Positions 1-64,000 of a DNA stretch of 64,000 nucleotides are shown here, in pieces. The translations under genes and the position numbers were made by a program. Each line of letters begins with the position of its first letter. Positions within the stretch are counted from its first letter, which is position 1. Below the pieces are notes generated by a model. That model did not search any database, was not told where the DNA came from, and saw nothing but the letters and a program-made list of their open reading frames with translations. The DNA is from Candidatus Poribacteria bacterium (GTDB taxonomy: Bacteria > Poribacteria > WGA-4E > WGA-3G), in the NCBI GenBank assembly GCA_028821605.1, contig JAPPFM010000059.1, positions 124,001-188,000 of the forward strand, in the 5' to 3' direction.

Positions 1-1548
1 ACTCCAAAAAGTGGTATTAATTTGGGTAGCAACTTCTGCTTCTGAGTTCCATACACGATCCGCGTTGAACGATGTTTGCATCGCTGTCCGATCCAAAGTA
101 CTTTGGACATCACGAGGCGCGAATCGGAAATTGGGTTCTCCAGGGGTATCAATTTGCTGATCAAAATAGGCACCGATTGGATTGATGACAAGGTGATAAT
201 AGATATCAGTTTTTGGATTCGGGTCAATTAGGATTTCAATACACTCATCTTCCCAAATCGGTGAGTCATGCTGAGTTTGTGAAACATACAGAAGATAGAA
301 GTCAAATACGTACGCCTTTATCCCGATATAAAAATTCTCTGCATCCCACATTAAAAAGGTTTCAGTCAGGTTTTTAGGTGCACCGGTGCCATTTGGATTT
401 TGAAATGGAGGAAGCGCACCAGCTGTTTGCCACACAATTTCAGATAAATTGCCGTCAATAACAGGCGACTGTGTTATTTGCGGAACAGACTGAGCAACAT
501 CCGCAAACGGATTCGGTTCAGCATCCGCAAGTTTGTCTTTGTCACTCGATGAACCCGGCAGAAGTGAAATCGCATCGGTGGCTTTCAACCGCAACAGCGG
601 TCCACCATCGTTAACAATGGTTAACCCCGTCTCATCGTCAATTTGTGCTGGCAAATTGACAACGATTTGTTGTTTCTCACTCTCAAATTCGACATCAGCA
701 GCGTAATTTTCAGGAAGCTGTAAGCGAATGCTACCACCTCCCGCTGTTATATCCATCGGTGCTGCAACGGGGTCAAGGATCAGCAACCCAATTGAGCCGT
801 TTTGCGTCTCCAGTTTGTTTTGCCCTTGGGTTAGCAAGATTTTTCCATCAATATCACCCTTCACCACACTGATGGTATAGTTGCCCAAGGTTTCATCTAA
901 ACGGACATCCCCTGTCCCCATTGCGATTTCTATCTTCCCACGGATACGCTGGAGGCTTATACTTCCCGCTTTCGCCTGAAGCTTAACAGATATATCCGCA
1001 GGCGTTTTAATCGTACATTTCAATTGAAGTTGGTCGCGAAGTGTTGTTGGTAGATCTCCTATATTAGAGGGTTCATTAGGTTGTTCCTCAGGAGAGTTAC
1101 CTGGTAGTTGGACCTCCAACTGAAGTGCACCATCGTTTTGTCCACCGGTCAATGCGATGCTGTCAAGGTAAGTGCGAATTAGCGTATCCTGTTCTGTGTT
1201 TGTAGCCGGTGCCTGTTTCTCAAGGGTGATGGTGATGCTTTCACTCTCCGTAGCAATTAAGTCAATGTTACTGGGAACATCCATACCTAACTCTATCCGA
1301 TAAACGTCTTCGGAATTGAAGACTTCCGTTGATGTTGTCCCGACTATCAAGGTCTGCTCTTCATTGGCTGATTCGTTGGCGGTTGGAAGTGGTGTCTCTC
1401 CTACGACTTCGTGATCCGCTGCATCTACATGCTGGCCAGATAAATTTAGCGCGAACATGAAGAAACAAAATAGATATAGATAAGAGGGAATCGCGCGAGA
1501 TCGGGGTGCCATTCCAAGAAGATTCCTTTTTAACCCAGCAGCATGCAT
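1..1548 (-). CDS. Exported protein with DUF4097-like and CBM9-like regions, partial (3' end outside window)
   Basis: An open frame of 516 codons runs from ATG at 1548 off the left edge of the window, so the C-terminus is missing. Residues about 18-38 form a hydrophobic signal segment (YLYLFCFFMFALNL) after a basic start. The middle is rich in short beta-strand repeats of the kind seen in DUF4097-like proteins (for example AGSISLQRIRGKIEIAMGTG and TAGGGSIRLQLPENY). The last third resembles the CBM9 / DOMON-like sugar-binding fold: SPVIDGNLSEIVWQTA opens it, followed by MWDAENFYIGIKAY and WEDECIEILIDPNP, the usual CBM9 landmarks. Probably secreted or anchored at the cell surface; ligand unknown. 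Start 1548 is the most upstream ATG before the signal segment. Family assignments are by pattern only. Confidence 0.72.
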   Translation of the reverse strand, partial: MHAAGLKRNLLGMAPRSRAIPSYLYLFCFFMFALNLSGQHVDAADHEVVGETPLPTANESANEEQTLIVGTTSTEVFNSEDVYRIELGMDVPSNIDLIATESESITITLEKQAPATNTEQDTLIRTYLDSIALTGGQNDGALQLEVQLPGNSPEEQPNEPSNIGDLPTTLRDQLQLKCTIKTPADISVKLQAKAGSISLQRIRGKIEIAMGTGDVRLDETLGNYTISVVKGDIDGKILLTQGQNKLETQNGSIGLLILDPVAAPMDITAGGGSIRLQLPENYAADVEFESEKQQIVVNLPAQIDDETGLTIVNDGGPLLRLKATDAISLLPGSSSDKDKLADAEPNPFADVAQSVPQITQSPVIDGNLSEIVWQTAGALPPFQNPNGTGAPKNLTETFLMWDAENFYIGIKAYVFDFYLLYVSQTQHDSPIWEDECIEILIDPNPKTDIYYHLVINPIGAYFDQQIDTPGEPNFRFAPRDVQSTLDRTAMQTSFNADRVWNSEAEVATQINTTFWS

Positions 1549-1590
1549 GATCTTGTAATATCGGCTCGAAAACTATGGCTACAGAATTGC

Positions 1591-1619
1591 TTGACACATT
1601 TTGAATAATACTTTATACT
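1591..1619 (+). promoter_or_regulatory. Sigma-70-type promoter upstream of the xylose isomerase-like gene
   Basis: TTGACA at 1591-1596 and TATACT at 1614-1619 are separated by 17 bases. This is near-consensus and points towards the gene at 1752, leaving a leader of about 125 bases. A reversed promoter overlaps it. Confidence 0.6.
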
Positions 1620-1638
1620 TATTTATTGGAAAAGTCAA
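1610..1638 (-). promoter_or_regulatory. Candidate promoter for the minus-strand exported protein
   Basis: On the minus strand TTGACT (1638-1633) and TAAAGT (1615-1610) are 17 bases apart, pointing to the gene starting at 1548. Its -10 box overlaps that of the divergent plus-strand promoter, so the two may compete for RNA polymerase. The -10 is only a fair match. Confidence 0.35.
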
Positions 1639-1751
1639 GCGGTTTTTTCGTACCCTTCATCGCTATACAAACGTTTGTAAAGTAAAACGAATTAAAGCCA
1701 ATCAACCTGAAACGAAGTAGAATAAGGAAACACTGCACACAGGAGAAAAAG

Positions 1752-2804
1752 ATGAGCGAACCTGCTAAAGAAGCAACAGAATACTGTTTCTCTTTTGGAC
1801 CATGGAACATACATGAAGGGTTAGACCCCTTCGGACCGCCCGTTCGAGAGTCGTTCAGTTTTGACGAAAAGGTTGGATTTTATCGGGACCTCGGTTTTGT
1901 TGGAATTCAATTTCACGACGATGACATCGTGCCAGATATTGATGAGAAAACACACGCGCAGCTAATCGCGCGGACAAAAAGCGTCAAAACACAACTTGAC
2001 AATCACGGTCTGACAGCAGAGGTGGTAGCACCACGGTTATGGGAATCCCCACAGACGATTGATGGGGCTTATACCTCCAACTTCCCAGAAGAACGACAGT
2101 ATGCGCTGGAACGCTCAAAACGGTGTGTAGATGTTGCCAATGAGATCGGGTGTAAAAACCTTGTCTTATGGCTTGCCCGCGAAGGCACTTATATTCGCGA
2201 AACGAAAGACGCAGCGGGTGCGGTTGGGCAGATACTGGACGCGATTAACGCACTGCTTGAATATGACCCAGAAATCCGAATCTTAATTGAACCGAAACCG
2301 AATGAACCGATGGACATCGCCTATATTCCAACCATCGGGCATGCTATCGGTTTGGCTTATGCGAGCAATGCGCCAGCGCGCGTCGGTGGATTAATTGAAA
2401 GTGCACACGCCATCCTCGCAGGATTAGAACCCTCCGATGAAATGGGGTACGCGCTCTATCATAAGAAACTTTGGAGTGTACATCTCAACGACCAAAATGG
2501 GTTAAAATTCGACCAAGATAAGGCTTTCGGTTCCGTTAATTTGCGACGAGCATTTAATCAGGTGCGAGTCCTTGAAGAGAACGGATACGGTGAAAACGGT
2601 GAATTCGTGGGGTTGGATGTGAAAGTCATGCGAACACAACCACGCGACATCTCAACAAAACATTTACTGAGCAGTCGCAGAACCTTCCTTAACCTACTCG
2701 AAAAGGTCCGAACGTTGGATAAAAAGGTCGAACAGGAGTTTATCGCAGCCCGAGACTATGAAGGTTTGGACTTCTACATTCTCGAACACCTTCTTGGGGT
2801 GTAA
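1752..2804 (+). CDS. xylA: Xylose isomerase-type TIM-barrel protein
   Basis: The 350-residue protein follows the short, actinobacterial-type xylose isomerase layout. FSFGPWN and DPFG lie near the start, then QFHDDDIVP with the catalytic His and Asp, IEPKPNEP carrying the metal-binding Glu and the catalytic Lys, a second metal site in LIESAH, and KFDQDKAFG with the paired Asp ligands. Xylose isomerase interconverts xylose and xylulose (or glucose and fructose) with two divalent metals in the cytoplasm. It is about 35 residues shorter than the Streptomyces enzyme, and one late ligand motif reads LDVKVM rather than FDFKPP, so the true substrate may differ. The ATG has a good ribosome site (AGGAG at 1741-1745) and a near-consensus promoter upstream. 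The neighbours give no sugar operon; a FGGY kinase lies far away at 24974. Confidence 0.78.
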   Translation: MSEPAKEATEYCFSFGPWNIHEGLDPFGPPVRESFSFDEKVGFYRDLGFVGIQFHDDDIVPDIDEKTHAQLIARTKSVKTQLDNHGLTAEVVAPRLWESPQTIDGAYTSNFPEERQYALERSKRCVDVANEIGCKNLVLWLAREGTYIRETKDAAGAVGQILDAINALLEYDPEIRILIEPKPNEPMDIAYIPTIGHAIGLAYASNAPARVGGLIESAHAILAGLEPSDEMGYALYHKKLWSVHLNDQNGLKFDQDKAFGSVNLRRAFNQVRVLEENGYGENGEFVGLDVKVMRTQPRDISTKHLLSSRRTFLNLLEKVRTLDKKVEQEFIAARDYEGLDFYILEHLLGV

Positions 2805-2891
2805 AATTTACTGCAGGAGCACTTGAAACTTTTTTGTAAGGTACGCCAACTCAACGAAGAGGAACAAAGGCGGCAGAGGACAAAAACAGAC

Positions 2892-3542
2892 ATGACAACA
2901 GATATAAGCCCTCTACACGAGCCGGATGGACCGTGTTACCACGCGGTGATGCTTGTCGGTCCCCCCGGTGTTGGCAAGGGAACACAAGGGAAAATGCTGT
3001 CCCAAATTCCCGGCATTTTCCATGTCTCCAGTGGGGATATGTTCCGCGAACTCGACATCAACTCCAAATGCGGACAAATCTTCCAAGAATACGCAGGAAT
3101 TGGTAAATTAGTCCCAGATCACATCACAATTAAAATCTGGCAAGACTACATGGAGGCAAAAGTTCGTGAGCAGGTTTACTCGCCGGAGAGCGATCTGCTC
3201 ATCCTTGACGGCATCCCACGGAACATCACGCAAGCATCCTTGATGGCATCCTATGTAAATATTTTTAAAGTGATCTACTTGGTCTGTGAGGATCGGGAAG
3301 TGATGTTCAAACGCATTCGGGGACGCGCACTCAAAGAAAGCCGAATCGATGATGCCGAAGAAATGGTCGTTCGCTATCGGTGGGATGTTTACAAACGGGA
3401 AACGGAACCTCTGATTGACCACTATCCGCAAGATTTAATTCGGATTATCGACGCTAACACGATTGCAGTAGATGTTCTTCATCAAATCCTATCCACAATC
3501 GTGCCTATCCAGAAGAATCATTTCAAGCCCCCGAGCATGTAA
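2892..3542 (+). CDS. Adenylate kinase-like nucleoside monophosphate kinase
   Basis: The P-loop GPPGVGKGTQGK near the start, SSGDMFRELD for the NMP-binding part and DGIPRNITQA are those of adenylate kinase, which converts ATP plus AMP to two ADP in the cytoplasm. The region between the nucleotide motif and the C-terminal helix (RGRALKESRIDDAEE) is short, so the LID domain is of the small type with no zinc cysteines. The DGxPR motif has Ile where Phe is usual. The frame is open from a TTG at 2823, but ATG 2892 leaves the P-loop at the usual distance from the start, so 2892 is preferred; no strong ribosome site decides it. It lies 87 bases after the isomerase gene and may be co-transcribed. It may be a paralogue of the housekeeping adk, so no symbol is given. 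Confidence 0.78.
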   Translation: MTTDISPLHEPDGPCYHAVMLVGPPGVGKGTQGKMLSQIPGIFHVSSGDMFRELDINSKCGQIFQEYAGIGKLVPDHITIKIWQDYMEAKVREQVYSPESDLLILDGIPRNITQASLMASYVNIFKVIYLVCEDREVMFKRIRGRALKESRIDDAEEMVVRYRWDVYKRETEPLIDHYPQDLIRIIDANTIAVDVLHQILSTIVPIQKNHFKPPSM

Positions 3543-3573
3543 ACATTTGCGCGAAATTCCGCTTTTTGCTCAC

Positions 3574-5346
3574 TCACGGCACTATTTCATCGAGATGACG
3601 ATAAACGCGGAGTTCAGGATGTGCGAGTGCACGCATCGGAAACGGCGCGCCGCTATCAGATATCTGGATACCGAAGAACTCCGGTCGCCGCCGAAAAGTC
3701 TTTTGCAATTTGTATGGGCTTCCTTCCCCTAAAACGCGTGTGTAAAATTCAAGGGTCCCTTCCAAGTCAATTACACTCAGAGGATACCAATCCCTATCTT
3801 GATAAGATTGAGGATGCTCTCCGTATTTTTGGAACACTTCGAGATCCGGCACCAGGATAAGAACCCACTTCGCCCCTTCATCAGTCACCAACTCCAATTC
3901 AGGGAGAAGCCAGTCGAATAGGATTTCGGGAGCAGTAGCAATAGATTCTTCTGGAGGAATGTGCGCGGCTACCCAGTTCGATACCTCAATTCGAGTGGGT
4001 TGCGTGAGCAGGACAGAAGCAAAAGAGACGGTATAAACAAACGAGTAAAGCACGACAACACCACCCAAGATTACGTGAAACCACTTCCCAAACGTGTTGA
4101 CTACAGTAGGATATTGGAGGTTTCCATCTTTACGTGAACCTATCGCTTCCGAAAGCATTTCTATAATATTCGGGAAATGTCTGAGTGCGGTAGCAGCAAG
4201 CACGGTGAGTATTGGATAGAGTATTAACAGATGACGCACAAACTTAACCTTGTGTATCCCGATAAACAGTAAATAAGGAACAACGAAAGATAGTAAGAGG
4301 ATGGATTGGAAGGGTGGAAGACTGGAAGATTCTTGGTTGGAAGGTTGGAAGGTTGGAAGGTTGGGATCCCTATCCTTCCCTTTTTCCCTTTTTTCAGCCC
4401 CTTGCTGACTGCTGCCCGCTTTAAGCAACACGAGTGCATACAAAACTCCCAAACTGGAGAGAAGCGCGAGTGGCAGCCCCATGCCCCATTTTAGGAGTGT
4501 CCATAGATAAATAAACCGACTCAGCCAATCAGATTCTGCTGTAGTAATGAGACCGAAGTGTCCCCAGTGATAGTGAGAGGCTTCATACCAAAAATCCGCA
4601 AAAAAGAGATTCCATTCCGGTGAAATTAAATCTATGAGCCAATACGGACAGAGGAAGGTAAACGTCAAAGCAGAGATGCCAACAATTGTCGCAAGCCTAC
4701 GATAAAAATGCCTGCTACTGATAAAACACAACAAGGCAAAAACGACAAAAACAGTCGTAAATTTGACAGCGAAACCGACTCCTACAATGACACCGAGCGA
4801 TATCGCGGTTTGAAACGTAAGCGTAGTTGAAGCAGAACGCGCACGCGTCAGGCACCAGAAAAACAGTGCTACACAGAAGGTTGCGGGAATGTCAACAAGT
4901 GCAAAACGCGACTCGTTGGTGGCGTGTAACATCGCAACAGCGAGTAATCCCGCTGCAAGTTGACCTACACGTTTGCTGTAACAGTGAAATCCAATACGAT
5001 AGGTAAACCAAAGCGTTGCTGTGGACAACAGGACATTGATGCAGCGTGCCAATAAAATCACGCCGGTCTCTGTCGGATGCCAACCACAGAACGATAGCAA
5101 TTTGCCTACGCCAGCAATGATGTAAAACCACGCTGTTCCGGGCCAGTTGTAGATTTGTGGAGGTGCCGTGAAGTGGATGAGATTCAGCACATCTTGTGCG
5201 ATTAGAACTTCACGTGGGTCGGGAGAATCGGGCAAGCCAACGTTTACGCCGATGAGGCGAAAACTGAAGCCGATGATGAGAATCGCAGCTATAACAAAAC
5301 TATCGGGTAAACGAAAACAGTTTCTCACCGCGAGAGGCACTCTCAT
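3574..5346 (-). CDS. Membrane GT-C glycosyltransferase (PMT/GT39-like)
   Basis: A 590-residue polytopic membrane protein with roughly ten hydrophobic segments. The first loop after TM1 holds SPDPREVLIAQDVLN, matching the acidic loop motif of GT-C enzymes such as Pmt/ArnT, which move a sugar from a polyprenyl phosphate to protein or lipid outside the membrane. A long soluble tail after the last TM is usual for the group. Residues about 318-352 (KREKGKDRDPNLPTFQPSNQ and onward) are polar and low-complexity, and are encoded by a GGAAGGTT-type simple repeat at 4306-4375; this looks like an insertion into a cytoplasmic loop. The ATG follows the stop of the upstream acetyltransferase directly (TAAATG), so translation is probably coupled. 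Donor and acceptor unknown. Confidence 0.75.
   Translation of the reverse strand: MRVPLAVRNCFRLPDSFVIAAILIIGFSFRLIGVNVGLPDSPDPREVLIAQDVLNLIHFTAPPQIYNWPGTAWFYIIAGVGKLLSFCGWHPTETGVILLARCINVLLSTATLWFTYRIGFHCYSKRVGQLAAGLLAVAMLHATNESRFALVDIPATFCVALFFWCLTRARSASTTLTFQTAISLGVIVGVGFAVKFTTVFVVFALLCFISSRHFYRRLATIVGISALTFTFLCPYWLIDLISPEWNLFFADFWYEASHYHWGHFGLITTAESDWLSRFIYLWTLLKWGMGLPLALLSSLGVLYALVLLKAGSSQQGAEKREKGKDRDPNLPTFQPSNQESSSLPPFQSILLLSFVVPYLLFIGIHKVKFVRHLLILYPILTVLAATALRHFPNIIEMLSEAIGSRKDGNLQYPTVVNTFGKWFHVILGGVVVLYSFVYTVSFASVLLTQPTRIEVSNWVAAHIPPEESIATAPEILFDWLLPELELVTDEGAKWVLILVPDLEVFQKYGEHPQSYQDRDWYPLSVIDLEGTLEFYTRVLGEGSPYKLQKTFRRRPEFFGIQISDSGAPFPMRALAHPELRVYRHLDEIVP
4306..4375. repeat. GGAAGGTT-type simple repeat inside the glycosyltransferase gene
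   Basis: The plus strand carries degenerate tandem units of GGAAGGTT / GGAAGATT (for example TTGGAAGGTTGGAAGG). The unit is not a multiple of three, yet the host frame stays open. It adds a polar Pro/Ser/Gln-rich stretch to the protein. Confidence 0.7.
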
Positions 5347-5877
5347 TTAGAAAATGTCCAATTTTTCAAAGATATTTTGCCAACGTGCCAGATGATTCTC
5401 ATCTCTATGAACGGGAACAAACCCCAAGTTAAGATAATTCTTGATTGCAGGCAGACGAAAATCGTCCGTGTCTAACATGACATACGCCACATGCCGCGTT
5501 TTAAAATAGCGCAGGAGAAACACTGTCAGCCATTTTCCAAGTTTATGTCCGGTATGTTCTGGAAGCACAGCGAGCATATCAATGTAGCCGATCGGTTTGC
5601 CACGGTGACACCTATTCCAAGCACACGCCGTGCCAATAGGGACATCTCTGTGGACGGCGAAGCAGAATCCATCTGGATCAAAATTGGGTTGGTTGATAAC
5701 GTTAGCATAAGTATCTTCAGAGGTTCTGCCTTGGTCTACAAAGGTTCTATCCATTATTCGTGCCCAATAGACTTCATCCCCGCACTGATAGGTTCGGATA
5801 TGATAGCCATCAGGACACCGAAGCCTCGGTAGATTCTCCAAATCATACCGAGCCATTCTGAGTTGATCTTCCACCAT
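5347..5877 (-). CDS. GNAT-family N-acetyltransferase (downstream copy)
   Basis: A 176-residue single-domain GNAT protein. Motif A, the acetyl-CoA pyrophosphate-binding turn, is AVLPEHTGHKLGKWL; the following helix and LDTDDFRLPAIKNYLNLGFVP form motif B with the usual NLGF ending. It transfers an acetyl group from acetyl-CoA to an amine; the substrate cannot be told. It is clearly paralogous to the protein encoded just upstream (5881-6477): both share EHTGHKLGKW, MLDTDDFR and YLNLGFVPV. Three bases separate it from that gene, and its stop abuts the glycosyltransferase start, so the three form one transcription unit. A tandem duplication with later divergence explains the pair. Confidence 0.8.
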   Translation of the reverse strand: MVEDQLRMARYDLENLPRLRCPDGYHIRTYQCGDEVYWARIMDRTFVDQGRTSEDTYANVINQPNFDPDGFCFAVHRDVPIGTACAWNRCHRGKPIGYIDMLAVLPEHTGHKLGKWLTVFLLRYFKTRHVAYVMLDTDDFRLPAIKNYLNLGFVPVHRDENHLARWQNIFEKLDIF

Positions 5878-5880
5878 ATA

Positions 5881-6477
5881 TTAACGTGAAACTTTCGTCC
5901 ACAGTTCCTCAGGGAGCGTTTCTCTAACGTTTGTGATTTCTTCTGACATAGAGGGCAGTCCAAGTTTCTCAAAAATCTTCCGCCATCGTTCCGGTTGTTC
6001 GTCTTCAACGTAAACAGGGACGAATCCCAGATTCAGATAGGTCTTTACAGCAGGGATACGAAAATCGTCGGTATCCAGCATTGCACTTATGAATCCGTTA
6101 TCGCGGAAGTACGTGAGAACAGCGAGCGAAACCCATTTTCCGAGTTTATGTCCGGTGTGTTCAGCGACAACGCCTACCATGTGCACATATCCGACATCCT
6201 TTTCATCTACAGATTCCCGCCACGCACAGGCAGTCCCAACAGGCGTGTCGTGATACGTTGCGAAGTAGAGTCCGTCAGGGAGAAATACGTCTCTGCCAGT
6301 AATTTCGTTCCTCGTATCCTGCGCGGTGCGTTTTCTGCCACCGAACGAGTCGCTGATGATATTTGCCCAGTGCCCCTCGTCACCCTTTTGATAGGTTCTC
6401 ATGCTGTAGCCTGCCGGAAGTTCTAACTCTGGTAAATCTTCCAGATTGGGACGTACCATTCTAAGTTGTCGTGGCAT
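5881..6477 (-). CDS. GNAT-family N-acetyltransferase (upstream copy)
   Basis: A 198-residue GNAT acetyltransferase, paralogue of the next gene. Acetyl-CoA-binding motif A is GVVAEHTGHKLGKWV and motif B ends in YLNLGFVPVYVE. It has about 20 extra C-terminal residues. The ATG at 6477 is preceded by GGAGAAAG, making this the first gene of the acetyltransferase-acetyltransferase-glycosyltransferase unit. The shared operon with a membrane GT-C enzyme suggests, without proof, modification of a sugar or a lipid-linked precursor. The upstream 256 bases hold a repeat element. Confidence 0.8.
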   Translation of the reverse strand: MPRQLRMVRPNLEDLPELELPAGYSMRTYQKGDEGHWANIISDSFGGRKRTAQDTRNEITGRDVFLPDGLYFATYHDTPVGTACAWRESVDEKDVGYVHMVGVVAEHTGHKLGKWVSLAVLTYFRDNGFISAMLDTDDFRIPAVKTYLNLGFVPVYVEDEQPERWRKIFEKLGLPSMSEEITNVRETLPEELWTKVSR

Positions 6478-6585
6478 CTGCTTTCTCCTTTTTGGCGCAA
6501 TCGGCTTACCAGTTACACCGCAATTATATCACACCTCAAAAATTCCTCCAAGAACCTTTACAATATTTTTCCAAAATGCTATAAT

Positions 6586-6720
6586 AGTCGTCAGTCATCA
6601 GTTATCGGTTATCAGTTAACGGGTTCTTTTGTAAAAAACCACCCGCGCCCGAAGTACTCCGGAGAAAAATTGTTACTAATAATTTCTTTAGCTGGCGACT
6701 GATAGCCGAAAACTATTAAA
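6586..6720. repeat. Heptad-arm palindromic repeat, family A (copy 1)
   Basis: The left arm is built from CAGTCAT, CAGTTAT, CGGTTAT and CAGTTAA units; the right arm (6692-6716) is the reverse sense, GGCGACTGATAGCCGAAAAC. The centre is AT-rich with GGTTCTTTTGTAAAAAACC, itself able to pair. It fills the gap between the divergent acetyltransferase and aroK genes and ends just before the aroK start. Confidence 0.6.
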
Positions 6721-6733
6721 AGGCGGATATCAG

Positions 6734-7276
6734 GTGAAACGACCGTTCAAACCCTCCCCCAATATCGTGCTTGTTGGTTTTATGGGAACTGGAAAAACTT
6801 CTGTCGGTAAACGGCTCGCGACACAACTCAGGATGCGTTATGTGGACACAGACGACATTATTGAGCGAGATAGCGGGCGACGTATCAGCAATATCTTTGA
6901 GGAGGACGGGGAAGCCGCTTTTCGAGAACTTGAAAGCGAAGCCGTTCTTAAAGTTTCCAAACGGCATAATTCCGTTATCTCTACAGGGGGCGGTGTCGTC
7001 TTGAAAGAAGCCAACATGATAGCACTGAAGCAGAACGGCGTTGTTTTTTGTCTAACAGCAACCCCTGAAGAAATCTATCGGCGGGTTGGACACCAGACAC
7101 ATCGACCGTTGCTCCAAACACCCGATCCGCTCGCGAAGATCCAGTCAATGTTAGCAGAACGCCGTCCTTATTATGAAGAAGCAGATTATATGGTGAGAAC
7201 GACAGGACGCTCATTCGGTGAAATCATCTTGCACATCAAACGGATGTTTGTAAAAAGCACCAGGAGTCCAAAATGA
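6734..7276 (+). CDS. aroK: Shikimate kinase
   Basis: Shikimate kinase phosphorylates shikimate at the 3-hydroxyl with ATP, step five of the chorismate pathway. The P-loop GFMGTGKTSVGK (residues about 15-26), VDTDDIIE with the magnesium and shikimate-binding Asp, FRELE for substrate contact, STGGGVV, and the lid Arg in RPLL are all present; 180 residues is the normal size. The start is a GTG at 6734, directly downstream of a repeat element; no better ATG precedes the P-loop. The stop overlaps the aroB start by four bases (ATGA), so the two are translationally coupled, a common arrangement. Confidence 0.93.
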   Translation: MKRPFKPSPNIVLVGFMGTGKTSVGKRLATQLRMRYVDTDDIIERDSGRRISNIFEEDGEAAFRELESEAVLKVSKRHNSVISTGGGVVLKEANMIALKQNGVVFCLTATPEEIYRRVGHQTHRPLLQTPDPLAKIQSMLAERRPYYEEADYMVRTTGRSFGEIILHIKRMFVKSTRSPK

Positions 7277-8361
7277 CGAAAACCTTACGCGTGGAACTCG
7301 GAGATAATAGTTATCCGCTTGTCGTCGGGACAGGACTCCTTAACAACGTTGGAGAACACCTCATACCGCATACGAAATCGAATAAGGTGCTCATCGTTTC
7401 GGACACATTCGTTAAAGCGCGCTATATGCCTGTTGTCCTGAAGAGTCTTGAAGATGCTGGTCTTGATGTGAGTACAATGGCAGTTCCTGCTGGCGAAGAG
7501 AACAAATCGTTGGCGCAGTTCTCCCACATACAGGACAGCTTAGTTGCCCATCAACTCGATCGCGGTTCAACGCTTATCGCGCTCGGTGGCGGTGTCATCG
7601 GCGACTTGGCTGGATTTGCAGCGGCGGTATATATGCGCGGTATCCCTTACGTCCAGATTCCGACGACGTTACAGGCGCAGGTCGACGCAAGCGTTGGCGG
7701 CAAGACGGCGATTAACCATCCGAAGGGCAAGAACCTCATCGGCGCATTCCATCAACCAAAACTGGTGCTCATCGACGTAGATACGCTCAAAACCCTACCG
7801 CAACGCGACATCCGATCAGGACTTATTGAAGTTATTAAGATGGGCGTTATCCGCGATGAACCCCTATTTGAGAGGATTGAAGAAAACCTTGACGCTATCC
7901 TGAATTTAGACAACACAGCACTCACTGAGATAATTTCGCAAGCGTGTATCAACAAAGCAGAAATCGTTGCTAAAGACGAAAAAGAGAGTGGATTGCGGAT
8001 GGTCCTCAACTATGGGCATACCTTCGGACACGCGCTTGAAGCATTGACACATTACAATAGGTATCGACACGGCGAAGCGGTCTCTATCGGGATGAACTGC
8101 GCCGCACAGTTAGCAGTAAATTTGGGAATGTTCTCCGAAACCGATTTTCAACGGCAACAGACACTCCTAAAGCGTGCGAAATTGCCGATTGCCTTCCCAC
8201 CCGATCTCACCCCGGAAGCGTTATGTGACGCGATGTATTTAGACAAAAAGACGTTAGGCGGTAAACTCCGCCTCATCCTGCCGACGCGTATCGGGGAAGT
8301 CGTTATCCGAGACGATGTAGATGATCGGCATGTTTTAGAAGCTATCTCGCAATGTTTTTGA
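7273..8361 (+). CDS. aroB: 3-dehydroquinate synthase
   Basis: This NAD- and metal-dependent enzyme cyclises DAHP to 3-dehydroquinate, the second step of aromatic amino acid synthesis. LGGGVIGDLAGF is the NAD-binding glycine loop; the metal ligands are the Glu in GLIEVIKMG, the His in NYGHTFGHALE and the His in YRHGEAVSIG. 362 residues matches the family. The ATG overlaps the end of aroK by four bases. A perfect hairpin begins five bases after the stop and might also serve as a transcription terminator. No other aro genes are nearby. Confidence 0.95.
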   Translation: MTKTLRVELGDNSYPLVVGTGLLNNVGEHLIPHTKSNKVLIVSDTFVKARYMPVVLKSLEDAGLDVSTMAVPAGEENKSLAQFSHIQDSLVAHQLDRGSTLIALGGGVIGDLAGFAAAVYMRGIPYVQIPTTLQAQVDASVGGKTAINHPKGKNLIGAFHQPKLVLIDVDTLKTLPQRDIRSGLIEVIKMGVIRDEPLFERIEENLDAILNLDNTALTEIISQACINKAEIVAKDEKESGLRMVLNYGHTFGHALEALTHYNRYRHGEAVSIGMNCAAQLAVNLGMFSETDFQRQQTLLKRAKLPIAFPPDLTPEALCDAMYLDKKTLGGKLRLILPTRIGEVVIRDDVDDRHVLEAISQCF

Positions 8362-8365
8362 GTAG

Positions 8366-8423
8366 TTTTGACCATCAACTCGCGCCTTATCAAAAGTATC
8401 TGTAGACGAGTTGATGGTCAAAG
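8366..8423. repeat. Hairpin repeat, family B (copy 1)
   Basis: TTTTGACCATCAACTCG at 8366-8382 pairs with CGAGTTGATGGTCAAAG at 8407-8423 over 16 bases around a 24-base loop. A diverged copy lies at 20995-21049. It follows aroB and is joined to a family A heptad remnant on its right. Confidence 0.7.
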
Positions 8424-8449
8424 TTTTCAGTGCGGTTTTTTTCAAAAAC

Positions 8450-8515
8450 CTTTCAGTTGTCAGAAAAGGATGCTGAAATTATCCAAAACCTCTTGTAACT
8501 GACTACTGATAACCA
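8450..8515. repeat. Heptad-arm repeat, family A (partial copy)
   Basis: TTTCAGTTGTCAG on the left and TAACTGACTACTGATAACC on the right are inverted relatives of the family A arms. The copy ends about 20 bases before the first gene of the membrane operon. Confidence 0.45.
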
Positions 8516-8536
8516 CTCTCGAGGAATATAACATCT

Positions 8537-9682
8537 ATGATAAAAACAACTCAATGGACAGTCGTCTGCTTGGTTTTGTGCCTAAGTGTTGGCACTGCGT
8601 TTAGCCAAGGGCTTAGCCCACCGGCAAACGTCACGGCAGTGGATACACCCAATGACGATGGCTCCAGTATCACCATCAAGTGGGACACAGCCCCCGAAGA
8701 TAGCGGTATCACAGGATATCAAATCCTGCGGCGGATAGCAGACGGCGATCTTGAAGAAATCGGTGAACTACTGCCTGCCGGAACAGCGACTTATGTCGAT
8801 TCCTCTATTGAAAAAGGGAACGCCTACGCCTACATTGTGCGCGCCGTTAGCGAGACAGAGGCAACAGTGGATTCCGAACAAACCGTCCCCGTCAAAGGAA
8901 CAGGGGAATGGTTTCATACCGGCAAAATCCCGCTGTTTATCGCCATGCTTCTCTTTGGTGCCGTTATTCTTTGGAATATCTATTATGCGCGGAGTGGTAA
9001 AGATATCTTCGTTCGGCGCATCCCTGGACTTGAGGCTGTAGATGAAGCCATCGGTAGAGCCACGGAGATGGGACGCTCTATTCTCTATACCTTAGGGTTA
9101 GGTCGCGTAGATGATGTCCCTACTATTGCGAGTATGACAATTCTGGGGCAAGTGGCACGGCGAACTGCCGATTATGAAACACCATTGCGTGTGCCTTGCC
9201 GGGATCCAATTGTTATGAATGTCGTGCGTGAGGTCGTGCGAACAGCATATCTTGATGAAGGTCGTCCGGATGTCTATAACGAGGAAAACGTTTTCTTTGT
9301 CAGTGAAAGCCAATTCGCCTACGCTGCTGGTGTGGATGGTATTATGCTTCGTGAAAAACCCGCGGCGATATTTTTACAAGGTCAATTTTTCGCTGAATCG
9401 CTTATTCTCGCGGAAACAGGCAATTCTATTGGTGCCATTCAGATTGCAGGAACAGACTCTGAGCACCAACTTCCGTTCTTTATCGCTGCATGCGACTATA
9501 CTTTAATTGGTGAAGAATTGTACGCAGCGAGTGCTTATCTGTCCAGAGAACCGATGTTACTTGGGAGTCTCAGAGGACAAGATTGGGGAAAGGTACTCAT
9601 TTTCATAACTATGATTCTGGGCGTGATTCTTGAGTTGTCCGGTGTCAATTGGATAACAACGCTCTTACAAAAGGTGAATTAG
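8537..9682 (+). CDS. Membrane protein with fibronectin type III domain, first gene of four-gene operon
   Basis: A signal peptide (residues 1-23, ending AFSQ) precedes one fibronectin type III domain (about 27-118; PPANVTAV, ITIKWDTAPEDSGITGYQILR, YAYIVRAV). A transmembrane segment follows (about 131-150), then a soluble domain of about 190 residues (DVPTIASMTILGQVARRTADYETPLRVP, FVSESQFAYAAGVDGIML, EKPAAIFLQGQFFAESLILAETG) and a second transmembrane segment near the C-terminus. With the FN3 domain outside, the large domain would be cytoplasmic. It resembles an uncharacterised family I recall as DUF6754, which I cannot confirm. It is the first of four tightly packed genes, with GAGG before the ATG. 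Likely the scaffold of a membrane complex; function unknown. Confidence 0.75.
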   Translation: MIKTTQWTVVCLVLCLSVGTAFSQGLSPPANVTAVDTPNDDGSSITIKWDTAPEDSGITGYQILRRIADGDLEEIGELLPAGTATYVDSSIEKGNAYAYIVRAVSETEATVDSEQTVPVKGTGEWFHTGKIPLFIAMLLFGAVILWNIYYARSGKDIFVRRIPGLEAVDEAIGRATEMGRSILYTLGLGRVDDVPTIASMTILGQVARRTADYETPLRVPCRDPIVMNVVREVVRTAYLDEGRPDVYNEENVFFVSESQFAYAAGVDGIMLREKPAAIFLQGQFFAESLILAETGNSIGAIQIAGTDSEHQLPFFIAACDYTLIGEELYAASAYLSREPMLLGSLRGQDWGKVLIFITMILGVILELSGVNWITTLLQKVN

Positions 9683-9690
9683 GGGGATTT

Positions 9691-10311
9691 ATGAAAAGAC
9701 AAGTACCTTTAGTGCTCTGTTTTCTTTTTGGCGTTGCGACAATTCTGACCCGATTTAGTCCACACCCCTATTCTCAATTCTTTTACGAAGAGGTGAATAG
9801 TTGGGTACTCATTATTACGCCTTTCGCATTGGTCTTGGCGACAGTGACACTTATCCGCGCGCATGTGACACGTATTCGTCGGCGTACAGAGTATTGGCGA
9901 TACAGTTTTATTGTCTTCGTCGGCATTATCATAATGGTTGTCATAGGGGTACCCTTTGGACCGCAGCATTCTGTGTTTGAATGGTTATTCAACAACGTTC
10001 AAGTGCCGATGGAGGCCACTATGTTTTCACTCTTAGCCTTCTTTATTGCATCGGCGGCATATCGAGCATTTCGTGCTCGCTCATTTGAGGCGACCCTACT
10101 CCTTGTCACTGCGATTATTGTCATGCTGGGGAATGTCCCAGTTGGAGACTTAATTTGGAGTGAGACATCAAGTATGAAACAGTGGATCTTAAATAACCCG
10201 AACCTTTCAGCAAGGCGGGGAATTATACTCGGAGTGAGTTTAGGTGTAATTTCGCAATCCATCCGAATTATACTCGGAATTGAACGCTCGTACTTAGGGG
10301 GAGGAGATTAA
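9691..10311 (+). CDS. Six-TM membrane protein, second gene of the operon
   Basis: A 206-residue integral membrane protein with six predicted hydrophobic segments, beginning at VPLVLCFLFGVATIL, then WVLIITPFALVLATVTLI, FIVFVGIIIMVVIGV, TMFSLLAFFIASAA, LLLVTAIIVMLGNV and GIILGVSLGVISQSI. The loops are short and no catalytic motif is recognised. The reading frame is open from a TTG at 9649 inside the previous gene, but ATG 9691 has an excellent ribosome site (AGGGGGATTT) and lies eight bases after that gene's stop. Three bases separate its stop from the next gene. It may form a channel or anchor with its operon partners; function unknown. Confidence 0.72.
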   Translation: MKRQVPLVLCFLFGVATILTRFSPHPYSQFFYEEVNSWVLIITPFALVLATVTLIRAHVTRIRRRTEYWRYSFIVFVGIIIMVVIGVPFGPQHSVFEWLFNNVQVPMEATMFSLLAFFIASAAYRAFRARSFEATLLLVTAIIVMLGNVPVGDLIWSETSSMKQWILNNPNLSARRGIILGVSLGVISQSIRIILGIERSYLGGGD

Positions 10312-10314
10312 CAG

Positions 10315-11130
10315 ATGCTTGATAAATTGATGAACATGGACAGGCGAGTGGTCTTTATTCTCGTTGCCCTTGCAGTTATCATCCCGACGAAACTACAGGT
10401 GAATTTACCCATTTCGGTCTCTGAACCCACACAGCAGCTCTACGATTATATTGATAATTTAGAAGCAGATTCAACCATCATGATTGCATTTGATTATGGG
10501 CCTGCAGGTCTACCGGAACTCCATCCGATGGGGAGGGCCGTCCTCAAACAGTGCTTTGATAAAGGTGTCCGTGTTATTGGTGTCACATTAGCTCCCGATG
10601 GGCCCACCTTAGCAAATACACTGATGGAAGAAATTGCCCAAGAGAGCGGAGCCACGGCTGGCGAAGATTATGTTTTCCTGGGCTACCGACCCGGAGGTGT
10701 ACTGGTTATGCTTGGAATGGGAACCAATATCGCCGATGTTTTTGAAAGTGACTACAACGGAACAGCACTTGCTGAAATTCCGATAATGGAAAACATCACA
10801 AACTACGACCAAATCTCTCTTCTGGTGGACTTCGCTTCTGGCAGCACCACAGAGCAATGGATCAATTATGCGAACACACAATACAATTTACAAGTCGCTG
10901 CAGGTGTCACCGGGGTTATTATAGCGCAGATGTATCCGTTCCTGCAAACCGGACAATTGGTAGGCTTAATAGCAGGTATTGCGGGAGCTGCTGAGTATGA
11001 ACGCCTCATAGATGCTCCGGCAAAAGGAATGCAGTGGATTAATATTGAATCGTTTGTGCATCTATTGATTGTCGGTTTAGTCATTCTTGGTAATATCACA
11101 TTCTTCATTCGGAACCGGCAAGAGGAGTAA
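10315..11130 (+). CDS. Membrane-anchored alpha/beta-domain protein, third gene of the operon
   Basis: A short N-terminal transmembrane segment (VVFILVALAVIIPTKL) precedes an alpha/beta domain of about 150 residues: STIMIAFDYGPAGLPELHPM, GVRVIGVTLAPDGP, GEDYVFLGYRPGGVLVMLGM and ISLLVDFASGSTTEQW. Two later hydrophobic segments follow (VGLIAGIAGAAEY region and HLLIVGLVILGNITFF). The alternating strand-helix pattern resembles a Rossmann-like or solute-binding fold, but no known family is recognised. The ribosome site GGGGGAGGAG lies in the last codons of the preceding gene. Being soluble in the middle, this is the likely ligand-handling or enzymatic member of the complex; this is inference only. 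Confidence 0.72.
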   Translation: MLDKLMNMDRRVVFILVALAVIIPTKLQVNLPISVSEPTQQLYDYIDNLEADSTIMIAFDYGPAGLPELHPMGRAVLKQCFDKGVRVIGVTLAPDGPTLANTLMEEIAQESGATAGEDYVFLGYRPGGVLVMLGMGTNIADVFESDYNGTALAEIPIMENITNYDQISLLVDFASGSTTEQWINYANTQYNLQVAAGVTGVIIAQMYPFLQTGQLVGLIAGIAGAAEYERLIDAPAKGMQWINIESFVHLLIVGLVILGNITFFIRNRQEE

Positions 11131-11134
11131 ATTT

Positions 11135-11809
11135 ATGGAAATTTTTGGCATCTGGCTCGCGGCGTTTTTGACGTTGTCCATTTACAGTTTCCTTTACCGA
11201 GATAATCCATTCTATCGGTTTGCTGAATATCTTTTTATAGGAATATCAGTTGGATACTACATCGTTATTTACATTCACCAAGGCTTTATCCCATTTGCTT
11301 GGGAGCCATTTTGGGCGGCGGTTAAACCTTTCTGGCCAGGAATCCCTCGAGAAGCCGGCTGGATAGGATTGATAAAATTGATTCCAATAGCACTGGGACT
11401 TTTGTTCTTTGGTGGTTTGTCTCCGCGGCACACATGGCTGATTCGCTATCCGAGTGCTGTTCTTGTCGGGTTTGGATCAGGAATCTCCATTCCACTGATG
11501 TTACAGACATTTATTTTCGCGCAGACACGCGGAACGGTTGAACCTTTTGGGGGCATCCATGCTGGGACCGTCACTGGCTGGGGCATTCTTGAGGCAGGAC
11601 TCATGCTTGCTGGGGTTGTTTGTACACTCACCTATTTCTTCTTCTCGGTAGAACACCGAGGTCCGATCAATTGGCTTTCAAAAGTTGGTATTGCCTTTCT
11701 CATGATCGGGTTCGGTGCTGCATTTGGAAACACCGTTATGGGCCGTGTTGCGCTCCTCATTCAACGTGTTGACTTCTTGCTAAACACTTGGCTCGGTGCA
11801 ATCTTTTGA
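11135..11809 (+). CDS. Six-TM membrane protein, last gene of the operon
   Basis: A 224-residue membrane protein with about six hydrophobic segments (IFGIWLAAFLTLSIYSFLY, FIGISVGYYIVIYIHQGF, LIPIALGLLFFGGL, AVLVGFGSGISIPLMLQ, GLMLAGVVCTLTYFFF and IAFLMIGFGAAFGNTV). The frame opens earlier at 11087, but ATG 11135, five bases after the previous stop with AGAGGAG ahead, is the true start. FGSGISIPLMLQ and FGAAFGNTVMG are glycine-rich and could be helix-packing segments. No homology to a known transporter is recognised. It ends the operon; the next 162 bases are non-coding repeat. Confidence 0.72.
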   Translation: MEIFGIWLAAFLTLSIYSFLYRDNPFYRFAEYLFIGISVGYYIVIYIHQGFIPFAWEPFWAAVKPFWPGIPREAGWIGLIKLIPIALGLLFFGGLSPRHTWLIRYPSAVLVGFGSGISIPLMLQTFIFAQTRGTVEPFGGIHAGTVTGWGILEAGLMLAGVVCTLTYFFFSVEHRGPINWLSKVGIAFLMIGFGAAFGNTVMGRVALLIQRVDFLLNTWLGAIF

Positions 11810-11854
11810 CGTTTTTTTATTATTAAGCTTTCGCTCTGTGCTTGGCTTCGCTTA

Positions 11855-11916
11855 CGCGTAGATTTCTGGTGATGCTAAAGACGTAGCCTGCAACACCGGC
11901 GCAGGCGGATCTACGC
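11855..11916. repeat. Nested palindromes after the membrane operon
   Basis: GCGTAGAT at 11855-11862 pairs with ATCTACGC at 11909-11916, and inside them GCCTGC...GCAGGC forms a second hairpin. CAAGGTTTGAACCTGCC follows on the right. The block looks like an intergenic REP-like element; it may also stop transcription of the upstream operon, though the T-run (11813-11819) precedes it. Confidence 0.4.
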
Positions 11917-11971
11917 AAAAGCACGTCAAGGTTTGAACCTGCCTGACCGAACCGTGAGGAAAAATTAAAAA

Positions 11972-12814
11972 ATGAAACTTGGATATAGCACCTGGGGGAT
12001 GCCCACCGTCCCCATAGACACCGCCATCTCCCATCTCGCGAACCTCGGATACGATGGCGTTGAACTCACCATCATTCCACGCTTCACGACTGAACTCAGC
12101 ACGCTTGACGCTGCAGAACGGAAACGGATTGCCTCTCTATTAGAACAGCACAACTTAGCACTACCGGCAATTGCAGCACACTCCAGTCTGTTGGAAATAG
12201 ATCCGGACGCACACGCCAAAAATATGTGGCGGCTGAAAGGGGGTGTCGATCTGGCAGTAGAACTCGTGCAAGGCGATGAACCACCTGCAGTTAACACGAC
12301 TCCTGGCGGAAAACCGGAGGATTGGGATAGAAACAAAGAATTTCTCGCCGAGCGGGTGGGAGAACTCGTCGATTACGGAGCATCACGCGGCGTTACCATC
12401 GCTATGGAACCGCACATCGGCGCAATCATTGACACACCTGCAAAAGTGCTTGAACTCTTAGAAATCGTCAATTCACCGTATCTCAAAGTCAACTTCGACA
12501 TCAGTCATTTTGATATCGTTGGTATGCCGACGGAAGAAACGGTGGCGGCGTTAGCAGCGGTATCAGCACATACACACGTCAAAGACCAGCGCGGCACTGC
12601 TCCTGACCACGAATTCCTCATCCCTGGCGAAGGGCCTTTTGATTATGTTGGCTACCTCAAGGAGATGCAGGCACACGGTTACGATGGATTCATCACTGCC
12701 GAAGTGAGCTTTATGGTGCAGGCACGAGAAGACTATGATCCGCTCGCCGCTGCGACGCTCTCATATCAAACACTGTCAAACGCCTTTACGGAAGCTGGAA
12801 TTGAACGAGGATAA
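11972..12814 (+). CDS. Sugar phosphate isomerase/epimerase-type TIM-barrel protein
   Basis: A 280-residue protein of the AP-endonuclease-2-like TIM-barrel family, which includes sugar epimerases, hydroxypyruvate isomerase and inosose dehydratase. It opens with KLGYSTWGMPTVP and NLGYDGVELTI; the metal-binding residues are the Glu in IAMEPHIGAI, Asp and His in NFDISHFD, the His in THVKDQRG and the Glu in ITAEVSFM. It acts in the cytoplasm on a sugar or polyol that cannot be named from sequence. Its stop overlaps the sulfatase start by one base (TAATG), so the two are coupled, which suggests breakdown of a sulfated sugar. Confidence 0.82.
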   Translation: MKLGYSTWGMPTVPIDTAISHLANLGYDGVELTIIPRFTTELSTLDAAERKRIASLLEQHNLALPAIAAHSSLLEIDPDAHAKNMWRLKGGVDLAVELVQGDEPPAVNTTPGGKPEDWDRNKEFLAERVGELVDYGASRGVTIAMEPHIGAIIDTPAKVLELLEIVNSPYLKVNFDISHFDIVGMPTEETVAALAAVSAHTHVKDQRGTAPDHEFLIPGEGPFDYVGYLKEMQAHGYDGFITAEVSFMVQAREDYDPLAAATLSYQTLSNAFTEAGIERG

Positions 12815-14196
12815 TGATGAGTACGCCAAACGTGCTTCTGCTAATGACAGATCAACAGCGGTCGGACGCGATGGGCTGCAGTGGTGATTGGGTGCAGACC
12901 CCAAATCTGGATCGCATCGCAAGTGAAGGTGTCCGATTCACCAACTGCGTCACAACATCGCCGGTTTGTATCCCGACGCGGCTCAGTTTGGCAACAGGTT
13001 TGTATCCCCACAACACCCATGTCTGGAACAACATGAACCATCAGATGCCTCCTGAAACGCCGACATGGATGCAAGCTGTGCGCGAGGCTGGCTATAGGAC
13101 GAGCCTTTTCGGTAAGACACATCTCCACCCACACAACGGTGATCTACGAGAACGCGAAGGATTGATGAACGCCTACGGGTTAGACGATGTGAACGAAATC
13201 GGTGGACCGCGGGCAAGCGCGAACGTCCTGTCGCACATGACGGCGGAATGGGAGACGAAAGGACTTTGGGATGCCTATCGCGCCGATTATCGCGAACGGT
13301 TCAGCACGAAACCGCATCTCGTCCGTCCGTCAACGTTGGGACTTGAAAATTACGCCGATGTCTATGTCGGACAGCAGGCGAAGCAATACCTCCAGAACTA
13401 TGATCGAGAGGAACCTTGGTGCTGTTGGGTCAGTTTCGGTGGACCACATGAGCCATGGGACACGCCTGAACCTTACGCCAGCATGTATGACCCCGAAGGT
13501 ATGCCGCCAGCGATACCACGTCCACCTGCCGGAGAGCGTCCACGTGGACATTTAGATCGACTGATGCAGCGGGTGAACCCAACGTTTGAACCCGGTGAGA
13601 TCGGAAGACTCCGAGCGAATTACGCAGGCAACGTCACGCTCATTGATGCACAGATCGGCGAGATTCTCGACACAATTGAGGCACGCGGCGAACTTGAAAA
13701 TACAATCATTGTTCACACCTCCGACCACGGTGAAATGAATGGTGATTATGGACTTATCTATAAAAGCAATTTTCTGAACGGCGCAGTCCGCATTCCACTA
13801 CTCGTGCGAACCCCTGACAGCACAAACGCCGGAAGTATTTGCGACAGTCCCACGGAATGGATTGACATCGGTCCAACGCTTGTTGAATTGATAGGAGGGG
13901 AATTAGAGCATCGTCAATTCGGGAAGTCGTTGTGCCCAGTCCTCACACAACCGGAAACGACACATCGTGAATTTGCAATTTCAGAGATAGAGGGTGAGAT
14001 TATGCTCCTAAATCAGGAGTGGAAGGCTGCTGTCAACGCGGAGGGTGAAGTCTATCTCCTATTTGATGTGCAGAACGACCCGGATGAAACACAGAATCTC
14101 GCCGGTAGACCTGAAGTGGCGGATGTTGAAACGGCATTGCGCCTGCAAATCTTAGAGCGGCTTATGCAGACGCAACTGAAAAAACCGTTTTGGTAG
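12814..14196 (+). CDS. Formylglycine-dependent sulfatase
   Basis: A 460-residue type I sulfatase that hydrolyses a sulfate ester. The active-site Cys52 sits in SPVCIPTRLSLATG, the CxPxR signature converted to formylglycine by a maturation enzyme not present in the window. Metal ligands are Asp13 in MTDQQRSD and the Asp/His pair in HTSDHGEMNGDYG. There is no signal peptide, so either the protein is cytoplasmic or it uses another route; many sulfatases are exported. It is coupled to the sugar isomerase gene upstream. The substrate is probably a sulfated glycan or polyol monomer. It ends one base before the convergent dehydrogenase gene. Confidence 0.88.
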   Translation: MMSTPNVLLLMTDQQRSDAMGCSGDWVQTPNLDRIASEGVRFTNCVTTSPVCIPTRLSLATGLYPHNTHVWNNMNHQMPPETPTWMQAVREAGYRTSLFGKTHLHPHNGDLREREGLMNAYGLDDVNEIGGPRASANVLSHMTAEWETKGLWDAYRADYRERFSTKPHLVRPSTLGLENYADVYVGQQAKQYLQNYDREEPWCCWVSFGGPHEPWDTPEPYASMYDPEGMPPAIPRPPAGERPRGHLDRLMQRVNPTFEPGEIGRLRANYAGNVTLIDAQIGEILDTIEARGELENTIIVHTSDHGEMNGDYGLIYKSNFLNGAVRIPLLVRTPDSTNAGSICDSPTEWIDIGPTLVELIGGELEHRQFGKSLCPVLTQPETTHREFAISEIEGEIMLLNQEWKAAVNAEGEVYLLFDVQNDPDETQNLAGRPEVADVETALRLQILERLMQTQLKKPFW

Positions 14197-14197
14197 A

Positions 14198-14911
14198 TTA
14201 GGCTCTGCCGTAAACAGGTATAGCAGCACCGTTGATGATAGTCGCATCGTCGGAAGTGAGGAAACAGATTACCTTGGCAACATCGGCGGGGGCTACCCAT
14301 CGGTCGTGGTCTTCGTCTGGCATGGCTTCCCGATTCATGGGGGTGTCCATAATGCTCGGCATAATGGCGTTGACATTCACTCCCGAATCCATCACCTCTG
14401 CAGCCAATGATTCGGTTAAAGTACGTACACCGCCTTTAGAGACACAGTAGGCACTCAATCCCGCCTCACCTTTTAATCCAGCGCGCGCAGAGACATTAAT
14501 GATCTTCCCATAACCCTGCGCGGTCATGTGCGGAATTGCCGTCTTACAACAGAGGAAAACCGACTTGAGGTTGAGGTTCATCATGAAGTCCCATCTATCC
14601 TCTTCAAGCTCCGCAGTTGGGATCCCACCGACAAACCCGCCAACAATGTTCACTAGGACATCCAACGAACCAAATTGGGATACGAATTCCTCAATGGTCT
14701 TCTGAACTTCGGTTTCCTCGGTAACATTCGCAAAGAGGAAGGTGACATCTTCAAAAAGGTCTGGATTGAACTTTTTGAAAGTCTCAACTTCGTTCTCAAA
14801 CAGATATGTGACAGCGACAGTGTCGCCTTGGGCGAGGTAGGCTTTGGTGACAGCACTCCCTAATATACCGGTGCCGCCGGTGATGAGGACTTTGCGGTTC
14901 TGTTTTGTCAT
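14198..14911 (-). CDS. Short-chain dehydrogenase/reductase
   Basis: A classical SDR of 237 residues using NAD(P). TGGTGILG near the start is the TGxxxGxG cofactor loop; NIVGG, the catalytic Ser in NVSARAG and the Tyr/Lys pair in YCVSK complete the active site. SIMDTPMNRE after the active site forms the substrate loop. Substrate unknown; the family reduces 3-oxoacyl groups, sugars and ketones. It is convergent with the sulfatase gene and only one base apart, so a terminator must lie inside one of the two genes. Confidence 0.88.
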   Translation of the reverse strand: MTKQNRKVLITGGTGILGSAVTKAYLAQGDTVAVTYLFENEVETFKKFNPDLFEDVTFLFANVTEETEVQKTIEEFVSQFGSLDVLVNIVGGFVGGIPTAELEEDRWDFMMNLNLKSVFLCCKTAIPHMTAQGYGKIINVSARAGLKGEAGLSAYCVSKGGVRTLTESLAAEVMDSGVNVNAIMPSIMDTPMNREAMPDEDHDRWVAPADVAKVICFLTSDDATIINGAAIPVYGRA

Positions 14912-14968
14912 CTTTAAATTTCTCCATTTGGTTAGTAGTTATGTGTATAAAGTTTGAATGAAAACATT

Positions 14969-15958
14969 TCATACAACCCCGATACCGGGGCGTTTTGGTA
15001 GTATCAATTTACCTTCATCAAGAGTTACACCGATGTATGGATCATTGTCAATGAGCAGATGACCATCCAGATCGGTATAGTCTACAAGTGGTGTCAGATG
15101 CGCAGCTGCGGTGATACCGAGCGAACTCTCTATCATACACCCCAACATCACAGACAAGCCGTGTGCACGAGCGACGTTTATCATCCGGTGCGCTTCAAGC
15201 AATCCACCACACTTGACGAGTTTGATATTGATACCGTCAACACATTCAGCAAGAGTCGGTATATCACTTGCACGTTTGACACTCTCATCAGCAATAATTG
15301 GTAATTCTGAGTGCTCGCGGACAAATTTGAGTCCTGACAGATCATTGGGTTTCGTCGGTTGTTCAATTAATTCAATACCATACCGAGCAAGTTCCTTGAT
15401 TTTGCAAACCGCTTCTTTGGGTGTCCACGCCGTGTTTGCATCGACGTAAATAGGTTTATCTGTCACATCGCGAAGTTTCTGAATTATCTCAATATCGCGA
15501 GGTGTACCGAGTTTGACTTTCAAGATCGGATACATCTCAGCACGTCTCGTTTTCTCCGCCATCACCTCAGGTTCATCAAGTCCAATAGTAAACGATGTGC
15601 AAGGGGTTTTATGAGGATTGAGTCCCCAGAGTTGATAGAGCGAAACACCCAACTTTTTACCGAGTCGATCGTGGAGTGCCATATCAATGGCGGATTTCGC
15701 TGCGTAATTGCCGCCGAGTGTTGTTTCAACAGTCTCCATTACATCATGGATCGCATCCAGATTGCCAGAAAGCGTGGGGGCAAGTGTTTTCAACGCTACA
15801 CCGACTGTCTCAACGGTTTCACCATAAAATCGCGCGGGTGCTGTTTCACCGATGCCACCGTCAATCTCTACAGAGATTACCTGTCGGAACGCGTCTGTCG
15901 CGCGGCGGGCGATCTTGAACGGATCCTTGAGTTGCAATTCTGTGATTTTAATATCCAT
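14969..15958 (-). CDS. Dipeptide epimerase of the enolase superfamily (L-Ala-D/L-Glu type)
   Basis: An enolase-superfamily member with the muconate-lactonising barrel. The acid-base lysines are the second Lys of LKVKLG and the Lys in KLVKCGG; the magnesium ligands are Asp in VDANTAW, Glu in IEQPT and Asp in IADES. The C-terminal DLDG is the DxD motif that holds the substrate amino group in L-Ala-D/L-Glu epimerases, which act in recycling of cell-wall peptides. The frame opens at 16042, but ATG 15958 fits the normal N-terminus (MDIKITELQLKDPFKI). The gene upstream is a cell-wall amidase, in keeping with murein turnover. Exact dipeptide specificity is not certain. Confidence 0.82.
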   Translation of the reverse strand: MDIKITELQLKDPFKIARRATDAFRQVISVEIDGGIGETAPARFYGETVETVGVALKTLAPTLSGNLDAIHDVMETVETTLGGNYAAKSAIDMALHDRLGKKLGVSLYQLWGLNPHKTPCTSFTIGLDEPEVMAEKTRRAEMYPILKVKLGTPRDIEIIQKLRDVTDKPIYVDANTAWTPKEAVCKIKELARYGIELIEQPTKPNDLSGLKFVREHSELPIIADESVKRASDIPTLAECVDGINIKLVKCGGLLEAHRMINVARAHGLSVMLGCMIESSLGITAAAHLTPLVDYTDLDGHLLIDNDPYIGVTLDEGKLILPKRPGIGVV

Positions 15959-16057
15959 TTTCCTAATTGTCCTTGCGGTTCGTTCAGGTGAATTGCTCCT
16001 TTGACGTGCCTTTCCGTGGATCCCCTTTCCACTTCGTTCCAAGCTACGTGCTTCTGT

Positions 16058-18277
16058 CTAATAAGAGGAATATGCTTGCTTTTCTTTTAGGTATGCCATA
16101 AAACGCCTTTGTTTTTCGGCATCAATTTCTTCATCGCCTTTTAGGAAAGTCCACGCGCCGAAGAAGATTGCATAAGCCTCCTGTACAGCAGAAGCGTTTG
16201 GATGATTCAAAGATCTGATTTCGAGCGTCATCGCCATTTTGTTCGTCTGCTGGATTTCAGGCGTTGTTCTATCTTGAAGGGTGACAATCGGTGTTTCAAA
16301 GAGTGTTTTGTTGAATTGCTTCAATATTTCTTTTAGAAATGTTTCTGTCCCTTGATTGCCCCGATAGTGCGCTGCAACCAATGCAGGTTGTCCCTTCGTC
16401 CACTGCCCATGATTAATCTGTAAATAATATCCGCTACCCGCGATAGCGTTAACTGTTTTTATTCGCTCCTCCACAGAGGTTCTTCGTCCGGGGCTATGGA
16501 TATTATAGACCTTTGCCCCAGCGAGTTTCAGTAGTTCCTCTAACGTTTCAATCAGTTTTTCAGTGGCAGGCGTATCACTTTGTGAGTCAAGAACGATGAC
16601 AGTCGAAGCAAACGCACCGTCTGCAATCGGATGAAGTTCAGAACGGACAACCATTGACCGATTCGTCTTGATATAAATCTCACGTTTGTCGGGATAGTAA
16701 CCCGACTTAGAAATATAAAGTGCTTTCTCACCCAGATTTTCCAGATTGCGACCGATCAGGATAAAAAAATGTCCCTCAGCATCTGTGGACGTGGTCAAAT
16801 GTGGAGGCACGTGTAATTGTACATTCTCAAGTGGTCTCCCAGAGTCTGCGTCAGAGACTTGTCCTTGAACAATAGCACCATGGATGTCTGAAAATCGAAT
16901 TGTGAGTGATCCACTTGTCTCCCCATAAGAGGCTTTCACTGTTGCTGTGCCGGGTATCTCAGGAGCATATAGATAGAAGTGCGATGCGCCGCCTTCTGAG
17001 AGTTGACGGGGCGTTGCGAGTGTCCCGTTCGATGTCTCAGCGTGAATCGGTTCACCATCAGCGATAGGCATTCCCTCAGCGTCGCGTGCGGTTACAGAGA
17101 TACTAACGTAACTTTTCCCGTCCGCAGGGAGCGTATCTACCCACGCGTCGAGATCCAACATTACTGCAGGCGGTGCCACCTTAAACCATTGTGGCGAAGG
17201 GAGACTGTGGTTACCGTAATAGTTCACCAGCTCAGTTTGGACAAAATGTTTCCCATTTGATAATGGATTTTCAATGGCGACGGTAATCATGTCTGTATCG
17301 CGATCGTAGTGATATGGGACATTCACACCATCAATTTTGACACGGATGGAGTCAGTGAAGATCTGTTGGCGTTTGAGCATCCACGCGCCCCGCTCATGGA
17401 GTCCATCCTTAACTCGAATCTGGAGGCGTGGCGTTTTCGTCTGAATGACGGCTGCGTGTTGCGGTTCTACCAGAACACCCCTCGGAAACCCGCCCTCAAC
17501 ATAACGGGCAATACCGAGAAAATAACCGTACGCTTCGTTTTTGAGGTAGTCGTCCTCCTGTAGTCTCGCTTCCTCCTCTGGGTTCGAGAGAAAAGATGCC
17601 TCACACAAAACTGCTGGACATTCGGTCATTCGCAAAACCCCGAAACCAGAGGCAGTTATTAACTTATCTGAATAAAGTCCCGCTGCTGGAGAGGTCGGCA
17701 ACTGCAGCGCGTCCGAGACACCCTGCTGAATATATCGCGCGAGATCGAGACTCTGACGCGAATCGTCCGCGTCGCCGTGATACCACGTAGAAGTATAGTT
17801 CGTTTTCGGATTATCAATTCCGTTATGGTGAAGCGAGATAAAAAAATCGGCACCGCTCTCGTTAGCAATCTGACTTCGCATTGCCAGACTCACGTAAGCG
17901 TCATCAACACGCGTCATAATGACTTTTGCCCCGACCTCTGCTAACATCTCGCGGAGGTAAAGGGCGACTCGTAGATTCACTTCAGCCTCGCGAACGCCTG
18001 TTGGTCCGCGTTTGTAATTCGGAACGTGAGCTTGTCCGCCGTGTCCGGGATCCAGACAAATTTTGAAATTCTTAAGGTGTCGGGTGTAAGGTGGAAATTC
18101 AAAGTGAAGCGGGAGCTGCTGTTCCACCAATTCTCGACGCTGGGAACAGCCGATGAATAGCAGAAAAACCAACGGAACAACAGAAATTTTGTGAAATATT
18201 TTAATTGTTCCTCGCGGTTCGATGAGGTGGGTTTTGGCATCTGACATGCTTTTACGTATATCTGAAGAAATACCCAA
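16058..18277 (-). CDS. Lipoprotein N-acetylmuramoyl-L-alanine amidase with C-terminal beta domains
   Basis: The catalytic Amidase_3 domain (about 70-270) has all zinc and catalytic positions: His in LDPGHGG, Glu in VREAEVNL, His in ISLHHNG and Glu in LCEASFLSN. It cleaves the bond between muramic acid and L-Ala in peptidoglycan. LLFIGC near residue 43 is a lipobox, so the protein is probably lipid-anchored outside the inner membrane. After the catalytic domain come Ig-like strands, a carboxypeptidase-regulatory-like domain (VQGQVSDADSGRPLENVQL) and a last domain of about 180 residues that is not recognised. The start is taken as TTG 18277 with GGAGAGG five bases ahead; ATG 18247 is the alternative. 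At 739 residues it is far longer than ordinary amidases. Confidence 0.82.
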   Translation of the reverse strand: MGISSDIRKSMSDAKTHLIEPRGTIKIFHKISVVPLVFLLFIGCSQRRELVEQQLPLHFEFPPYTRHLKNFKICLDPGHGGQAHVPNYKRGPTGVREAEVNLRVALYLREMLAEVGAKVIMTRVDDAYVSLAMRSQIANESGADFFISLHHNGIDNPKTNYTSTWYHGDADDSRQSLDLARYIQQGVSDALQLPTSPAAGLYSDKLITASGFGVLRMTECPAVLCEASFLSNPEEEARLQEDDYLKNEAYGYFLGIARYVEGGFPRGVLVEPQHAAVIQTKTPRLQIRVKDGLHERGAWMLKRQQIFTDSIRVKIDGVNVPYHYDRDTDMITVAIENPLSNGKHFVQTELVNYYGNHSLPSPQWFKVAPPAVMLDLDAWVDTLPADGKSYVSISVTARDAEGMPIADGEPIHAETSNGTLATPRQLSEGGASHFYLYAPEIPGTATVKASYGETSGSLTIRFSDIHGAIVQGQVSDADSGRPLENVQLHVPPHLTTSTDAEGHFFILIGRNLENLGEKALYISKSGYYPDKREIYIKTNRSMVVRSELHPIADGAFASTVIVLDSQSDTPATEKLIETLEELLKLAGAKVYNIHSPGRRTSVEERIKTVNAIAGSGYYLQINHGQWTKGQPALVAAHYRGNQGTETFLKEILKQFNKTLFETPIVTLQDRTTPEIQQTNKMAMTLEIRSLNHPNASAVQEAYAIFFGAWTFLKGDEEIDAEKQRRFMAYLKEKQAYSSY

Positions 18278-18302
18278 GCAAACCTCTCCATTTCATTAGG
18301 AA

Positions 18303-18420
18303 TGGCTATCAGCCATCGGCTTTCAGTAAAGAGGTTTTCTGATAAACCAGAGTCCTCTTGCTGACTGCTGACCGCTGATGGCTAATCTTCACTGACGACT
18401 GACGACTGACCGCCGATGGG
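18303..18420. repeat. Heptad-arm palindromic repeat, family A (copy 2)
   Basis: The left arm GCTATCAGCCATCGGCTTTC and the right arm GACTGCTGACCGCTGATGGC are imperfect inverses; inside them AAGAGG and CCTCTT flank a short loop. It lies between the amidase and the small membrane protein gene, and its right end overlaps the last codons of the latter. Confidence 0.6.
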
Positions 18421-18877
18421 TACGTCCTTTAGGACGACCAAGGATCTCTGAGAGAATGATGCCTTGCCGAAATGTTTGCGGTGATAGCTGCAGTAGTGAC
18501 GTGCCAGGGATGGGCCGCCTCCCGGTTGGGGAATCTATAGGCACTGGAGGCGGTTGGGGTTGTGGTGTTTCAACAACCGGATCCGGTTGCTCCGATTCAG
18601 GAGGTGTTGATTCCACGGCAGCAACCGGCATGACCTCTGCTTCGTCCTGTTGTGAAACTGGCTGCTCTAATTCCGTCACAAACGGAAAGTCTTCCATGAA
18701 AGGCGGCAGCGCATCATCGCTTTCCGGCATCGCATTCTCATCCGTCTGCCCTTCCGTATTTCGTTGTTGCTGCCTTTCCATATTCCGCTGTTGTGCTTTC
18801 CGCCGACGCGAGTTACTCAAGAGTGATATCAGAATCACAATAATCAGTGGTGCCAGCATCTGGATGATACTTTCCAT
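18389..18877 (-). CDS. Small single-TM protein with Gln/Pro-rich tail
   Basis: A 162-residue protein with one N-terminal transmembrane segment (MLAPLIIVILISLLS) followed by a basic Arg-rich stop-transfer stretch and a long Gln-, Glu- and Pro-rich linker. A short conserved-looking tail (IPGTSLLQLSPQTFRQGI, ILSEILGRPKGR) ends the protein and may be a binding peptide. ATG 18877 has a perfect ribosome site (AAGGAGGT); a longer frame from 18892 would use that site as codons. It is the last gene of the NfeD/FloA block, 57 bases downstream of a FloA gene. The orientation N-out, tail-in would put the tail in the cytoplasm next to flotillin. Function unknown. The last codons lie within a repeat element. 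Confidence 0.62.
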   Translation of the reverse strand: MESIIQMLAPLIIVILISLLSNSRRRKAQQRNMERQQQRNTEGQTDENAMPESDDALPPFMEDFPFVTELEQPVSQQDEAEVMPVAAVESTPPESEQPDPVVETPQPQPPPVPIDSPTGRRPIPGTSLLQLSPQTFRQGIILSEILGRPKGRTHRRSVVSRQ

Positions 18878-18934
18878 CAATACCTCCTTCAAGTCCTATG
18901 ACCTTAAAACATAGCGTCGTTATGAGACCATCAA

Positions 18935-19966
18935 CTATGAAAGTCCCAAAGAGTGTGCTGAACGGGTTGTATCCATTTCCTGTGTACCACCGGGTGAAGC
19001 GATCGACTGACGCATCTCTGTGTCAGCGAGGATATTACGGAGTTCGTAATAAGTCATCACACTCATCCTCTGTGTATCAAAGGTGTCCGAGATTGCAAGC
19101 GGTACCTCTGCTTCAGCCTCAATCAGTTTAACCGTCATCTCTTCAACGAGTGCCTTATTCTCTTCCTCTTCCGCTTCCGCACGAGCACGACGTTCTTCAG
19201 CCTTCGCACGTGCTATCTTGAGTTCAGCTTGCGCTTGGTCGGTCTGTAATTTTGCACCGACATTCTCACCGACATTTATATCGGCGATGTCAATAGACAG
19301 AATCTCAAAGGCAGTTCCAGCAGCCAACCCTCTATCAAGGACTGTCTCTGAAATACCAACAGGGTTTTCCAAAACTTGTTTGTGGCTCCCTGATGAGCCG
19401 ATCGTTGTAATAATCCCCTCGCCAACCCTTGCCCGGATAGTATCTTCGGTAGCACCGCCAACGAGTCGGTCAATATCGGCTCTCACCGTAACGCGTGCCT
19501 TCACAATTAACTGGATACCATCGCGGGCAACAGCAGTGATGCCGTTGTTGGGGTCTTCTCTACTTGGAATGTCAATAATCTCAGGTGTAACGCTAACCTG
19601 AACGGCTTGCAAGACATCACGACCCGCCAGGTCGATTGCAGCGGCCTGTGCGAAACCGAGGTCAATGTTGGCTTTATCCGCAGCGATCAGGGCCGCCACA
19701 ACGCTTGAAACACGCCCACCGGCAAGGAAATGCGCTTCTAAATCGTCAAGAGACAAACTTAACCCCGCTTTTGTTGCGTTAATCTGCGGTTCTACAATTG
19801 CAGTGGGTGGGACACGCCGCAAACGCATCGCAACCAGATCAAAAATCCCGACTTTCACACCTGCTGCGATAGCAGTAATCCACAAGCCGATGGGAACGAG
19901 CCAGCTAATAACGATTAGGAACAAGATAAGCGCGACAGCAATAATTGCAACCATTGTTGTTGTCAT
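18935..19966 (-). CDS. floA: Flotillin-like protein FloA, copy 1
   Basis: A member of the bacterial FloA (UPF0365) group: an N-terminal hairpin of hydrophobic segments ([16 protein letters not shown] and [11 protein letters not shown]), an SPFH-like domain ([58 protein letters not shown]) and an Ala/Glu-rich coiled coil ([19 protein letters not shown]). FloA assembles membrane microdomains and helps organise membrane proteins and proteases. The frame opens at 19996, but ATG 19966 has CGGAG at a good distance. It sits directly after a second FloA gene and two NfeD genes, matching the conserved nfeD-floA pairing. The C-terminus extends beyond the coiled coil, unlike the second copy. Confidence 0.88.
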
Positions 19967-20025
19967 GTTTACGATTCTCCGATGCAGCGCGATCATCCGA
20001 CCACGCCTATATTATTAAAGTTCGG

Positions 20026-20928
20026 TTACTGTTCTGTTGAAGTGTCTAAATTGCCTTCACGGAACGCACCCGCCAAGGAACGCGGGACTTGTGCTTCTGC
20101 TTCAACGACTTTCGCACGCATCTCCTGCACGCCTGCAGTCATCTCCTGCTTCCGAGCGACTGCCATAGCACGGCGTTCCTCCGCCTTCGCTTGTGCGACA
20201 ACCAAGTCCGCCTCGGCTTGCTCCGCTTGGAGTTCCGCGCCGATATTTTTTCCAACGTTGACATCAGCAATATCAATAGAAAGGATTTCAAAGGCGGTTC
20301 CGGCATCAAGCCCGCGGTCAAGTACGGTTTTTGAGATGATATCCGGATTTTCAAGTACATCTTCATAGGTTTCAGAGGCACCGATTGCGCTGATAATCCC
20401 CTCGCCGACACGCGCGATGATCGTCTCTTCACCGGCACCGCCGACGAGCCGATTGATGTTCGTACGCACCGTAATACGGACGGTGGCTATCAATTCGACC
20501 CCATCTAAGGCGAGCGCACTGATTTTTGGTGTGGTAATTACCCGCGGATTAACGCTAACCTGAACTGCCTCAAAGACATCCCGTCCAGCCAAGTCTATAG
20601 CAGCAGAGCGTTGAAAATTCAACTCAATTCTCGCTTTATCCGCAGCGATAAGTGCGCTGACAACATTGAGTACATTACCACCGGCAAGGTAGTGCGCTTC
20701 CAATTCGGAAGTGACGGCCTTCAACCCAGCCTTGTGGGCACTAATTAAACCCTTCACAATAACGTTCGGATTTACGCGCCTGAGACGCATCCCGATCAGG
20801 TCAAAAATTCGGAGGGGAACCCCCGCTGCAATAGCGGCAATCCAAAGACCAACGGGGACAAACCAAAAGAACGCTATGATAACAATTAGGACAACAAGGG
20901 CAATTCCCCCTGTAAATACATCTACCAT
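20026..20928 (-). CDS. floA: Flotillin-like protein FloA, copy 2 (shorter)
   Basis: Paralogue of the neighbouring FloA at 300 residues. It has the same N-terminal membrane hairpin ([26 protein letters not shown]), SPFH-like core ([62 protein letters not shown]) and coiled coil ([20 protein letters not shown]). It stops soon after the coiled coil, about 30 residues before the usual C-terminus. ATG 20928 has GGAG nine bases ahead. Two non-identical FloA proteins encoded side by side could form mixed oligomers, as flotillins are multimeric. A repeat element lies between it and the NfeD gene upstream. Confidence 0.88.
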
Positions 20929-20949
20929 TATTTGTCTCCTACCTATTTG

Positions 20950-21080
20950 GCTGTCGGCTCTCGGGTGCCAGCAGTCAATAAAGAGGGTGTGTGGTTTTGA
21001 CCATCCACTCGTACCTTTGTAAATGCGGAAGCCGAGTTAATGATCAAACGGAAACCTCTCCTACCGATAGCCGAAAACTA
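20950..21080. repeat. Composite repeat: family A arms around a family B hairpin
   Basis: CTGTCGGCTCTCGG on the left and TACCGATAGCCGAAAAC on the right are inverted family A arms. Between AAGAGG and CCTCTC sits a diverged family B hairpin: TTTTGACCATCCACTCG (20995-21011) against CGAGTTAATGATCAAAC (21033-21049). It separates the NfeD and FloA genes. Confidence 0.6.
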
Positions 21081-21097
21081 AAAGCCCATAGCCACTC

Positions 21098-21583
21098 CTA
21101 TTGTAAACTACGGACGACGACACGACTGCCTTCCACAAAAATAACTTCGATCTCAGTTTCTGCAGGAACAAATTCGCCTTGTGTGACAATATCAACGCGA
21201 TGTCCACTAATGAGAGCAGCCCCCGCGGGTCGCAGGGGAGTCAACGCCTTACCAGACTTTCCAACCAAACTTGCCAATTCCGACGGCGGCGCATGGAAAC
21301 CCTCTGACTTATCTTGGGTAGCACTTAAAATAAAAGTTTTACCGGCAGGCGTTGAACGCATTACTGACAACCCTATTATTGCCAACGGGATGACTGTCAC
21401 CAACGTTATCCCCCCATAAATCATTGCAGTCTGGAAACCAAATTTCCACCAAGCGACCCCAAGACCTATGAGTACAAGGAGGCAGCCCGGCACACCCGCC
21501 GCCCCGAATCCTGGGAGGATTAGTAACTCAATAAATACCAACAGAATTCCAAAGCCTATCAGGAAAACCAGAAACCATATCAT
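21098..21583 (-). CDS. Short NfeD-type membrane protein
   Basis: A 161-residue truncated NfeD protein: two to three transmembrane segments (WFLVFLIGFGILLVFIELL, GVPGCLLVLIGLGVAWW, TAMIYGGITLVTVIPLAII) and a C-terminal OB-fold domain (LVGKSGKALTPLRPAGAALI, VDIVTQGEFVPAETEIEVIF). Such proteins lack the protease part and are partners of flotillins. A longer frame reaches 21700, but ATG 21583 has GGAGGAAC at the right distance and starts exactly at the first membrane segment. The OB domain is closely related to the C-terminus of the full-length NfeD encoded upstream (LTPLRPSGTARI, VDVVTVGDFIP), so one probably arose from the other. Confidence 0.85.
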   Translation of the reverse strand: MIWFLVFLIGFGILLVFIELLILPGFGAAGVPGCLLVLIGLGVAWWKFGFQTAMIYGGITLVTVIPLAIIGLSVMRSTPAGKTFILSATQDKSEGFHAPPSELASLVGKSGKALTPLRPAGAALISGHRVDIVTQGEFVPAETEIEVIFVEGSRVVVRSLQ

Positions 21584-21634
21584 AGTTGTTCCTCCAAACC
21601 GCACACCCCCGGTACCGGAAGGTATTATGCACCA

Positions 21635-21659
21635 CTGGCAAGGTTTTAAACCTCGCCAG
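21635..21659. repeat. GCTGGCGAGG-type hairpin, family D (copy 1)
   Basis: CTGGCAAGGTTT pairs with AAACCTCGCCAG with one mismatch around a single T. It lies in the 103-base gap between the two NfeD genes and is followed by GGGAAGCTGCCTAA, a tail shared with other copies. Confidence 0.6.
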
Positions 21660-21686
21660 CATGGGAAGCTGCCTAATTCAATAGAA

Positions 21687-23201
21687 TCAAGCATCCTCAA
21701 CGGCTTCTACGAAAACTTTTGATCCTTCAACCTCTACGACTTTGACGTTACTATCCTGGGGGATGAAATCACCGACGGTGACAACATCCACCCTTTTATC
21801 AGCGATCCGAGCCGTTCCAGAGGGACGTAAAGGTGTTAGAGCAACTCCAGATTTTCCAAGATATCCCTGAAAATCCTCCGGACTGGACGAGTGATATCCC
21901 ATCTCGGTGTCCATCACTGTGGATAAAGCGAGTCTCTGAAAAAGCCGCGTCTCAGGAAGGTAAAAAGCGGCGAGAATCGTCATTCCAGCAGTCAAAATTA
22001 CGGAAATTGAGAGCCACATAACCGCCGTACGGAATTCGTAAGCCTTATCGAAGACGAAGAAGACGCTTCCCAACATCAAGGTAATACCAAGAAAGCCGGC
22101 AATACCAAAGCCGGGAATTACAAAAACTTCCAAGGCGATCAGTCCAAGTCCGAGAATGAAAAGCAAAAATGCCCACTCCGCCCCGATTCTCGTCAGCATG
22201 TGTCCACCAAAGAAAAGCCCTATACAAAGTAAACCGAGAAATCCGGGGACACCAAAACCCGGCGTGCGAATCTCTATAAAGATACCGAGCGTTCCCAACG
22301 AAAGAAGAAGCGTACTGATAAGCGGATTTGTGAGAAAGAAAACAATCTTATCAGCAAGTGTCGCCTCAACTTCAACGGTCCGCGCGCCTTCCAATAGTTT
22401 CAAACGGTTGACCTCTGAAACACCAAAATCTCGCTGCCATCGAGCGATGCCGTCTTCCGTCAGCGGCAACTTGGTTCCAGCGACCTCAACGATTTCGTAC
22501 TGCGTCAACAATTCTGTGAGGGTTTCGGCTTGCGCATCTGCAAATCCGTAATCTAACGCCTGTTGGGTGGATAAAGTGAGAAGTTTCCCTTGCGCGCAGA
22601 GAATTTCCATCTTTTCACCTTCCTCTTCACGCGTAGCGTATTCTTCGGGCAGAAGTTTAATAATCTGTCCATCTGTGAGTTTAACGAGGACGAGTTCTTT
22701 ATCGACCATCGCTTCGGCAATGTCAGGGTTCCGATTCTCCCGCTCCGCCGTGGCGCGAATCGTTCCTTGGATATAGGAAACCGCTTTTTCACCGACTTCA
22801 TCTCCCTGAATATTAACAGGTGCAGAATCACCGATCGTTCCTCCCGAAGTCATCACAATTTGATTACAAGCGATAGAAATCATCGCTCCTGCAGATATAG
22901 CCTGGCGATTGACAAAAGCGATTGTAGGAACTTGTGTGTCTTGAATGGCGCGTATGATATTCACGGCAGAATCAACCCTACCACCGGGTGTATCTACATC
23001 AAAAACGATGGCATCAGCACCGGCTTCCTCTGCTGTTTGAATACTATCACTGATGTAGGTGCTGAGACCACTCCCGATCTCGTTACGGATGTCAATCACG
23101 TAAACCAGCGCGGTGTCTTGGGCAGACAGATCGCCATTTATGAACAGACATCCTATTAAAGAAAGGAGCACGTAAACCAGAAAATCTGTTCTGCGTCTCA
23201 T
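21687..23201 (-). CDS. NfeD1b-type membrane serine protease
   Basis: A full-length NfeD: signal peptide (to about residue 28), a ClpP-class protease domain (FDVDTPGGRVDSAVNIIRAI, then the catalytic Ser in AISAGAMISIACN, and GTIGDSAPV), four or five transmembrane segments (from ISTLLLSLGTLGIFIEI onward) and a C-terminal OB fold (YLGKSGVALTPLRPSGTARI). Relatives use a Ser-Lys dyad to cut membrane-associated substrates such as stomatin tails. In the order NfeD1b, short NfeD, FloA, FloA this gene heads the block; ATG 23201 has AAGGAG ahead. FloA itself is the likely partner or substrate. Confidence 0.88.
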   Translation of the reverse strand: MRRRTDFLVYVLLSLIGCLFINGDLSAQDTALVYVIDIRNEIGSGLSTYISDSIQTAEEAGADAIVFDVDTPGGRVDSAVNIIRAIQDTQVPTIAFVNRQAISAGAMISIACNQIVMTSGGTIGDSAPVNIQGDEVGEKAVSYIQGTIRATAERENRNPDIAEAMVDKELVLVKLTDGQIIKLLPEEYATREEEGEKMEILCAQGKLLTLSTQQALDYGFADAQAETLTELLTQYEIVEVAGTKLPLTEDGIARWQRDFGVSEVNRLKLLEGARTVEVEATLADKIVFFLTNPLISTLLLSLGTLGIFIEIRTPGFGVPGFLGLLCIGLFFGGHMLTRIGAEWAFLLFILGLGLIALEVFVIPGFGIAGFLGITLMLGSVFFVFDKAYEFRTAVMWLSISVILTAGMTILAAFYLPETRLFQRLALSTVMDTEMGYHSSSPEDFQGYLGKSGVALTPLRPSGTARIADKRVDVVTVGDFIPQDSNVKVVEVEGSKVFVEAVEDA

Positions 23202-23348
23202 AATAATTACTCCTTATCTGTCCCTCTGTTCGGATTGCAAGTACAGCCTTTTCCAACTCTGAAGTGTTTTTTGAAAATAATTTAAACGGTTGATAACTTC
23301 TCTAATTATACCTTAAGACAATCGCGCACGTCAAGGTGTATTTTAAAT

Positions 23349-23912
23349 TCAATCTGATGTCAACTCCTCATGGATCCACGCGTGGAGGACATGATTTAGG
23401 ATGAGATGGACATCTTCAACCGGTCCGTAGCGGTCACTATCCACAACGACGTTCACATCGCAAATCGTTGCCAAGATGCCACCACCGAAGCCACTCCATC
23501 CGATCGTCTGGCATCCAATCTCTTTCGCGTGTCGCATCGCACGAATCACGTTCTCGGAGTTGCCGCTTGCACTGATACCAATAACCACATCTTCTGGGTT
23601 CACAAGATTTTTCAGTTGCTCAACGAAGACATCTTCGTAAGATACATCGTTTGACCATGCAGTCATTGTTGCAACGTTGTCCGTTAAACTGATAACACGA
23701 AAACGAGGTTTGCCGGACACACTTGTGCCTTTTCCCAAATCACAGGCAAGGTGTGATGCTGTAGAAGCACTCCCACCGTTACCGATTACAAAAATTTGCT
23801 TTTCGGCATAATATGCTTCCATAATAACATCTATGGAACGCTGTACATCTGCCACTGTGAGTTGCGCTAAAACATCTTGTAGATGCGAAATATAACGCTG
23901 AATTCTTTCCAT
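23349..23912 (-). CDS. GmhA-like SIS-domain phosphosugar isomerase
   Basis: A 187-residue SIS protein. FVIGNGGSASTASHLACDLGKG is the phosphosugar-binding P-loop region of the GmhA/DiaA subgroup, GISASGNSENVIRAM the second phosphate site, and VEDVHLILNHVLHAWI carries the conserved Glu and His of GmhA. GmhA turns sedoheptulose 7-phosphate into a D-glycero-manno-heptose phosphate for heptose or surface-sugar synthesis. Here it is downstream of a ROK kinase and a FGGY kinase, so it may act on the product of one of them. ATG 23912 has AAGGA. The exact substrate is not certain, so no symbol is given. Confidence 0.82.
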   Translation of the reverse strand: MERIQRYISHLQDVLAQLTVADVQRSIDVIMEAYYAEKQIFVIGNGGSASTASHLACDLGKGTSVSGKPRFRVISLTDNVATMTAWSNDVSYEDVFVEQLKNLVNPEDVVIGISASGNSENVIRAMRHAKEIGCQTIGWSGFGGGILATICDVNVVVDSDRYGPVEDVHLILNHVLHAWIHEELTSD

Positions 23913-23930
23913 TTAGTTTCCTTTTTGTAT

Positions 23931-23962
23931 GGTTGTCAGTTATCAGTTGTCGGTTGTCAGTA
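23931..23962. repeat. Heptad repeat, family A (half copy)
   Basis: GTTGTCAGTTATCAGTTGTC and the next units are a run of four to five heptads in one direction, placed between the SIS and ROK genes. Confidence 0.5.
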
Positions 23963-23973
23963 GATTTTTAATT

Positions 23974-24939
23974 TTAAACAACTAATGCAACTGCAGCGAG
24001 GTCTCCTAAGGTATCACCCAGCTGTGCAGGTTTGATTTCAACTGCTGCTGCGGGGCGTGCCATCGCGAATTTTGAAACCGTCTCCCGAATCGGATCAAGC
24101 AAAAGATCACCGGCAGCAATCGCAATCGTACCCAATAAAACGATGTCGGGATTCAAAACGTTTACCAAATTTGCGATTCCCCAACCCATGTAGTACGCTG
24201 TTTCCGAGACAAGTTCCAAAGCCAAGGTATCACCTGCGCGCGCCGCCTCAAGTACATGCTCCGACTTGACATTCTCAATACGCCCGTTGGTAAGGGACAA
24301 CATTGTTGATGCTTTTTTGTTTACGGGTTGCTTTCGTATTGCAGCTTGTGCGCGGCGTGCGATCGCAGGACCGGAGCAGAGTGCTTCAAGGCAACCCCGC
24401 TTTCCACATCCACAAAGCGGTCCGTCGGGTAGAAGTATCTGGTGCCCTACCTCGCCTGCGCTATCGTTAGCTCCATGGTAAATCTGACCATCAAGAACAA
24501 TACCGCCTCCGATACCTGTGCTCATCGTCATATAGAGGACAGCATTGTAACCACACCCACCACCGAACCTGTATTCTGCAAGTGCGCTCGCATTCGCGTC
24601 GTTCTCAATCGTCACGGGCACCTGAAATTCAGATTCAAGTTTCGCTTTAAGCGGGAGCGCGTCCCATCCGGGTAGATTTGGAGGCGAATAGACAATCCCG
24701 GTCTTTGTGTCCAAGGGACCGCCGCAACTCACGCCTATTGCTGAAATAGATGCTTGTTCCACGCCTGCCAGACTGATAGTTTCGCGAACCATATCGAACA
24801 GCAAGCCAAGCGCGTATTCCGGTCCCTTTTCTGCAAGTGTCGGTTTACGCACCTTGCCGAGGATGTGTCCGGTACTATCAGCGACAACAGTGGCAAGTTT
24901 CGTTCCACCGATGTCAATGCCCACGACGTATGCTTTCAT
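23974..24939 (-). CDS. ROK-family sugar kinase
   Basis: A 321-residue ROK protein without a DNA-binding domain, so a kinase rather than a repressor. VGIDIGGTKLA is the ATP-phosphate loop, ENDANASALAE holds the catalytic Asp, GIGGGIV the second glycine loop, and GHQILLPDGPLCGCGKRGCLEA the zinc site (His and three Cys) typical of the family. Family members phosphorylate glucose, N-acetylmannosamine or other hexoses. The gene lies 34 bases after the FGGY kinase gene in the same direction and 61 bases before the SIS gene. GGAAAG precedes the ATG. Confidence 0.88.
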   Translation of the reverse strand: MKAYVVGIDIGGTKLATVVADSTGHILGKVRKPTLAEKGPEYALGLLFDMVRETISLAGVEQASISAIGVSCGGPLDTKTGIVYSPPNLPGWDALPLKAKLESEFQVPVTIENDANASALAEYRFGGGCGYNAVLYMTMSTGIGGGIVLDGQIYHGANDSAGEVGHQILLPDGPLCGCGKRGCLEALCSGPAIARRAQAAIRKQPVNKKASTMLSLTNGRIENVKSEHVLEAARAGDTLALELVSETAYYMGWGIANLVNVLNPDIVLLGTIAIAAGDLLLDPIRETVSKFAMARPAAAVEIKPAQLGDTLGDLAAVALVV

Positions 24940-24973
24940 AAGCGGACTTTCCTACAGGCTTTAAAAATTAAGT

Positions 24974-26479
24974 CTACAACTGGTAATTTAGGGAACGCAG
25001 TGCCGGATAAATCTGCTCATAAGCTTTCAACTTTTCATCGTAACGCTGTGCGAATTCCTCACGTGGATAGTACACATCTCGTGGCGTGACCAACTGCTCG
25101 ACCGCCGTTTCAATAGAATCATATTTGCCTATCGCTGTGCCAGAAAGGATCGCAGTACCGAGGCACACGCCCTCCGATATATCAAGCGCAATAACCTTTT
25201 TTCCGAACATATCCGCTTTGAGTTGCAACCACTTTTCAGATTTCGCCCCACCACCGATGGCACGCACCTCATTTATCACAACACCTGCATCTTGTAACAT
25301 CGTGAGATTCTGTTTAATCTCGTAACTGATGCCTTCGAGAATTGCTTTGATGAGTTCGCCTTTGGTCGTCGAAAGTGTTAGTCCGACAATTGCCCCCTTC
25401 GATTCCAGATCAAGAGACGGCGTTCCCGAACCGGTGAAGTGTGGCAGCACCATGGCTGTCCCAGGTGAATCGGGTAATTCTTCCATCAGCAGATCGTATA
25501 CGTCGCGCCCTTCTGCAGCTGCTTGGACAATCTCTGCTTGAGCGAAGGTATCTCTGTACCATCGCAGCACAACACCGCCACTGGACACAAAACCGAGTGT
25601 AACATACAACCCATCAACCACGTGTGGATAACAGGCGAAATTCCCATCTATCATACCTTGATTGATGACGGGTTCCGTGAAGGCTGGGGCGATACACTCA
25701 ACAGTGCCGGTCGCGTCCATTACCTCACCACTCCGTATAATCCCTGCACCTAACGCACCGCATGGCTGGTCGTGTCCACCCGTAACGCATACCACACCCT
25801 GCGGCAGACCAAGTTCGTTAGCAACCTGCGAACTAACTTCACCGATCGGCGTGCCAGATGGTGCAGCATCCGGAAAGAGTGCTGCATCTACATCTGCCAA
25901 ACCGAGCATTTTTTCTGACCAAGACTTGTCGATAATGTCAAACGCCATTGTGCGTGCAGCGAGGGAATAATCAACCACAGGCGAAACACCAAGCTTGAAA
26001 TAGACGAAATCTTCAAAGCCGAGGAATTTCCAAACCTGCCGATAGACATCAGGTTGATTCCGCTGTATCCAGATAAGTTTCGGCAAGGTATGAATATCGC
26101 TTATCGGCATACCTGTGATTTGCATCACCTCTAAAGGTGTTACGTGCTGCCGCAACTCATCACAGATACCGGCTGTCCGTGCGTCGAAAGTGGTAATCGC
26201 GTTTGCCAAGATCTGCCCACCGGCGGATACCGGGGTCACCGCCTCACCTTGCGAGGCAACGCTGATTGCCTCAATCGGATCTGATTTTGTTTGTGTCGCA
26301 ACCTGCTGAATGCCAGTCGCTATGTTTTCCCAGACCACATTCGCGTCCAGCTCTGACCAGCCGGGTTGCGGGTGGGTCAACGGATACTCACCATACGCCT
26401 GCGCGAGAACAGTTCCATCCTCGCAAAAGGCGATAACCTTACACCCCGTTGTCCCCACATCAATACCCAAAAGACTCAT
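24974..26479 (-). CDS. FGGY-family carbohydrate kinase (xylulokinase-like)
   Basis: A 502-residue FGGY kinase. LLGIDVGTTGCKVIAF is the first ATP loop, the catalytic Asp lies in VTGGHDQPCGALGAG, and AIGGGAKSEKWLQLKADMFG is the C-terminal FGGY signature. Length and motifs fit xylulokinase or gluconokinase-type enzymes acting on an open-chain or ketose sugar. The frame extends upstream to 26584, but ATG 26479 with GGAG ahead is where the family N-terminus starts. It leads the kinase-kinase-SIS unit. A xylose isomerase-like gene at 1752 could supply xylulose, but it is 22 kb away. Confidence 0.88.
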   Translation of the reverse strand: MSLLGIDVGTTGCKVIAFCEDGTVLAQAYGEYPLTHPQPGWSELDANVVWENIATGIQQVATQTKSDPIEAISVASQGEAVTPVSAGGQILANAITTFDARTAGICDELRQHVTPLEVMQITGMPISDIHTLPKLIWIQRNQPDVYRQVWKFLGFEDFVYFKLGVSPVVDYSLAARTMAFDIIDKSWSEKMLGLADVDAALFPDAAPSGTPIGEVSSQVANELGLPQGVVCVTGGHDQPCGALGAGIIRSGEVMDATGTVECIAPAFTEPVINQGMIDGNFACYPHVVDGLYVTLGFVSSGGVVLRWYRDTFAQAEIVQAAAEGRDVYDLLMEELPDSPGTAMVLPHFTGSGTPSLDLESKGAIVGLTLSTTKGELIKAILEGISYEIKQNLTMLQDAGVVINEVRAIGGGAKSEKWLQLKADMFGKKVIALDISEGVCLGTAILSGTAIGKYDSIETAVEQLVTPRDVYYPREEFAQRYDEKLKAYEQIYPALRSLNYQL

Positions 26480-26589
26480 TGTTTTTCTTTTTCTCCTTGA
26501 TACGAGATACGAATATCTTATAATACATCGCGCATTAATGCAAGCATTTGTTTTAGACTCACCTTCTCCTTTTTTCGTTGACAATCCAT

Positions 26590-26622
26590 AGACTGACTGC
26601 TGACCGCTGATTGCCGATTGCT
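26590..26622. repeat. Heptad repeat, family A (half copy)
   Basis: GACTGACTGCTGACCGCTGA and following units form a run of heptads just upstream of the promoter for the dioxygenase gene. Confidence 0.45.
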
Positions 26623-26634
26623 TCTAAAAGCACG

Positions 26635-26664
26635 TTGACAAAATATACAGTTTTAAAGTAGAAT
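26635..26664 (+). promoter_or_regulatory. Sigma-70-type promoter for the dioxygenase gene
   Basis: TTGACA at 26635-26640 and TAGAAT at 26659-26664 with 18 bases between them. The leader would be about 55 bases to the ATG at 26725. Confidence 0.65.
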
Positions 26665-26724
26665 TTAAAACAAGCAACACGTTTTTGGCACGCGAACACA
26701 TTCAAGCGCAATAAGGAGTCTGAC

Positions 26725-27507
26725 ATGCTAACGCAAGAACAGGTTGAATTTTACCATGAGAACGGCTATCTCAAGGTAGAACAACTCTTCACAACCGAGG
26801 AAACAGAAGAACTGGCATCTGAGATGGTGCAGATTATCAACAACTGGGGACAAGAAACAATCGGCTGGCCCGGACCTTGGCGGACACGCTACCTCAAAGA
26901 AGAGGATCAGCAGACGACGAAGGCAGTCTTTATGCACAATCCCCATTTTTACTCCGCGACATGGGGCAGGGTGATTTTCCATGAAAAGTTGACCGGCGCA
27001 GTGCAATCGCTCATCGGCGATACGATCCAATGGCACCATACCGTGCTACACGCGAAACCGCCGGAAAAAGGCACACCTTTCCCGATGCACCAAGACTATC
27101 CGTTCTATCCACACGATGGACTCGACTTTGTGGATTGCCTCGTCCATCTCGATGATGCTCCTTTTGAAAGCGGCGCGCTGCGGGTGGTACCAGGGAGTCA
27201 TAAGGAGGGACCGCGGGAACACATCACGGGTGAAGGCACGGCACCGCATCTGCCGACCGATAAATTCCACCCGGATTTTATCGATTCCATTCCCCTCCCA
27301 GCGAAGGCGGGCGATGTGATTTTCTTCAGTTATTGTCTCATTCACTGGTCGGAAGTTAATCGGACAGAACAGTGGCGGAAAGCAGTTCGATTTGGGTATC
27401 ACAAACCAGAGATGCGCCCTGTTGGACGCGCCCCAGAAGAGCCTTATAACAACATTATGGCGGGGGGATTCAAAATAAATCCGGAATCTGGAGAGATAAT
27501 GGCTTAG
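26725..27507 (+). CDS. Phytanoyl-CoA dioxygenase (PhyH) family oxygenase
   Basis: A 260-residue Fe(II)/2-oxoglutarate oxygenase. The iron site is the HxD of FPMHQDYPFYP and the distal His of CLIHWSEVN; the Arg in KAVRFGYH binds 2-oxoglutarate, and GALRVVPGSHKEGP is the conserved loop between them. Such enzymes hydroxylate diverse small molecules; the bacterial ones mostly have unknown substrates. It stands alone with its own promoter and AAGGAG ribosome site, and ends at a hairpin shared with the convergent LamG gene. A second PhyH-type protein, fused to HEAT repeats, is encoded at 37930. Confidence 0.88.
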   Translation: MLTQEQVEFYHENGYLKVEQLFTTEETEELASEMVQIINNWGQETIGWPGPWRTRYLKEEDQQTTKAVFMHNPHFYSATWGRVIFHEKLTGAVQSLIGDTIQWHHTVLHAKPPEKGTPFPMHQDYPFYPHDGLDFVDCLVHLDDAPFESGALRVVPGSHKEGPREHITGEGTAPHLPTDKFHPDFIDSIPLPAKAGDVIFFSYCLIHWSEVNRTEQWRKAVRFGYHKPEMRPVGRAPEEPYNNIMAGGFKINPESGEIMA

Positions 27508-27537
27508 GTAGAGCTCCACAAGCGGAAGAAAAATATA

Positions 27538-27560
27538 AGGGGCGGGTTTTGCCCGCCCCT
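27538..27560. terminator. Bidirectional terminator hairpin
   Basis: AGGGGCGGG pairs with CCCGCCCCT around a TTTTG loop. Read on the minus strand it is followed by TTATATTTTT, a good T-tail for the LamG genes; on the plus strand the tail is weak. It lies between convergent genes. Confidence 0.7.
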
Positions 27561-27574
27561 GTTAGTTAAAACGG

Positions 27575-28402
27575 TCAACGCCGTTTTATGTTGCCCCAGG
27601 TGGTTGACAGTTTACCTCCGGGTTGAACCGCCAACCCGCCTACTGTTTTCATAGCGAGGCTCATCTCATCAACGTCAATCACCCGATCCCACATATAGAC
27701 TTCAGCGATAACGGCGTTTAACCACTGTCCATCCTCACGGTGCGCAATGAACACAGGACGATTACCGGCTTCACAGGGACCGTTTCCGTTATCTCCTGCT
27801 TGTGCAACGGGGTCTTTTTCCCCGTTTACGTAAACACGTACGCCTTCTTTCAGCAGGAATGTACCGCATTGGTGAGTCCACTTGTCCTGTGGCGCAGTAT
27901 TCGCTGTGCTCGGTTCTGAGACCCCTGCGCCGGGACAGGTCCAAACCGACATCCCCGCACCGAAGTTGTCGTAAACATAGAGCGCGAACTCCCACTGTCC
28001 ACCGGCACCCTTCATAACGATGGGTTGACGACTTTGTCCGTGGGCATCGGTCCCAACTTTTAGCGGTTTCACCCATGCACAGATAGAAATGCCCTTCTTA
28101 TCGTTAAAATGCGAATCGATGTCCTTTTTCTGACCCGCCATATCAATCTTGACGTAGGTTGCCTTGCCATCAAATTGCATCGCTTTTTTGATGTTATTAT
28201 GCTTGGCATCAACCCATTTCGGGGCACTCTTACTGAGCTCCGTATCAAAACTATTGGGCCCGTGATCGGCGACATTTTGCCCTGCTCCTTCGTTTAGCGG
28301 TAGATACATCCAAAGCCCATCTTCAATATCGGCAGCATTCGCGAGCAATATTGATACAAAGAATACAGCTATTAGTGAAATAAAAAACATAATCTGACGC
28401 AT
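27575..28402 (-). CDS. Secreted LamG-domain protein, downstream copy
   Basis: A signal peptide (MFFISLIAVFFVSILLANA) precedes a single LamG/concanavalin-like jelly-roll domain: EDGLWMYLPLNEGAGQNVAD at its start, GISICAWVKPLKVG, WEFALYVYDNFGAGMSVW, and DEMSLAMKTVGGLAV at its end. LamG domains bind carbohydrate or protein outside the cell. The protein is a near twin of the one encoded just upstream, sharing long blocks such as CEAGNRPVFIAHREDGQWLN. ATG 28402 has a perfect AGGAGGAAAAA ribosome site, identical in the twin; the longer frame to 28453 is ignored. The mature protein starts ADIED. Ligand unknown. Confidence 0.82.
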   Translation of the reverse strand: MRQIMFFISLIAVFFVSILLANAADIEDGLWMYLPLNEGAGQNVADHGPNSFDTELSKSAPKWVDAKHNNIKKAMQFDGKATYVKIDMAGQKKDIDSHFNDKKGISICAWVKPLKVGTDAHGQSRQPIVMKGAGGQWEFALYVYDNFGAGMSVWTCPGAGVSEPSTANTAPQDKWTHQCGTFLLKEGVRVYVNGEKDPVAQAGDNGNGPCEAGNRPVFIAHREDGQWLNAVIAEVYMWDRVIDVDEMSLAMKTVGGLAVQPGGKLSTTWGNIKRR

Positions 28403-28428
28403 TTTTTCCTCCTTTGGTGTTAGTTGGG

Positions 28429-29259
28429 TTAGCGGTTTTTGATGTTGCCCCAAGTGGTTGTGAGTTTACCTTTCGGCTGAACCGGTGTCAATCCGCCCGT
28501 TGTGTTCATGGCAAGATTCATTTCATCAATGTCAATGACGCGTTCCCAGATATAAACTTCAGCGATGACGGCATTTAGCCACTGCCCATCCTCACGGTGT
28601 GCGATAAACACAGGACGATTGCCCGCCTCACAGGGACCGTTTCCGTTATCACCAGCTTGCGCGACGGGGTCTCCATTCCCATCTACGTAAACGCGTACGC
28701 CCTCTCCTAACTTAAATGTACCACATTGGTGAATCCATTCGCCTTGTGGTGCAGTATCAGCGGTGCTTGGCTCTGAAACGCCTGAGCCCGGACATGTCCA
28801 AACGGACATCCCAGCACCGAAGTTGTCGTAGATATAGAGGGCGAACTCCCACTGTCCACCACCACCTTTCATAACGACGGGCTGACGGGTCTGTCCATGC
28901 GAATCGGTTCCAACATCTATCGGTTTCACCCACGCGCAAATAGTAAGCCCCTTTGTAGGATCAAAATGGGAATCAATGTCATTCCCTTGCGCTGCCATGT
29001 CAATTTTGACATAGTTTGACTTACCATCAAATTCCATCGCCTTTGCGATGTCGCTATGGTCAGCATCCACCCATTTTGGCGGAGCATCACTGAGTTCTGT
29101 TTCAAAATTGTTGGGACCGTAATCGGTGACCGTTTCCCCCGCGCCTTCATTGAGTGGTAGATACATCCAAAGTCCATCCTCAATATCCGCGGCGTTTGCG
29201 AGAAAGGTCGCCGTGGTGAATACCGTTATCAATACTGTAAAAAACATAACCTGACGCAT
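28429..29259 (-). CDS. Secreted LamG-domain protein, upstream copy
   Basis: Tandem paralogue of the next gene: signal peptide (MFFTVLITVFTTATFLANA), then one LamG domain with EDGLWMYLPLNEGAGETVTD, GLTICAWVKPIDVG, WEFALYIYDNFGAGMSVW and DEMNLAMNTTGGLTPV. The two proteins differ mainly by conservative changes, and even the ribosome site and first codons match, so the duplication included the upstream control region. They are 26 bases apart and probably co-transcribed. Both end with TTWGNIK plus two or three basic residues, a shared tail that could be a sorting or retention signal. Role at the cell surface is likely. Confidence 0.82.
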   Translation of the reverse strand: MRQVMFFTVLITVFTTATFLANAADIEDGLWMYLPLNEGAGETVTDYGPNNFETELSDAPPKWVDADHSDIAKAMEFDGKSNYVKIDMAAQGNDIDSHFDPTKGLTICAWVKPIDVGTDSHGQTRQPVVMKGGGGQWEFALYIYDNFGAGMSVWTCPGSGVSEPSTADTAPQGEWIHQCGTFKLGEGVRVYVDGNGDPVAQAGDNGNGPCEAGNRPVFIAHREDGQWLNAVIAEVYIWERVIDIDEMNLAMNTTGGLTPVQPKGKLTTTWGNIKNR

Positions 29260-29525
29260 TTTTCCTCCTTTGGAATTCATAGGGATTCCATAAATATCCT
29301 TTGTCCCACGACTATTGAAACCATTTTTTCAAACGGGGATACGGGAAATTGTGGCACGTAAGCCTTGACAGTAACCGCCTAACTTACGAGGGTGAAGTGA
29401 CCTATTTAACTTTTAAAATTAGACAGATTGTTAATGAATAGGTTCAGATTTTCTACTAACCAGATTATTCAACAATGAACGAAAAAACAGGGCGCGTGGG
29501 TTTCTTTACAACAACGATTAGAAGA

Positions 29526-30329
29526 CTATTTCTGACGCTCGGCACGCGCTTGGGCAACCCGCAGCAGATTTTGCGTCTCAACGGCATCTGGATTCAGTTG
29601 CAAGGCTCTTTCAAAAGCCTTAACGGCTTCTGCATACGCCTCCACTTTCGTATGGCACACACCGAGTTCACGGTACGCCATCGAGTTTGTGGGGTAGATT
29701 TTAATAACTGTGTTAAAGATTTCCACCGCCTTGGTGAACTGCTCTATTTCCCGATAGATGTAACCAAGCTGCATGAGTGCCTCGGCGAAATCAGGTTGTA
29801 GAACCATCGCCTTTTCAAGTGCAACGATGGCTTCACGGAACATGCCTTTATGTCTATAAGCAAGACCGATTCCATAGTGTGCATAAACAAGAGTAGTGTC
29901 TCGGGCTAATGCCTTCTCGTATTCAGCAATTGCTTCGTCCAAGCGTCCTGCAAATCCGTATGCTCTACCTAAATCAACATATGCCTCCGCCATGTCCGGA
30001 CGTAACTGAATGACGCGCTTATACGCAACAATCGCCTCTGTGAGTTTCCCCTGCATCACATACACCGTGCCTAAGTTATGATGCGCTTCAATTAACGTCG
30101 GTTTTATCTCAATAGCACGCTGATAAGCCGCTGCTGCCTCTTGCAATCTTCCGGCACGTTGGTAAGCCGTTCCACTGTTATTGTAGTCCTGCGCAGAGGG
30201 TGAAGTAGATGACTTCGTGAGTGCCGTGGATGCCTGCTTTTTTTGGGTAGAAACCTGCTCGCTGCCCCGACATCCACCAATTAGTCCTAAAACTATGAGA
30301 AAGAGGTAACCGGACACTCGCAGTCTCAT
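29526..30329 (-). CDS. TPR-repeat lipoprotein
   Basis: The N-terminus MRLRVSGYLFLIVLGLIGGC is a lipoprotein signal with the lipobox LIGGC, so the mature protein is lipid-anchored outside the cytoplasm. After a Ser/Thr linker come six tetratricopeptide repeats of 34 residues (first YNNSGTAYQRAGRLQEAAAA, last AYRELGVCHTKVEAYAEAVK), a helical scaffold for protein binding. Its ATG overlaps the end of the FG-GAP gene by four bases, so the two are translationally coupled. ASPIC/FG-GAP proteins and TPR proteins are often encoded together; binding of the propeller by the TPR scaffold is plausible but not shown. Confidence 0.85.
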   Translation of the reverse strand: MRLRVSGYLFLIVLGLIGGCRGSEQVSTQKKQASTALTKSSTSPSAQDYNNSGTAYQRAGRLQEAAAAYQRAIEIKPTLIEAHHNLGTVYVMQGKLTEAIVAYKRVIQLRPDMAEAYVDLGRAYGFAGRLDEAIAEYEKALARDTTLVYAHYGIGLAYRHKGMFREAIVALEKAMVLQPDFAEALMQLGYIYREIEQFTKAVEIFNTVIKIYPTNSMAYRELGVCHTKVEAYAEAVKAFERALQLNPDAVETQNLLRVAQARAERQK

Positions 30330-32029
30330 TTTTCAGATGCTCCTTCGATCACCTCTATAAGTTGATTCGCTTTGAGTTTCTTGTATCGGTCTATTTTGCC
30401 GGAGAGCCATAGGACTTCAAGGTGCTCAACAACCTCACTGCTCCCTAATCCGAAAGTCAAGACCATTTCGCTTTGCGAACAATAACTGCTGCCGGTGCGA
30501 ACCATCTGCTCCTGCACACCACCGTTCACAGTTACTCGGACGCTGGTTCCGATCCCATCGCGATTACTATGAGTGCCGATAACCCGAACTCGGAGGTAAT
30601 TAAACAAGCCTTTGCTGTCATTACGTAGGAGCCACACCTTTCCGTGATCTTCGCTAACACCGTTGTTGCTCACAAGTAGGTCCAGATCGCCGTCATTATC
30701 ATAATCGCCATAGGCACATCCGCGCCCAACCCCTGCACGTGCGATCCCGGCACTCTTAGTGATGTCCTGAAATGTTCCATCCGCCTGATTTTGGAAGAGC
30801 GAAGGAGGTTGCGCGTAAGGGATATGCTGTTGATAGCGCAGCACCTCTGGCTCAATATGCCCATTAACACAAAACAGGTCAAGGGCACCATCCAAATCGC
30901 AATCAAAAAACAACAATCCAAACGTCAACAGACGGTGGCTTATTCTACCAATCTTTGCGCGTTCTGCGGCATCGGTGAAATAGGCACTACTCGGCTTTGC
31001 ATAGAAAAACCCTGTCTTTTCATTGCTAAAATTGCCGATAGCAATTACGGTGCCACCGTCATTATAGAGATCCGCTGCATCAATTCCCATACTGCCGCGT
31101 GCTTTTCCGGTCTCACTGAAGGCGATCCCCATCACTACTGCTTCATCGGTAAATGTACCATCCCCGTTATTCCGATAGAGAAAATTCGGCTCTGTATCGT
31201 TTGCGACAGCAAGATCTATCCATCCGTCATGATTGTAATCCAAAAGGGTTACGCCAAGCGACTTTCCTGTTGGATTATACAGTCCGGCTTGTGATGTTAT
31301 ATCGCTAAAGGTGCCGTCGCCTTGGTTACGATAGAAACGACAGGATTGTCCAGTATAAACAGTCGGTGTGCAATAGGTCGGGTGTTGCTGTGCTTCACCC
31401 GGAAGATTTACTATACAAGGAATATCCGTTTCAGGTGTCCACTCAACATAGTTGCAAACAAACAGATCTAACCAACCGTCCTTGTCAGCATCGAAGAAAG
31501 CTGCACTTGTAGACCAACTGGAGTCACCCACCTTTGCAAATTCGGTGATATCCGTGAAAGTTCGGTCACCGTTGTTGCGGAACAGGCGGTTTTTGTCTAC
31601 ATTGGTAAAGTAGATATCAGGGTCGGCATCGTTATCGTAATCGGCAGCTGATATACCCATACCGTACATCGGCACGTCTAATCCTGCTGCCTTAGTAACG
31701 TCAACAAACTGCCCATCTCCGACATTTCGGTAAAGCCGAGGGGTATGCGCTGCATCTGGAAGTGTCAGGTTCGTCCCATTCGCCAGCAAGATGTCCAAAT
31801 TACCATCTGCATCGTAATCCAAAAAGGCGCAACCCGCTCCCATCGTTTCAGGCATATAGCGGGCACCGGTTGCCCCGGTGAAGTGCTGAAATTCAATGCC
31901 GGACACATCAGCGACATCCACAAATTTCACATCTGCCCCAGCAGAAATACAGAGAGAAACAAAGACATACGAGAGAACAGAGATCTTTAGAAACATCGCG
32001 ATCAGGAGATCGCTCCTACAAGTGATCAT
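30326..32029 (-). CDS. FG-GAP/VCBS repeat protein with ASPIC/UnbV domain
   Basis: An exported 567-residue beta-propeller of the CRTAC1 group. The signal segment is MFLKISVLSYVFVSLCISAGA. Calcium-binding FG-GAP repeats recur about every 50-60 residues (FLDYDADGNLDILLANG, AADYDNDADPDIYFTN, FFDADKDGWLDLFVCN, LLDYNHDGWIDLAVAN, YGDYDNDGDLDLLVSN). The C-terminal 90 residues (NYLRVRVIGTHSNRDGIGTS onward, LEVLWLSGKIDRYKKL) are the ASPIC/UnbV domain. The ATG at 32029 overlaps the stop of the aldo/keto reductase gene (TGATG), suggesting coupling; ATG 31996 is an alternative that places the signal peptide closer to the start. Function unknown; cell-surface binding likely. Confidence 0.85.
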   Translation of the reverse strand: MITCRSDLLIAMFLKISVLSYVFVSLCISAGADVKFVDVADVSGIEFQHFTGATGARYMPETMGAGCAFLDYDADGNLDILLANGTNLTLPDAAHTPRLYRNVGDGQFVDVTKAAGLDVPMYGMGISAADYDNDADPDIYFTNVDKNRLFRNNGDRTFTDITEFAKVGDSSWSTSAAFFDADKDGWLDLFVCNYVEWTPETDIPCIVNLPGEAQQHPTYCTPTVYTGQSCRFYRNQGDGTFSDITSQAGLYNPTGKSLGVTLLDYNHDGWIDLAVANDTEPNFLYRNNGDGTFTDEAVVMGIAFSETGKARGSMGIDAADLYNDGGTVIAIGNFSNEKTGFFYAKPSSAYFTDAAERAKIGRISHRLLTFGLLFFDCDLDGALDLFCVNGHIEPEVLRYQQHIPYAQPPSLFQNQADGTFQDITKSAGIARAGVGRGCAYGDYDNDGDLDLLVSNNGVSEDHGKVWLLRNDSKGLFNYLRVRVIGTHSNRDGIGTSVRVTVNGGVQEQMVRTGSSYCSQSEMVLTFGLGSSEVVEHLEVLWLSGKIDRYKKLKANQLIEVIEGASEK

Positions 32030-33024
32030 CAGGCTTTGTAAAACTCAACCGTTGTCCCCGCCATATCCTCGACCTTTTCTATCAATGCCTGCCGTTCAGC
32101 GTCTTCCATGCCCGTGAAATTTTTCGCGATGTCAATTTTCTCTTGCATCTGTTCCGCGTTGTCTGGACCCGTAACGAGTGTACTCACCGGCAGCGACCAA
32201 ACGAACCGAACCGCTTCGGAGACACTCACACGATCCGGAACGACTTTTGGATTTGGACCGTGCCTGCCGTGCTGCGAACCACCGAAGAAACCGCCGTTTG
32301 CCAACGCTTTCATAGCAATCACACCGATGTTCCGTTCAATGAGTATCGGTACCACTCTCTCAATGAAACTCTCGTAATTGACATCTACGAGGTTCATCGC
32401 CAATTGACACGTATCGAAGATATCAGTTTGCTCAAGGACACGTTCATGCGCATCTGGGCTTGCGTGTCCAGTAAACCCAATGTAACGTGTTTTGCCAGTT
32501 GCCTTTGCTTCTAACAGAACGTCAAGAACACCATTATTAATCCGCTCATTTACATCCGCAGGATTTTGCACCGAATGCATTTGCCAAAGATCGAGATAGT
32601 CTGTGTTCAAACGTGTGAGTGAACCTTCAAGGTGTTTCCATGCGTCCGCAGCGTTTTCTGCTCTTGTCTTTGTCATAAGAAACACATCGTCTCGATATTT
32701 TGGAACGAGCAGTTTTCCTAAGCGACTCTCGCTACCTCCGGCTTGATAGGATTCTGCACTGTCAATGAAACGCACGCCACCTTCAAGTGCTGTCTCAATT
32801 GTCTTCTGGGCTTCCTTCTCCTCCATGTCTCCAATATGCCAGCCGCCTATACCGAGCATTGTCACAGCTTCTCCGGTGCGTCCTAATCTTCGGGTCGGCA
32901 GGAGGGTACCTAAGCGGTCACTATTCGTCGTATCTTCCCCACCACCTTCTGCACATGCAGATGACAAAAGAACGCCGGTTGTCAAACTTGCCATCGATTT
33001 CAAAAATGCACGTCGATCGATCAT
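32029..33024 (-). CDS. Tat-exported aldo/keto reductase
   Basis: A 331-residue aldo/keto reductase. RRAFLKSMASLTTGVLLSSAC is a twin-arginine signal, perhaps with lipid attachment at the Cys. The (beta/alpha)8 barrel has the catalytic tetrad: Asp in RFIDSAESY, Tyr in ESYQAGGSE, Lys in FLMTKTRAE and His in LWQMHSVQ. It reduces aldehydes or ketones with NADPH, which is unusual outside the cytoplasm; Tat export would allow folding with bound cofactor first. It is the first gene of the three-gene unit with FG-GAP/ASPIC and TPR proteins, all exported. GGGAGGT precedes ATG 33024. Confidence 0.86.
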   Translation of the reverse strand: MIDRRAFLKSMASLTTGVLLSSACAEGGGEDTTNSDRLGTLLPTRRLGRTGEAVTMLGIGGWHIGDMEEKEAQKTIETALEGGVRFIDSAESYQAGGSESRLGKLLVPKYRDDVFLMTKTRAENAADAWKHLEGSLTRLNTDYLDLWQMHSVQNPADVNERINNGVLDVLLEAKATGKTRYIGFTGHASPDAHERVLEQTDIFDTCQLAMNLVDVNYESFIERVVPILIERNIGVIAMKALANGGFFGGSQHGRHGPNPKVVPDRVSVSEAVRFVWSLPVSTLVTGPDNAEQMQEKIDIAKNFTGMEDAERQALIEKVEDMAGTTVEFYKA

Positions 33025-33183
33025 GGTTCATACCTCCCTTAGTTTCCTGTGAACATTCTAAACCCGTTCCGAATTTTTGTCAACGATTTTATTTTTCTTG
33101 ATTTAAACAACCGTTCGCGGCTATAATAATCTGGCAATGCCTTATAGTATCAAATTCTTTTCAATAGCCATAAGTTGAGCAGT

Positions 33184-33921
33184 ATGAAAGACATTTTACG
33201 CAAAAAGATTCCTGATAAACTCGTTGTGCTTACCTTTGACGATGGATGCAAATCGCAGGCGACCTTCGTAGGTCCCCTTCTCAAATCATACAGTTTCGGT
33301 GCCACCTTCTATATTACGGAAGGACTTAACTTCCTTACGAATAAAGAAGCCTATATGACGTGGGAAGAGGTAAAAGGGTTACACAACGACGGTTTTGAGA
33401 TCGGCAATCACACCCGTCACCACCGAAACGTCACGCAGCAAACGGCTGAGGAACTCCGTTCGGATTTAGCACACATTGATGAATGTTGCGAGGCTTACGG
33501 TATTTCGCAACCGACGACGTTCTGTTATCCCGGCTACAGCCACAACGAGGCAGCAGCACAAGTGCTCGCTGAACACGGCTTTCACTTTGCGCGACGCGGT
33601 GTTGCCCCCGAATTCCCTTACGGTGGGGAAGGAGACAGCGGTCCCGCCTACAATCCGACACTGCATCATCCGCTCCTGATTCCAACGACAGGAGCTGCCG
33701 GTCCCACTTGGAACTTTGACGATTTTACGTGGGCACTCACCCAAGCAACCGACGGGAATATCACGATCCTTACCTTCCACGGTGTGCCGGATGTGGAACA
33801 CCCTTGGGTTCACACAGAGCCAGAACAATTTGAAGCGTATATGGCACATCTCGCCGAAAACGATTACAACGTTATCGCACTCCGAGACCTCGCCGACTAT
33901 GTGGATCCCCACTCTTTTTGA
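33184..33921 (+). CDS. Polysaccharide deacetylase-family (NodB) hydrolase
   Basis: A 245-residue NodB-domain protein. VLTFDDGCKSQA gives the catalytic base and metal Asp, IGNHTRHHRN the HxxxH zinc pair, FCYPGY motif 3, and ILTFHGVPD the His of motif 5. Members remove N-acetyl groups from chitin or peptidoglycan sugars, or act on non-sugar amides. No signal peptide is seen, which fits a cytoplasmic enzyme on small substrates. A TTG at 33175 would add three residues; ATG 33184 is preferred. It stands alone, divergent from the aldo/keto reductase gene. Confidence 0.83.
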   Translation: MKDILRKKIPDKLVVLTFDDGCKSQATFVGPLLKSYSFGATFYITEGLNFLTNKEAYMTWEEVKGLHNDGFEIGNHTRHHRNVTQQTAEELRSDLAHIDECCEAYGISQPTTFCYPGYSHNEAAAQVLAEHGFHFARRGVAPEFPYGGEGDSGPAYNPTLHHPLLIPTTGAAGPTWNFDDFTWALTQATDGNITILTFHGVPDVEHPWVHTEPEQFEAYMAHLAENDYNVIALRDLADYVDPHSF

Positions 33922-34227
33922 GGATTTAGGCAGATTAATTGGATGTGTCTAAACGGTATTCCTTGGATATATTGACACAACTTTGTTCAATCTTTTTGAT
34001 ATAAAAAATATACGTTGGTTAAAATTATGCAACATACCTCGGCTATAATTTTTAACGAAAAATGGGTCGGAGATACAGGAAACAAATGAAAATTCTGGGA
34101 GTAATTAGACAGCGACAATCGAACCATAAGGCTTCAAACTTTTTATCGAATATATTCAGATAATACAAATGGAGATAAAAGATACAGCAGGCTTGTGTTG
34201 TAAAGGTCCCTGCTCACTTTGTAAACT
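33922..34227. other. AT-rich non-coding gap
   Basis: No gene, repeat or clear hairpin is seen. A TTGACA at 33972-33977 has no -10 box at normal spacing; a TATAAT-like CTATAATTT lies near 34043-34051 without a good -35. The stretch is markedly AT-rich and probably holds the promoter of the downstream PAP2 gene. Confidence 0.4.
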
Positions 34228-34761
34228 ATGCTTAGAGAATTTACAAATAGTTTAACCCGATGGGATACGTTACTTTTCAACCGTATCTTTGGTTGGGGCG
34301 ATAGAAGAATTCTAAATTGCTTATTTCGTATCATCTCTTGGAGTGCTAACGGGTGTCTGTATCCATTTCTGGTGTTATATGTGCACTTGACGTTTGGCTC
34401 AGCCGCCAGTAAACCACTCCTTCTATCAGCGGTACTCGCATTTCCACTTGAGAGACTCCTATATCACTTCCTCAAACAGGCAATGAAACGCGACCGACCC
34501 TATGAAAAGATTATGGACGTTCAATTCCGTGTCCGTCCACCAGATCGATTTAGCTTCCCATCGGGACATACTGCCTCTGCTTTTCTGATGATGATGCTTT
34601 TGGCGAATACCTTTCCAGTTTTACAAATCCCGACTTTTTGTTGGGCAACACTCGTCGGAGTCGCACGTGTATATCTCGGCGTACATTATCCGACCGATGT
34701 TCTCGCCGGGGCACTCCTCGGTATACTCGCGGGACAGATAGGTATGTGGTTCATGATGTAG
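34228..34761 (+). CDS. PAP2-family membrane phosphatase
   Basis: A 177-residue type 2 phosphatidic acid phosphatase with about five transmembrane segments. The three catalytic motifs are complete: KQAMKRDRP (KxxxxxxRP), FPSGHTAS (PSGH) and ARVYLGVHYPTD (xRxxxxxHxxxD). Enzymes of this type dephosphorylate lipid phosphates such as undecaprenyl pyrophosphate or phosphatidic acid on the outer face of the inner membrane. Substrate cannot be told from sequence. The ribosome site is weak. Downstream is a decayed ArsC-like remnant and a mobile-type repeat. Confidence 0.87.
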   Translation: MLREFTNSLTRWDTLLFNRIFGWGDRRILNCLFRIISWSANGCLYPFLVLYVHLTFGSAASKPLLLSAVLAFPLERLLYHFLKQAMKRDRPYEKIMDVQFRVRPPDRFSFPSGHTASAFLMMMLLANTFPVLQIPTFCWATLVGVARVYLGVHYPTDVLAGALLGILAGQIGMWFMM

Positions 34762-34773
34762 GAGATTGATTTG

Positions 34774-34918
34774 ATGACGAAGAAGATCTTATTTATCTGC
34801 GGTTCAATTGCAGAACGGCTGTGCTGCACGCCATATCGCTGATGTCTGTTGCGAGCTAATCAATGGCGAACGGAATCCTGCGGGTGAAGTCGTCGGTTCA
34901 ACACAAAAGCAACATTAG
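34774..34918 (+). pseudogene. Possible remnant of an ArsC/low-molecular-weight phosphatase gene
   Basis: After GGAG and ATG 34774, MTKKILFICGS resembles the start of low-molecular-weight phosphatases and thioredoxin-type arsenate reductases, but the active-site CxxxxxR is lost and a stop comes after 22 codons. In another frame the sequence continues as ADVCCELINGERNPAGEVVG, which could match the following helix and SAGT strand. One or more frameshifts would be needed. The match is short and made by eye. Confidence 0.25.
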
Positions 34919-34972
34919 TACCCGCTTAATTTTATCAAGAATTCCTCTCTTCGGTTCTCAACTCTTCATCTT

Positions 34973-35092
34973 TAGGACTTACGCAATTTTGATCATCACC
35001 CGCGCTGGGAGAGGGGTCGTCTAAGAAACGCGGGCGGTCTGTAGCACAACCTAACAGGTTATGCTACAAAAGAGAATCCTGCGTAAGTCCTA
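34973..35092. mobile_element. MITE-like element, family C (copy 1)
   Basis: TAGGACTTACGCA (34973-34985) and TGCGTAAGTCCTA (35080-35092) are perfect 13-base terminal inverted repeats. Inside are two further palindromes: GTAGCACAACCT...AGGTTATGCTAC (35041-35067) and a CCCGCG...CGCGGG pair. There is no coding capacity, as expected for a non-autonomous element. A related element lies at 45586-45679. Confidence 0.7.
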
Positions 35093-35211
35093 ATCTTTTT
35101 AAACCTTTTCCCCGAAAACTCTCCTCTTAAATATTAAAACCCAAAGGGTCACCTCATGATAGAAAAGCGCATTCACAAAGCGCACCTATCAAGGACAAGG
35201 AGATACGTTTT

Positions 35212-37800
35212 ATGCGCCATAATCTGATAACCTTCAATGACCTCACAGATGAAGAACTCATTCGGTTTGTCCAAAATCAGGATGAAGCAGCATTTGCGGA
35301 ACTGATGTCGCGCTACAGTCCACGGATATGGCGTGTCATTATTGCAAACTCAAGGCAACGCCGCGATGCTGAGGAAATCCTCATGGACACTTGGATGGCA
35401 GTATGGGAAAACATCGGTGGACTCAGGAAAGTCAGCAGCTTTAACGGATGGTTGCGGCAGATCGCCTATAACGCCTGTAACAGATACTACGCCTCCGGCC
35501 ACCGCTCACGGAGCGAAACGCCGCAGAGCCGTGCCGAGTTGATTGAGCACATTGACCGGGAGGCCGCCCCGCGTTTTCGAGAAGCACAACTACACGCAGA
35601 CGTAAGGGAAGCCGTTCAGCATCTCCCGCAGCGGGTACGTCCGACCGCCGTATTGTACTATCTGGAATCGTGGAGTATTAAAGAAATCGCGGAAGAGCTC
35701 GACTTAGCCATAGGCACAGTTAAGACGAAACTAAGAGAAACACGAGAACTCCTGCGGCAGGAATTTGACATGGCACCTAAAAAAGGAGAAACTATGTCTT
35801 CAGAATCTGTTCACCTCAATAAACCTAACATGTCAGAAGACGTGTGCTACATTCCAGCAATGGATCAAACGGAAAGCAATCGGGAAGCAGCTCTATGGGG
35901 ACTCCCGAATGATGCCCTGGTCCGATTTGGGCGCGGGGCAATCAATGCTATGGCATTGTCCCCAGATGGAAAACATCTCGCTCTCGGAACTGACATAGGG
36001 TTGTGGTGGTATGAAGTCGCCAATTTGTCGCCCATTGCGCTGTGGAGTACGAACTGCAAACAAATTTCGGCGATTGCGTTCTCCGCATCAGGCGAGTGGA
36101 TTGCCACAGGACATGAGGACGGAAGTGTCAAGGTATGGGACGTGCGACAGGCGAATTGTTTCACCCAAGTAGAGAGGCAAGTGCACCGACTTTGTAAAAA
36201 GATTAATCAACTGATTTTTTCCCCAGACAGCAAGCACTTGGCTGCAAATGGACATTTTGATTATATGGTTGATGTTTGGAATCCAGAAACCGGTGTCCAA
36301 CTTGCAAAGTTTGGTGATGCTGAACTTAGATTTCAGGCATGTTGGGAGAAGCATCCCATTGCTTTTTCACAAGATAGTCAACTGATTGCCTGTGCGAGTC
36401 CTCCGGACGACGCTAAGCGGCTGAGAACAGGTTTTTGGTCTATCGCGCCTGAAAGAGACGTTATATCTGTGTGGGATGTTGCCAACGGAAAACGCGTCGC
36501 ATATCTCACAGAATACACGGAATTTTTGTATGCTCTCTCCTTTTCACCGTGTGGGAACTTCCTCGTTGCCAGTAGTGATGGAGAGGAATCCTCTATTTTG
36601 ACAGTATGGGACACAGAGAATTGGCATGTCCAAAAAGAGGAACGGATTTATGGCGGTAATCAGTTGATACCCACCTATTCTACAGCAGGAACGATGCAAG
36701 TTGCAGCGGTTTCTGATACCGATGTCACCGTCTGGGATACGACGTGCCATGAAAAACTTAATACTTACCACACACCGAACGGAGACGAAACCCGAAGATG
36801 GTCTTTTAGCGGGACCCAGTTTGCTCTTGCAACGACTCATGAACTAAGCGTGTGGACAATTGGTGACCACGATCCGCGCACCGTCTCTTATAATTCGCAT
36901 CCCGATTATATATCATCATCATTAGCATTTTCGGCAGATAGGGAAACCCTTGTAATTGGGTATCCGTTTCCCGAGGGAACGTTTCGCTGCTGGGATGTTG
37001 TCACCCATTCACAAACCCCAAGCGTTTTTAAGTTATCGGGTGAAAAACATTGCTTGTATGTCTCTGCTTCAGGACAACTGCACACTACGAGCGTTGAAGG
37101 AAACACTATAAAAGTACGAGAATTCGGCAATGACACACCTATTGCCGAATGCAGTATCAAGGAACGTCCTCGGTATTTGGCTGTGGCGTTTTCGGACACA
37201 GCCCAATTGATCGCGTACGGGGACTCCGAGAAAAATCTATACGTATGGGATATTCCGCGTGAGGAAATAATCAATACCTTCACGATGCCTGAAACCAACG
37301 CTGCCTTCATAGAGTTCAGTCCAAACGGTAAATATCTCGCGAGCGGACAAGAGATGGGGTCCTATTGCCTATGGGATATTGAGTGTGGAGAGGGGATGCA
37401 CGCGTTCCATAGTCATAAGATAGAACATATCGCTTTTTCACCGTGTGGAAATGTTATTGCCGGGGAGATGGAAAAAGCGTTTATTTTGTGGGATATCGAA
37501 AGTTCTAAAACCTTGCTCACAATACCAAAACCAGAGGAATACGCATATTGGTGGCAGGGTGGTATCGTATTTTCCCCGTGTGGGCTTTATCTCGCTACCG
37601 GGTTAGAGCGAGTGGAAGGGATGGCAAGCACGCCCATCAAACTGTGGAACACTACCACAGGTGAGAACGTTGCCACATTCGAGGGACATCTCACCCTTAT
37701 CCATTCGCTTGCCTTTTCACCTGATGGCACGCTTTTGGCAAGCGGCGGTTATGATGGCACTATTCTTCTCTGGGATATGAAATCTGTCATCAGTCCTTAA
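35212..37800 (+). CDS. ECF sigma factor fused to WD40 beta-propellers
   Basis: Residues 1-185 are a complete ECF sigma factor: region 2 (FAELMSRYSPRIWRVI, DAEEILMDTWMAVWENI, FNGWLRQIAYNACNRYY) and region 4 with its helix-turn-helix (LESWSIKEIAEELDLAIGTV). From about 240 to the end come at least ten WD40-like repeats (for example IAFSASGEWIATGHEDGSVK, SLAFSPDGTLLASGGYDGTI), enough for two propellers. No transmembrane segment separates the parts, so the protein is predicted to be cytoplasmic. An AGGAG at 35784-35788 stands five bases before an in-frame ATG at 35794 in the linker, so a free WD40 protein may also be made. No anti-sigma gene is adjacent; the propeller may control the sigma part. 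Confidence 0.88.
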   Translation: MRHNLITFNDLTDEELIRFVQNQDEAAFAELMSRYSPRIWRVIIANSRQRRDAEEILMDTWMAVWENIGGLRKVSSFNGWLRQIAYNACNRYYASGHRSRSETPQSRAELIEHIDREAAPRFREAQLHADVREAVQHLPQRVRPTAVLYYLESWSIKEIAEELDLAIGTVKTKLRETRELLRQEFDMAPKKGETMSSESVHLNKPNMSEDVCYIPAMDQTESNREAALWGLPNDALVRFGRGAINAMALSPDGKHLALGTDIGLWWYEVANLSPIALWSTNCKQISAIAFSASGEWIATGHEDGSVKVWDVRQANCFTQVERQVHRLCKKINQLIFSPDSKHLAANGHFDYMVDVWNPETGVQLAKFGDAELRFQACWEKHPIAFSQDSQLIACASPPDDAKRLRTGFWSIAPERDVISVWDVANGKRVAYLTEYTEFLYALSFSPCGNFLVASSDGEESSILTVWDTENWHVQKEERIYGGNQLIPTYSTAGTMQVAAVSDTDVTVWDTTCHEKLNTYHTPNGDETRRWSFSGTQFALATTHELSVWTIGDHDPRTVSYNSHPDYISSSLAFSADRETLVIGYPFPEGTFRCWDVVTHSQTPSVFKLSGEKHCLYVSASGQLHTTSVEGNTIKVREFGNDTPIAECSIKERPRYLAVAFSDTAQLIAYGDSEKNLYVWDIPREEIINTFTMPETNAAFIEFSPNGKYLASGQEMGSYCLWDIECGEGMHAFHSHKIEHIAFSPCGNVIAGEMEKAFILWDIESSKTLLTIPKPEEYAYWWQGGIVFSPCGLYLATGLERVEGMASTPIKLWNTTTGENVATFEGHLTLIHSLAFSPDGTLLASGGYDGTILLWDMKSVISP
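35784..35796 (+). promoter_or_regulatory. Internal ribosome-binding site and start in the sigma/WD40 gene
   Basis: AAAAAAGGAGAAACTATG has AGGAG five bases before an in-frame ATG at codon 195, exactly in the linker between sigma and propeller regions. It is stronger than many true starts in this window. Confidence 0.5.
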
Positions 37801-37872
37801 GGCATACTACGCGGAAAACGAAATGCCATAGGAAAATGAACAGACACTCAGTCCTCAACCCCAGTTTTCAAG

Positions 37873-37909
37873 TGCGGTAGTTACGCTTTCGTACCTCGTA
37901 ACTACCGCA
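37873..37909. terminator. Hairpin between convergent genes
   Basis: TGCGGTAGTTACG pairs perfectly with CGTAACTACCGCA around an 11-base loop. It lies between the sigma/WD40 gene and the convergent dioxygenase-HEAT gene. There is no T-run on either side, so it may be a repeat or a protein-binding site rather than an intrinsic terminator. Confidence 0.5.
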
Positions 37910-37929
37910 TACAGAACAACAAATGTCTA

Positions 37930-39336
37930 CTAATAAGGCGTGCCGTTTGTTGTCAAGGCACACCACCGCGAAGCGAACAGATGATTGAAAAGCGCATTCT
38001 GTGCTTCGGGGGTCTTAATCTCCTTCAACGCCAACGCCGCGTGAAAACGCACATATCGGTTCTCATCTTCCAGTTGTGCGACAAGTGCAGGAATCGCCGG
38101 TTCAGCAAGTGTTCCCAATTTCGCTAAGGAGCGAGCCGCATTATCACGAACCGCATAATGATCATCCTGCAATCGGGTTGTTAAGACCTGCACCACCTCG
38201 GATAAATCAATACCCTCGGAAACCTGTTGTCCGATGAGTCCCAATCCTTCTGTGGCGTGTCGTCGGACCCATTCGTCGGGATCCTGTGCGGCATGTGTCA
38301 ACGCAGGTAACGCTCCTTGTGCGGCTTTCCCCATATCCGCCAAGGCAAACGTAGCATTTGCTCGTACGGAATCGTCTGTCGCTTGCATGGCATCAATGAG
38401 TGTCGGAACGGCGGGCTCACCGGTCAGGCTCAAAGCATATCCAGCATATTCACGGATAGCATCAGATTTACTGTACAACGCTTGCTTCAAGGCAGGCACA
38501 GCATCAGCACCAACCCGTCCCAAGCGATACGCAGCGTTTAGCCTATCCCGCTCATTATCGCTATCTAAGGCTTCAACGAGGGTATTCACTTCAGCGTGCG
38601 AAACACCGTTGCTCGTCCCGTTCCCTTTCCCATAAGACCAGTCCCAGAGCGATTCCCACAATTCTGGATGCTCAGATTCTTCCCCGTTACCGAGGGCGTG
38701 CCAGTCGTCGGTATCGCTTTTCCATGAAGGTATCTGTGGCTCATCAAGTCGGATAAAGAGAAACTTCAACATATACCGTTTCTTGTCACTACTATTTGGC
38801 ATCGCGCGGTGCCACAAGTCGTAGTGGACAATGGTCACAGTGCCCGCTTCGCCAGTGAGTGCGAGATCAGGTTGTTCGTGTGCGCTTTCGCCTGTCTCGT
38901 AATACTGCGAACCGGGCAGAACGGCGGTGGGTCCCATATCCTCTGTGACATCTTGCGGATAATAGAACGCCATCGTCCAACGACATCGGTGCCGACGAAT
39001 CTGTCCATCACCTTCATAACTATCTTTATGAAAATTCTGACCTTCGCTGCCCTGTTGGTTGAAATGGCAATATCGGTGCGAGTGCATCGCATAGTTTTCA
39101 CCGAGCACGCCTTGCATCGCGCCGTGAACAATCGGATGGTCAAAAATTTCTTGAATTTCGGGGATGAGCGGAAGCACATTGTTCCCCAAATTCCCGGTTC
39201 CCTCAAACATTGTGTCTAACTGTTGACGAATATTGTCATGAAAACTCGGCGGGAAATCAGTCTTTATCTTCACATAGCCATTAACGATGAAATCCCGCAT
39301 CTCTTCATCAGTGAGTCGCAGTGCATGTTTGCTCAT
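37930..39336 (-). CDS. PhyH-type dioxygenase fused to HEAT repeats
   Basis: Residues 1-220 are a phytanoyl-CoA dioxygenase domain: HSHRYCHFNQQG, the iron HxD in NFHKDSYEG, MGPTAVLPGSQYY, the distal His in YDLWHRAMPN and the 2-oxoglutarate Arg in KKRYMLKFLF. Residues about 255-455 are five or six HEAT-like repeats (RLNAAYRLGRVGADAVPALK, VRANATFALADMGKAAQGAL, VRDNAARSLAKLGTLAEPAI, VRFHAALALKEIKTPEAQNA). HEAT repeats form a curved scaffold for protein or tetrapyrrole contacts, so the fusion may target the oxygenase to a protein. ATG 39336 has GGAGGG. It stands alone. Substrate unknown. Confidence 0.88.
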   Translation of the reverse strand: MSKHALRLTDEEMRDFIVNGYVKIKTDFPPSFHDNIRQQLDTMFEGTGNLGNNVLPLIPEIQEIFDHPIVHGAMQGVLGENYAMHSHRYCHFNQQGSEGQNFHKDSYEGDGQIRRHRCRWTMAFYYPQDVTEDMGPTAVLPGSQYYETGESAHEQPDLALTGEAGTVTIVHYDLWHRAMPNSSDKKRYMLKFLFIRLDEPQIPSWKSDTDDWHALGNGEESEHPELWESLWDWSYGKGNGTSNGVSHAEVNTLVEALDSDNERDRLNAAYRLGRVGADAVPALKQALYSKSDAIREYAGYALSLTGEPAVPTLIDAMQATDDSVRANATFALADMGKAAQGALPALTHAAQDPDEWVRRHATEGLGLIGQQVSEGIDLSEVVQVLTTRLQDDHYAVRDNAARSLAKLGTLAEPAIPALVAQLEDENRYVRFHAALALKEIKTPEAQNALFNHLFASRWCALTTNGTPY

Positions 39337-39424
39337 TTTTGCGCCCTCCTCTATTTGTTGCGATAAGTATAACAGAAATTGATGAGGAAATCAAATTCCA
39401 ACAAGGTTTTTGGTTGTCAACGGA

Positions 39425-39470
39425 GGCGAGGATACGAAGGGAACACCTAAGCAAAAACACCCTCGCCAGC
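39425..39470. repeat. GCTGGCGAGG-type hairpin, family D (copy 2)
   Basis: GGCGAGG pairs with CCTCGCC around a loop containing GGGAACACCTAAGCAAAAAC. The same loop, with few changes, occurs in the copy at 48359-48408. It lies between the dioxygenase-HEAT and methyltransferase genes. Confidence 0.6.
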
Positions 39471-39527
39471 GGTGGTGAGGGTTTCCTTTCCTGAAAACCT
39501 GTCTAAATTGTCTAAACTTTAGTACTC

Positions 39528-40952
39528 TTATAGCACCTTTTGCTTTTTCAGTCTTGCGATAAGTTCTGCTTGTGTGTCGTTGTTTTTTGTAGAGTTGCAC
39601 GCCCCGCAAAGGAGTTGCAGGTTTTCTTCGTGGTCTGTGCCACCTTTGGATCGAGGCACGATATGGTCAATCGTCATATTCCGAAACGGGAAATGTCCTT
39701 TACATCCGTTGCAGTAGCCTTCCTGTTTGCCATAGAGGGTATGCTTATGTGTTCGGTAGTTTGGCAGTTTCTCACTCCGTTTCGGTATATCAGAGCGTTG
39801 AATAACCTTGCCAAAAAAGCCGAGTTCTTTTTCTAAACGCATGTTGACGAGTTCAATGGCTTTCGGTGAAATATCAATCCCAATCCATTGACGCTGTAGG
39901 CGTTCAGCTGCGACACAGGTTGTGGCACACCCACAGAACGGATCAAGCACAAAGTCGCCTTCGTTTGACGAGGCTTTTATGATACGCTCTAACAACCTAA
40001 CAGGCTTTTGAGTTGGATATCCTGTTTTTTCAATTGAATCACCTTGTATCGAAGGGATGTCTACCTGTATATCGGAAATAGATTTACCTTTTGTTGCACT
40101 TAAATAGCGTTTAAACCTCGGTATAGCATTGTGTTTTTGTGGTATGTAGATAAGTCCTACGCTATCATAGTAATCCAATTTTTCTCTTACTTTAAATGTT
40201 TCCCAATTTTGGGGCAGTGATATATGAGGTGGTATTGTCCTTGGCACTACCCAATGTTTCCCTTTACTTGTTGGGTCGATATTTTTCCATACTTCACCCG
40301 AATCACCGTTGGTAGTGCCCACTGCGAGTAAAGGCGATTCTTGCCAATAACCATATTTATCTTTCCTATTGAAACGAGATCTGACATAATCAGGGTCATA
40401 TTCAGTATAAAGTTGATTAAAAACAGACTTTTTAGACATAGTATAAAAAAGCAAGCAGTCATGGGCTGCCCCAAATTTACTCTTTGTTGATTTAGGGACA
40501 TTAATACGTTTCCATGATATATCATTCCGAAAATTCGACCTGCCAAATACGCTGTCCATAATTACTTTAAGATAATGACTCGCTGTCGGATCGCAATGCA
40601 GATAAATACTCCCTGTAGGTTTTAGCACTCGTTTCATTTCAAGCATACGAACTGCCATCATAATCAGATAGGACTTCATGGATTTGCCGTGTGTCAGCTC
40701 TGCGGTATGTATTGCCTGATAGAGTGGGGGTTCTCGCTCTGCGATCTCCCCGTGCCAAGCGTTGTCTATATCTGATAGTGTCCACGTATCCTTGAAAGCT
40801 GCGCCTGCTGCCTCGCTCCCAATCGGGGCAGCGTAATTGCGATTAGAGTTGAACGGCGGGTCAAGGTAAATTAAGTCTATAGACGCGGAGTCAAGTCCGC
40901 GTAGGACATACAGGTTATCGCCTTCAAAGATTGTTCGATTTTGGACGTTCAT
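39528..40952 (-). CDS. DNA methyltransferase fused to an HNH endonuclease domain
   Basis: Residues 1-380 form an N6-adenine or N4-cytosine methyltransferase of the beta type: the catalytic DPPFNSNRNYAAP comes first (motif IV), and the AdoMet-binding VLDPFCGCATTCVAAE comes last (motif I), with a target-recognition region between them. Residues about 415-462 are an HNH nuclease zinc domain: CNGCKGHFPF, MTIDHIVPRSKGG, LQLLCGACN, with four Cys and the catalytic His. The two activities in one chain could act as restriction and modification, or the HNH may serve only in DNA binding. No separate restriction enzyme gene is adjacent. ATG 40952 has AGGGAA. It lies 45 bases downstream of an ABC permease gene. 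Confidence 0.88.
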   Translation of the reverse strand: MNVQNRTIFEGDNLYVLRGLDSASIDLIYLDPPFNSNRNYAAPIGSEAAGAAFKDTWTLSDIDNAWHGEIAEREPPLYQAIHTAELTHGKSMKSYLIMMAVRMLEMKRVLKPTGSIYLHCDPTASHYLKVIMDSVFGRSNFRNDISWKRINVPKSTKSKFGAAHDCLLFYTMSKKSVFNQLYTEYDPDYVRSRFNRKDKYGYWQESPLLAVGTTNGDSGEVWKNIDPTSKGKHWVVPRTIPPHISLPQNWETFKVREKLDYYDSVGLIYIPQKHNAIPRFKRYLSATKGKSISDIQVDIPSIQGDSIEKTGYPTQKPVRLLERIIKASSNEGDFVLDPFCGCATTCVAAERLQRQWIGIDISPKAIELVNMRLEKELGFFGKVIQRSDIPKRSEKLPNYRTHKHTLYGKQEGYCNGCKGHFPFRNMTIDHIVPRSKGGTDHEENLQLLCGACNSTKNNDTQAELIARLKKQKVL

Positions 40953-40997
40953 TTCATATTCCCTACAATCCGGCAATTGATAACTGACAACTATTTC

Positions 40998-42215
40998 TTA
41001 TTTTTTCACCGCACCAAACGTAACGCCACGCAATAAATGACTCCGCATCAAGAAGGTGAAGACAGCAACGGGCAGCAAAAAAACAAATGTCCCCGCAGCG
41101 ATTTTGCCCCAATCCATACCGCTGGAACCCGTCGCACTCGTAATTGAAGGCGGTGCGGTCACGGCTCTACCCCCGACCTCCGTGAGAACGAGCGCAAAAG
41201 CGAACTCGTTCCACGCCGTAATGAGACAGAATACGGCAGTTGCAGCGATGCCTGTAACTGACTGTGGTAAAATCACCTTCAGAAAGGTTTGGAACCGTGA
41301 GTAACCATCGACGAGCGCAGCGTCCTCGTATTCCTTCGGAATCTCGTCAATAAACCCCTTCATCAACCATACCGCAAACGAGACATTAAAGGTGGTGTAG
41401 AGTAAGATCAGCCCGAAATGTGTATCTCGCAACCCAAGTGCGCTATACATCAGATAGACCGGGATGACGACAACAACAGGCGGTAGCATCCGTGTGCTGA
41501 GAATAAAAAAGAGGAGATCGTCCTTTCCAGCGATGTCAAATCGAGAGAAAGCATAAGCCGCAAACGTTCCAAGCCCGACAGCGAGAATTGTGCTACCACC
41601 ACCGATGATAATACTATTGAGCAACTGATAAAAATATTTAGAACCACCGTTCGCCAATGCAACGCAAATCGCTATCGTCCCAAAAACGCTTGGCAATACA
41701 AAAGCAAGCCGCTGTTTCTTTAGGGTTTGGGATGTTATACCGTTCGTCTTTTTGAACGGAGCCATCAAGAGATAGGCGATAACTGTGCAGATAATCAGCA
41801 GCAGAAAATTGAAACGGGCATCCGTTTGGAGACGAGTCTGCAGTGGTGATAGCGTCAGAAAACTATAGAGACAAGTTAAAACAAAGACGGTGTTCCAGAT
41901 TAAGCCGAGATTTCGGAGCGACAAGGCACGCGGTAGCGTCCCCTTAAACAGGGTAAAAAAGCCGAAGAGGAGCAACCCTACAAGCACCTCCGCTAAGAAG
42001 AGGTAGGTCACATCCGGCACACCTTCTGAAGGCATCAACTTCTGATAATTTTCCAGTGAGACCTTAAAAACGAACTTCGGAAGTTTCGTAGTAATATCTG
42101 CGAAACCTTTCAATGACGTTGCCAAAATCCAATAAATCGGCGTGATATAGATAATCACAGCCACGGCAACAAACGCTAATATGAAGTAGTGTCCAAAATG
42201 CTTCCGATTTCGCAT
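40998..42215 (-). CDS. Sugar ABC transporter permease (MalG type) with extra membrane insert
   Basis: The C-terminal 220 residues are a standard carbohydrate-uptake permease: NSIIIGGGSTILAVGLGTFAAYAF, ILSTRMLPPVVVVIPVYLMY and the ATPase-contact EAA loop EYEDAALVDGYSRFQTFLKVILP. The first TM (YFILAFVAVAVIIYITPIYW) is also normal. Between them, residues about 66-190 hold an insert with four further hydrophobic segments (FLAEVLVGLLLFGFF, LGLIWNTVFVLTCLYSFL, FLLLIICTVIAYLLM, LAFVLPSVFGTIAICVAL), bringing the length to 405 instead of about 280. It is the partner of the next permease; the ATPase must come from elsewhere. Confidence 0.87.
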   Translation of the reverse strand: MRNRKHFGHYFILAFVAVAVIIYITPIYWILATSLKGFADITTKLPKFVFKVSLENYQKLMPSEGVPDVTYLFLAEVLVGLLLFGFFTLFKGTLPRALSLRNLGLIWNTVFVLTCLYSFLTLSPLQTRLQTDARFNFLLLIICTVIAYLLMAPFKKTNGITSQTLKKQRLAFVLPSVFGTIAICVALANGGSKYFYQLLNSIIIGGGSTILAVGLGTFAAYAFSRFDIAGKDDLLFFILSTRMLPPVVVVIPVYLMYSALGLRDTHFGLILLYTTFNVSFAVWLMKGFIDEIPKEYEDAALVDGYSRFQTFLKVILPQSVTGIAATAVFCLITAWNEFAFALVLTEVGGRAVTAPPSITSATGSSGMDWGKIAAGTFVFLLPVAVFTFLMRSHLLRGVTFGAVKK

Positions 42216-42222
42216 GATGTCC

Positions 42223-43134
42223 CTATGCCTCGCCCTTGACGCGATTGAGGTATTTCACGTAGATATTGCTTAACGCGACGATAATAATGAGTAAGATGTA
42301 TGCCATTGCACACGCTTTACCGGTGTTGTAGTTCCTAAAAGCGAGTTTATAAAGGTTCATTGATACAGTCTCTGTGGCGGTACCGGGTCCTCCTTCACGC
42401 GTAAGGACATAGACGATGTCGAACATCTTGAAAGCATCCATCGTTCTAAACAGAAGCGCGATCAACAGGAGAGGAGACACCAACGGCAGTGTAATCCATC
42501 GAAACTTAAACCATGCGGAGGCTCTATCGACATCGGCGGCTTCATAGAGGGATTTCGGAACCGCACTCAATCCCGCCAAAGCGATCAGCATCATGAAGGG
42601 GGACCACATCCATGTATCTACAATAACGACCGCTAACATCGCAACCTTGGGATTGGTCGTCCAACCGATAGGCGATTTTAGGAAGGGACTCAGGAAAAAA
42701 TTCAGCAAACCCGCGTTATCCGAAGAGAGGATAAAGCGCCAAAAAAGTCCGACGACCACAGGGGATAGCATCATCGGGAGCAGGAGCAACGTTGTAACGA
42801 AACCTTTATATCGGAAGTCCCGATTTAGTAGCAGTGCCAACCCGAACCCAATAAAGAATTGTGCGGCTACCGCGAGTAGCACGAAGTAAGCCGTGGTTTG
42901 AAAGTAACCCCAAATCTCTGGATCAGCGAGGAGGCGTGAATAATTGCGAACACCAATGAATCTCGGTGCTGTGGGCATAGAGGCTTTGTAACGATGGAAA
43001 CTTAGGTATAGGGACCACAGCAGCGGAAAGATGTTCATCAAGATGAGCAAGATCATGGTGGGCATGATAAATGCCATCTTTAGTTGGTAGTCGCTCATCC
43101 CACGCGATGCTTGATGTGGTTGGTTGGTTTGCAT
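42223..43134 (-). CDS. Sugar ABC transporter permease (MalF type)
   Basis: A 303-residue permease with six TM segments, starting IMPTMILLILMNIFPLLWSLYL. The EAA loop SLYEAADVDRASAWFKFRWITLP contacts the ATPase. Together with the MalG-type permease seven bases downstream and the binding protein encoded upstream it forms an importer for a sugar or oligosaccharide. The start is weakly supported; ATG 43098 (MSDYQLK) is an alternative. A repeat element lies between it and the binding-protein gene. Confidence 0.88.
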   Translation of the reverse strand: MQTNQPHQASRGMSDYQLKMAFIMPTMILLILMNIFPLLWSLYLSFHRYKASMPTAPRFIGVRNYSRLLADPEIWGYFQTTAYFVLLAVAAQFFIGFGLALLLNRDFRYKGFVTTLLLLPMMLSPVVVGLFWRFILSSDNAGLLNFFLSPFLKSPIGWTTNPKVAMLAVVIVDTWMWSPFMMLIALAGLSAVPKSLYEAADVDRASAWFKFRWITLPLVSPLLLIALLFRTMDAFKMFDIVYVLTREGGPGTATETVSMNLYKLAFRNYNTGKACAMAYILLIIIVALSNIYVKYLNRVKGEA

Positions 43135-43141
43135 ATCTTTT

Positions 43142-43267
43142 GGCTATCGGCTGTCGGCTATCGGCTGTCGGTAAGAGAACCTTATGGCAAGGAAAATAAA
43201 CACAATTCCCACGTACCGACTGCCGAAAGTGAGCGGAGCGAACGCCCCGAGAGCCGACTGCCGACCA
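43142..43267. repeat. Heptad-arm palindromic repeat, family A (copy 3)
   Basis: GGCTATCGGCTGTCGGCTAT and two more heptads on the left are answered on the right by ACCGACTGCCGAAAG and GAGAGCCGACTGCCGAC. It is inserted inside the ABC transporter operon, between the binding-protein and permease genes. Confidence 0.6.
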
Positions 43268-43273
43268 CCCTTA

Positions 43274-44599
43274 TTACTCGTCGTAGTAGCCAGCGTCCTC
43301 AAAGATCTCCTCATGCTTCCTCGCGATGGAATTCAACGCTTCCTTCGCGGACTTGATCCCAGAAATCGCTTCACTCCAATTTGTCTGACAGGTTTCCAAG
43401 AGTTCGGCATATTCCGGTACTGCCCAGAAATCGCGAAGGTAGGGGAAACTCGCGGCGAAAGCCTCGTTAAACGGGGTTGCTGTCTTAAAGGTATCTGATT
43501 GCAATACCTCTTTGTGCGGTGTGAAACCACCAAGCATCGCCCATTTTTCCTGAACAGGCTTCTGCATAAACCATTTCATGTACTGCTTGGCGAGATCCTT
43601 GTTTTTAGAGTAGGAAGAAATGGACATACCTTGGCCACCGATGCTAATATAGTGTCCTTTCGGACCGGCGGGCGCGATAAAGAAACCGCTCTTATCGTGG
43701 GAGATCTTATTCACTTCTGGATTAATCACTGCGGGGAAAAAGGCGAAATAATTCATCGCCATCGCGACCTTACCAGAGTTGTAAGCATTCAGCGTTTCTG
43801 CCCAATAGTAATTCGGCGCATCGGGTGGTGAGAACTTGAGTAGGTCGGTGTAAAATTCGAGTGCTTTGGCAGCATCTTCCGTGTTGATATATCCATCAAC
43901 TTTGTAATTTTCTGGGTCGCCATAAGCACCGCCAAAACTCCACATCACCTGTTGGAAACCCATCGTGATGCCGTCGTATTCCTTGCTATACCACGTTGCG
44001 ATACCGTAGAGATCCTGATCCGGACGCGTAAAGAATTCGGCGATATCGCGGAGTTGGCTGTATGTTTTCGGTGGGGCAAGTGCGTAGCCATACTTCGCTT
44101 GGAATGCCTTCATCTCGTTTGGATCTTCAAACAGGTCTTTCCTGTAGACATATCCAGCGGCATCCACTTCTGCAGGCAATGCCCAATATGTTCCACTACC
44201 TTTCGGATACTCAGCAAACGCCGTCATTGCGGGTCCGTAGATAGAAGCCACATCAATGTTTTCATTAATCCAATCGGTTAGGTTGATGTAGTTTTTACCT
44301 TGAGAGTTCCTACCGAGCCATTGGCTATCGCCGATGACAATATCGTAAAGATCGCTTTTTCCCACAAAAGCTGTGAAGACCTTATCTTGGAAATTGGGCC
44401 ACGGAATTTGGATCACATCAACAGCAATGCCGGTTTCAGCGGTAAAGTCTTTTGAGAGCTCCTGCAAGTAGTTAGCCGGATCCCATTCTGCCCAGACAAT
44501 GGTTAAAGATTGGGATTGATGGTTATCGGCTTTCGGGGCACTAACAAACGCAAGGGCAAGTATTAGTGCTAAGACAAGACTTATGCGAACACTTTTCAT
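43274..44599 (-). CDS. ABC transporter sugar-binding protein
   Basis: A 441-residue extracellular solute-binding protein of family 1. The signal peptide ISLVLALILALAFVSAPKA is followed by SLTIVWAEWDPANYLQELSKDF, IDVIQIPWPNFQDKVFTAFVG and later ISIGGQGMSISSYSKNKDLAK, the usual landmarks of such proteins. It captures a sugar or oligosaccharide in the periplasm for the two permeases encoded downstream. ATG 44599 has GGAGG; the frame extends to 44647 but lacks a signal there. It has no lipobox, so it is soluble in a periplasm, supporting a diderm cell. Confidence 0.88.
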   Translation of the reverse strand: MKSVRISLVLALILALAFVSAPKADNHQSQSLTIVWAEWDPANYLQELSKDFTAETGIAVDVIQIPWPNFQDKVFTAFVGKSDLYDIVIGDSQWLGRNSQGKNYINLTDWINENIDVASIYGPAMTAFAEYPKGSGTYWALPAEVDAAGYVYRKDLFEDPNEMKAFQAKYGYALAPPKTYSQLRDIAEFFTRPDQDLYGIATWYSKEYDGITMGFQQVMWSFGGAYGDPENYKVDGYINTEDAAKALEFYTDLLKFSPPDAPNYYWAETLNAYNSGKVAMAMNYFAFFPAVINPEVNKISHDKSGFFIAPAGPKGHYISIGGQGMSISSYSKNKDLAKQYMKWFMQKPVQEKWAMLGGFTPHKEVLQSDTFKTATPFNEAFAASFPYLRDFWAVPEYAELLETCQTNWSEAISGIKSAKEALNSIARKHEEIFEDAGYYDE

Positions 44600-44782
44600 G
44601 TTTTTTGTCCTCCGTATAAAGATCATGCGAGTTGTTATCAGCACCAAGAGTATCTAATACGCGGTTCAGTGCTTTAACCGAACATTATAAACGGAGTCCA
44701 AAATTTTTGCAAGAAAATTTGTTTGCAGCGCAGGCGCAGGAATTGAACCGACGTAACTGCTTTTATCTGAGTGGAGTGTCTG

Positions 44783-45505
44783 TCAAAGCTGACCGATGCA
44801 GAATACGGTATTTTTTGCTTCTAAACTCCGAATTTCGGAATAGTGGTAAACTTGGGTAACTTCCACCCCATTTTCAATGATGGCAGTAGGGCATTCGATG
44901 ACGAAGTCAGCGAAGTGCGGTGCGTTGAAAGCAACGTAAGCGAGACTGAACATTTCAATCTGCTGATCATATCGCTTTGACAGATCTGGAAATAAAACAA
45001 TTCCTGTATCAACTTGGTAGATGCCTGCGTTTTCATCTATGTTCATCGTTTTAACCGGACACTCGATAATTGCCCGCTGCTGTGTATTGGTATCCCATAT
45101 TTCTGTCTGCGTTACGATGGGTAGACATTTTTGTGTCGCCTCAAAAATGGCTGCGTTGCTATCAAGTACCCGGACCGGCGATGCCTCTTGAACATCAAAC
45201 AGGGCACCTCCCCAATAATCCTGCGCCGGCCTATACTCGACGTAGTTATCGTTGCAGTAAGCATGCCTTCTGAATACGGCTATATGTTCTTTGCCAAAAA
45301 CAGGGAGAAAATCATAGTTTGGATCTATGAAGAGGTTTTTCTCGGCAAAGGTGTGCTCACTCTTACACGAACCACATTGGTAATAATCGCTGAAACTTCC
45401 ATCTGTGCTATCTATTATGCGGCATCGAGATTCGACCCAAAAGCGGGGTGCATTCCCGTTGCCAACAGAGTTGATGAAAGAGAGTCCATAATCGAGACAA
45501 ATCAT
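44783..45505 (-). CDS. Protein of unknown function
   Basis: A 240-residue soluble protein, not recognised. It has no signal peptide or membrane segment. Cysteines occur in YYQCGSCKSEH, a CxxC that might bind metal, and singly elsewhere. The sequence is rich in aromatic residues with alternating strand-like segments (AIIECPVKTMNID, FADFVIECPTAIIENGVEVTQ), suggesting a beta-sandwich or beta-barrel. ATG 45505 has AAGGAAA ahead. It is upstream of the binding-protein gene with a 183-base gap, so it is probably a separate unit. The codon use is like its neighbours. Confidence 0.6.
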   Translation of the reverse strand: MICLDYGLSFINSVGNGNAPRFWVESRCRIIDSTDGSFSDYYQCGSCKSEHTFAEKNLFIDPNYDFLPVFGKEHIAVFRRHAYCNDNYVEYRPAQDYWGGALFDVQEASPVRVLDSNAAIFEATQKCLPIVTQTEIWDTNTQQRAIIECPVKTMNIDENAGIYQVDTGIVLFPDLSKRYDQQIEMFSLAYVAFNAPHFADFVIECPTAIIENGVEVTQVYHYSEIRSLEAKNTVFCIGQL

Positions 45506-45585
45506 TGATTTTCCTTTCAGTGCGGTATATGATTCATTAACCCCATTTTAGCCCAACAGCATTCACCTGTCAATCGGAATCTCTT

Positions 45586-45679
45586 TAGGACTTACGTAGT
45601 TTTCTGATGACCCCTCACGGATCACACGCTGCTGGCGAGGTTTTAAGTCTCGCCAGCGAAGGGAGCTGCGTAAGTCCTA
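45586..45679. mobile_element. MITE-like element, family C (copy 2), carrying a family D hairpin
   Basis: TAGGACTTACGTA (45586-45598) and TGCGTAAGTCCTA (45667-45679) are terminal inverted repeats with one mismatch. The interior is GCTGGCGAGG TTTTAAGTCT CGCCAGC (45631-45657), a family D hairpin. The 94-base element has no coding capacity. Confidence 0.7.
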
Positions 45680-45749
45680 CTCTTGTTTCATTTACCCTAT
45701 TTTTGCTTTGTGTCGAAAGGTTTCAGGATGAAAATTTATTCTTTTTTTC

Positions 45750-45781
45750 TTGACATTCCGCGCACTTTGTGATTAACTATA
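45750..45781 (+). promoter_or_regulatory. Candidate promoter for the small coiled-coil protein
   Basis: A consensus TTGACA at 45750-45755 is followed after 17-19 bases by TTAACTAT, a weak -10 box. The ATG is about 55 bases further on. Confidence 0.35.
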
Positions 45782-45834
45782 GGTATGGACGTTAGCGAGT
45801 TGACCCTCATTTTTTTCACCAAAAGGAACGATCA

Positions 45835-46092
45835 ATGACAACACAAGAATTGTACGACCTTATGTCAAAAGGGTTTGATGACATTAAAGCCGAAATGAAA
45901 CGAGGTTTTGATCAAGTCAACAGCAGACTCGACAGTGTTGACAACCGAATTGACAGTATTGACAACCGATTACGAAACGTTGAAACCGATGTTGCAGAGT
46001 TGAAAGGCAGGCGGTTAGCATTCAAAGAATTGATACCGATCGGTTGTGCTGTCATCGCCGTTATTGTCTCTATTATTGCTTTGGTGAAATAA
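45835..46092 (+). CDS. Small coiled-coil protein with C-terminal membrane anchor
   Basis: An 85-residue protein. Residues 1-58 are helical with heptads of a coiled coil (FDQVNSRLDSVDNRIDSIDN), rich in Asp, Asn and Val/Ile at regular spacing. The last 20 residues (IPIGCAVIAVIVSIIALV) are a single transmembrane segment, making it a tail-anchored protein facing the cytoplasm. Similar short tail-anchored coiled coils occur in many bacteria and phages, mostly of unknown role. AAAGGAACG precedes the ATG. It converges on the DUF4097-like gene with 28 bases between them. Confidence 0.65.
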   Translation: MTTQELYDLMSKGFDDIKAEMKRGFDQVNSRLDSVDNRIDSIDNRLRNVETDVAELKGRRLAFKELIPIGCAVIAVIVSIIALVK

Positions 46093-46120
46093 GAACCTTT
46101 CTTGCTCGCGTGCTTTTACG

Positions 46121-47530
46121 TTACACCTCTATTGGATCGTGTGCTTCTGTCTTTCGGAGTATGATATTTCCACCGATAGAACGGAGCCGCAGGAGCGATC
46201 CGCCACCATTAATGGTTCCGTGTAATTGATCAGGTTTGACCGCACCTTCCATCTCCGCTACCACCGGGAATTCCGTTGTCACTGAACCACCGAGCACTTT
46301 TGCCTCCACCGTCGCAGCGATATCCGGAACGAGCGAGACATTTATACCCCCACCGGCTGTCTCCAAATCCAGCAACAAGTTTTGACGTGAAGATGCCTCT
46401 TGAAGTTGGCAGCGAATGGAACCGCCAGTCGTTTTCGCAAGGACGGGTCCATCGTTTTCTACCTCTATACCACCACCAGCAGTTTTCAGGTCTGCCCCAC
46501 CCTTGCAGTCACGCAGTGTGATACCGCCACCGGAGGTTTTCCCATTGATAGCACCCGTGACATCAGTAATCTGGAGGCTGCCGCCTGTGGTTTTAACTTT
46601 GACATCGCCAGTCCCGTCCTCAAGCGCAATATTTCCAGCCGTCGTTTGAAGGAGCACATCTCCATTAAATCCATTAAGATTGATATCCCCAACTGACGTT
46701 ACGCCATCAATGCGTCCGGTAATATCTTGAAAACGGAGTCCAGCACTGAACGTTTCTGCCTTTACGTCCCCTGTTATATTCGCGACAGAAATGTCGTCAC
46801 AGGCAGTTTTCAAATCAAGATTATAGTGCCGTGGTACAAGGATATCAAACTGGACATCAAGATCGTTTTTCCGCTGCTTCCACCGTTTTGCGTTTCCTGT
46901 AAACTTCGCCTCAATTTTAACATCGGAGCCTTCATGCGCTATCTGAACATCAAGATTCTTGAGGATTTCCGCTGCCCGTCGATTCGCCTTTATCTGCGCG
47001 GCGCGTTGAATGCGTACCGAGACGGTATCGTCCTCTGTGCTCTGTACGTCAATTCCGCCGCAGTCAGCATCAATCGTTAGTTTCCCACCGGAAACGACAG
47101 GAAATGTTTCGGTGATGTTTTCCAGTGTACTTTCGGTTAGGAAATCCGGCACAGCCTTGCGAATTAGATCTCCGAATGGTTTATCTGACAGCTCTTCCGT
47201 CAGATTTTCCATGAACCGTTTTCCGAAAAAACTTTCGAGCCATCCACTGAAATCTGTAGTCGTATCCAATTCCTCATTGAGATACGCTGCGAGTTGATGG
47301 CAGGCAATTCCGATTTGACTGAAAGACGCGTCTTCGTGAAGTTCCTCAAAAAGCCCGTCAGGGACCGCGTCGAGTCCATTCAAGAGCGTAAGCACATTAT
47401 TGAATTGAATGATACATCGCGCTTCGCCACCGCTGAATGTCCCCGTCAACGCCGCATCCTCTGCGATCTTTGCGGTGTGCTCCAGCATGTGAAAAAGTCC
47501 TTTGAGTTCCTGTTGTCGCTGCTGTTCCAT
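46121..47530 (-). CDS. DUF4097-like beta-strand repeat protein encoded after an ECF sigma factor
   Basis: A 469-residue protein. Residues 1-150 are helical with no membrane segment (LFHMLEHTAKIAEDAALTG, LAAYLNEELDTTTDFSGWLE). Residues 160-465 are a long array of short beta strands in the DUF4097 manner: GGKLTIDADCGGIDVQS, CDDISVANITGDVKAET, TTAGNIALEDGTGDVKVKTT, TSGGGITLRDCKGGADLKTA. This predicts an elongated beta-helix. Proteins of this type are often encoded with ECF sigma and anti-sigma factors and are assumed to be envelope sensors. It follows the sigma gene by 54 bases. GTG 47539 is possible, but ATG 47530 has AAGGTGG. No signal peptide is present. Confidence 0.78.
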   Translation of the reverse strand: MEQQRQQELKGLFHMLEHTAKIAEDAALTGTFSGGEARCIIQFNNVLTLLNGLDAVPDGLFEELHEDASFSQIGIACHQLAAYLNEELDTTTDFSGWLESFFGKRFMENLTEELSDKPFGDLIRKAVPDFLTESTLENITETFPVVSGGKLTIDADCGGIDVQSTEDDTVSVRIQRAAQIKANRRAAEILKNLDVQIAHEGSDVKIEAKFTGNAKRWKQRKNDLDVQFDILVPRHYNLDLKTACDDISVANITGDVKAETFSAGLRFQDITGRIDGVTSVGDINLNGFNGDVLLQTTAGNIALEDGTGDVKVKTTGGSLQITDVTGAINGKTSGGGITLRDCKGGADLKTAGGGIEVENDGPVLAKTTGGSIRCQLQEASSRQNLLLDLETAGGGINVSLVPDIAATVEAKVLGGSVTTEFPVVAEMEGAVKPDQLHGTINGGGSLLRLRSIGGNIILRKTEAHDPIEV

Positions 47531-47584
47531 GATTTCCACCTTTCTGTGATTATAACTAAAGTTTATAATTGCCCTTATTCACTT

Positions 47585-48202
47585 TTATTGCATATCCTCA
47601 CTATAGCCGTGTCTTTCCAAAATTGTTTTGAGCAGCTCTTTCGCTTTATGGAGCCGCCACTTCACTGTTGTCAATGGGAGAGATAGGAATTCAGCCATCC
47701 GTTTCTGTGGCATCTCTGCCCAATAATAAAGTTCAATAACCTCTTTATAGTCTGTGGGTAACTCCTGAATAGCGTCCCTGATCCCCTGTTCTGTCAATTC
47801 ACGCGTCACAATGTCAGCGGGATCCGCAGCCGATGTGTCCGCTGTCCTATTTAAGTAAGGCTCCATATCCTCTTGCGGCTCGTAGCGACTCATGCTTTTG
47901 TAGTAACGCAAGGCACGATTGCGGGTAATTGAATGGAGCCACGCCCCAAACCGGTTCAGATCCGTAAGTTGTGGGAGTGCTTCAAAAGCCCGTAAAAATG
48001 CATCCTGCACAACATCCTCTGCGTCGGTAGGGTTCCGAACAATCTGCCGCGCGATCGTTAGCATAGCACGCCGGTAGCGATTTACTAACACATCAAATGC
48101 TTGCGTATTCCCAGCAAGCGCGGCAACGACTAATTCAGCATCATTCGCATCGATTAATTCGAGATTGTGTGATATCGGTTCGCAAGCATCATCTATAGGC
48201 AT
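47585..48202 (-). CDS. ECF-type RNA polymerase sigma factor
   Basis: A 205-residue group 4 sigma factor. Region 2 spans AFDVLVNRYRRAMLTIARQI, DAEDVVQDAFLRAFEAL and FGAWLHSITRNRALRYY; region 4 ends with the helix-turn-helix MAEFLSLPLTTVKWRLHKAK. It directs RNA polymerase to promoters of an envelope or stress regulon. No separate anti-sigma factor is seen; the DUF4097-like protein encoded 54 bases downstream may play that part. ATG 48202 has GGGAGAG; the longer frame to 48244 is not favoured. Not closely similar to the two sigma domains in the propeller fusions in this window. Confidence 0.9.
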   Translation of the reverse strand: MPIDDACEPISHNLELIDANDAELVVAALAGNTQAFDVLVNRYRRAMLTIARQIVRNPTDAEDVVQDAFLRAFEALPQLTDLNRFGAWLHSITRNRALRYYKSMSRYEPQEDMEPYLNRTADTSAADPADIVTRELTEQGIRDAIQELPTDYKEVIELYYWAEMPQKRMAEFLSLPLTTVKWRLHKAKELLKTILERHGYSEDMQ

Positions 48203-48358
48203 GAAAACTCTCCCTTCTTGCCTATTAGAGACAGGGTCACACAAAAAGGATAGTGAAAAATGTGTTTTCCGTAAAAAGGAGTGAATAGTGCGTGGGAAAA
48301 AGAAAGCGTGTTTAACCGCCTTTCCAAGACGTAGGCATGCACAGGTGGTCTATGCCCT

Positions 48359-48408
48359 GCTGACGAGGTTTCTAAGGGGAAATACCCAAGCAAAAACACC
48401 TCGCCAGC
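48359..48408. repeat. GCTGGCGAGG-type hairpin, family D (copy 3)
   Basis: GCTGACGAGG pairs with CCTCGCCAGC around a loop with GGGGAAATACCCAAGCAAAAAC, nearly the loop of the copy at 39425-39470. CTGCATAAGTTCTA just after it resembles a decayed family C terminus. Confidence 0.6.
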
Positions 48409-48436
48409 AATGGGAACTGCATAAGTTCTACATAAG

Positions 48437-48913
48437 CTATGAAGTCGGTCTATAGAGCATCACCAAACAACCGCCGAGCGCGGCGAGTAAAATACCTACA
48501 ACAAACTGCCACCGGACTGCCCCCCAACCACCCGCTGGCGGGTGGGACAGCGTCGCAACGACAGCGTTCACAATGGGCGCGCCTGCAAAAACAATGGACA
48601 TCACGACAGCAGGCCTGCCGCCTGCACCAAAGGCGAGTAGAACGCCAAATGCACCAATCGAACCAACAAGTCCTGCAAGGAACGACCAAGAAACACCCTT
48701 CCCTGTAAATTGCCAATCAGACCCATTAAAGATGAGCATCAGAGCAGAACCGATGACCGCTGCGAGAAGGTAGGCAAGTCCCACAAAGAGAAACGCTTTG
48801 TAACGTCCGTGCACAGGATCCGCCATAGCCACCTGCCCCTGATGTAAAAAGACACCGTAAAGCCCCCACGACGACACGGTCATGAAAACAAAAATTAGCC
48901 ATGCTTTAGTCAT
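48437..48913 (-). CDS. Small membrane protein, EamA/DMT-like
   Basis: A 158-residue protein with five hydrophobic segments (IFVFMTVSSWGLYGVFL, AFLFVGLAYLLAAVIGSAL, SFLAGLVGSIGAFGVLLAF, VMSIVFAGAPIVNAVVATL, FVVGILLAALGGCLVML). The pattern, with SWGLYG near the start and FAGAPIVNA in the fourth segment, is like half of a drug/metabolite transporter of the EamA type; half-size members work as dimers. Substrate unknown. It lies alone between the sigma gene and the glycosyltransferase gene. Confidence 0.72.
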   Translation of the reverse strand: MTKAWLIFVFMTVSSWGLYGVFLHQGQVAMADPVHGRYKAFLFVGLAYLLAAVIGSALMLIFNGSDWQFTGKGVSWSFLAGLVGSIGAFGVLLAFGAGGRPAVVMSIVFAGAPIVNAVVATLSHPPAGGWGAVRWQFVVGILLAALGGCLVMLYRPTS

Positions 48914-48977
48914 AATTCATTTCCTTTTTGATTTTCTGTAGTAAGGGCACTTCCGAAGCGCGCCAGCAATTCAAACA

Positions 48978-50267
48978 CTAAGTATACTTCTCAAAGACTT
49001 TCAAGAGTTGTTCTGCTATGACTGCATCGTTAAACTTCTGATGCACGTTGACTTTCCCAGTTTCCCCAAGGGACTCACGTCGTTCAGGATCGTTAAGGAG
49101 TTCTATGATACCCGCCGCGACTGCTTCAGCGGATTCCGGCTCAACGAGAATTCCGCCCTCGGTGGCACCAATCATCTCAGGAAACGCGCCATGTTGAGGT
49201 TGCACAACCGGTACGCCGTTGGCAAGCGATTCTATAATGGACAATCCTTTGGACTCTCGATAAACGGTGGGAACAGAAAAAACATGTAAACGGTTGAGGA
49301 AATCAATTTTCTGGGTGCGTGTTACCTCACCATGGTGCACAAAACTGTTCGACAAATCCCATTCATGAATCTGGTTCACGAGTTCCTCAAGGTAGGGTTC
49401 ATCCTTCTTTCCAAGATATCCGGCAACATGCAGTTGAACGTTATCGGCACCGAACGCCTCCGCGACGATATGGAACGCATCTACCAAAATGTGTAACCCC
49501 TTTTCAGGGCAGATACGCGCCAAATAACCAATAATAAAGGGGGGCGGTTCCGATTTCTGAACTGGTGTCCCGTGTCCAGCCATGTTTAATCCCAGCGGGA
49601 CCACGTCAATCCTATCGACAGGAACGTTAAGATATGCGTCCGCCATAAATTGTGCGTAGTATTGACAGGGTGCCACAAAACCATCTGGATCCTCAGCACG
49701 TTCTCGGAGAAGTTCCAACGCTTCTGTTTTGTAAGGCTCAATGAGATCTTGCAGAAAGATGTCTTCACCTTGAAGTGCGCAAATAACCGGTACACCCAAT
49801 GCCTTCTTTATTTCTCTCGTGAAGCCTACCAACATAGAATTGGTGAGGTAGACTATATCCGGCTTATTCTCTTCGGCAAGCCATCTCACTAACTTTGCCA
49901 ATTCCTTCTTTTGATGCCCCTGCTCAGCGCGGAGCATTGATACAGTGAGTTGTCCGAGGTCTTGAGCGTCCGTTGAACTACTGAATCGCGCCAACCCGTT
50001 CAACAACGTTGGACTGTCTAACAGTTTGTCTAATGCCCACGGTGTCCGCCGAAAAATGGAGAGTTTCTGCTGCAGATAGACGTTAACGCCTCCGAAAAAG
50101 ACGCGATCCATGCTCACATTGACCTCATCTGTCCGGGTGGGTGTATAGGTTGGAATCAGGGCAACGTTATGCCCTTGCTGCTTCAAGACCGTGGCTACCA
50201 TATTGTCGTGGATACAAGTTCCGCAGTACATGCCAGCAGCTCCTGCAGTAATATAAGCGACTTTCAT
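48978..50267 (-). CDS. Glycosyltransferase, GT4 type
   Basis: A 429-residue retaining GT-B glycosyltransferase. The N-terminal domain begins MKVAYITAGAAGMYCGTCIHD; the donor-binding C-terminal domain has IIGYLARICPEKGLHILVDAF and the nucleotide-sugar EX7E loop around VPTVYRESKGLSIIESLANG. It transfers a sugar from a nucleotide sugar to an unknown acceptor in the cytoplasm. The open frame reaches 50363, but ATG 50267 fits the family start. It stands alone, divergent from rpmB. The Cys-rich start (MYCGTC) is a distinctive variant. Confidence 0.86.
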   Translation of the reverse strand: MKVAYITAGAAGMYCGTCIHDNMVATVLKQQGHNVALIPTYTPTRTDEVNVSMDRVFFGGVNVYLQQKLSIFRRTPWALDKLLDSPTLLNGLARFSSSTDAQDLGQLTVSMLRAEQGHQKKELAKLVRWLAEENKPDIVYLTNSMLVGFTREIKKALGVPVICALQGEDIFLQDLIEPYKTEALELLRERAEDPDGFVAPCQYYAQFMADAYLNVPVDRIDVVPLGLNMAGHGTPVQKSEPPPFIIGYLARICPEKGLHILVDAFHIVAEAFGADNVQLHVAGYLGKKDEPYLEELVNQIHEWDLSNSFVHHGEVTRTQKIDFLNRLHVFSVPTVYRESKGLSIIESLANGVPVVQPQHGAFPEMIGATEGGILVEPESAEAVAAGIIELLNDPERRESLGETGKVNVHQKFNDAVIAEQLLKVFEKYT

Positions 50268-50568
50268 ATTTTCTCTAAGAAAGTGAAATGGTTTCTCCTC
50301 TGTTTGCGGTGGTTCGTGAAACTTATGTATTCCCAAGTTGGCAGCAAAAGCATAGGGACACAAACCTTAGAGATATAGTATACCAGACCCTGTAAAAAAA
50401 GTCATTTTTATTTTTTCACTTGGAGATATCAGGCTTTAAGAGGTTCGTTACCACAGCAAATATATGGGACGCTGGCAAAGAAAATTTGCATTTTCCCTGT
50501 AATTGTGGTATTATTAATCTTTGGATTTAACTCAATACTTTAGAGAAAAAGAGGAAAGGAGAGATACA
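50268..50568. other. Intergenic gap between glycosyltransferase gene and rpmB
   Basis: 301 bases, AT-rich, divergent. The right half carries the rpmB promoter (50486-50514). Nothing else is clear in it. Confidence 0.5.
50486..50514 (+). promoter_or_regulatory. Promoter for rpmB
   Basis: TTGCAT at 50486-50491 and TATTAT at 50509-50514 with exactly 17 bases between. The leader is about 48 bases. Confidence 0.5.
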
Positions 50569-50781
50569 ATGTCACGAGTCTGTACGATCTGTAGCAAACG
50601 TCCGATGACAGGGAATCAGATTAGTAAATCACGACGGCATACAAAAAGACGTTGGCTTCCAAACCTTCAACGGGTCCGTATCCAAACACCGGAAGGAACA
50701 AGACGGGTTCGTGTTTGCGCGAAATGTCTGCGGAGCGGGAAAGTTACTAAAGTTATCTCAGGGATGCCCCAAATTGTATAG
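50569..50781 (+). CDS. rpmB: Ribosomal protein bL28
   Basis: A 70-residue bL28 of the large ribosomal subunit. SRVCTICSKRPMTGNQISKS at the start and RRWLPNLQRVRI in the middle are the family signature. Two pairs of Cys (CTIC near the start and CAKC near the end) make this the zinc-binding C+ form. ATG 50569 has AAAGGAG eight bases ahead; the frame extends upstream to a TTG at 50521 but that is not the start. It is a lone gene facing rel, as is common. Confidence 0.93.
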   Translation: MSRVCTICSKRPMTGNQISKSRRHTKRRWLPNLQRVRIQTPEGTRRVRVCAKCLRSGKVTKVISGMPQIV

Positions 50782-50802
50782 AGAAGCGCGATATAAGAAA
50801 AC

Positions 50803-53010
50803 TTAGGACTTACGAGTGACGCGTTGTACACCTTTTAAGTGTCGAATCGCTTGCAGGACTTCATCCAACTGCTGAGCACCTGTCACATCTATCGTCAAAT
50901 TATCAGAAGCTTCAGAATCAATATGAACGGCGGAAGGTTGGAAGGTCCCGCTACGGATATTCACCTTGGACTGTGCGATAGCAGTGGTGATTTCACCGAG
51001 CATACCGGGCCGGTCATTGCACTCAACGAGGATTTTAACAGGATAGATAGGTGGTGGGTGATCGTCATTTTCAGAGAGGGGTTTTTCAAGCCATTTGACA
51101 TCTAAAAGTCGTTCCGGTTCATCAAGGATGCGGATACAACCTGCTCTATGGACAGAAACGCCGCGTCCCCGTGTGAGATAACCGACAACTTGGTCACCTG
51201 GAATCGGGTTACAGCACTTCATAATCCGCATCATGCCCAAATCAATGTCGTTTTCAAGTTGGATAGCCGGTGGTGGATCCTTCTTTCGCCTCGATTCAAT
51301 CTCTTCTGCAGGTTTTGTTTCAGGTTTCGGGACCTCAGGCTTCAACAAATTGACGACATGCGTAGCCGATTCATCCGCATTGCCAATCCGGACGAAAAGT
51401 TCCTCAAGATTTTTGAGTTTGAGTTGCTTCGCAATGTCAAGCAGTTTCGGGGAATTGAGATAATCGCGCGAATTAAGATAGGAAACCCGTAACTCCGCGG
51501 CGAGCAATTTCTTGCCTAATTCCAATGCCTCAGCCTTATCCTTTTCACGAAACCAGTGATTGATTTTAGTCCGTGCCGTGGCGGTTTTGACATACGACAA
51601 CCAACTCCGGCTCGGTCTCCCATTCGGCTGGGTCCGAATATTGACCTGATCCCCGTTCTCAAGCACACGTCGAATCGGTGCAACAGCACCGTTGACCTCC
51701 GCGCCGACACACGTGTGCCCAACATCTGTATGAATTTTATAGGCAAAATCGATCGCCGTCGCGCCAGCGGGTAACTTAAAGAGATCTCCTTTCGGCGAAA
51801 AGACATAAACCTCATCTTGAAAGAGTTCCAACTTCATGGATTCCACGAAATGATGGGGGCTATCTTGTGCCTCTTGTATGTCCTCAAGTATCTGCTTATA
51901 ACTCGCGAAAATAGAACGCCCCTGTTGGCTCCGCGGTAACCCTTCCTTATAACTCCAATGCGCAGCAATGCCATCTTCAGCAATCTTATGCATCTGATAC
52001 GTGCGAACCTGGATTTCAATAGGTCTGCCATTATCAACAATCGTGGTATGGAGAGACTGATACCCATTTTTCTTCGGCTGCCCGATCCAATCTCGAAGTC
52101 GATCGGGATGGTAATTCCATTTGTTATGAAGCGCGCCGAGAGCGATGTAGCAATCCGCTTCGGTTTTGACGAGGATTCGAAGACCAATTAAGTCTTGAAT
52201 TTCACTAAAGGGTGTCTTCTTCTGTTGCATCTTCTGGTGGATACTATAGATATGCTTCGTTCTACCGTGGACATCGGCAAAAACATTCCGTTTTTCGAGT
52301 TCTCCGCGAATCTGTTTAACCATCTTCTCGCAGTACGCCTCTCGCTCAGTGAGTTTCTGGTTCAGAAGTTCGGCAATTTTTCGGTATTCGATGGGATAGA
52401 GATGCTTAAATGCTAAGTCTTCAAGGCGGCCCATAATACGCCAAAGCCCCAATCGATGTGCGATCGGGGCATAAATTTCCAATGTCTCCTTTGCAATGCG
52501 TTGGCATTTCTCACTTGAGAGGAACTCCAGCGTTTCCATGTTATGAAGTCGATCCGCGAGTTTAATGAGGATGACCCGCATGTCTTCCGCTGTCGCTAAC
52601 AGGAGTTTCCGATAGGTCTCGGCTTGGCGTTTCCGATGGACCCGCTGTTCAACTGTGTTTTTAGCAGCCGGGGCTTGGGAAGCGATACCGAGTTTATACT
52701 GTCCGATCTTTGTGACACCCTCGACCAGATTGGCGATATTGGCACCGAACCGCACCTTCATTTCTTCGCGCGTGATGCCTGTATCCTCAAGGACATCGTG
52801 CATAAGTCCTGCACAGATTGTGTGCGTATCAAGTCGGAGCTCGGCGAGTATCTCAGCGGTTTTGAGACAATGCGTAAAGTAAGGTTCCCCAGATTTTCGC
52901 CGCTGCCCCTTATGTGCCTCTTGCGAGAAACGGTAGCAACGCTCCAGAAGTTCAACTTCTGCATCCGGGTTATAGGTTTGAATCTGACTGATTAGCGATT
53001 TGACACTCAT
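50803..53010 (-). CDS. Bifunctional (p)ppGpp synthetase/hydrolase Rel/SpoT
   Basis: A 735-residue Rel/SpoT protein that makes and breaks the stringent-response signal (p)ppGpp. Domains in order: HD hydrolase (PYFTHCLKTAEIL, GLMHDVLEDTGI), synthetase (DLIGLRILVKTEADCYIALG, YQSLHTTIVDNGRPIEIQVR), TGS (EVYVFSPKGDLFKLPAGATA), a zinc-finger-like region and a C-terminal ACT domain (VKILVECNDRPGMLGEITTA). The HD motif is intact, so hydrolase activity is expected. ATG 53010 lies 41 bases inside the end of recJ. The final residues RKS and the stop codon coincide with TAGGACTTACG, the tip of family C elements, perhaps by chance. Confidence 0.95.
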   Translation of the reverse strand: MSVKSLISQIQTYNPDAEVELLERCYRFSQEAHKGQRRKSGEPYFTHCLKTAEILAELRLDTHTICAGLMHDVLEDTGITREEMKVRFGANIANLVEGVTKIGQYKLGIASQAPAAKNTVEQRVHRKRQAETYRKLLLATAEDMRVILIKLADRLHNMETLEFLSSEKCQRIAKETLEIYAPIAHRLGLWRIMGRLEDLAFKHLYPIEYRKIAELLNQKLTEREAYCEKMVKQIRGELEKRNVFADVHGRTKHIYSIHQKMQQKKTPFSEIQDLIGLRILVKTEADCYIALGALHNKWNYHPDRLRDWIGQPKKNGYQSLHTTIVDNGRPIEIQVRTYQMHKIAEDGIAAHWSYKEGLPRSQQGRSIFASYKQILEDIQEAQDSPHHFVESMKLELFQDEVYVFSPKGDLFKLPAGATAIDFAYKIHTDVGHTCVGAEVNGAVAPIRRVLENGDQVNIRTQPNGRPSRSWLSYVKTATARTKINHWFREKDKAEALELGKKLLAAELRVSYLNSRDYLNSPKLLDIAKQLKLKNLEELFVRIGNADESATHVVNLLKPEVPKPETKPAEEIESRRKKDPPPAIQLENDIDLGMMRIMKCCNPIPGDQVVGYLTRGRGVSVHRAGCIRILDEPERLLDVKWLEKPLSENDDHPPPIYPVKILVECNDRPGMLGEITTAIAQSKVNIRSGTFQPSAVHIDSEASDNLTIDVTGAQQLDEVLQAIRHLKGVQRVTRKS

Positions 53011-55561
53011 TTTTTTGACGCAAAAGTATGCGCTCCCACATAGATTCAATGTTCTCTTTTAGTTGAAACTCTATAAAAGACGGACTTGTCTGTTTTATCC
53101 ACTCCCCTCTCAGATAAGTCGGAGAATGAGACAAGTCCCTCTTCTCAGCAGGAAGGAGTTGGACGAGTCTGTGCCCGAGTTCCCCATACCGTGCAATGCA
53201 CTGCAATTCCTCAAAGATAGTGAGTCCAGTTTGGAGTGCTGGTAGTGCTCCGAGTCCGCCATTCAGCATTTCTGCTTCAGGGTATCCTTCCGCACCGTTG
53301 GCTTGTATCGTCTTCCGTATATTTCCATACAACCGACGCAATTCGTCATCCGCCGGATACTTTTTAGAGATCCAATTGTGCATCTCCACTTCATCCGTAT
53401 CGCTATAGATGAGATGCAAATAGGAGGTCTCAGTCGTCCCAAAGGCGGGTTCACAACGTTTTAAAAAGAGATTCTCGCTTGGTGCAAGGTGACAGAAAAC
53501 CACGTGTTTAACAAAGGGAAACGCACGCAAATCCGAAAAGGTGCTACTCGACGCTATTGTTCGGAGTTCACCATTCTCTAATTGTTCCAATAACGCTGCT
53601 TCTTCCGCCTCCGGTGTTGTATCGTCGTGCCGCGCGATCCCTTCAATATTTTCCGGTAAGAGCCTTGTGAGCAGCAGCTCTAACATCTCTTCGTCTCGTA
53701 CATAAATTATACAAGATTCCTCTCGCGCGAGCAACTTTAAAAGATAATTCTTTTTATTAACGTTCCGTTTGTCAACAAGTTTTACAGAAGATTCATCGCT
53801 GAGCTTGGGAAATACATCCCAGTTCATGTCCCTGCCTTCGGAGTGGACCTCCCAGTCGTCAAGGATGAGTTGTACGGAATAGGTGCCTTGCCACTCGTTA
53901 ATTTGGGGTGAAAAGGCGATATCGAGTGACATATTGGGGCGTCTGAAAGTGATAAGCTTTTCACCCGCCCCCCATTCAAGCGCACACCGTTTTACTTTAC
54001 CATCGCTGACAAACATTCGCAGATGGTTTTTGTCTTTTCCGATTTGGGTGGGTCTACCATCAACTTTGACGCGTCGTGCACCAAAAAGGGGTGATGGATT
54101 GTCTTTTCCAAAAGGCTCAAATTGTTCAAGCTCCTTTAGCATGTCTAACGTCAAAAGCGAAAGATGTGTTTCAAATTCAAGGTCTAACTTGGGTTGCAGT
54201 GCGTCTTCAGCCAGATGTTCATAAGTGTATTCGTTAAAAGCCGTTTTGAATTTGGCGATATTTTTTGTCTTGAGCGTCAATCCTGCTGCTGCGGCATGTC
54301 CACCGTGTTTCACGAGCAATTCGGTGCAGGCGACAAGGCTGTCGGCGAGGTTCATTCCATCAATACAACGTCCAGATCCATTCGCTTCATCACCGTTAAT
54401 TGCAAGGACAATGACAGGTTTGTAATAGATTTCTTTCAAACGGGAGGCAACGATGCCAACAACACCTTGTGCCTTTTCGTCCCACTTGTCACTGGCAACA
54501 ACAATACCCCGCGTGTCATCTTCGACCTCTTTCTCGATTATCTCTTGTGCTTGTTCCTGGATCTGCCTTTCCAAATCCTGTCGCCTCTGATTTGCCTCGT
54601 TGAGTTGAGAGGCAATACGGGTTGCGACATCATCGGAATCGGTGGTAAGCAGGTCAACCACCTTGTGGGCGGTATCCATCCGTCCAGCGGCATTGATACG
54701 GGGTCCCAACTTATAAGAGAGCGAGTAACCGTCAAGAGGCTTGTCAATTTTGTGACCGGCGGCTTCGCATAAAGCATTAATCCCTGGACGTTCGCGCTTG
54801 TTAAGTTCGGCAAGTCCTAAACGGCTTAAAACCCGATTTTCCCCAGTCAACGACGCAATATCTACGACTGTCCCCAACGCTACTAAATCAAGCAGGGACG
54901 CGAGAAACGCGCTATCATCTTCTATTAACCCTTGCGCCAATTTGAAGGCTAAACCGACACCAGCAAGTTCAGTATAAGGATATTCGTTCCCCGGAACCTT
55001 CGGAGAAATCAGCGCGTGCGCTGGTGGCTGTTCCGCCTCCGGTTGGTGGTGATCCGTGATGATAACATCCATACCGAGCTGATTGGCTAACGCGACCTCC
55101 TTGATAGACGTGATGCCACAGTCTACAGTAATTAGCAATTTTGCCTTGTTCTCTTGGTGAATTTTTTTTATCGTGTCCTCGCTTAGTCCGTAACCCTCTC
55201 CAAACCGATTCGGAATATAGTAGTTGGCGGGAACATCCATTTGACGGAAGACATTGAGCAACAGCGCGGTTGCGGTCGTGCCATCGGTATCATAATCACC
55301 ATAGATACAAATTTTCTCACCGCGTGCGATTGCTTTGCGTACGCGTTCCACGGCTTTGTCCATATTCGCTAATTTAAAGGGACAGTGTAGTGCTTCAAAA
55401 GTTGGGTAAAGGTAGGTGTGCGCTTCAGTAGCAGTTTGTATCCCACGATTGATAAGGAGCTGCGCGGCAAGCAGAGAGATACCGAGTTCTGATGCTAATG
55501 CTAAACTGCTCTCAAAATCTGAATTTTTGAATTGCCACTTCTTGGAGGCGGGCTTTTTCAT
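52970..55561 (-). CDS. recJ: Single-stranded-DNA-specific 5' exonuclease RecJ, long form
   Basis: An 863-residue RecJ, the 5'-3' single-strand exonuclease of mismatch repair and recombination. The DHH domain has YGDYDTDGTTATALL, TVDCGI and IITDHHQPE; the DHHA1 domain has VASDKWDEKAQGVVGIVASRL and KHGGHAAAAGLTL; an OB fold follows. The last 300 residues (from about 570) form the extra C-terminal domain seen in longer RecJ proteins, known for protein contacts. ATG 55561 has TAGGA; the frame reaches 55639. The stop lies 41 bases inside rel, linking DNA repair and stringent-response genes in one unit. Confidence 0.94.
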   Translation of the reverse strand: MKKPASKKWQFKNSDFESSLALASELGISLLAAQLLINRGIQTATEAHTYLYPTFEALHCPFKLANMDKAVERVRKAIARGEKICIYGDYDTDGTTATALLLNVFRQMDVPANYYIPNRFGEGYGLSEDTIKKIHQENKAKLLITVDCGITSIKEVALANQLGMDVIITDHHQPEAEQPPAHALISPKVPGNEYPYTELAGVGLAFKLAQGLIEDDSAFLASLLDLVALGTVVDIASLTGENRVLSRLGLAELNKRERPGINALCEAAGHKIDKPLDGYSLSYKLGPRINAAGRMDTAHKVVDLLTTDSDDVATRIASQLNEANQRRQDLERQIQEQAQEIIEKEVEDDTRGIVVASDKWDEKAQGVVGIVASRLKEIYYKPVIVLAINGDEANGSGRCIDGMNLADSLVACTELLVKHGGHAAAAGLTLKTKNIAKFKTAFNEYTYEHLAEDALQPKLDLEFETHLSLLTLDMLKELEQFEPFGKDNPSPLFGARRVKVDGRPTQIGKDKNHLRMFVSDGKVKRCALEWGAGEKLITFRRPNMSLDIAFSPQINEWQGTYSVQLILDDWEVHSEGRDMNWDVFPKLSDESSVKLVDKRNVNKKNYLLKLLAREESCIIYVRDEEMLELLLTRLLPENIEGIARHDDTTPEAEEAALLEQLENGELRTIASSSTFSDLRAFPFVKHVVFCHLAPSENLFLKRCEPAFGTTETSYLHLIYSDTDEVEMHNWISKKYPADDELRRLYGNIRKTIQANGAEGYPEAEMLNGGLGALPALQTGLTIFEELQCIARYGELGHRLVQLLPAEKRDLSHSPTYLRGEWIKQTSPSFIEFQLKENIESMWERILLRQKNECQIANQSDSNL

Positions 55562-55753
55562 AACGTTCCTACCGGTGTTGGAGACAGGAAACCTGCACTT
55601 TGAAATAACAGAGTGGGATTTGTAAGCAACAATTTCCAATTATGACATACTACCACAAAAACTTTAGATTTGTCAAATTTTTTGCGATGTCACTCTATTT
55701 TTCCTTTACCGGTAAGAACACTTTATAAACGCGACAGGAGTATAAACAACATG

Positions 55754-57376
55754 TTAATCTGAAACTGGAACTTCAAAACTTTCTTGGGTTCGCATGTCGA
55801 ATACTGTTGCCCCTGGGGGTGGCTCAATGGAAAATCGGGATTCAGGAATAGGTTCGTTAATCCGAATGTTTGTAAATTGCACCGTTGTGGTGGTGGCATC
55901 GGTTTTCGTGTCAGTTTCCACGTCAATTACAGTCGTAACCGATTTGGCAGATTCCGGGAACCAGAGGTCAGGGGCGACCTCTTTGAACTTGGAATCCCTC
56001 GTTATAGCAATCATGGGATTAGAAAACACATAGCGTTCGGGTCGGTAGCTTTTCTTTGGGTTTAGCCATAATTCCATCGCGACACCATACGCATTTCCTT
56101 TGATATGATAGACATCACTCTCGTTGAAATTCACCTCTTTAATACTTTCGACCTCAAGTTCATCAATAACCATTATAAGAGATTGTTCGCCACCATTGAG
56201 ATTCCACCCCCAGAAACGTGGATCATCAGATGGGTCACCGGCGATTTCGCTTCTTCGACTCAGCACAATACCGTTAAATGTTTCTCGGAGTGTCTCAAAG
56301 GTTTCGCCATCATAAGCATATTGCTGGGTCCCCGTAATTGGAATATTCCGGTCAGGTTCGTACTGAATAGCATCTCGTGTCACAACGCATCTCATTTTAC
56401 GTCCAGAAAACTCGAAAGTTCCTTTCCATGTACCGCTGGGGACACGTTCCATTTCAGGGAGTCCATCAGAGGCGACACTGGTAGTCTCCCGAAGAAAATC
56501 AACACGTCCGCTTTCAAGCCGGCTATCGTAATAGGCGATTCCTTCGCGGATGAGTTGAAGCAGCTCTCCTTCACTTTTTGACAGCACGGGCGAGGCTGTC
56601 GCTTCTTCAATTTCAGCAATTACCTTAGGATCTATCTCACTTCGGATTAAGGGAATCTGGGAATTTGAACTATCTTCATAAGATTGGTTCGACTCCGCAT
56701 CGAAATGATAGAGTCCTATGGTGTGAGTATCTGCGGTGAATGTCTTTGTCGGCACGGCATAGTTTCCTTTGTAACGGACGACGCTGCTGATCCGCAACTC
56801 GTCAATATAGACCCCTGAAGCGAAACGTGCTTTGAAACCAGGCATCATTGGGATTCCCGATATAACTGGGATACCTCCAAGCACAAGACGATTTTCGTTT
56901 GGGACTGGCAGTTCGCTCCCATCAACTCCTTCTGCAATATAACCGTCGCTGCCAACAGTAGCACCTCTGTTGATTGTTGCTACATAATGGACCCATTGAC
57001 GAATCGGCAGGTTACCCCTCATCGTCCCTGAATGTTCAGTCGTTCCTTGCGACAAGATACCGGGTTCTGTATCCAGAATACCGTCTTCGTCCTCGTCCAC
57101 GGGTGTCCCAATAAGGAAACAGTTGAAACGGTCTGTTTGACCAACGAGTGAAAAGATAACTTGCTTGGACAACGGCTCGTCTACGTAGACCCACGCTTCA
57201 ATCGTGAGCGTTCCGGTGAGTTCAGGAAACCACGGCGCATCCGTTTGGACTTGTCCGAGTTTAGGGTTCAGTTCAAGCCAACCACCACCAGCAGGTGAGG
57301 GTTCGTGTGGTGCTGCGAACAACATGATCGGAGTCATTAAAATGCCAATTAGAATTGCACCTGTGATAGTTTTCAT
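55754..57376 (-). CDS. Exported LamG-domain protein of about 540 residues
   Basis: A signal peptide (ITGAILIGILMTPIMLFAAP) precedes a LamG/jelly-roll domain (about 30-250: GTLTIEAWVYVDEPLSKQVI, WVHYVATINRG, YIDELRISSVVRYKGNY, HTIGLYHFDAES). The next 290 residues form a second, unrecognised domain with outer-membrane lipoprotein-carrier-like strands (GTWKGTFEFSGRKMRCVV, YRPERYVFSNPMIAI, TTVQFTNIRINEPIPESRFS), of the kind found in LolA/LolB-like or DUF-type envelope proteins; this match is tentative. ATG 57376 has AAGGAG. It is the last gene of the sigma/BNR, C39-like, LamG unit. Confidence 0.75.
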   Translation of the reverse strand: MKTITGAILIGILMTPIMLFAAPHEPSPAGGGWLELNPKLGQVQTDAPWFPELTGTLTIEAWVYVDEPLSKQVIFSLVGQTDRFNCFLIGTPVDEDEDGILDTEPGILSQGTTEHSGTMRGNLPIRQWVHYVATINRGATVGSDGYIAEGVDGSELPVPNENRLVLGGIPVISGIPMMPGFKARFASGVYIDELRISSVVRYKGNYAVPTKTFTADTHTIGLYHFDAESNQSYEDSSNSQIPLIRSEIDPKVIAEIEEATASPVLSKSEGELLQLIREGIAYYDSRLESGRVDFLRETTSVASDGLPEMERVPSGTWKGTFEFSGRKMRCVVTRDAIQYEPDRNIPITGTQQYAYDGETFETLRETFNGIVLSRRSEIAGDPSDDPRFWGWNLNGGEQSLIMVIDELEVESIKEVNFNESDVYHIKGNAYGVAMELWLNPKKSYRPERYVFSNPMIAITRDSKFKEVAPDLWFPESAKSVTTVIDVETDTKTDATTTTVQFTNIRINEPIPESRFSIEPPPGATVFDMRTQESFEVPVSD

Positions 57377-57423
57377 GGGATAGCTCCTTATGTATTTTTG
57401 GAGAATTCAGACGCGAAATGCTC

Positions 57424-58887
57424 CTATTTTGCAACAAAAGCAAAAATCGGAATCTTGACAAGACGCATCTTTGGGTGGTTCGTATGAAGATGGACTTCGC
57501 CTTTCAGTACACCCTTTCCTAAAACCGATGGTAACGTTAGCGTTAAGTGATGGTGGTTACTGTCCGCTTGCCGTTTTACCGTAATTGTTCCGATATCGGT
57601 TTCGATCTTTTCAATCTGGAGTTCGGTACCTGTTAAGTTTTTAAGCACTAATACCTTTGTATTTTTTTCGCTGGTGTTAATTCGCCCGAAGAAAAATTGG
57701 TTGGGCGCGAGTGTGTAAGCCTGATTCACTTTCCCCGATATGGGCAGCGTGATAGCTTTCATCTCTCCTTTGTGGTCAATGTATTCAACCGTGAGTTTTT
57801 CGTTAAACATGCCTCTCGGCATCTGTTCGGTTTCAAAATTCAGTTCAATATCCGCGGTGCGCCACGGATAAACGACGTTGTCGCTACGGAGAACGGGTTG
57901 AATCCATTCCTGTGAACTCTTAATATTCTGAATCATCAGAGATGTCTCGCGCGGGTTTTTAAGCCCAACAATTTTCTTTGGTTGCGATGCGCCGGTACTT
58001 TCCACATAAATGTTCTCAGGGACAAAAACGACAGGAAATTCCCGAGCGCGCCCGAAAGAGATAAAAGTATATGGACGTTGCGGTGTATCCGTTTGAATAT
58101 GGACAGTCATAAAAGATGTTCTATAGACTGCAACTGCAGTCGAACCGATCCCCAAAACAGCACCTTTCCCGGCAGGAATGACGCTTGTCTTTGGCTCAGC
58201 GATAACCGTATGTCACGTATTGCCTGCGACAGAGATGATTTGTATCGGCGCATCACTTCGATTTTTAAGTCGGACAGGAAACTGATAGCCTGCTAAGTCT
58301 TGCTCCGCGAAACCGCGCTGCAGTGTGATTAAGGCATCTAAATCCAGCAAGGTAGGGGACACATTTAAAACCGGTTGCCTTTGCTGACGTTGGCTTTCCG
58401 AGAGGGTGAGCACCCGTCCTGTCCAGAGATCCAAAAATCGATCTCGGGAGACAACGGTGGCTGCCTGATATAGCAACCTATTGGGTGTATCAAAGAGGCG
58501 CGCCCACTTTTTGTTTGCGTACTCAACGACAATGAAATGTCCAACGGTAGGGTCCGCATTTGCAGGGTTTTCGTCCTCAAATGTAGTCTTGAGGTAAGCG
58601 ATGACCGGCGTTTTAAACTCTCGGAGTTCTTCATAGTTGAGATTGCGTTCTTGCAACTCAAGTCCAACCTCCTTGGCAGCATCAATGAGATTCGTGAAAT
58701 CGGTGTCATGAGGCTCTGCAGTCTTCTGAATAAGCACGTTTTCGACTTGCACCAGCGATACTTGGATGCCTAAGATATTAGCAAAGTGGTAGAGACTGGT
58801 AACATCAGAAGTCTGTTTGTCTTCTGCTACGAAAGCAGGAGGGACGACAATTAGGACGATAAGAAGGGAGATGACTAAGACTTTCAT
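57424..58887 (-). CDS. C39-like/DUF1573-like exported protein interrupted by one in-frame TGA
   Basis: Two open stretches, 58887-58216 and 58212-57424, are in the same frame and separated by a single TGA at 58213-58215; all 19 codons between the TGA and the next possible start (TTG 58155) are sense. Joined, they make about 487 residues. Order: signal peptide (VLVISLLIVLIVVPPAFV), a C39-peptidase-like domain (YHFANILGIQVSLVQVENV, VGHFIVVEYANKKW) that lacks the active-site Cys, and two DUF1573-like Ig domains. The TGA falls at the CxC-bearing loop of the first DUF1573-like domain (SVAGNT-TGA-HTVIAEP). A nonsense mutation, a read error or selenocysteine could each explain it. The gene lies between the sigma/BNR and LamG genes. 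Confidence 0.7.
58213..58215 (-). other. In-frame TGA codon
   Basis: The only stop in an otherwise continuous 488-codon frame. The sequence just after it can form only a 4-base stem (GGTT with AGCC), so there is no convincing SECIS hairpin. Confidence 0.6.
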
Positions 58888-58918
58888 AGTTTCTCCTTTT
58901 ACCTGGAAAAAGTAGAGG

Positions 58919-61900
58919 TTATTTCGTCATTCCTACCCACGCTTCTTCTCCAAGCGAGATGTGAAATAGACCGCGTTGTTCGGTAGCAATGTAAAGTCTG
59001 TCGTTGCTGACAATGAGGGATATAACTTTACCTGGAACCTCTGGAGAAATCTGTTGCCATTCGGTTTTTAAGCGATAAACCCCTGTATCGCCAGCACCAT
59101 AAACGGTGGCACTATTTACAGCGAATCGGTCTATGACAATACGCGTCCCCATTGTATCGGTTATCACGCGCCAGTCTTCTCCATTCTGTGAGGATAAAAC
59201 GCCTTTATCGGTTGCGACATAAACCGTTGCGCCTGCGAAGGCTATTTCATTGAAGTGGGTAAAATGAAGCGGAAGACTTGCTGTAATCTCCTTCCAACTG
59301 TCTCCGTCATCAAGCGATTGAAAGAGTGTGCCATCCCGCTTACCCACATAGACAGTTTCCGCTGCAACTGCTAATTTGAACCCCTTATCCAATTCGCTAT
59401 CAGGTTGTTCACTGGTATCTATCAGTTTCGTATTTCTCCATTCCTGACTGCCGGGTTTCCACTTGAAAAGCCGTCGTTGGCATTCTATGTAGAACGTCTC
59501 ATCGCTGACAGCAAATCCACCAGCTTCCCAATGTTTTTTTCTAAAATACAACGTAACAGGTACGCTATCGCTTTCTTCATGACCATCAGACGAATAATCC
59601 TGTTTCACTTCTTCAACGCTCGTCCATAACTCGTATGCTAAGGCTTCTCTTGTCCACACATTAAAAGATGGTGATCGCCTTGCAAAAGCGGGTATCTTGT
59701 GAACAGGAACGAACGCATCACTATTTAGAGGTAAATGGAAAACGCGTAAGTCGTCCTCTTCAGGTATAATTCCATAAAGAGCGTTGTTAGTTGCTACCAA
59801 CCTTGAATCAAGCGAGAAATCGCCTTGAAGCAGTTCCTTTTTTTCAGACTTACGGATAACACCGCTCGAATTAATCGGAACATTTTTCCACGATGTACCC
59901 CCGTCGGTTGATTGGAAAACGTCGCTGCCGGTATGCATGTAGAGTCTGTCATTGAACACCACTAAATCCTGCATTCTGGTACCTGCCATCCCGCTCATAA
60001 ATGGTTGCCACGATTCACCCGCATCAGTTGTCCGATAAACACCGGATGTGCTAACGTTGTAAAACGTATTCTCATCTATCGCCACAGTTGAAAAACTATC
60101 CAGCGTAAACAAATTTCTGTCGAATCCGAGGTCTGTCCAAGTTTGCCCGCCATCTCTTGAGCGTAATTCAGCGACACCGAGCAGCAGGAGTGTTTCATCA
60201 GCAACCACAAGTTTTATACCGGTTGGTGTTCTCACAAACGGAGACCTGTTTTTCGGTGTTATCTCAGTCCACGAATCTCCCAAATCAGTCGAATAGAAAA
60301 TTTTACTTGAACTTGCGTTGTAACCGCGCACTATTTGCCCTGCATCCTTTAACCTTGATTCAAGCAGTCCTAAAGTAAAAAGATCGTGACCTGTTACGAC
60401 ATAGAGGTTATTCTCATGAATCACCAAAGAATGAATAACTTCAGAGGTAGCCACGGGCAGTTGCTCCCAAGCATCTGAATTGAGGCGGTAAAGTCCCATG
60501 GTTGTGCCAGCAAATACTGTGTCACCGATTGCAGCGACCGTAGAAACGTTTTCATCTGTCAAGCCATGGTTAAGGAGGGTCCACTGGGTACCAGCATCGG
60601 TAGATCGGAAAACACCTTTATCTTCAAGGGCGAGATACATTGCCGGATGGGATTGTGATCCGTGTCCTTGTGCCTCATCTGTTATGATGAATCCAATAGC
60701 ACGACCCGTTGGTCGTGAACATAATTCATTCCATGTTTCGCCATCGTTAGTTGAAGTAAACACTTCATCAGTGGAAACAATGTAGAGAGTGTTCTCGAAC
60801 TCTGCCATAGGCATCCGGGACTCACTGATTGGAACGCTGGTGTCGATGAGTGCCCAGGCAGTTGCCCCTGCTGTCAATCTGTGGATACCTGAAGATGTAA
60901 CGGCATAAAGGACCTTTTCAGATGTAGCAAAGATGTCAAGGGCGGTGCCACCTTGAGGTCCATCTGTTTGAGTCCATTGTGAAGTAGAAAACTTGGCGGA
61001 ATCTTTCAGTGTATTGGTTGATAAAACCGTCTCGGAAATTTGTAGACCGTTTCCGCTATTTTTACTGGGGATAGAAACACGTCCGACTTGATTTCGGACA
61101 GCTGGTTTTGCATCAATATCAAGCGTAATATAGGCATCAATGATTTCAATCGTAGGTTCAGATTGCGCTTCAAAACTATATGGCTGTTGAAAACGGGCGA
61201 GGTATTGATTGCTAACACCGAGCAATAACATAATCAAGACGGCAGATGCGCCAAAAGCCGCCCATGGTAGCAGCGGTCTCCCTACCGGAGGGAGTGTCTG
61301 TTTTATATCAGCAACTTGTTGCATAATGCTCTTGGTGAGATTGGCAGGTAAGTGGATACTCCCAAGCGTTTCGCTAATCAAGAGCTGCTCTTCCTTCCGT
61401 AAACGCTTTTTCGCTCGCCGAAGCCGACTTTTAATCGTGTTCACCGACACACCTAAAAACTTCCCAATTTCCTTTGCCGTCATTTCACCGAGATAATAGA
61501 GTGTCACGACTGTGCGTTCACTCTCTGGCAATTTTTGGAGAAGCCTTTGGACGATTTCATAATGACGATCAGAGACCTCTGACTCACGTTGCTCCGATAT
61601 ATAATGCATATAAGAAGATTGCTCGATCTCTTCGATGGGTGTATCTTCTAAGGATGGCATCACCGATCTATTTTTTTCGTTCCAATTAATGCAAAGCCGA
61701 TTTGCGATGACATAAAGCCATCCAGCAAACAGATTGGGATCTTTCAGTGTTGCAAGGCTTTTATATACTCGGAGAAAGGTGTCCTGCGTAATCTCCTCAG
61801 CAATATGAAAATCCCCAATTTTCCGCCATACAAGCGCATGGACACTTTTTTGGTGCTTCCGGACCAAGATACTGAATGCCTCGTCATCACCTGATAAAAT

Positions 61901-61933
61901 TCTGCGAATCAGTTGAACATCATTTTCTACCAT
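58919..61933 (-). CDS. Membrane-anchored ECF sigma factor with extracytoplasmic BNR repeats
   Basis: Residues 1-190 are an ECF sigma factor: AFSILVRKHQKSVHALVW, IAEEITQDTFLRVYKSL and LFAGWLYVIANRLCINW for region 2; EMTAKEIGKFLGVSVNTIKS for region 4. A single transmembrane segment follows (WAAFGASAVLIMLLLGVS, about 224-241), and then about 760 residues with BNR/Asp-box repeats: STNDGETWNEL, STDAGTQWTLL, STDLGDSWTEI, SRDGGQTWTDLG, TTDAGESWQPF, STDGGTSWKNV, SLDDGDSWKEI and SSQNGEDWRVI. The propeller would lie outside the inner membrane while sigma faces the cytoplasm, so one chain could both sense and transcribe. GGAG precedes ATG 61933. It leads a unit with the C39-like and LamG genes. Confidence 0.88.
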   Translation of the reverse strand: MVENDVQLIRRILSGDDEAFSILVRKHQKSVHALVWRKIGDFHIAEEITQDTFLRVYKSLATLKDPNLFAGWLYVIANRLCINWNEKNRSVMPSLEDTPIEEIEQSSYMHYISEQRESEVSDRHYEIVQRLLQKLPESERTVVTLYYLGEMTAKEIGKFLGVSVNTIKSRLRRAKKRLRKEEQLLISETLGSIHLPANLTKSIMQQVADIKQTLPPVGRPLLPWAAFGASAVLIMLLLGVSNQYLARFQQPYSFEAQSEPTIEIIDAYITLDIDAKPAVRNQVGRVSIPSKNSGNGLQISETVLSTNTLKDSAKFSTSQWTQTDGPQGGTALDIFATSEKVLYAVTSSGIHRLTAGATAWALIDTSVPISESRMPMAEFENTLYIVSTDEVFTSTNDGETWNELCSRPTGRAIGFIITDEAQGHGSQSHPAMYLALEDKGVFRSTDAGTQWTLLNHGLTDENVSTVAAIGDTVFAGTTMGLYRLNSDAWEQLPVATSEVIHSLVIHENNLYVVTGHDLFTLGLLESRLKDAGQIVRGYNASSSKIFYSTDLGDSWTEITPKNRSPFVRTPTGIKLVVADETLLLLGVAELRSRDGGQTWTDLGFDRNLFTLDSFSTVAIDENTFYNVSTSGVYRTTDAGESWQPFMSGMAGTRMQDLVVFNDRLYMHTGSDVFQSTDGGTSWKNVPINSSGVIRKSEKKELLQGDFSLDSRLVATNNALYGIIPEEDDLRVFHLPLNSDAFVPVHKIPAFARRSPSFNVWTREALAYELWTSVEEVKQDYSSDGHEESDSVPVTLYFRKKHWEAGGFAVSDETFYIECQRRLFKWKPGSQEWRNTKLIDTSEQPDSELDKGFKLAVAAETVYVGKRDGTLFQSLDDGDSWKEITASLPLHFTHFNEIAFAGATVYVATDKGVLSSQNGEDWRVITDTMGTRIVIDRFAVNSATVYGAGDTGVYRLKTEWQQISPEVPGKVISLIVSNDRLYIATEQRGLFHISLGEEAWVGMTK

Positions 61934-62155
61934 CAGGGTTCTCCACGATTAATGCGTAGTGTTGAAACCGTGTATATTTAAAACGCTGCTTTACCCTTTA
62001 TAATTAAAAGACCAGAATTTGATTGGAAAAGGGTGCATAATTTGAAAGAATTGTAATAATCCTAATTTTACAATAAAATCTGAAAATATGTTGACATTTT
62101 TGGAGACAAGGTTCCTCCATGCTCCGCTGGTGCTGGCGAGGTTCCTTAAATTCGC

Positions 62156-62202
62156 CTACCGACAACCGATAACTCTCACTGCGAGGCAAACTGATAACTA
62201 AT
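62156..62202. repeat. Heptad repeat, family A (decayed copy)
   Basis: TACCGACAACCGATAACTCT and AAACTGATAACTA are relatives of the right arms of family A, in the gap before the ferredoxin promoter. Confidence 0.4.
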
Positions 62203-62270
62203 ATGAGAGAGATTTCTAACCCCGATCGGTTCTAAAAAGTGAATGGTTCTGGTGTTGTCAGAAATATAAC

Positions 62271-62299
62271 TTGACAAAATAAATCGTTTATGGTATTAT
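62271..62299 (+). promoter_or_regulatory. Sigma-70-type promoter for the ferredoxin gene
   Basis: TTGACA at 62271-62276 and TATTAT at 62294-62299 with 17 bases between. The leader is about 160 bases, long enough to carry a control element, but none is recognised. Confidence 0.65.
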
Positions 62300-62468
62300 T
62301 ATAGTGTCCTGAATCGCAACTCAGCAGACACAGCAAAAAATCCGCCATATATGACGATGTTTTTGCAACGCCTTCATCAAGGAGGACTAACCTCGTTCAT
62401 TGAGCGAAGTCGCCCCTACATGGTATGGAGATTCTTATTGTAAATCAAGCGGAAAGGAGTTTTTCAAC

Positions 62469-62726
62469 ATGACGTATGTGATTTGTGAACCGTGTATTGA
62501 AGTCAAGGACAGTGCATGCGTTGATGTGTGTCCAGTGGACTGCATTCATCCTCTACCCGATGCTGATGAGTTCGAAGAAGCCGACCAACTCTACATCGAT
62601 CCGGAAGAGTGCATCGATTGTGGTGTATGTGAACCCGAATGCCCCGTCGAGGCTATCTTCATGGAGGAAGATGTCCCTGAAGAATGGGAAGAGTACATCG
62701 AAATCAATGCGGAATACTTTGAATAA
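62469..62726 (+). CDS. fdxA: Ferredoxin with two iron-sulfur clusters (7Fe/8Fe type)
   Basis: An 85-residue acidic ferredoxin. CEPCIEVKDSACVDVCPVDC supplies the first cluster in the manner of FdxA, with an extended spacing typical of a 3Fe-4S (or 4Fe-4S) site, and CIDCGVCEPECP the second, a 4Fe-4S cluster. The acidic C-terminus (PEEWEEYIEINAEYF) matches the FdxA tail. It carries electrons in the cytoplasm. ATG 62469 has AAAGGAG; the frame reaches 62400 but that is leader. It has its own promoter and terminator. Confidence 0.9.
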   Translation: MTYVICEPCIEVKDSACVDVCPVDCIHPLPDADEFEEADQLYIDPEECIDCGVCEPECPVEAIFMEEDVPEEWEEYIEINAEYFE

Positions 62727-62763
62727 CGGATAGTCGGAGCAATCCTTCCATCGTGACTCACTG

Positions 62764-62820
62764 AACGGTTGTTGATTTGCGGGACCGCCCATGGTCGCAC
62801 AAATTAGCAACCGTTTTTTT
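62764..62820 (+). terminator. Rho-independent terminator after the ferredoxin gene
   Basis: AACGGTTGTTGATTTG pairs with CAAATTAGCAACCGTT, with few mismatches, and is followed by TTTTTT. The inner part also pairs (GACC with GGTC). It ends eleven bases before the DUF971 gene. Confidence 0.75.
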
Positions 62821-62831
62821 GAGAAGCCATC

Positions 62832-63149
62832 ATGCAGAAATCTCAACCAACTCGTATTGAAAGAACCCAGACAAGCCTGAAAATCGAATGGAAAGATTCG
62901 TACCAAAGCGAATTGTCCTACCGCCTTCTCCGACAAAAATGCCCCTGCGCCCACTGCGATGCCACGCGAACAGGAAAAGATCCTTTTCACATTTTACCCT
63001 CTGACGATTTTTTTCAAAACCTATCTCTTGTGGACATTCAGCGAGTCGGACGCTACGCAGTGAGATTGGTATGGAACGATGGACATCGCACTGGAATTTA
63101 TACGTTCCAATTTCTGCGTGAGCTGAGCGAAAACCCGCCTGAAATTTAA
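62832..63149 (+). CDS. DUF971-family protein
   Basis: A 105-residue single-domain protein of the DUF971 (gamma-butyrobetaine hydroxylase-like N-terminal) family: LKIEWKDSYQSELSYRLLR, then CPCAHCDATRTG with the three Cys of the likely metal site, and VGRYAVRLVWNDGHRTGIYTF with the conserved GHxxGIY. Members often sit beside Mrp/ApbC-type Fe-S cluster scaffolds; here the neighbour is a ferredoxin gene, so a link to iron-sulfur metabolism is plausible. The precise function is unknown. ATG 62832 follows a terminator closely, so it may rely on partial read-through. Confidence 0.88.
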   Translation: MQKSQPTRIERTQTSLKIEWKDSYQSELSYRLLRQKCPCAHCDATRTGKDPFHILPSDDFFQNLSLVDIQRVGRYAVRLVWNDGHRTGIYTFQFLRELSENPPEI

Positions 63150-63237
63150 GCAAAATATATCCTAAAGCTAAATACCCCTATTTTCCCTGAAGATATTGTA
63201 TAATTCAAAGTTAGACATAGACTTTATCATTTTAATT

Positions 63238-63266
63238 TGACAAATAAGGAAATTTGTCGTATTATA
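63238..63266 (+). promoter_or_regulatory. Sigma-70-type promoter
   Basis: TTGACA at 63238-63243 and TATTAT at 63261-63266 with 17 bases between. Directed at the small ORF at 63313, with a leader of about 40 bases. Confidence 0.6.
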
Positions 63267-63312
63267 ACTGATATATTGGGTGCCACCTAAAAGATTTTAA
63301 AATAAAGGTGAG

Positions 63313-63480
63313 ATGATGCGAAACGGATTTATTAATGTCAACATTGAGGTAACAATTTCCCGTGCGATTGCTGTGGGTATCTTCCAAAGTGAAGATATGT
63401 GCTATGCTGACATGTCCTTACCTGAGTCTGTAATCAGAGAGATCGCGTTTAACCCCCCCCTTCTGCTTATCAAAAATTAA
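63313..63480 (+). CDS. Small ORF of 55 codons ending beyond a C8 tract
   Basis: ATG 63313 has AAAGGTG ahead and a near-consensus promoter. The 55-residue product (MMRNGFINVNIEVTIS... AFNPPLLLIKN) is not recognised and has no membrane segment. At 63453-63460 it passes through eight C in a row; one extra C would put ribosomes into another frame that stays open to about 63640. The product may be truncated by slippage, or may be a chance frame; promoter and ribosome site favour a real gene. Confidence 0.4.
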   Translation: MMRNGFINVNIEVTISRAIAVGIFQSEDMCYADMSLPESVIREIAFNPPLLLIKN

Positions 63481-63670
63481 GCATTTCTATTTATAGAACA
63501 GCATCGGTTGTTATCGTCGTGCTGCAGTCGCGCCCGCGTTCGCTCCCTTTTGCTTGGCGTGTCTCTTCGCAGGCTATTTTGTTTTCGTATCGGCTTTCGG
63601 CGGGTGCGTGTTATTTCCGCACCGATGTCCGACCGGTTGGTTAAAATCCTCATCACATAGGAGAATTTAG

Positions 63671-64000
63671 ATGCATAAAAGAATGAAACCACTTTTTTCT
63701 TATAATTTTAGCGACGGTATAGTCTCAAATCGCTTGATATTTTCCCTAATTTTTTCTTTTTTCTTTTTTGCCGTGTTTACCCCTATCGTAACGCCAGAAG
63801 AAACGGAAGAAAAAACGACGGTTGACATAAGCAGTAAAAAGATAGCAGATGTTGATCCTAACACACCAGGGGACCAAAGTGGTTGGGCCATGACGTTCAA
63901 GATCGTCTCAGGGCCGGATCCTGGTCCAAACTTTATTAATGATATTTTTATAGAAAATACTCCGGTGACAGAGCATCCTCTTTTCAAGAGCTTTGGGAAG
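63671..64000 (+). CDS. Exported protein, partial (3' end outside window)
   Basis: 110 codons from ATG 63671 to the window edge. AGGAGAATTTAG before the ATG is a strong ribosome site. After a 22-residue polar start come a hydrophobic signal segment (LIFSLIFSFFFFAVFTPIV) and an acidic mature start. The following sequence (DVDPNTPGDQSGWAMTFKIV, SGPDPGPNFINDIFIEN) is not recognised; its Asp/Pro-rich pattern suggests an extracellular beta-rich protein. No family is assigned. Confidence 0.6.
   Translation, partial: MHKRMKPLFSYNFSDGIVSNRLIFSLIFSFFFFAVFTPIVTPEETEEKTTVDISSKKIADVDPNTPGDQSGWAMTFKIVSGPDPGPNFINDIFIENTPVTEHPLFKSFGK

Follow-up and report, generated by a model that had tools for sequence, protein, structure and literature searches.

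Do four closely packed genes for membrane proteins in a Candidatus Poribacteria genome encode a single complex, and does that complex belong to a system that is already known? The genes, here called A, B, C and D, lie in a window of 64,000 nucleotides (the whole stretch of DNA analysed) taken from an assembly of 5.99 Mb (contig designation G000:C59). The features of the locus are:

8367..8422, no strand assigned: perfect 16-bp inverted repeat between aroB and A
8537..9682, + strand: gene A, open reading frame of 381 aa, assessed by Pfam, AF2 and hydropathy
9691..10311, + strand: gene B, open reading frame of 206 aa, assessed by hydropathy and a conserved motif
10315..11130, + strand: gene C, open reading frame of 271 aa, assessed by AF2 and alignments
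11135..11809, + strand: gene D, open reading frame of 224 aa, assessed by hydropathy and a conserved motif

All four genes are co-directional, with intergenic gaps of 8 (A/B), 3 (B/C) and 4 (C/D) bases, which confirms the compact operon with gaps of 3-8 bases described in an earlier note on this DNA. The strong ribosome sites also described there are found for B, C and D, which are preceded by the Shine-Dalgarno-like stretches GGGGGA, GGGGGAGGAG and AGAGGAG, respectively, but not for A, where the corresponding stretch is weaker. The genes aroK and aroB lie upstream of A, and the operon adjoins aroK-aroB in the genus to which the window belongs; genes for a TIM-barrel protein and a sulfatase are found on the 3′ side. 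Promoter and terminator scans around the operon gave signal no better than shuffles. The inverted repeat, of which a degenerate copy is present at 20996-21048, is probably the terminator of the aroK-aroB transcript or a dispersed hairpin element, and probably stands outside the A-D complex.

Protein A begins with a signal peptide and an FN3-like domain, followed by a 200-residue domain that is flanked by two TM segments. Its first reading as an FN3-plus-TM protein captured the TM and the FN3-like part, the latter from a weak fn3 match (E 6e-4, under the Pfam cut-off), but missed that most of the protein is the Pfam domain DUF6754 (PF20539; E 1.2e-121, 405 bits versus a cut-off of 27), matched over model positions 3-256 of 257. 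A is already catalogued, therefore, as DUF6754, a domain without an assigned function. AF2 prediction from a 94-sequence alignment gave an alpha/beta, Rossmann-like fold for the DUF6754 domain (pLDDT about 97). Hydropathy analysis places positive residues after the TM segment of A, and by the positive-inside rule the DUF6754 domain is predicted to be cytosolic. Independently of that rule, an N-terminal fusion to LysM repeats in one A paralogue (L047) indicates that the N-terminal part of A is outside, in the cell wall. This outer region is highly variable, being absent in many Armatimonadota, FN3-like, LysM-containing or very long (L093), in contrast to the rigidly conserved cytosolic domain. 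A fold search of A against the PDB returned only generic Rossmann-like matches (lowest E 3e-3, no match reaching 1e-3); the MthK RCK gating domain and SIS domains were among the best of these, with low TM-scores and not significant.

B and D are integral membrane proteins. Of the two six-TM proteins proposed earlier, D has 6 TM segments by hydropathy, and B has 5 with a possible sixth. B carries a conserved AFFIASAAYRAFRAR motif and D a conserved SFLYxDNPFYxFAEHLFVG motif. The remaining protein, C, had been described as a membrane-anchored alpha/beta protein; AF2 (88-sequence alignment) bears out the domain, which is Rossmann-like (mean pLDDT 95.6, pTM 0.90), but places it between two TM helices, so that C is anchored at both ends and not at one. 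By the positive-inside rule, this domain is predicted to be extracytoplasmic. Fold search of C against the PDB gave a best E of 5e-4 with TM-scores of 0.43 or less, to generic Rossmann, glycosyltransferase-like structures. Searches of B, C and D in Pfam, NCBIfam, PHROGs and PADLOC gave no match above the cut-offs, in line with the earlier remark that no member resembles a nameable transporter, secretion system or enzyme; A belongs to DUF6754, itself functionless. Profile comparisons detected no common origin for B and D, nor for A and C.

The A-B-C-D arrangement is conserved far beyond chance. Of 128 A genes whose downstream stretch is long enough to judge, 122 are followed by B, C and D in that order; at least two of the six exceptions are true orphans (L089, L116), while the others look like duplications, disruptions or ORF-calling effects. 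Complete ABCD units number 131, in 103 loci. Of the 85 Poribacteria genomes examined, 82 carry A, and precisely these 82 carry C. D is likewise present in 82, counting a 22-residue fragment in G017 (91% complete, 910 contigs), a state that suggests an assembly gap. In G033, D is missing and the contig breaks off inside C, and the Poribacteria genomes that lack A, C and D altogether are only 79% and 64% complete. Scattered copies are rare: orphan copies of C occur in a small number of genomes from the genus of the window, two of them adjoining an STT3-like gene. The expectation that the four genes co-occur was thus upheld.

Outside Poribacteria, a genome scan recovered at least 532 confirmed relatives. 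The best 80 of these carry about 15 phylum labels, which are the submitters' own and may be wrong for some MAGs: WOR-3/Stahlbacteria, Zixibacteria, Latescibacterota, Armatimonadota, Coatesbacteria, Edwardsbacteria, Cloacimonadota, Aegiribacteria/Fermentibacteria, CSSED10-310, Eisenbacteria, TA06, Planctomycetota and others. Of 101 Armatimonadota genomes drawn, 88 contained A and 89 contained C, nearly the same genomes, and the co-absence of the two genes gave a Fisher p of 6e-12, a value overstated because the genomes are related. The viral contigs, phages and plasmids searched contained no relative, which argues against a mobile or phage system. A defence system was also considered and rejected, there being no PADLOC match. 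At some loci of Aegiribacteria, Fermentibacteria and Stahlbacteria, the operon is followed by TonB/ExbBD and TonB-receptor genes; since they are absent from this position elsewhere, they were left out of the system.

Many genomes encode two or three ABCD copies, in tandem or separately. Distance matrices of the subunits correlate at 0.73-0.89 across the 131 units, and in multi-copy loci A and its partner (B, C or D) have their nearest relatives in one and the same unit in 35-37 of 37 cases, compared with about 15 of 37 expected by chance. Such same-unit pairing indicates that ABCD was duplicated and kept whole, as obligate partners are. The single membrane complex suggested in the earlier note is therefore supported by co-occurrence, by invariant order and by paralogues that pair by unit; on this gene evidence it is strongly supported that A-D would form one membrane complex, with predicted contacts between its subunits.

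A four-gene undescribed system, as first proposed, is nevertheless only part of the picture. The literature searched contained no paper on DUF6754/PF20539 or PF13941. The system is larger and travels with a MutL-type ATPase, with sm154 and with a 375-residue RnfC-like barrel-sandwich protein that we call barrelE. (A Dictyoglomus literature match for MutL proved to be the mismatch-repair protein.) In the genome of the window, the three partner genes are located as follows:

C59:212810-213940: barrelE, 77 kb from ABCD
C41:87187-88617: MutL, full-length PF13941 match, 431 bits
C10:311171-311437: sm154

The gene order sm154-MutL-barrelE-A-B-C-D was found in Aegiribacteria, Fermentibacteria, CSSED10-310, Zipacnadia and some Armatimonadota, as well as in a Nitrospirae MAG and the basal Poribacteria loci L043 and L044, and in Armatimonadota sm154 is mostly directly 5′ of A. 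In most Poribacteria, including the window's genome, MutL, barrelE and sm154 are encoded far from ABCD, and in basal genomes MutL and barrelE come after gapA-pgk-tpiA-secG. BarrelE is highly conserved (mean column identity 60%) and shows weak barrel-sandwich similarity to RnfC_N (E 3e-4 to 1e-3) and NQRA_N (E 0.008). It is present in 76 of the 85 Poribacteria, in 34 of 35 sampled ABCD genomes outside that phylum and in 93 of the 101 Armatimonadota; seven of the latter lack both A and barrelE (Fisher p 7.5e-7, overstated for the same reason of relatedness), and six have barrelE with no detected A. MutL scores over the Pfam cut-off (PF13941) in 76/85 Poribacteria, and sm154 was found in 38/40. 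Four phyla also encode a further MutL paralogue that is joined end to end to a barrelE domain (909-1007 aa), and these natural fusions indicate that the two proteins work together. The ASKHA phosphate-1 and phosphate-2 motifs are intact in 21 of 21 MutL sequences, including that of the window's genome. Profiles of A, C and barrelE gave no significant match to PDB chain sequences. The putative partnership of MutL and barrelE with A-D is well supported by gene order, co-occurrence and fusion, and weakened by the unlinked Poribacteria loci.

The partner ATPase shares the full PF13941 domain and the ASKHA motifs with the GlmL/MutL family (PF13941, NF040745). For GlmL, a characterised relative of MutL, a chaperone function in the reactivation of glutamate mutase has been described (PMC4682846). 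That the sole characterised relative is a mutase-reactivating chaperone speaks against a motor role for MutL. This kinship raises the prospect that MutL and barrelE have housekeeping roles of their own, such as the joint reactivation of a cobalamin mutase, and that A-D alone form a complex, an ordinary uncharacterised transporter; the separation of both genes from ABCD in core Poribacteria and their place behind gapA-pgk-tpiA-secG in basal genomes fit such a division. We consider it possible but unlikely, given that the seven-gene order recurs in several phyla and that barrelE is found in all but one of the sampled ABCD genomes and is co-absent with A in Armatimonadota. The partner MutL also differs from GlmL in being about 150 residues longer and linked or fused to barrelE, and a representative (L090) reaches 223 bits, far under the equivalog cut-off of 475. 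The list of recurrent operon neighbours contains no mutase gene.

The explanation that we favour, with a probability of roughly 0.5 as judged from evidence that is comparative throughout, is that A-D form a membrane complex coupled via barrelE to the MutL-type ATPase, which works as a machine for assembly or transport in the envelope. The four proteins would be subunits of a single inner-membrane complex, in putative physical contact, with a membrane core built by B and D. A would extend its FN3-like domains (LysM in one paralogue) outward and the Rossmann-like DUF6754 domain inward, and the outer face would bear a further Rossmann-like domain, that of C. In the cytosol, the MutL/GlmL-type ASKHA ATPase would be paired with barrelE, the latter serving as an adapter between the ATPase and the DUF6754 face. 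Cycles of the ATPase, driven by presumed ATP hydrolysis, could be transmitted through barrelE to A and on to the outer domains, and the output would be the assembly or movement of some putative cargo in the envelope, much as PilM- or FtsA-like ATPases operate on a membrane platform. That this work is assembly or transport, and not sensing, is a guess based on the actin fold of the ATPase, the presence of two multi-TM proteins and the fusion to LysM repeats. No gene specific to a substrate recurs consistently next to ABCD.

The same parts could instead make up a sensor or signalling receptor, in which the FN3/LysM domains and C sense the envelope while DUF6754, on binding a nucleotide-type ligand, passes a signal to MutL/barrelE. 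A variable outer region joined to a rigidly conserved cytosolic domain is what such a receptor might show, diverged tandem copies would fit several specificities, and the best fold matches of A, albeit non-significant, include the MthK RCK gating domain. Kinase, cyclase, receiver and regulator genes are, however, absent from the recurrent-neighbour list, and two multi-TM proteins exceed the needs of a receptor; we regard a sensing role as rather doubtful.

The proposed assembly or transport machine was also compared with known systems. In the type IV pilus (PilM-N-O-P) and the T2SS (GspL-GspM), a soluble protein of the actin-fold ATPase family is found at an inner-membrane multi-protein platform. 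The resemblance is in working principle only. The A-D membrane proteins are multi-TM; A-D gave no match to the platform families PilM/FtsA and PilN/PilO/GspM, and MutL matched FtsA only at E 0.12. A second comparison is with a distant, degenerate Rnf/Nqr redox ion pump, with barrelE standing for RnfC/NqrA, B and D for the six-TM pair, and C for RnfG/NqrC. The weak RnfC_N and NqrA_N similarity of barrelE and the superficially alike topologies, with two multi-TM subunits, point in this direction, but B and D have no match to the six-TM RnfA/RnfE or NqrD/NqrE in Pfam and NCBIfam and are mutually unrelated, and Rnf has no MutL-type ATPase. Conserved cysteines number none in B, C, D, barrelE and sm154 and one in A. 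With neither cofactor cysteines nor homologous membrane subunits, Rnf/Nqr membership fails; the missing iron-sulphur ligands largely refute this reading, which we hold to be very improbable. Least credible is that A-D are ordinary operon neighbours of unrelated functions, co-transcribed for convenience: each gene alone is unremarkable and the operon does sit beside aroK-aroB in the window's genus, but the order is invariant across phyla, the genes are absent together, and the unit-wise inheritance of paralogues contradicts it.

We know of no system under which A-D and their partners could be filed, with the reserve that one of their domains is already in Pfam. A is an unambiguous member of the DUF6754 entry (PF20539), which is silent on B, C, D, MutL and barrelE, and with a MutL-type ATPase and barrelE linked to it, this lone DUF entry becomes a defined seven-gene set. 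There is perhaps an even chance that A-D, sm154, the MutL-type ATPase and barrelE make up a seven-protein envelope machine, near-universal in Poribacteria, Armatimonadota and many FCB-type candidate phyla, and unrelated to known transporter, secretion and motility systems. Carriage is near-universal in at least two phyla (82/85 sampled Poribacteria, 88/101 sampled Armatimonadota) and extends to about a dozen candidate phyla. An unnamed complex that is near-universal probably has a basic role in the envelopes of the bacteria that carry it, and because Armatimonadota includes cultivated species, its function is open to experiment.

The MutL-type ATPase (PF13941, GlmL-type ASKHA) and a domain resembling the barrel-sandwich protein barrelE occur as a natural fusion, a single protein of 909-1007 aa, at four loci from Cloacimonadota, Aegiribacteria, CSSED10-310, and Fermentibacteria:

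L179:5847-8867, MutL-barrelE fusion
L180:1277-4168, MutL-barrelE fusion
L182:1502-4228, MutL-barrelE fusion
L183:3806-6769, MutL-barrelE fusion

In three basal Poribacteria (L163, L164, L165), a gapA-pgk-tpiA-secG run is followed by a small unknown membrane protein and then by sm154-MutL-barrelE, sm154 being the third partner gene.

Around the membrane-protein operon A-D, the window encodes two adjoining GNAT acetyltransferase genes, which are clearly related to each other and represent a local duplication, and two copies of an inverted repeat, possibly a dispersed hairpin element:

5347-6477, minus strand, GNAT acetyltransferase gene pair
8367-8422, between aroB and A, perfect 16 bp inverted repeat, TTTGACCATCAACTCG
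20996-21048, 12 kb from the first copy, degenerate second copy

Within the window's genus, two genomes carry an orphan paralogue of C that immediately adjoins an STT3 oligosaccharyltransferase-type gene (L151:724-3616, label from a Pfam match, and L152:2-2589); the neighbors of further orphan C copies, in L150, L153, and L155, differ. The C-terminal part of D is repeated internally in three genomes of one genus (G032:C386, G034:C61, G043:C1). Some Armatimonadota (L192, L193, L194) encode two copies of A in the order sm154-A-A-B-C-D, as if A formed a heterodimer in these organisms.
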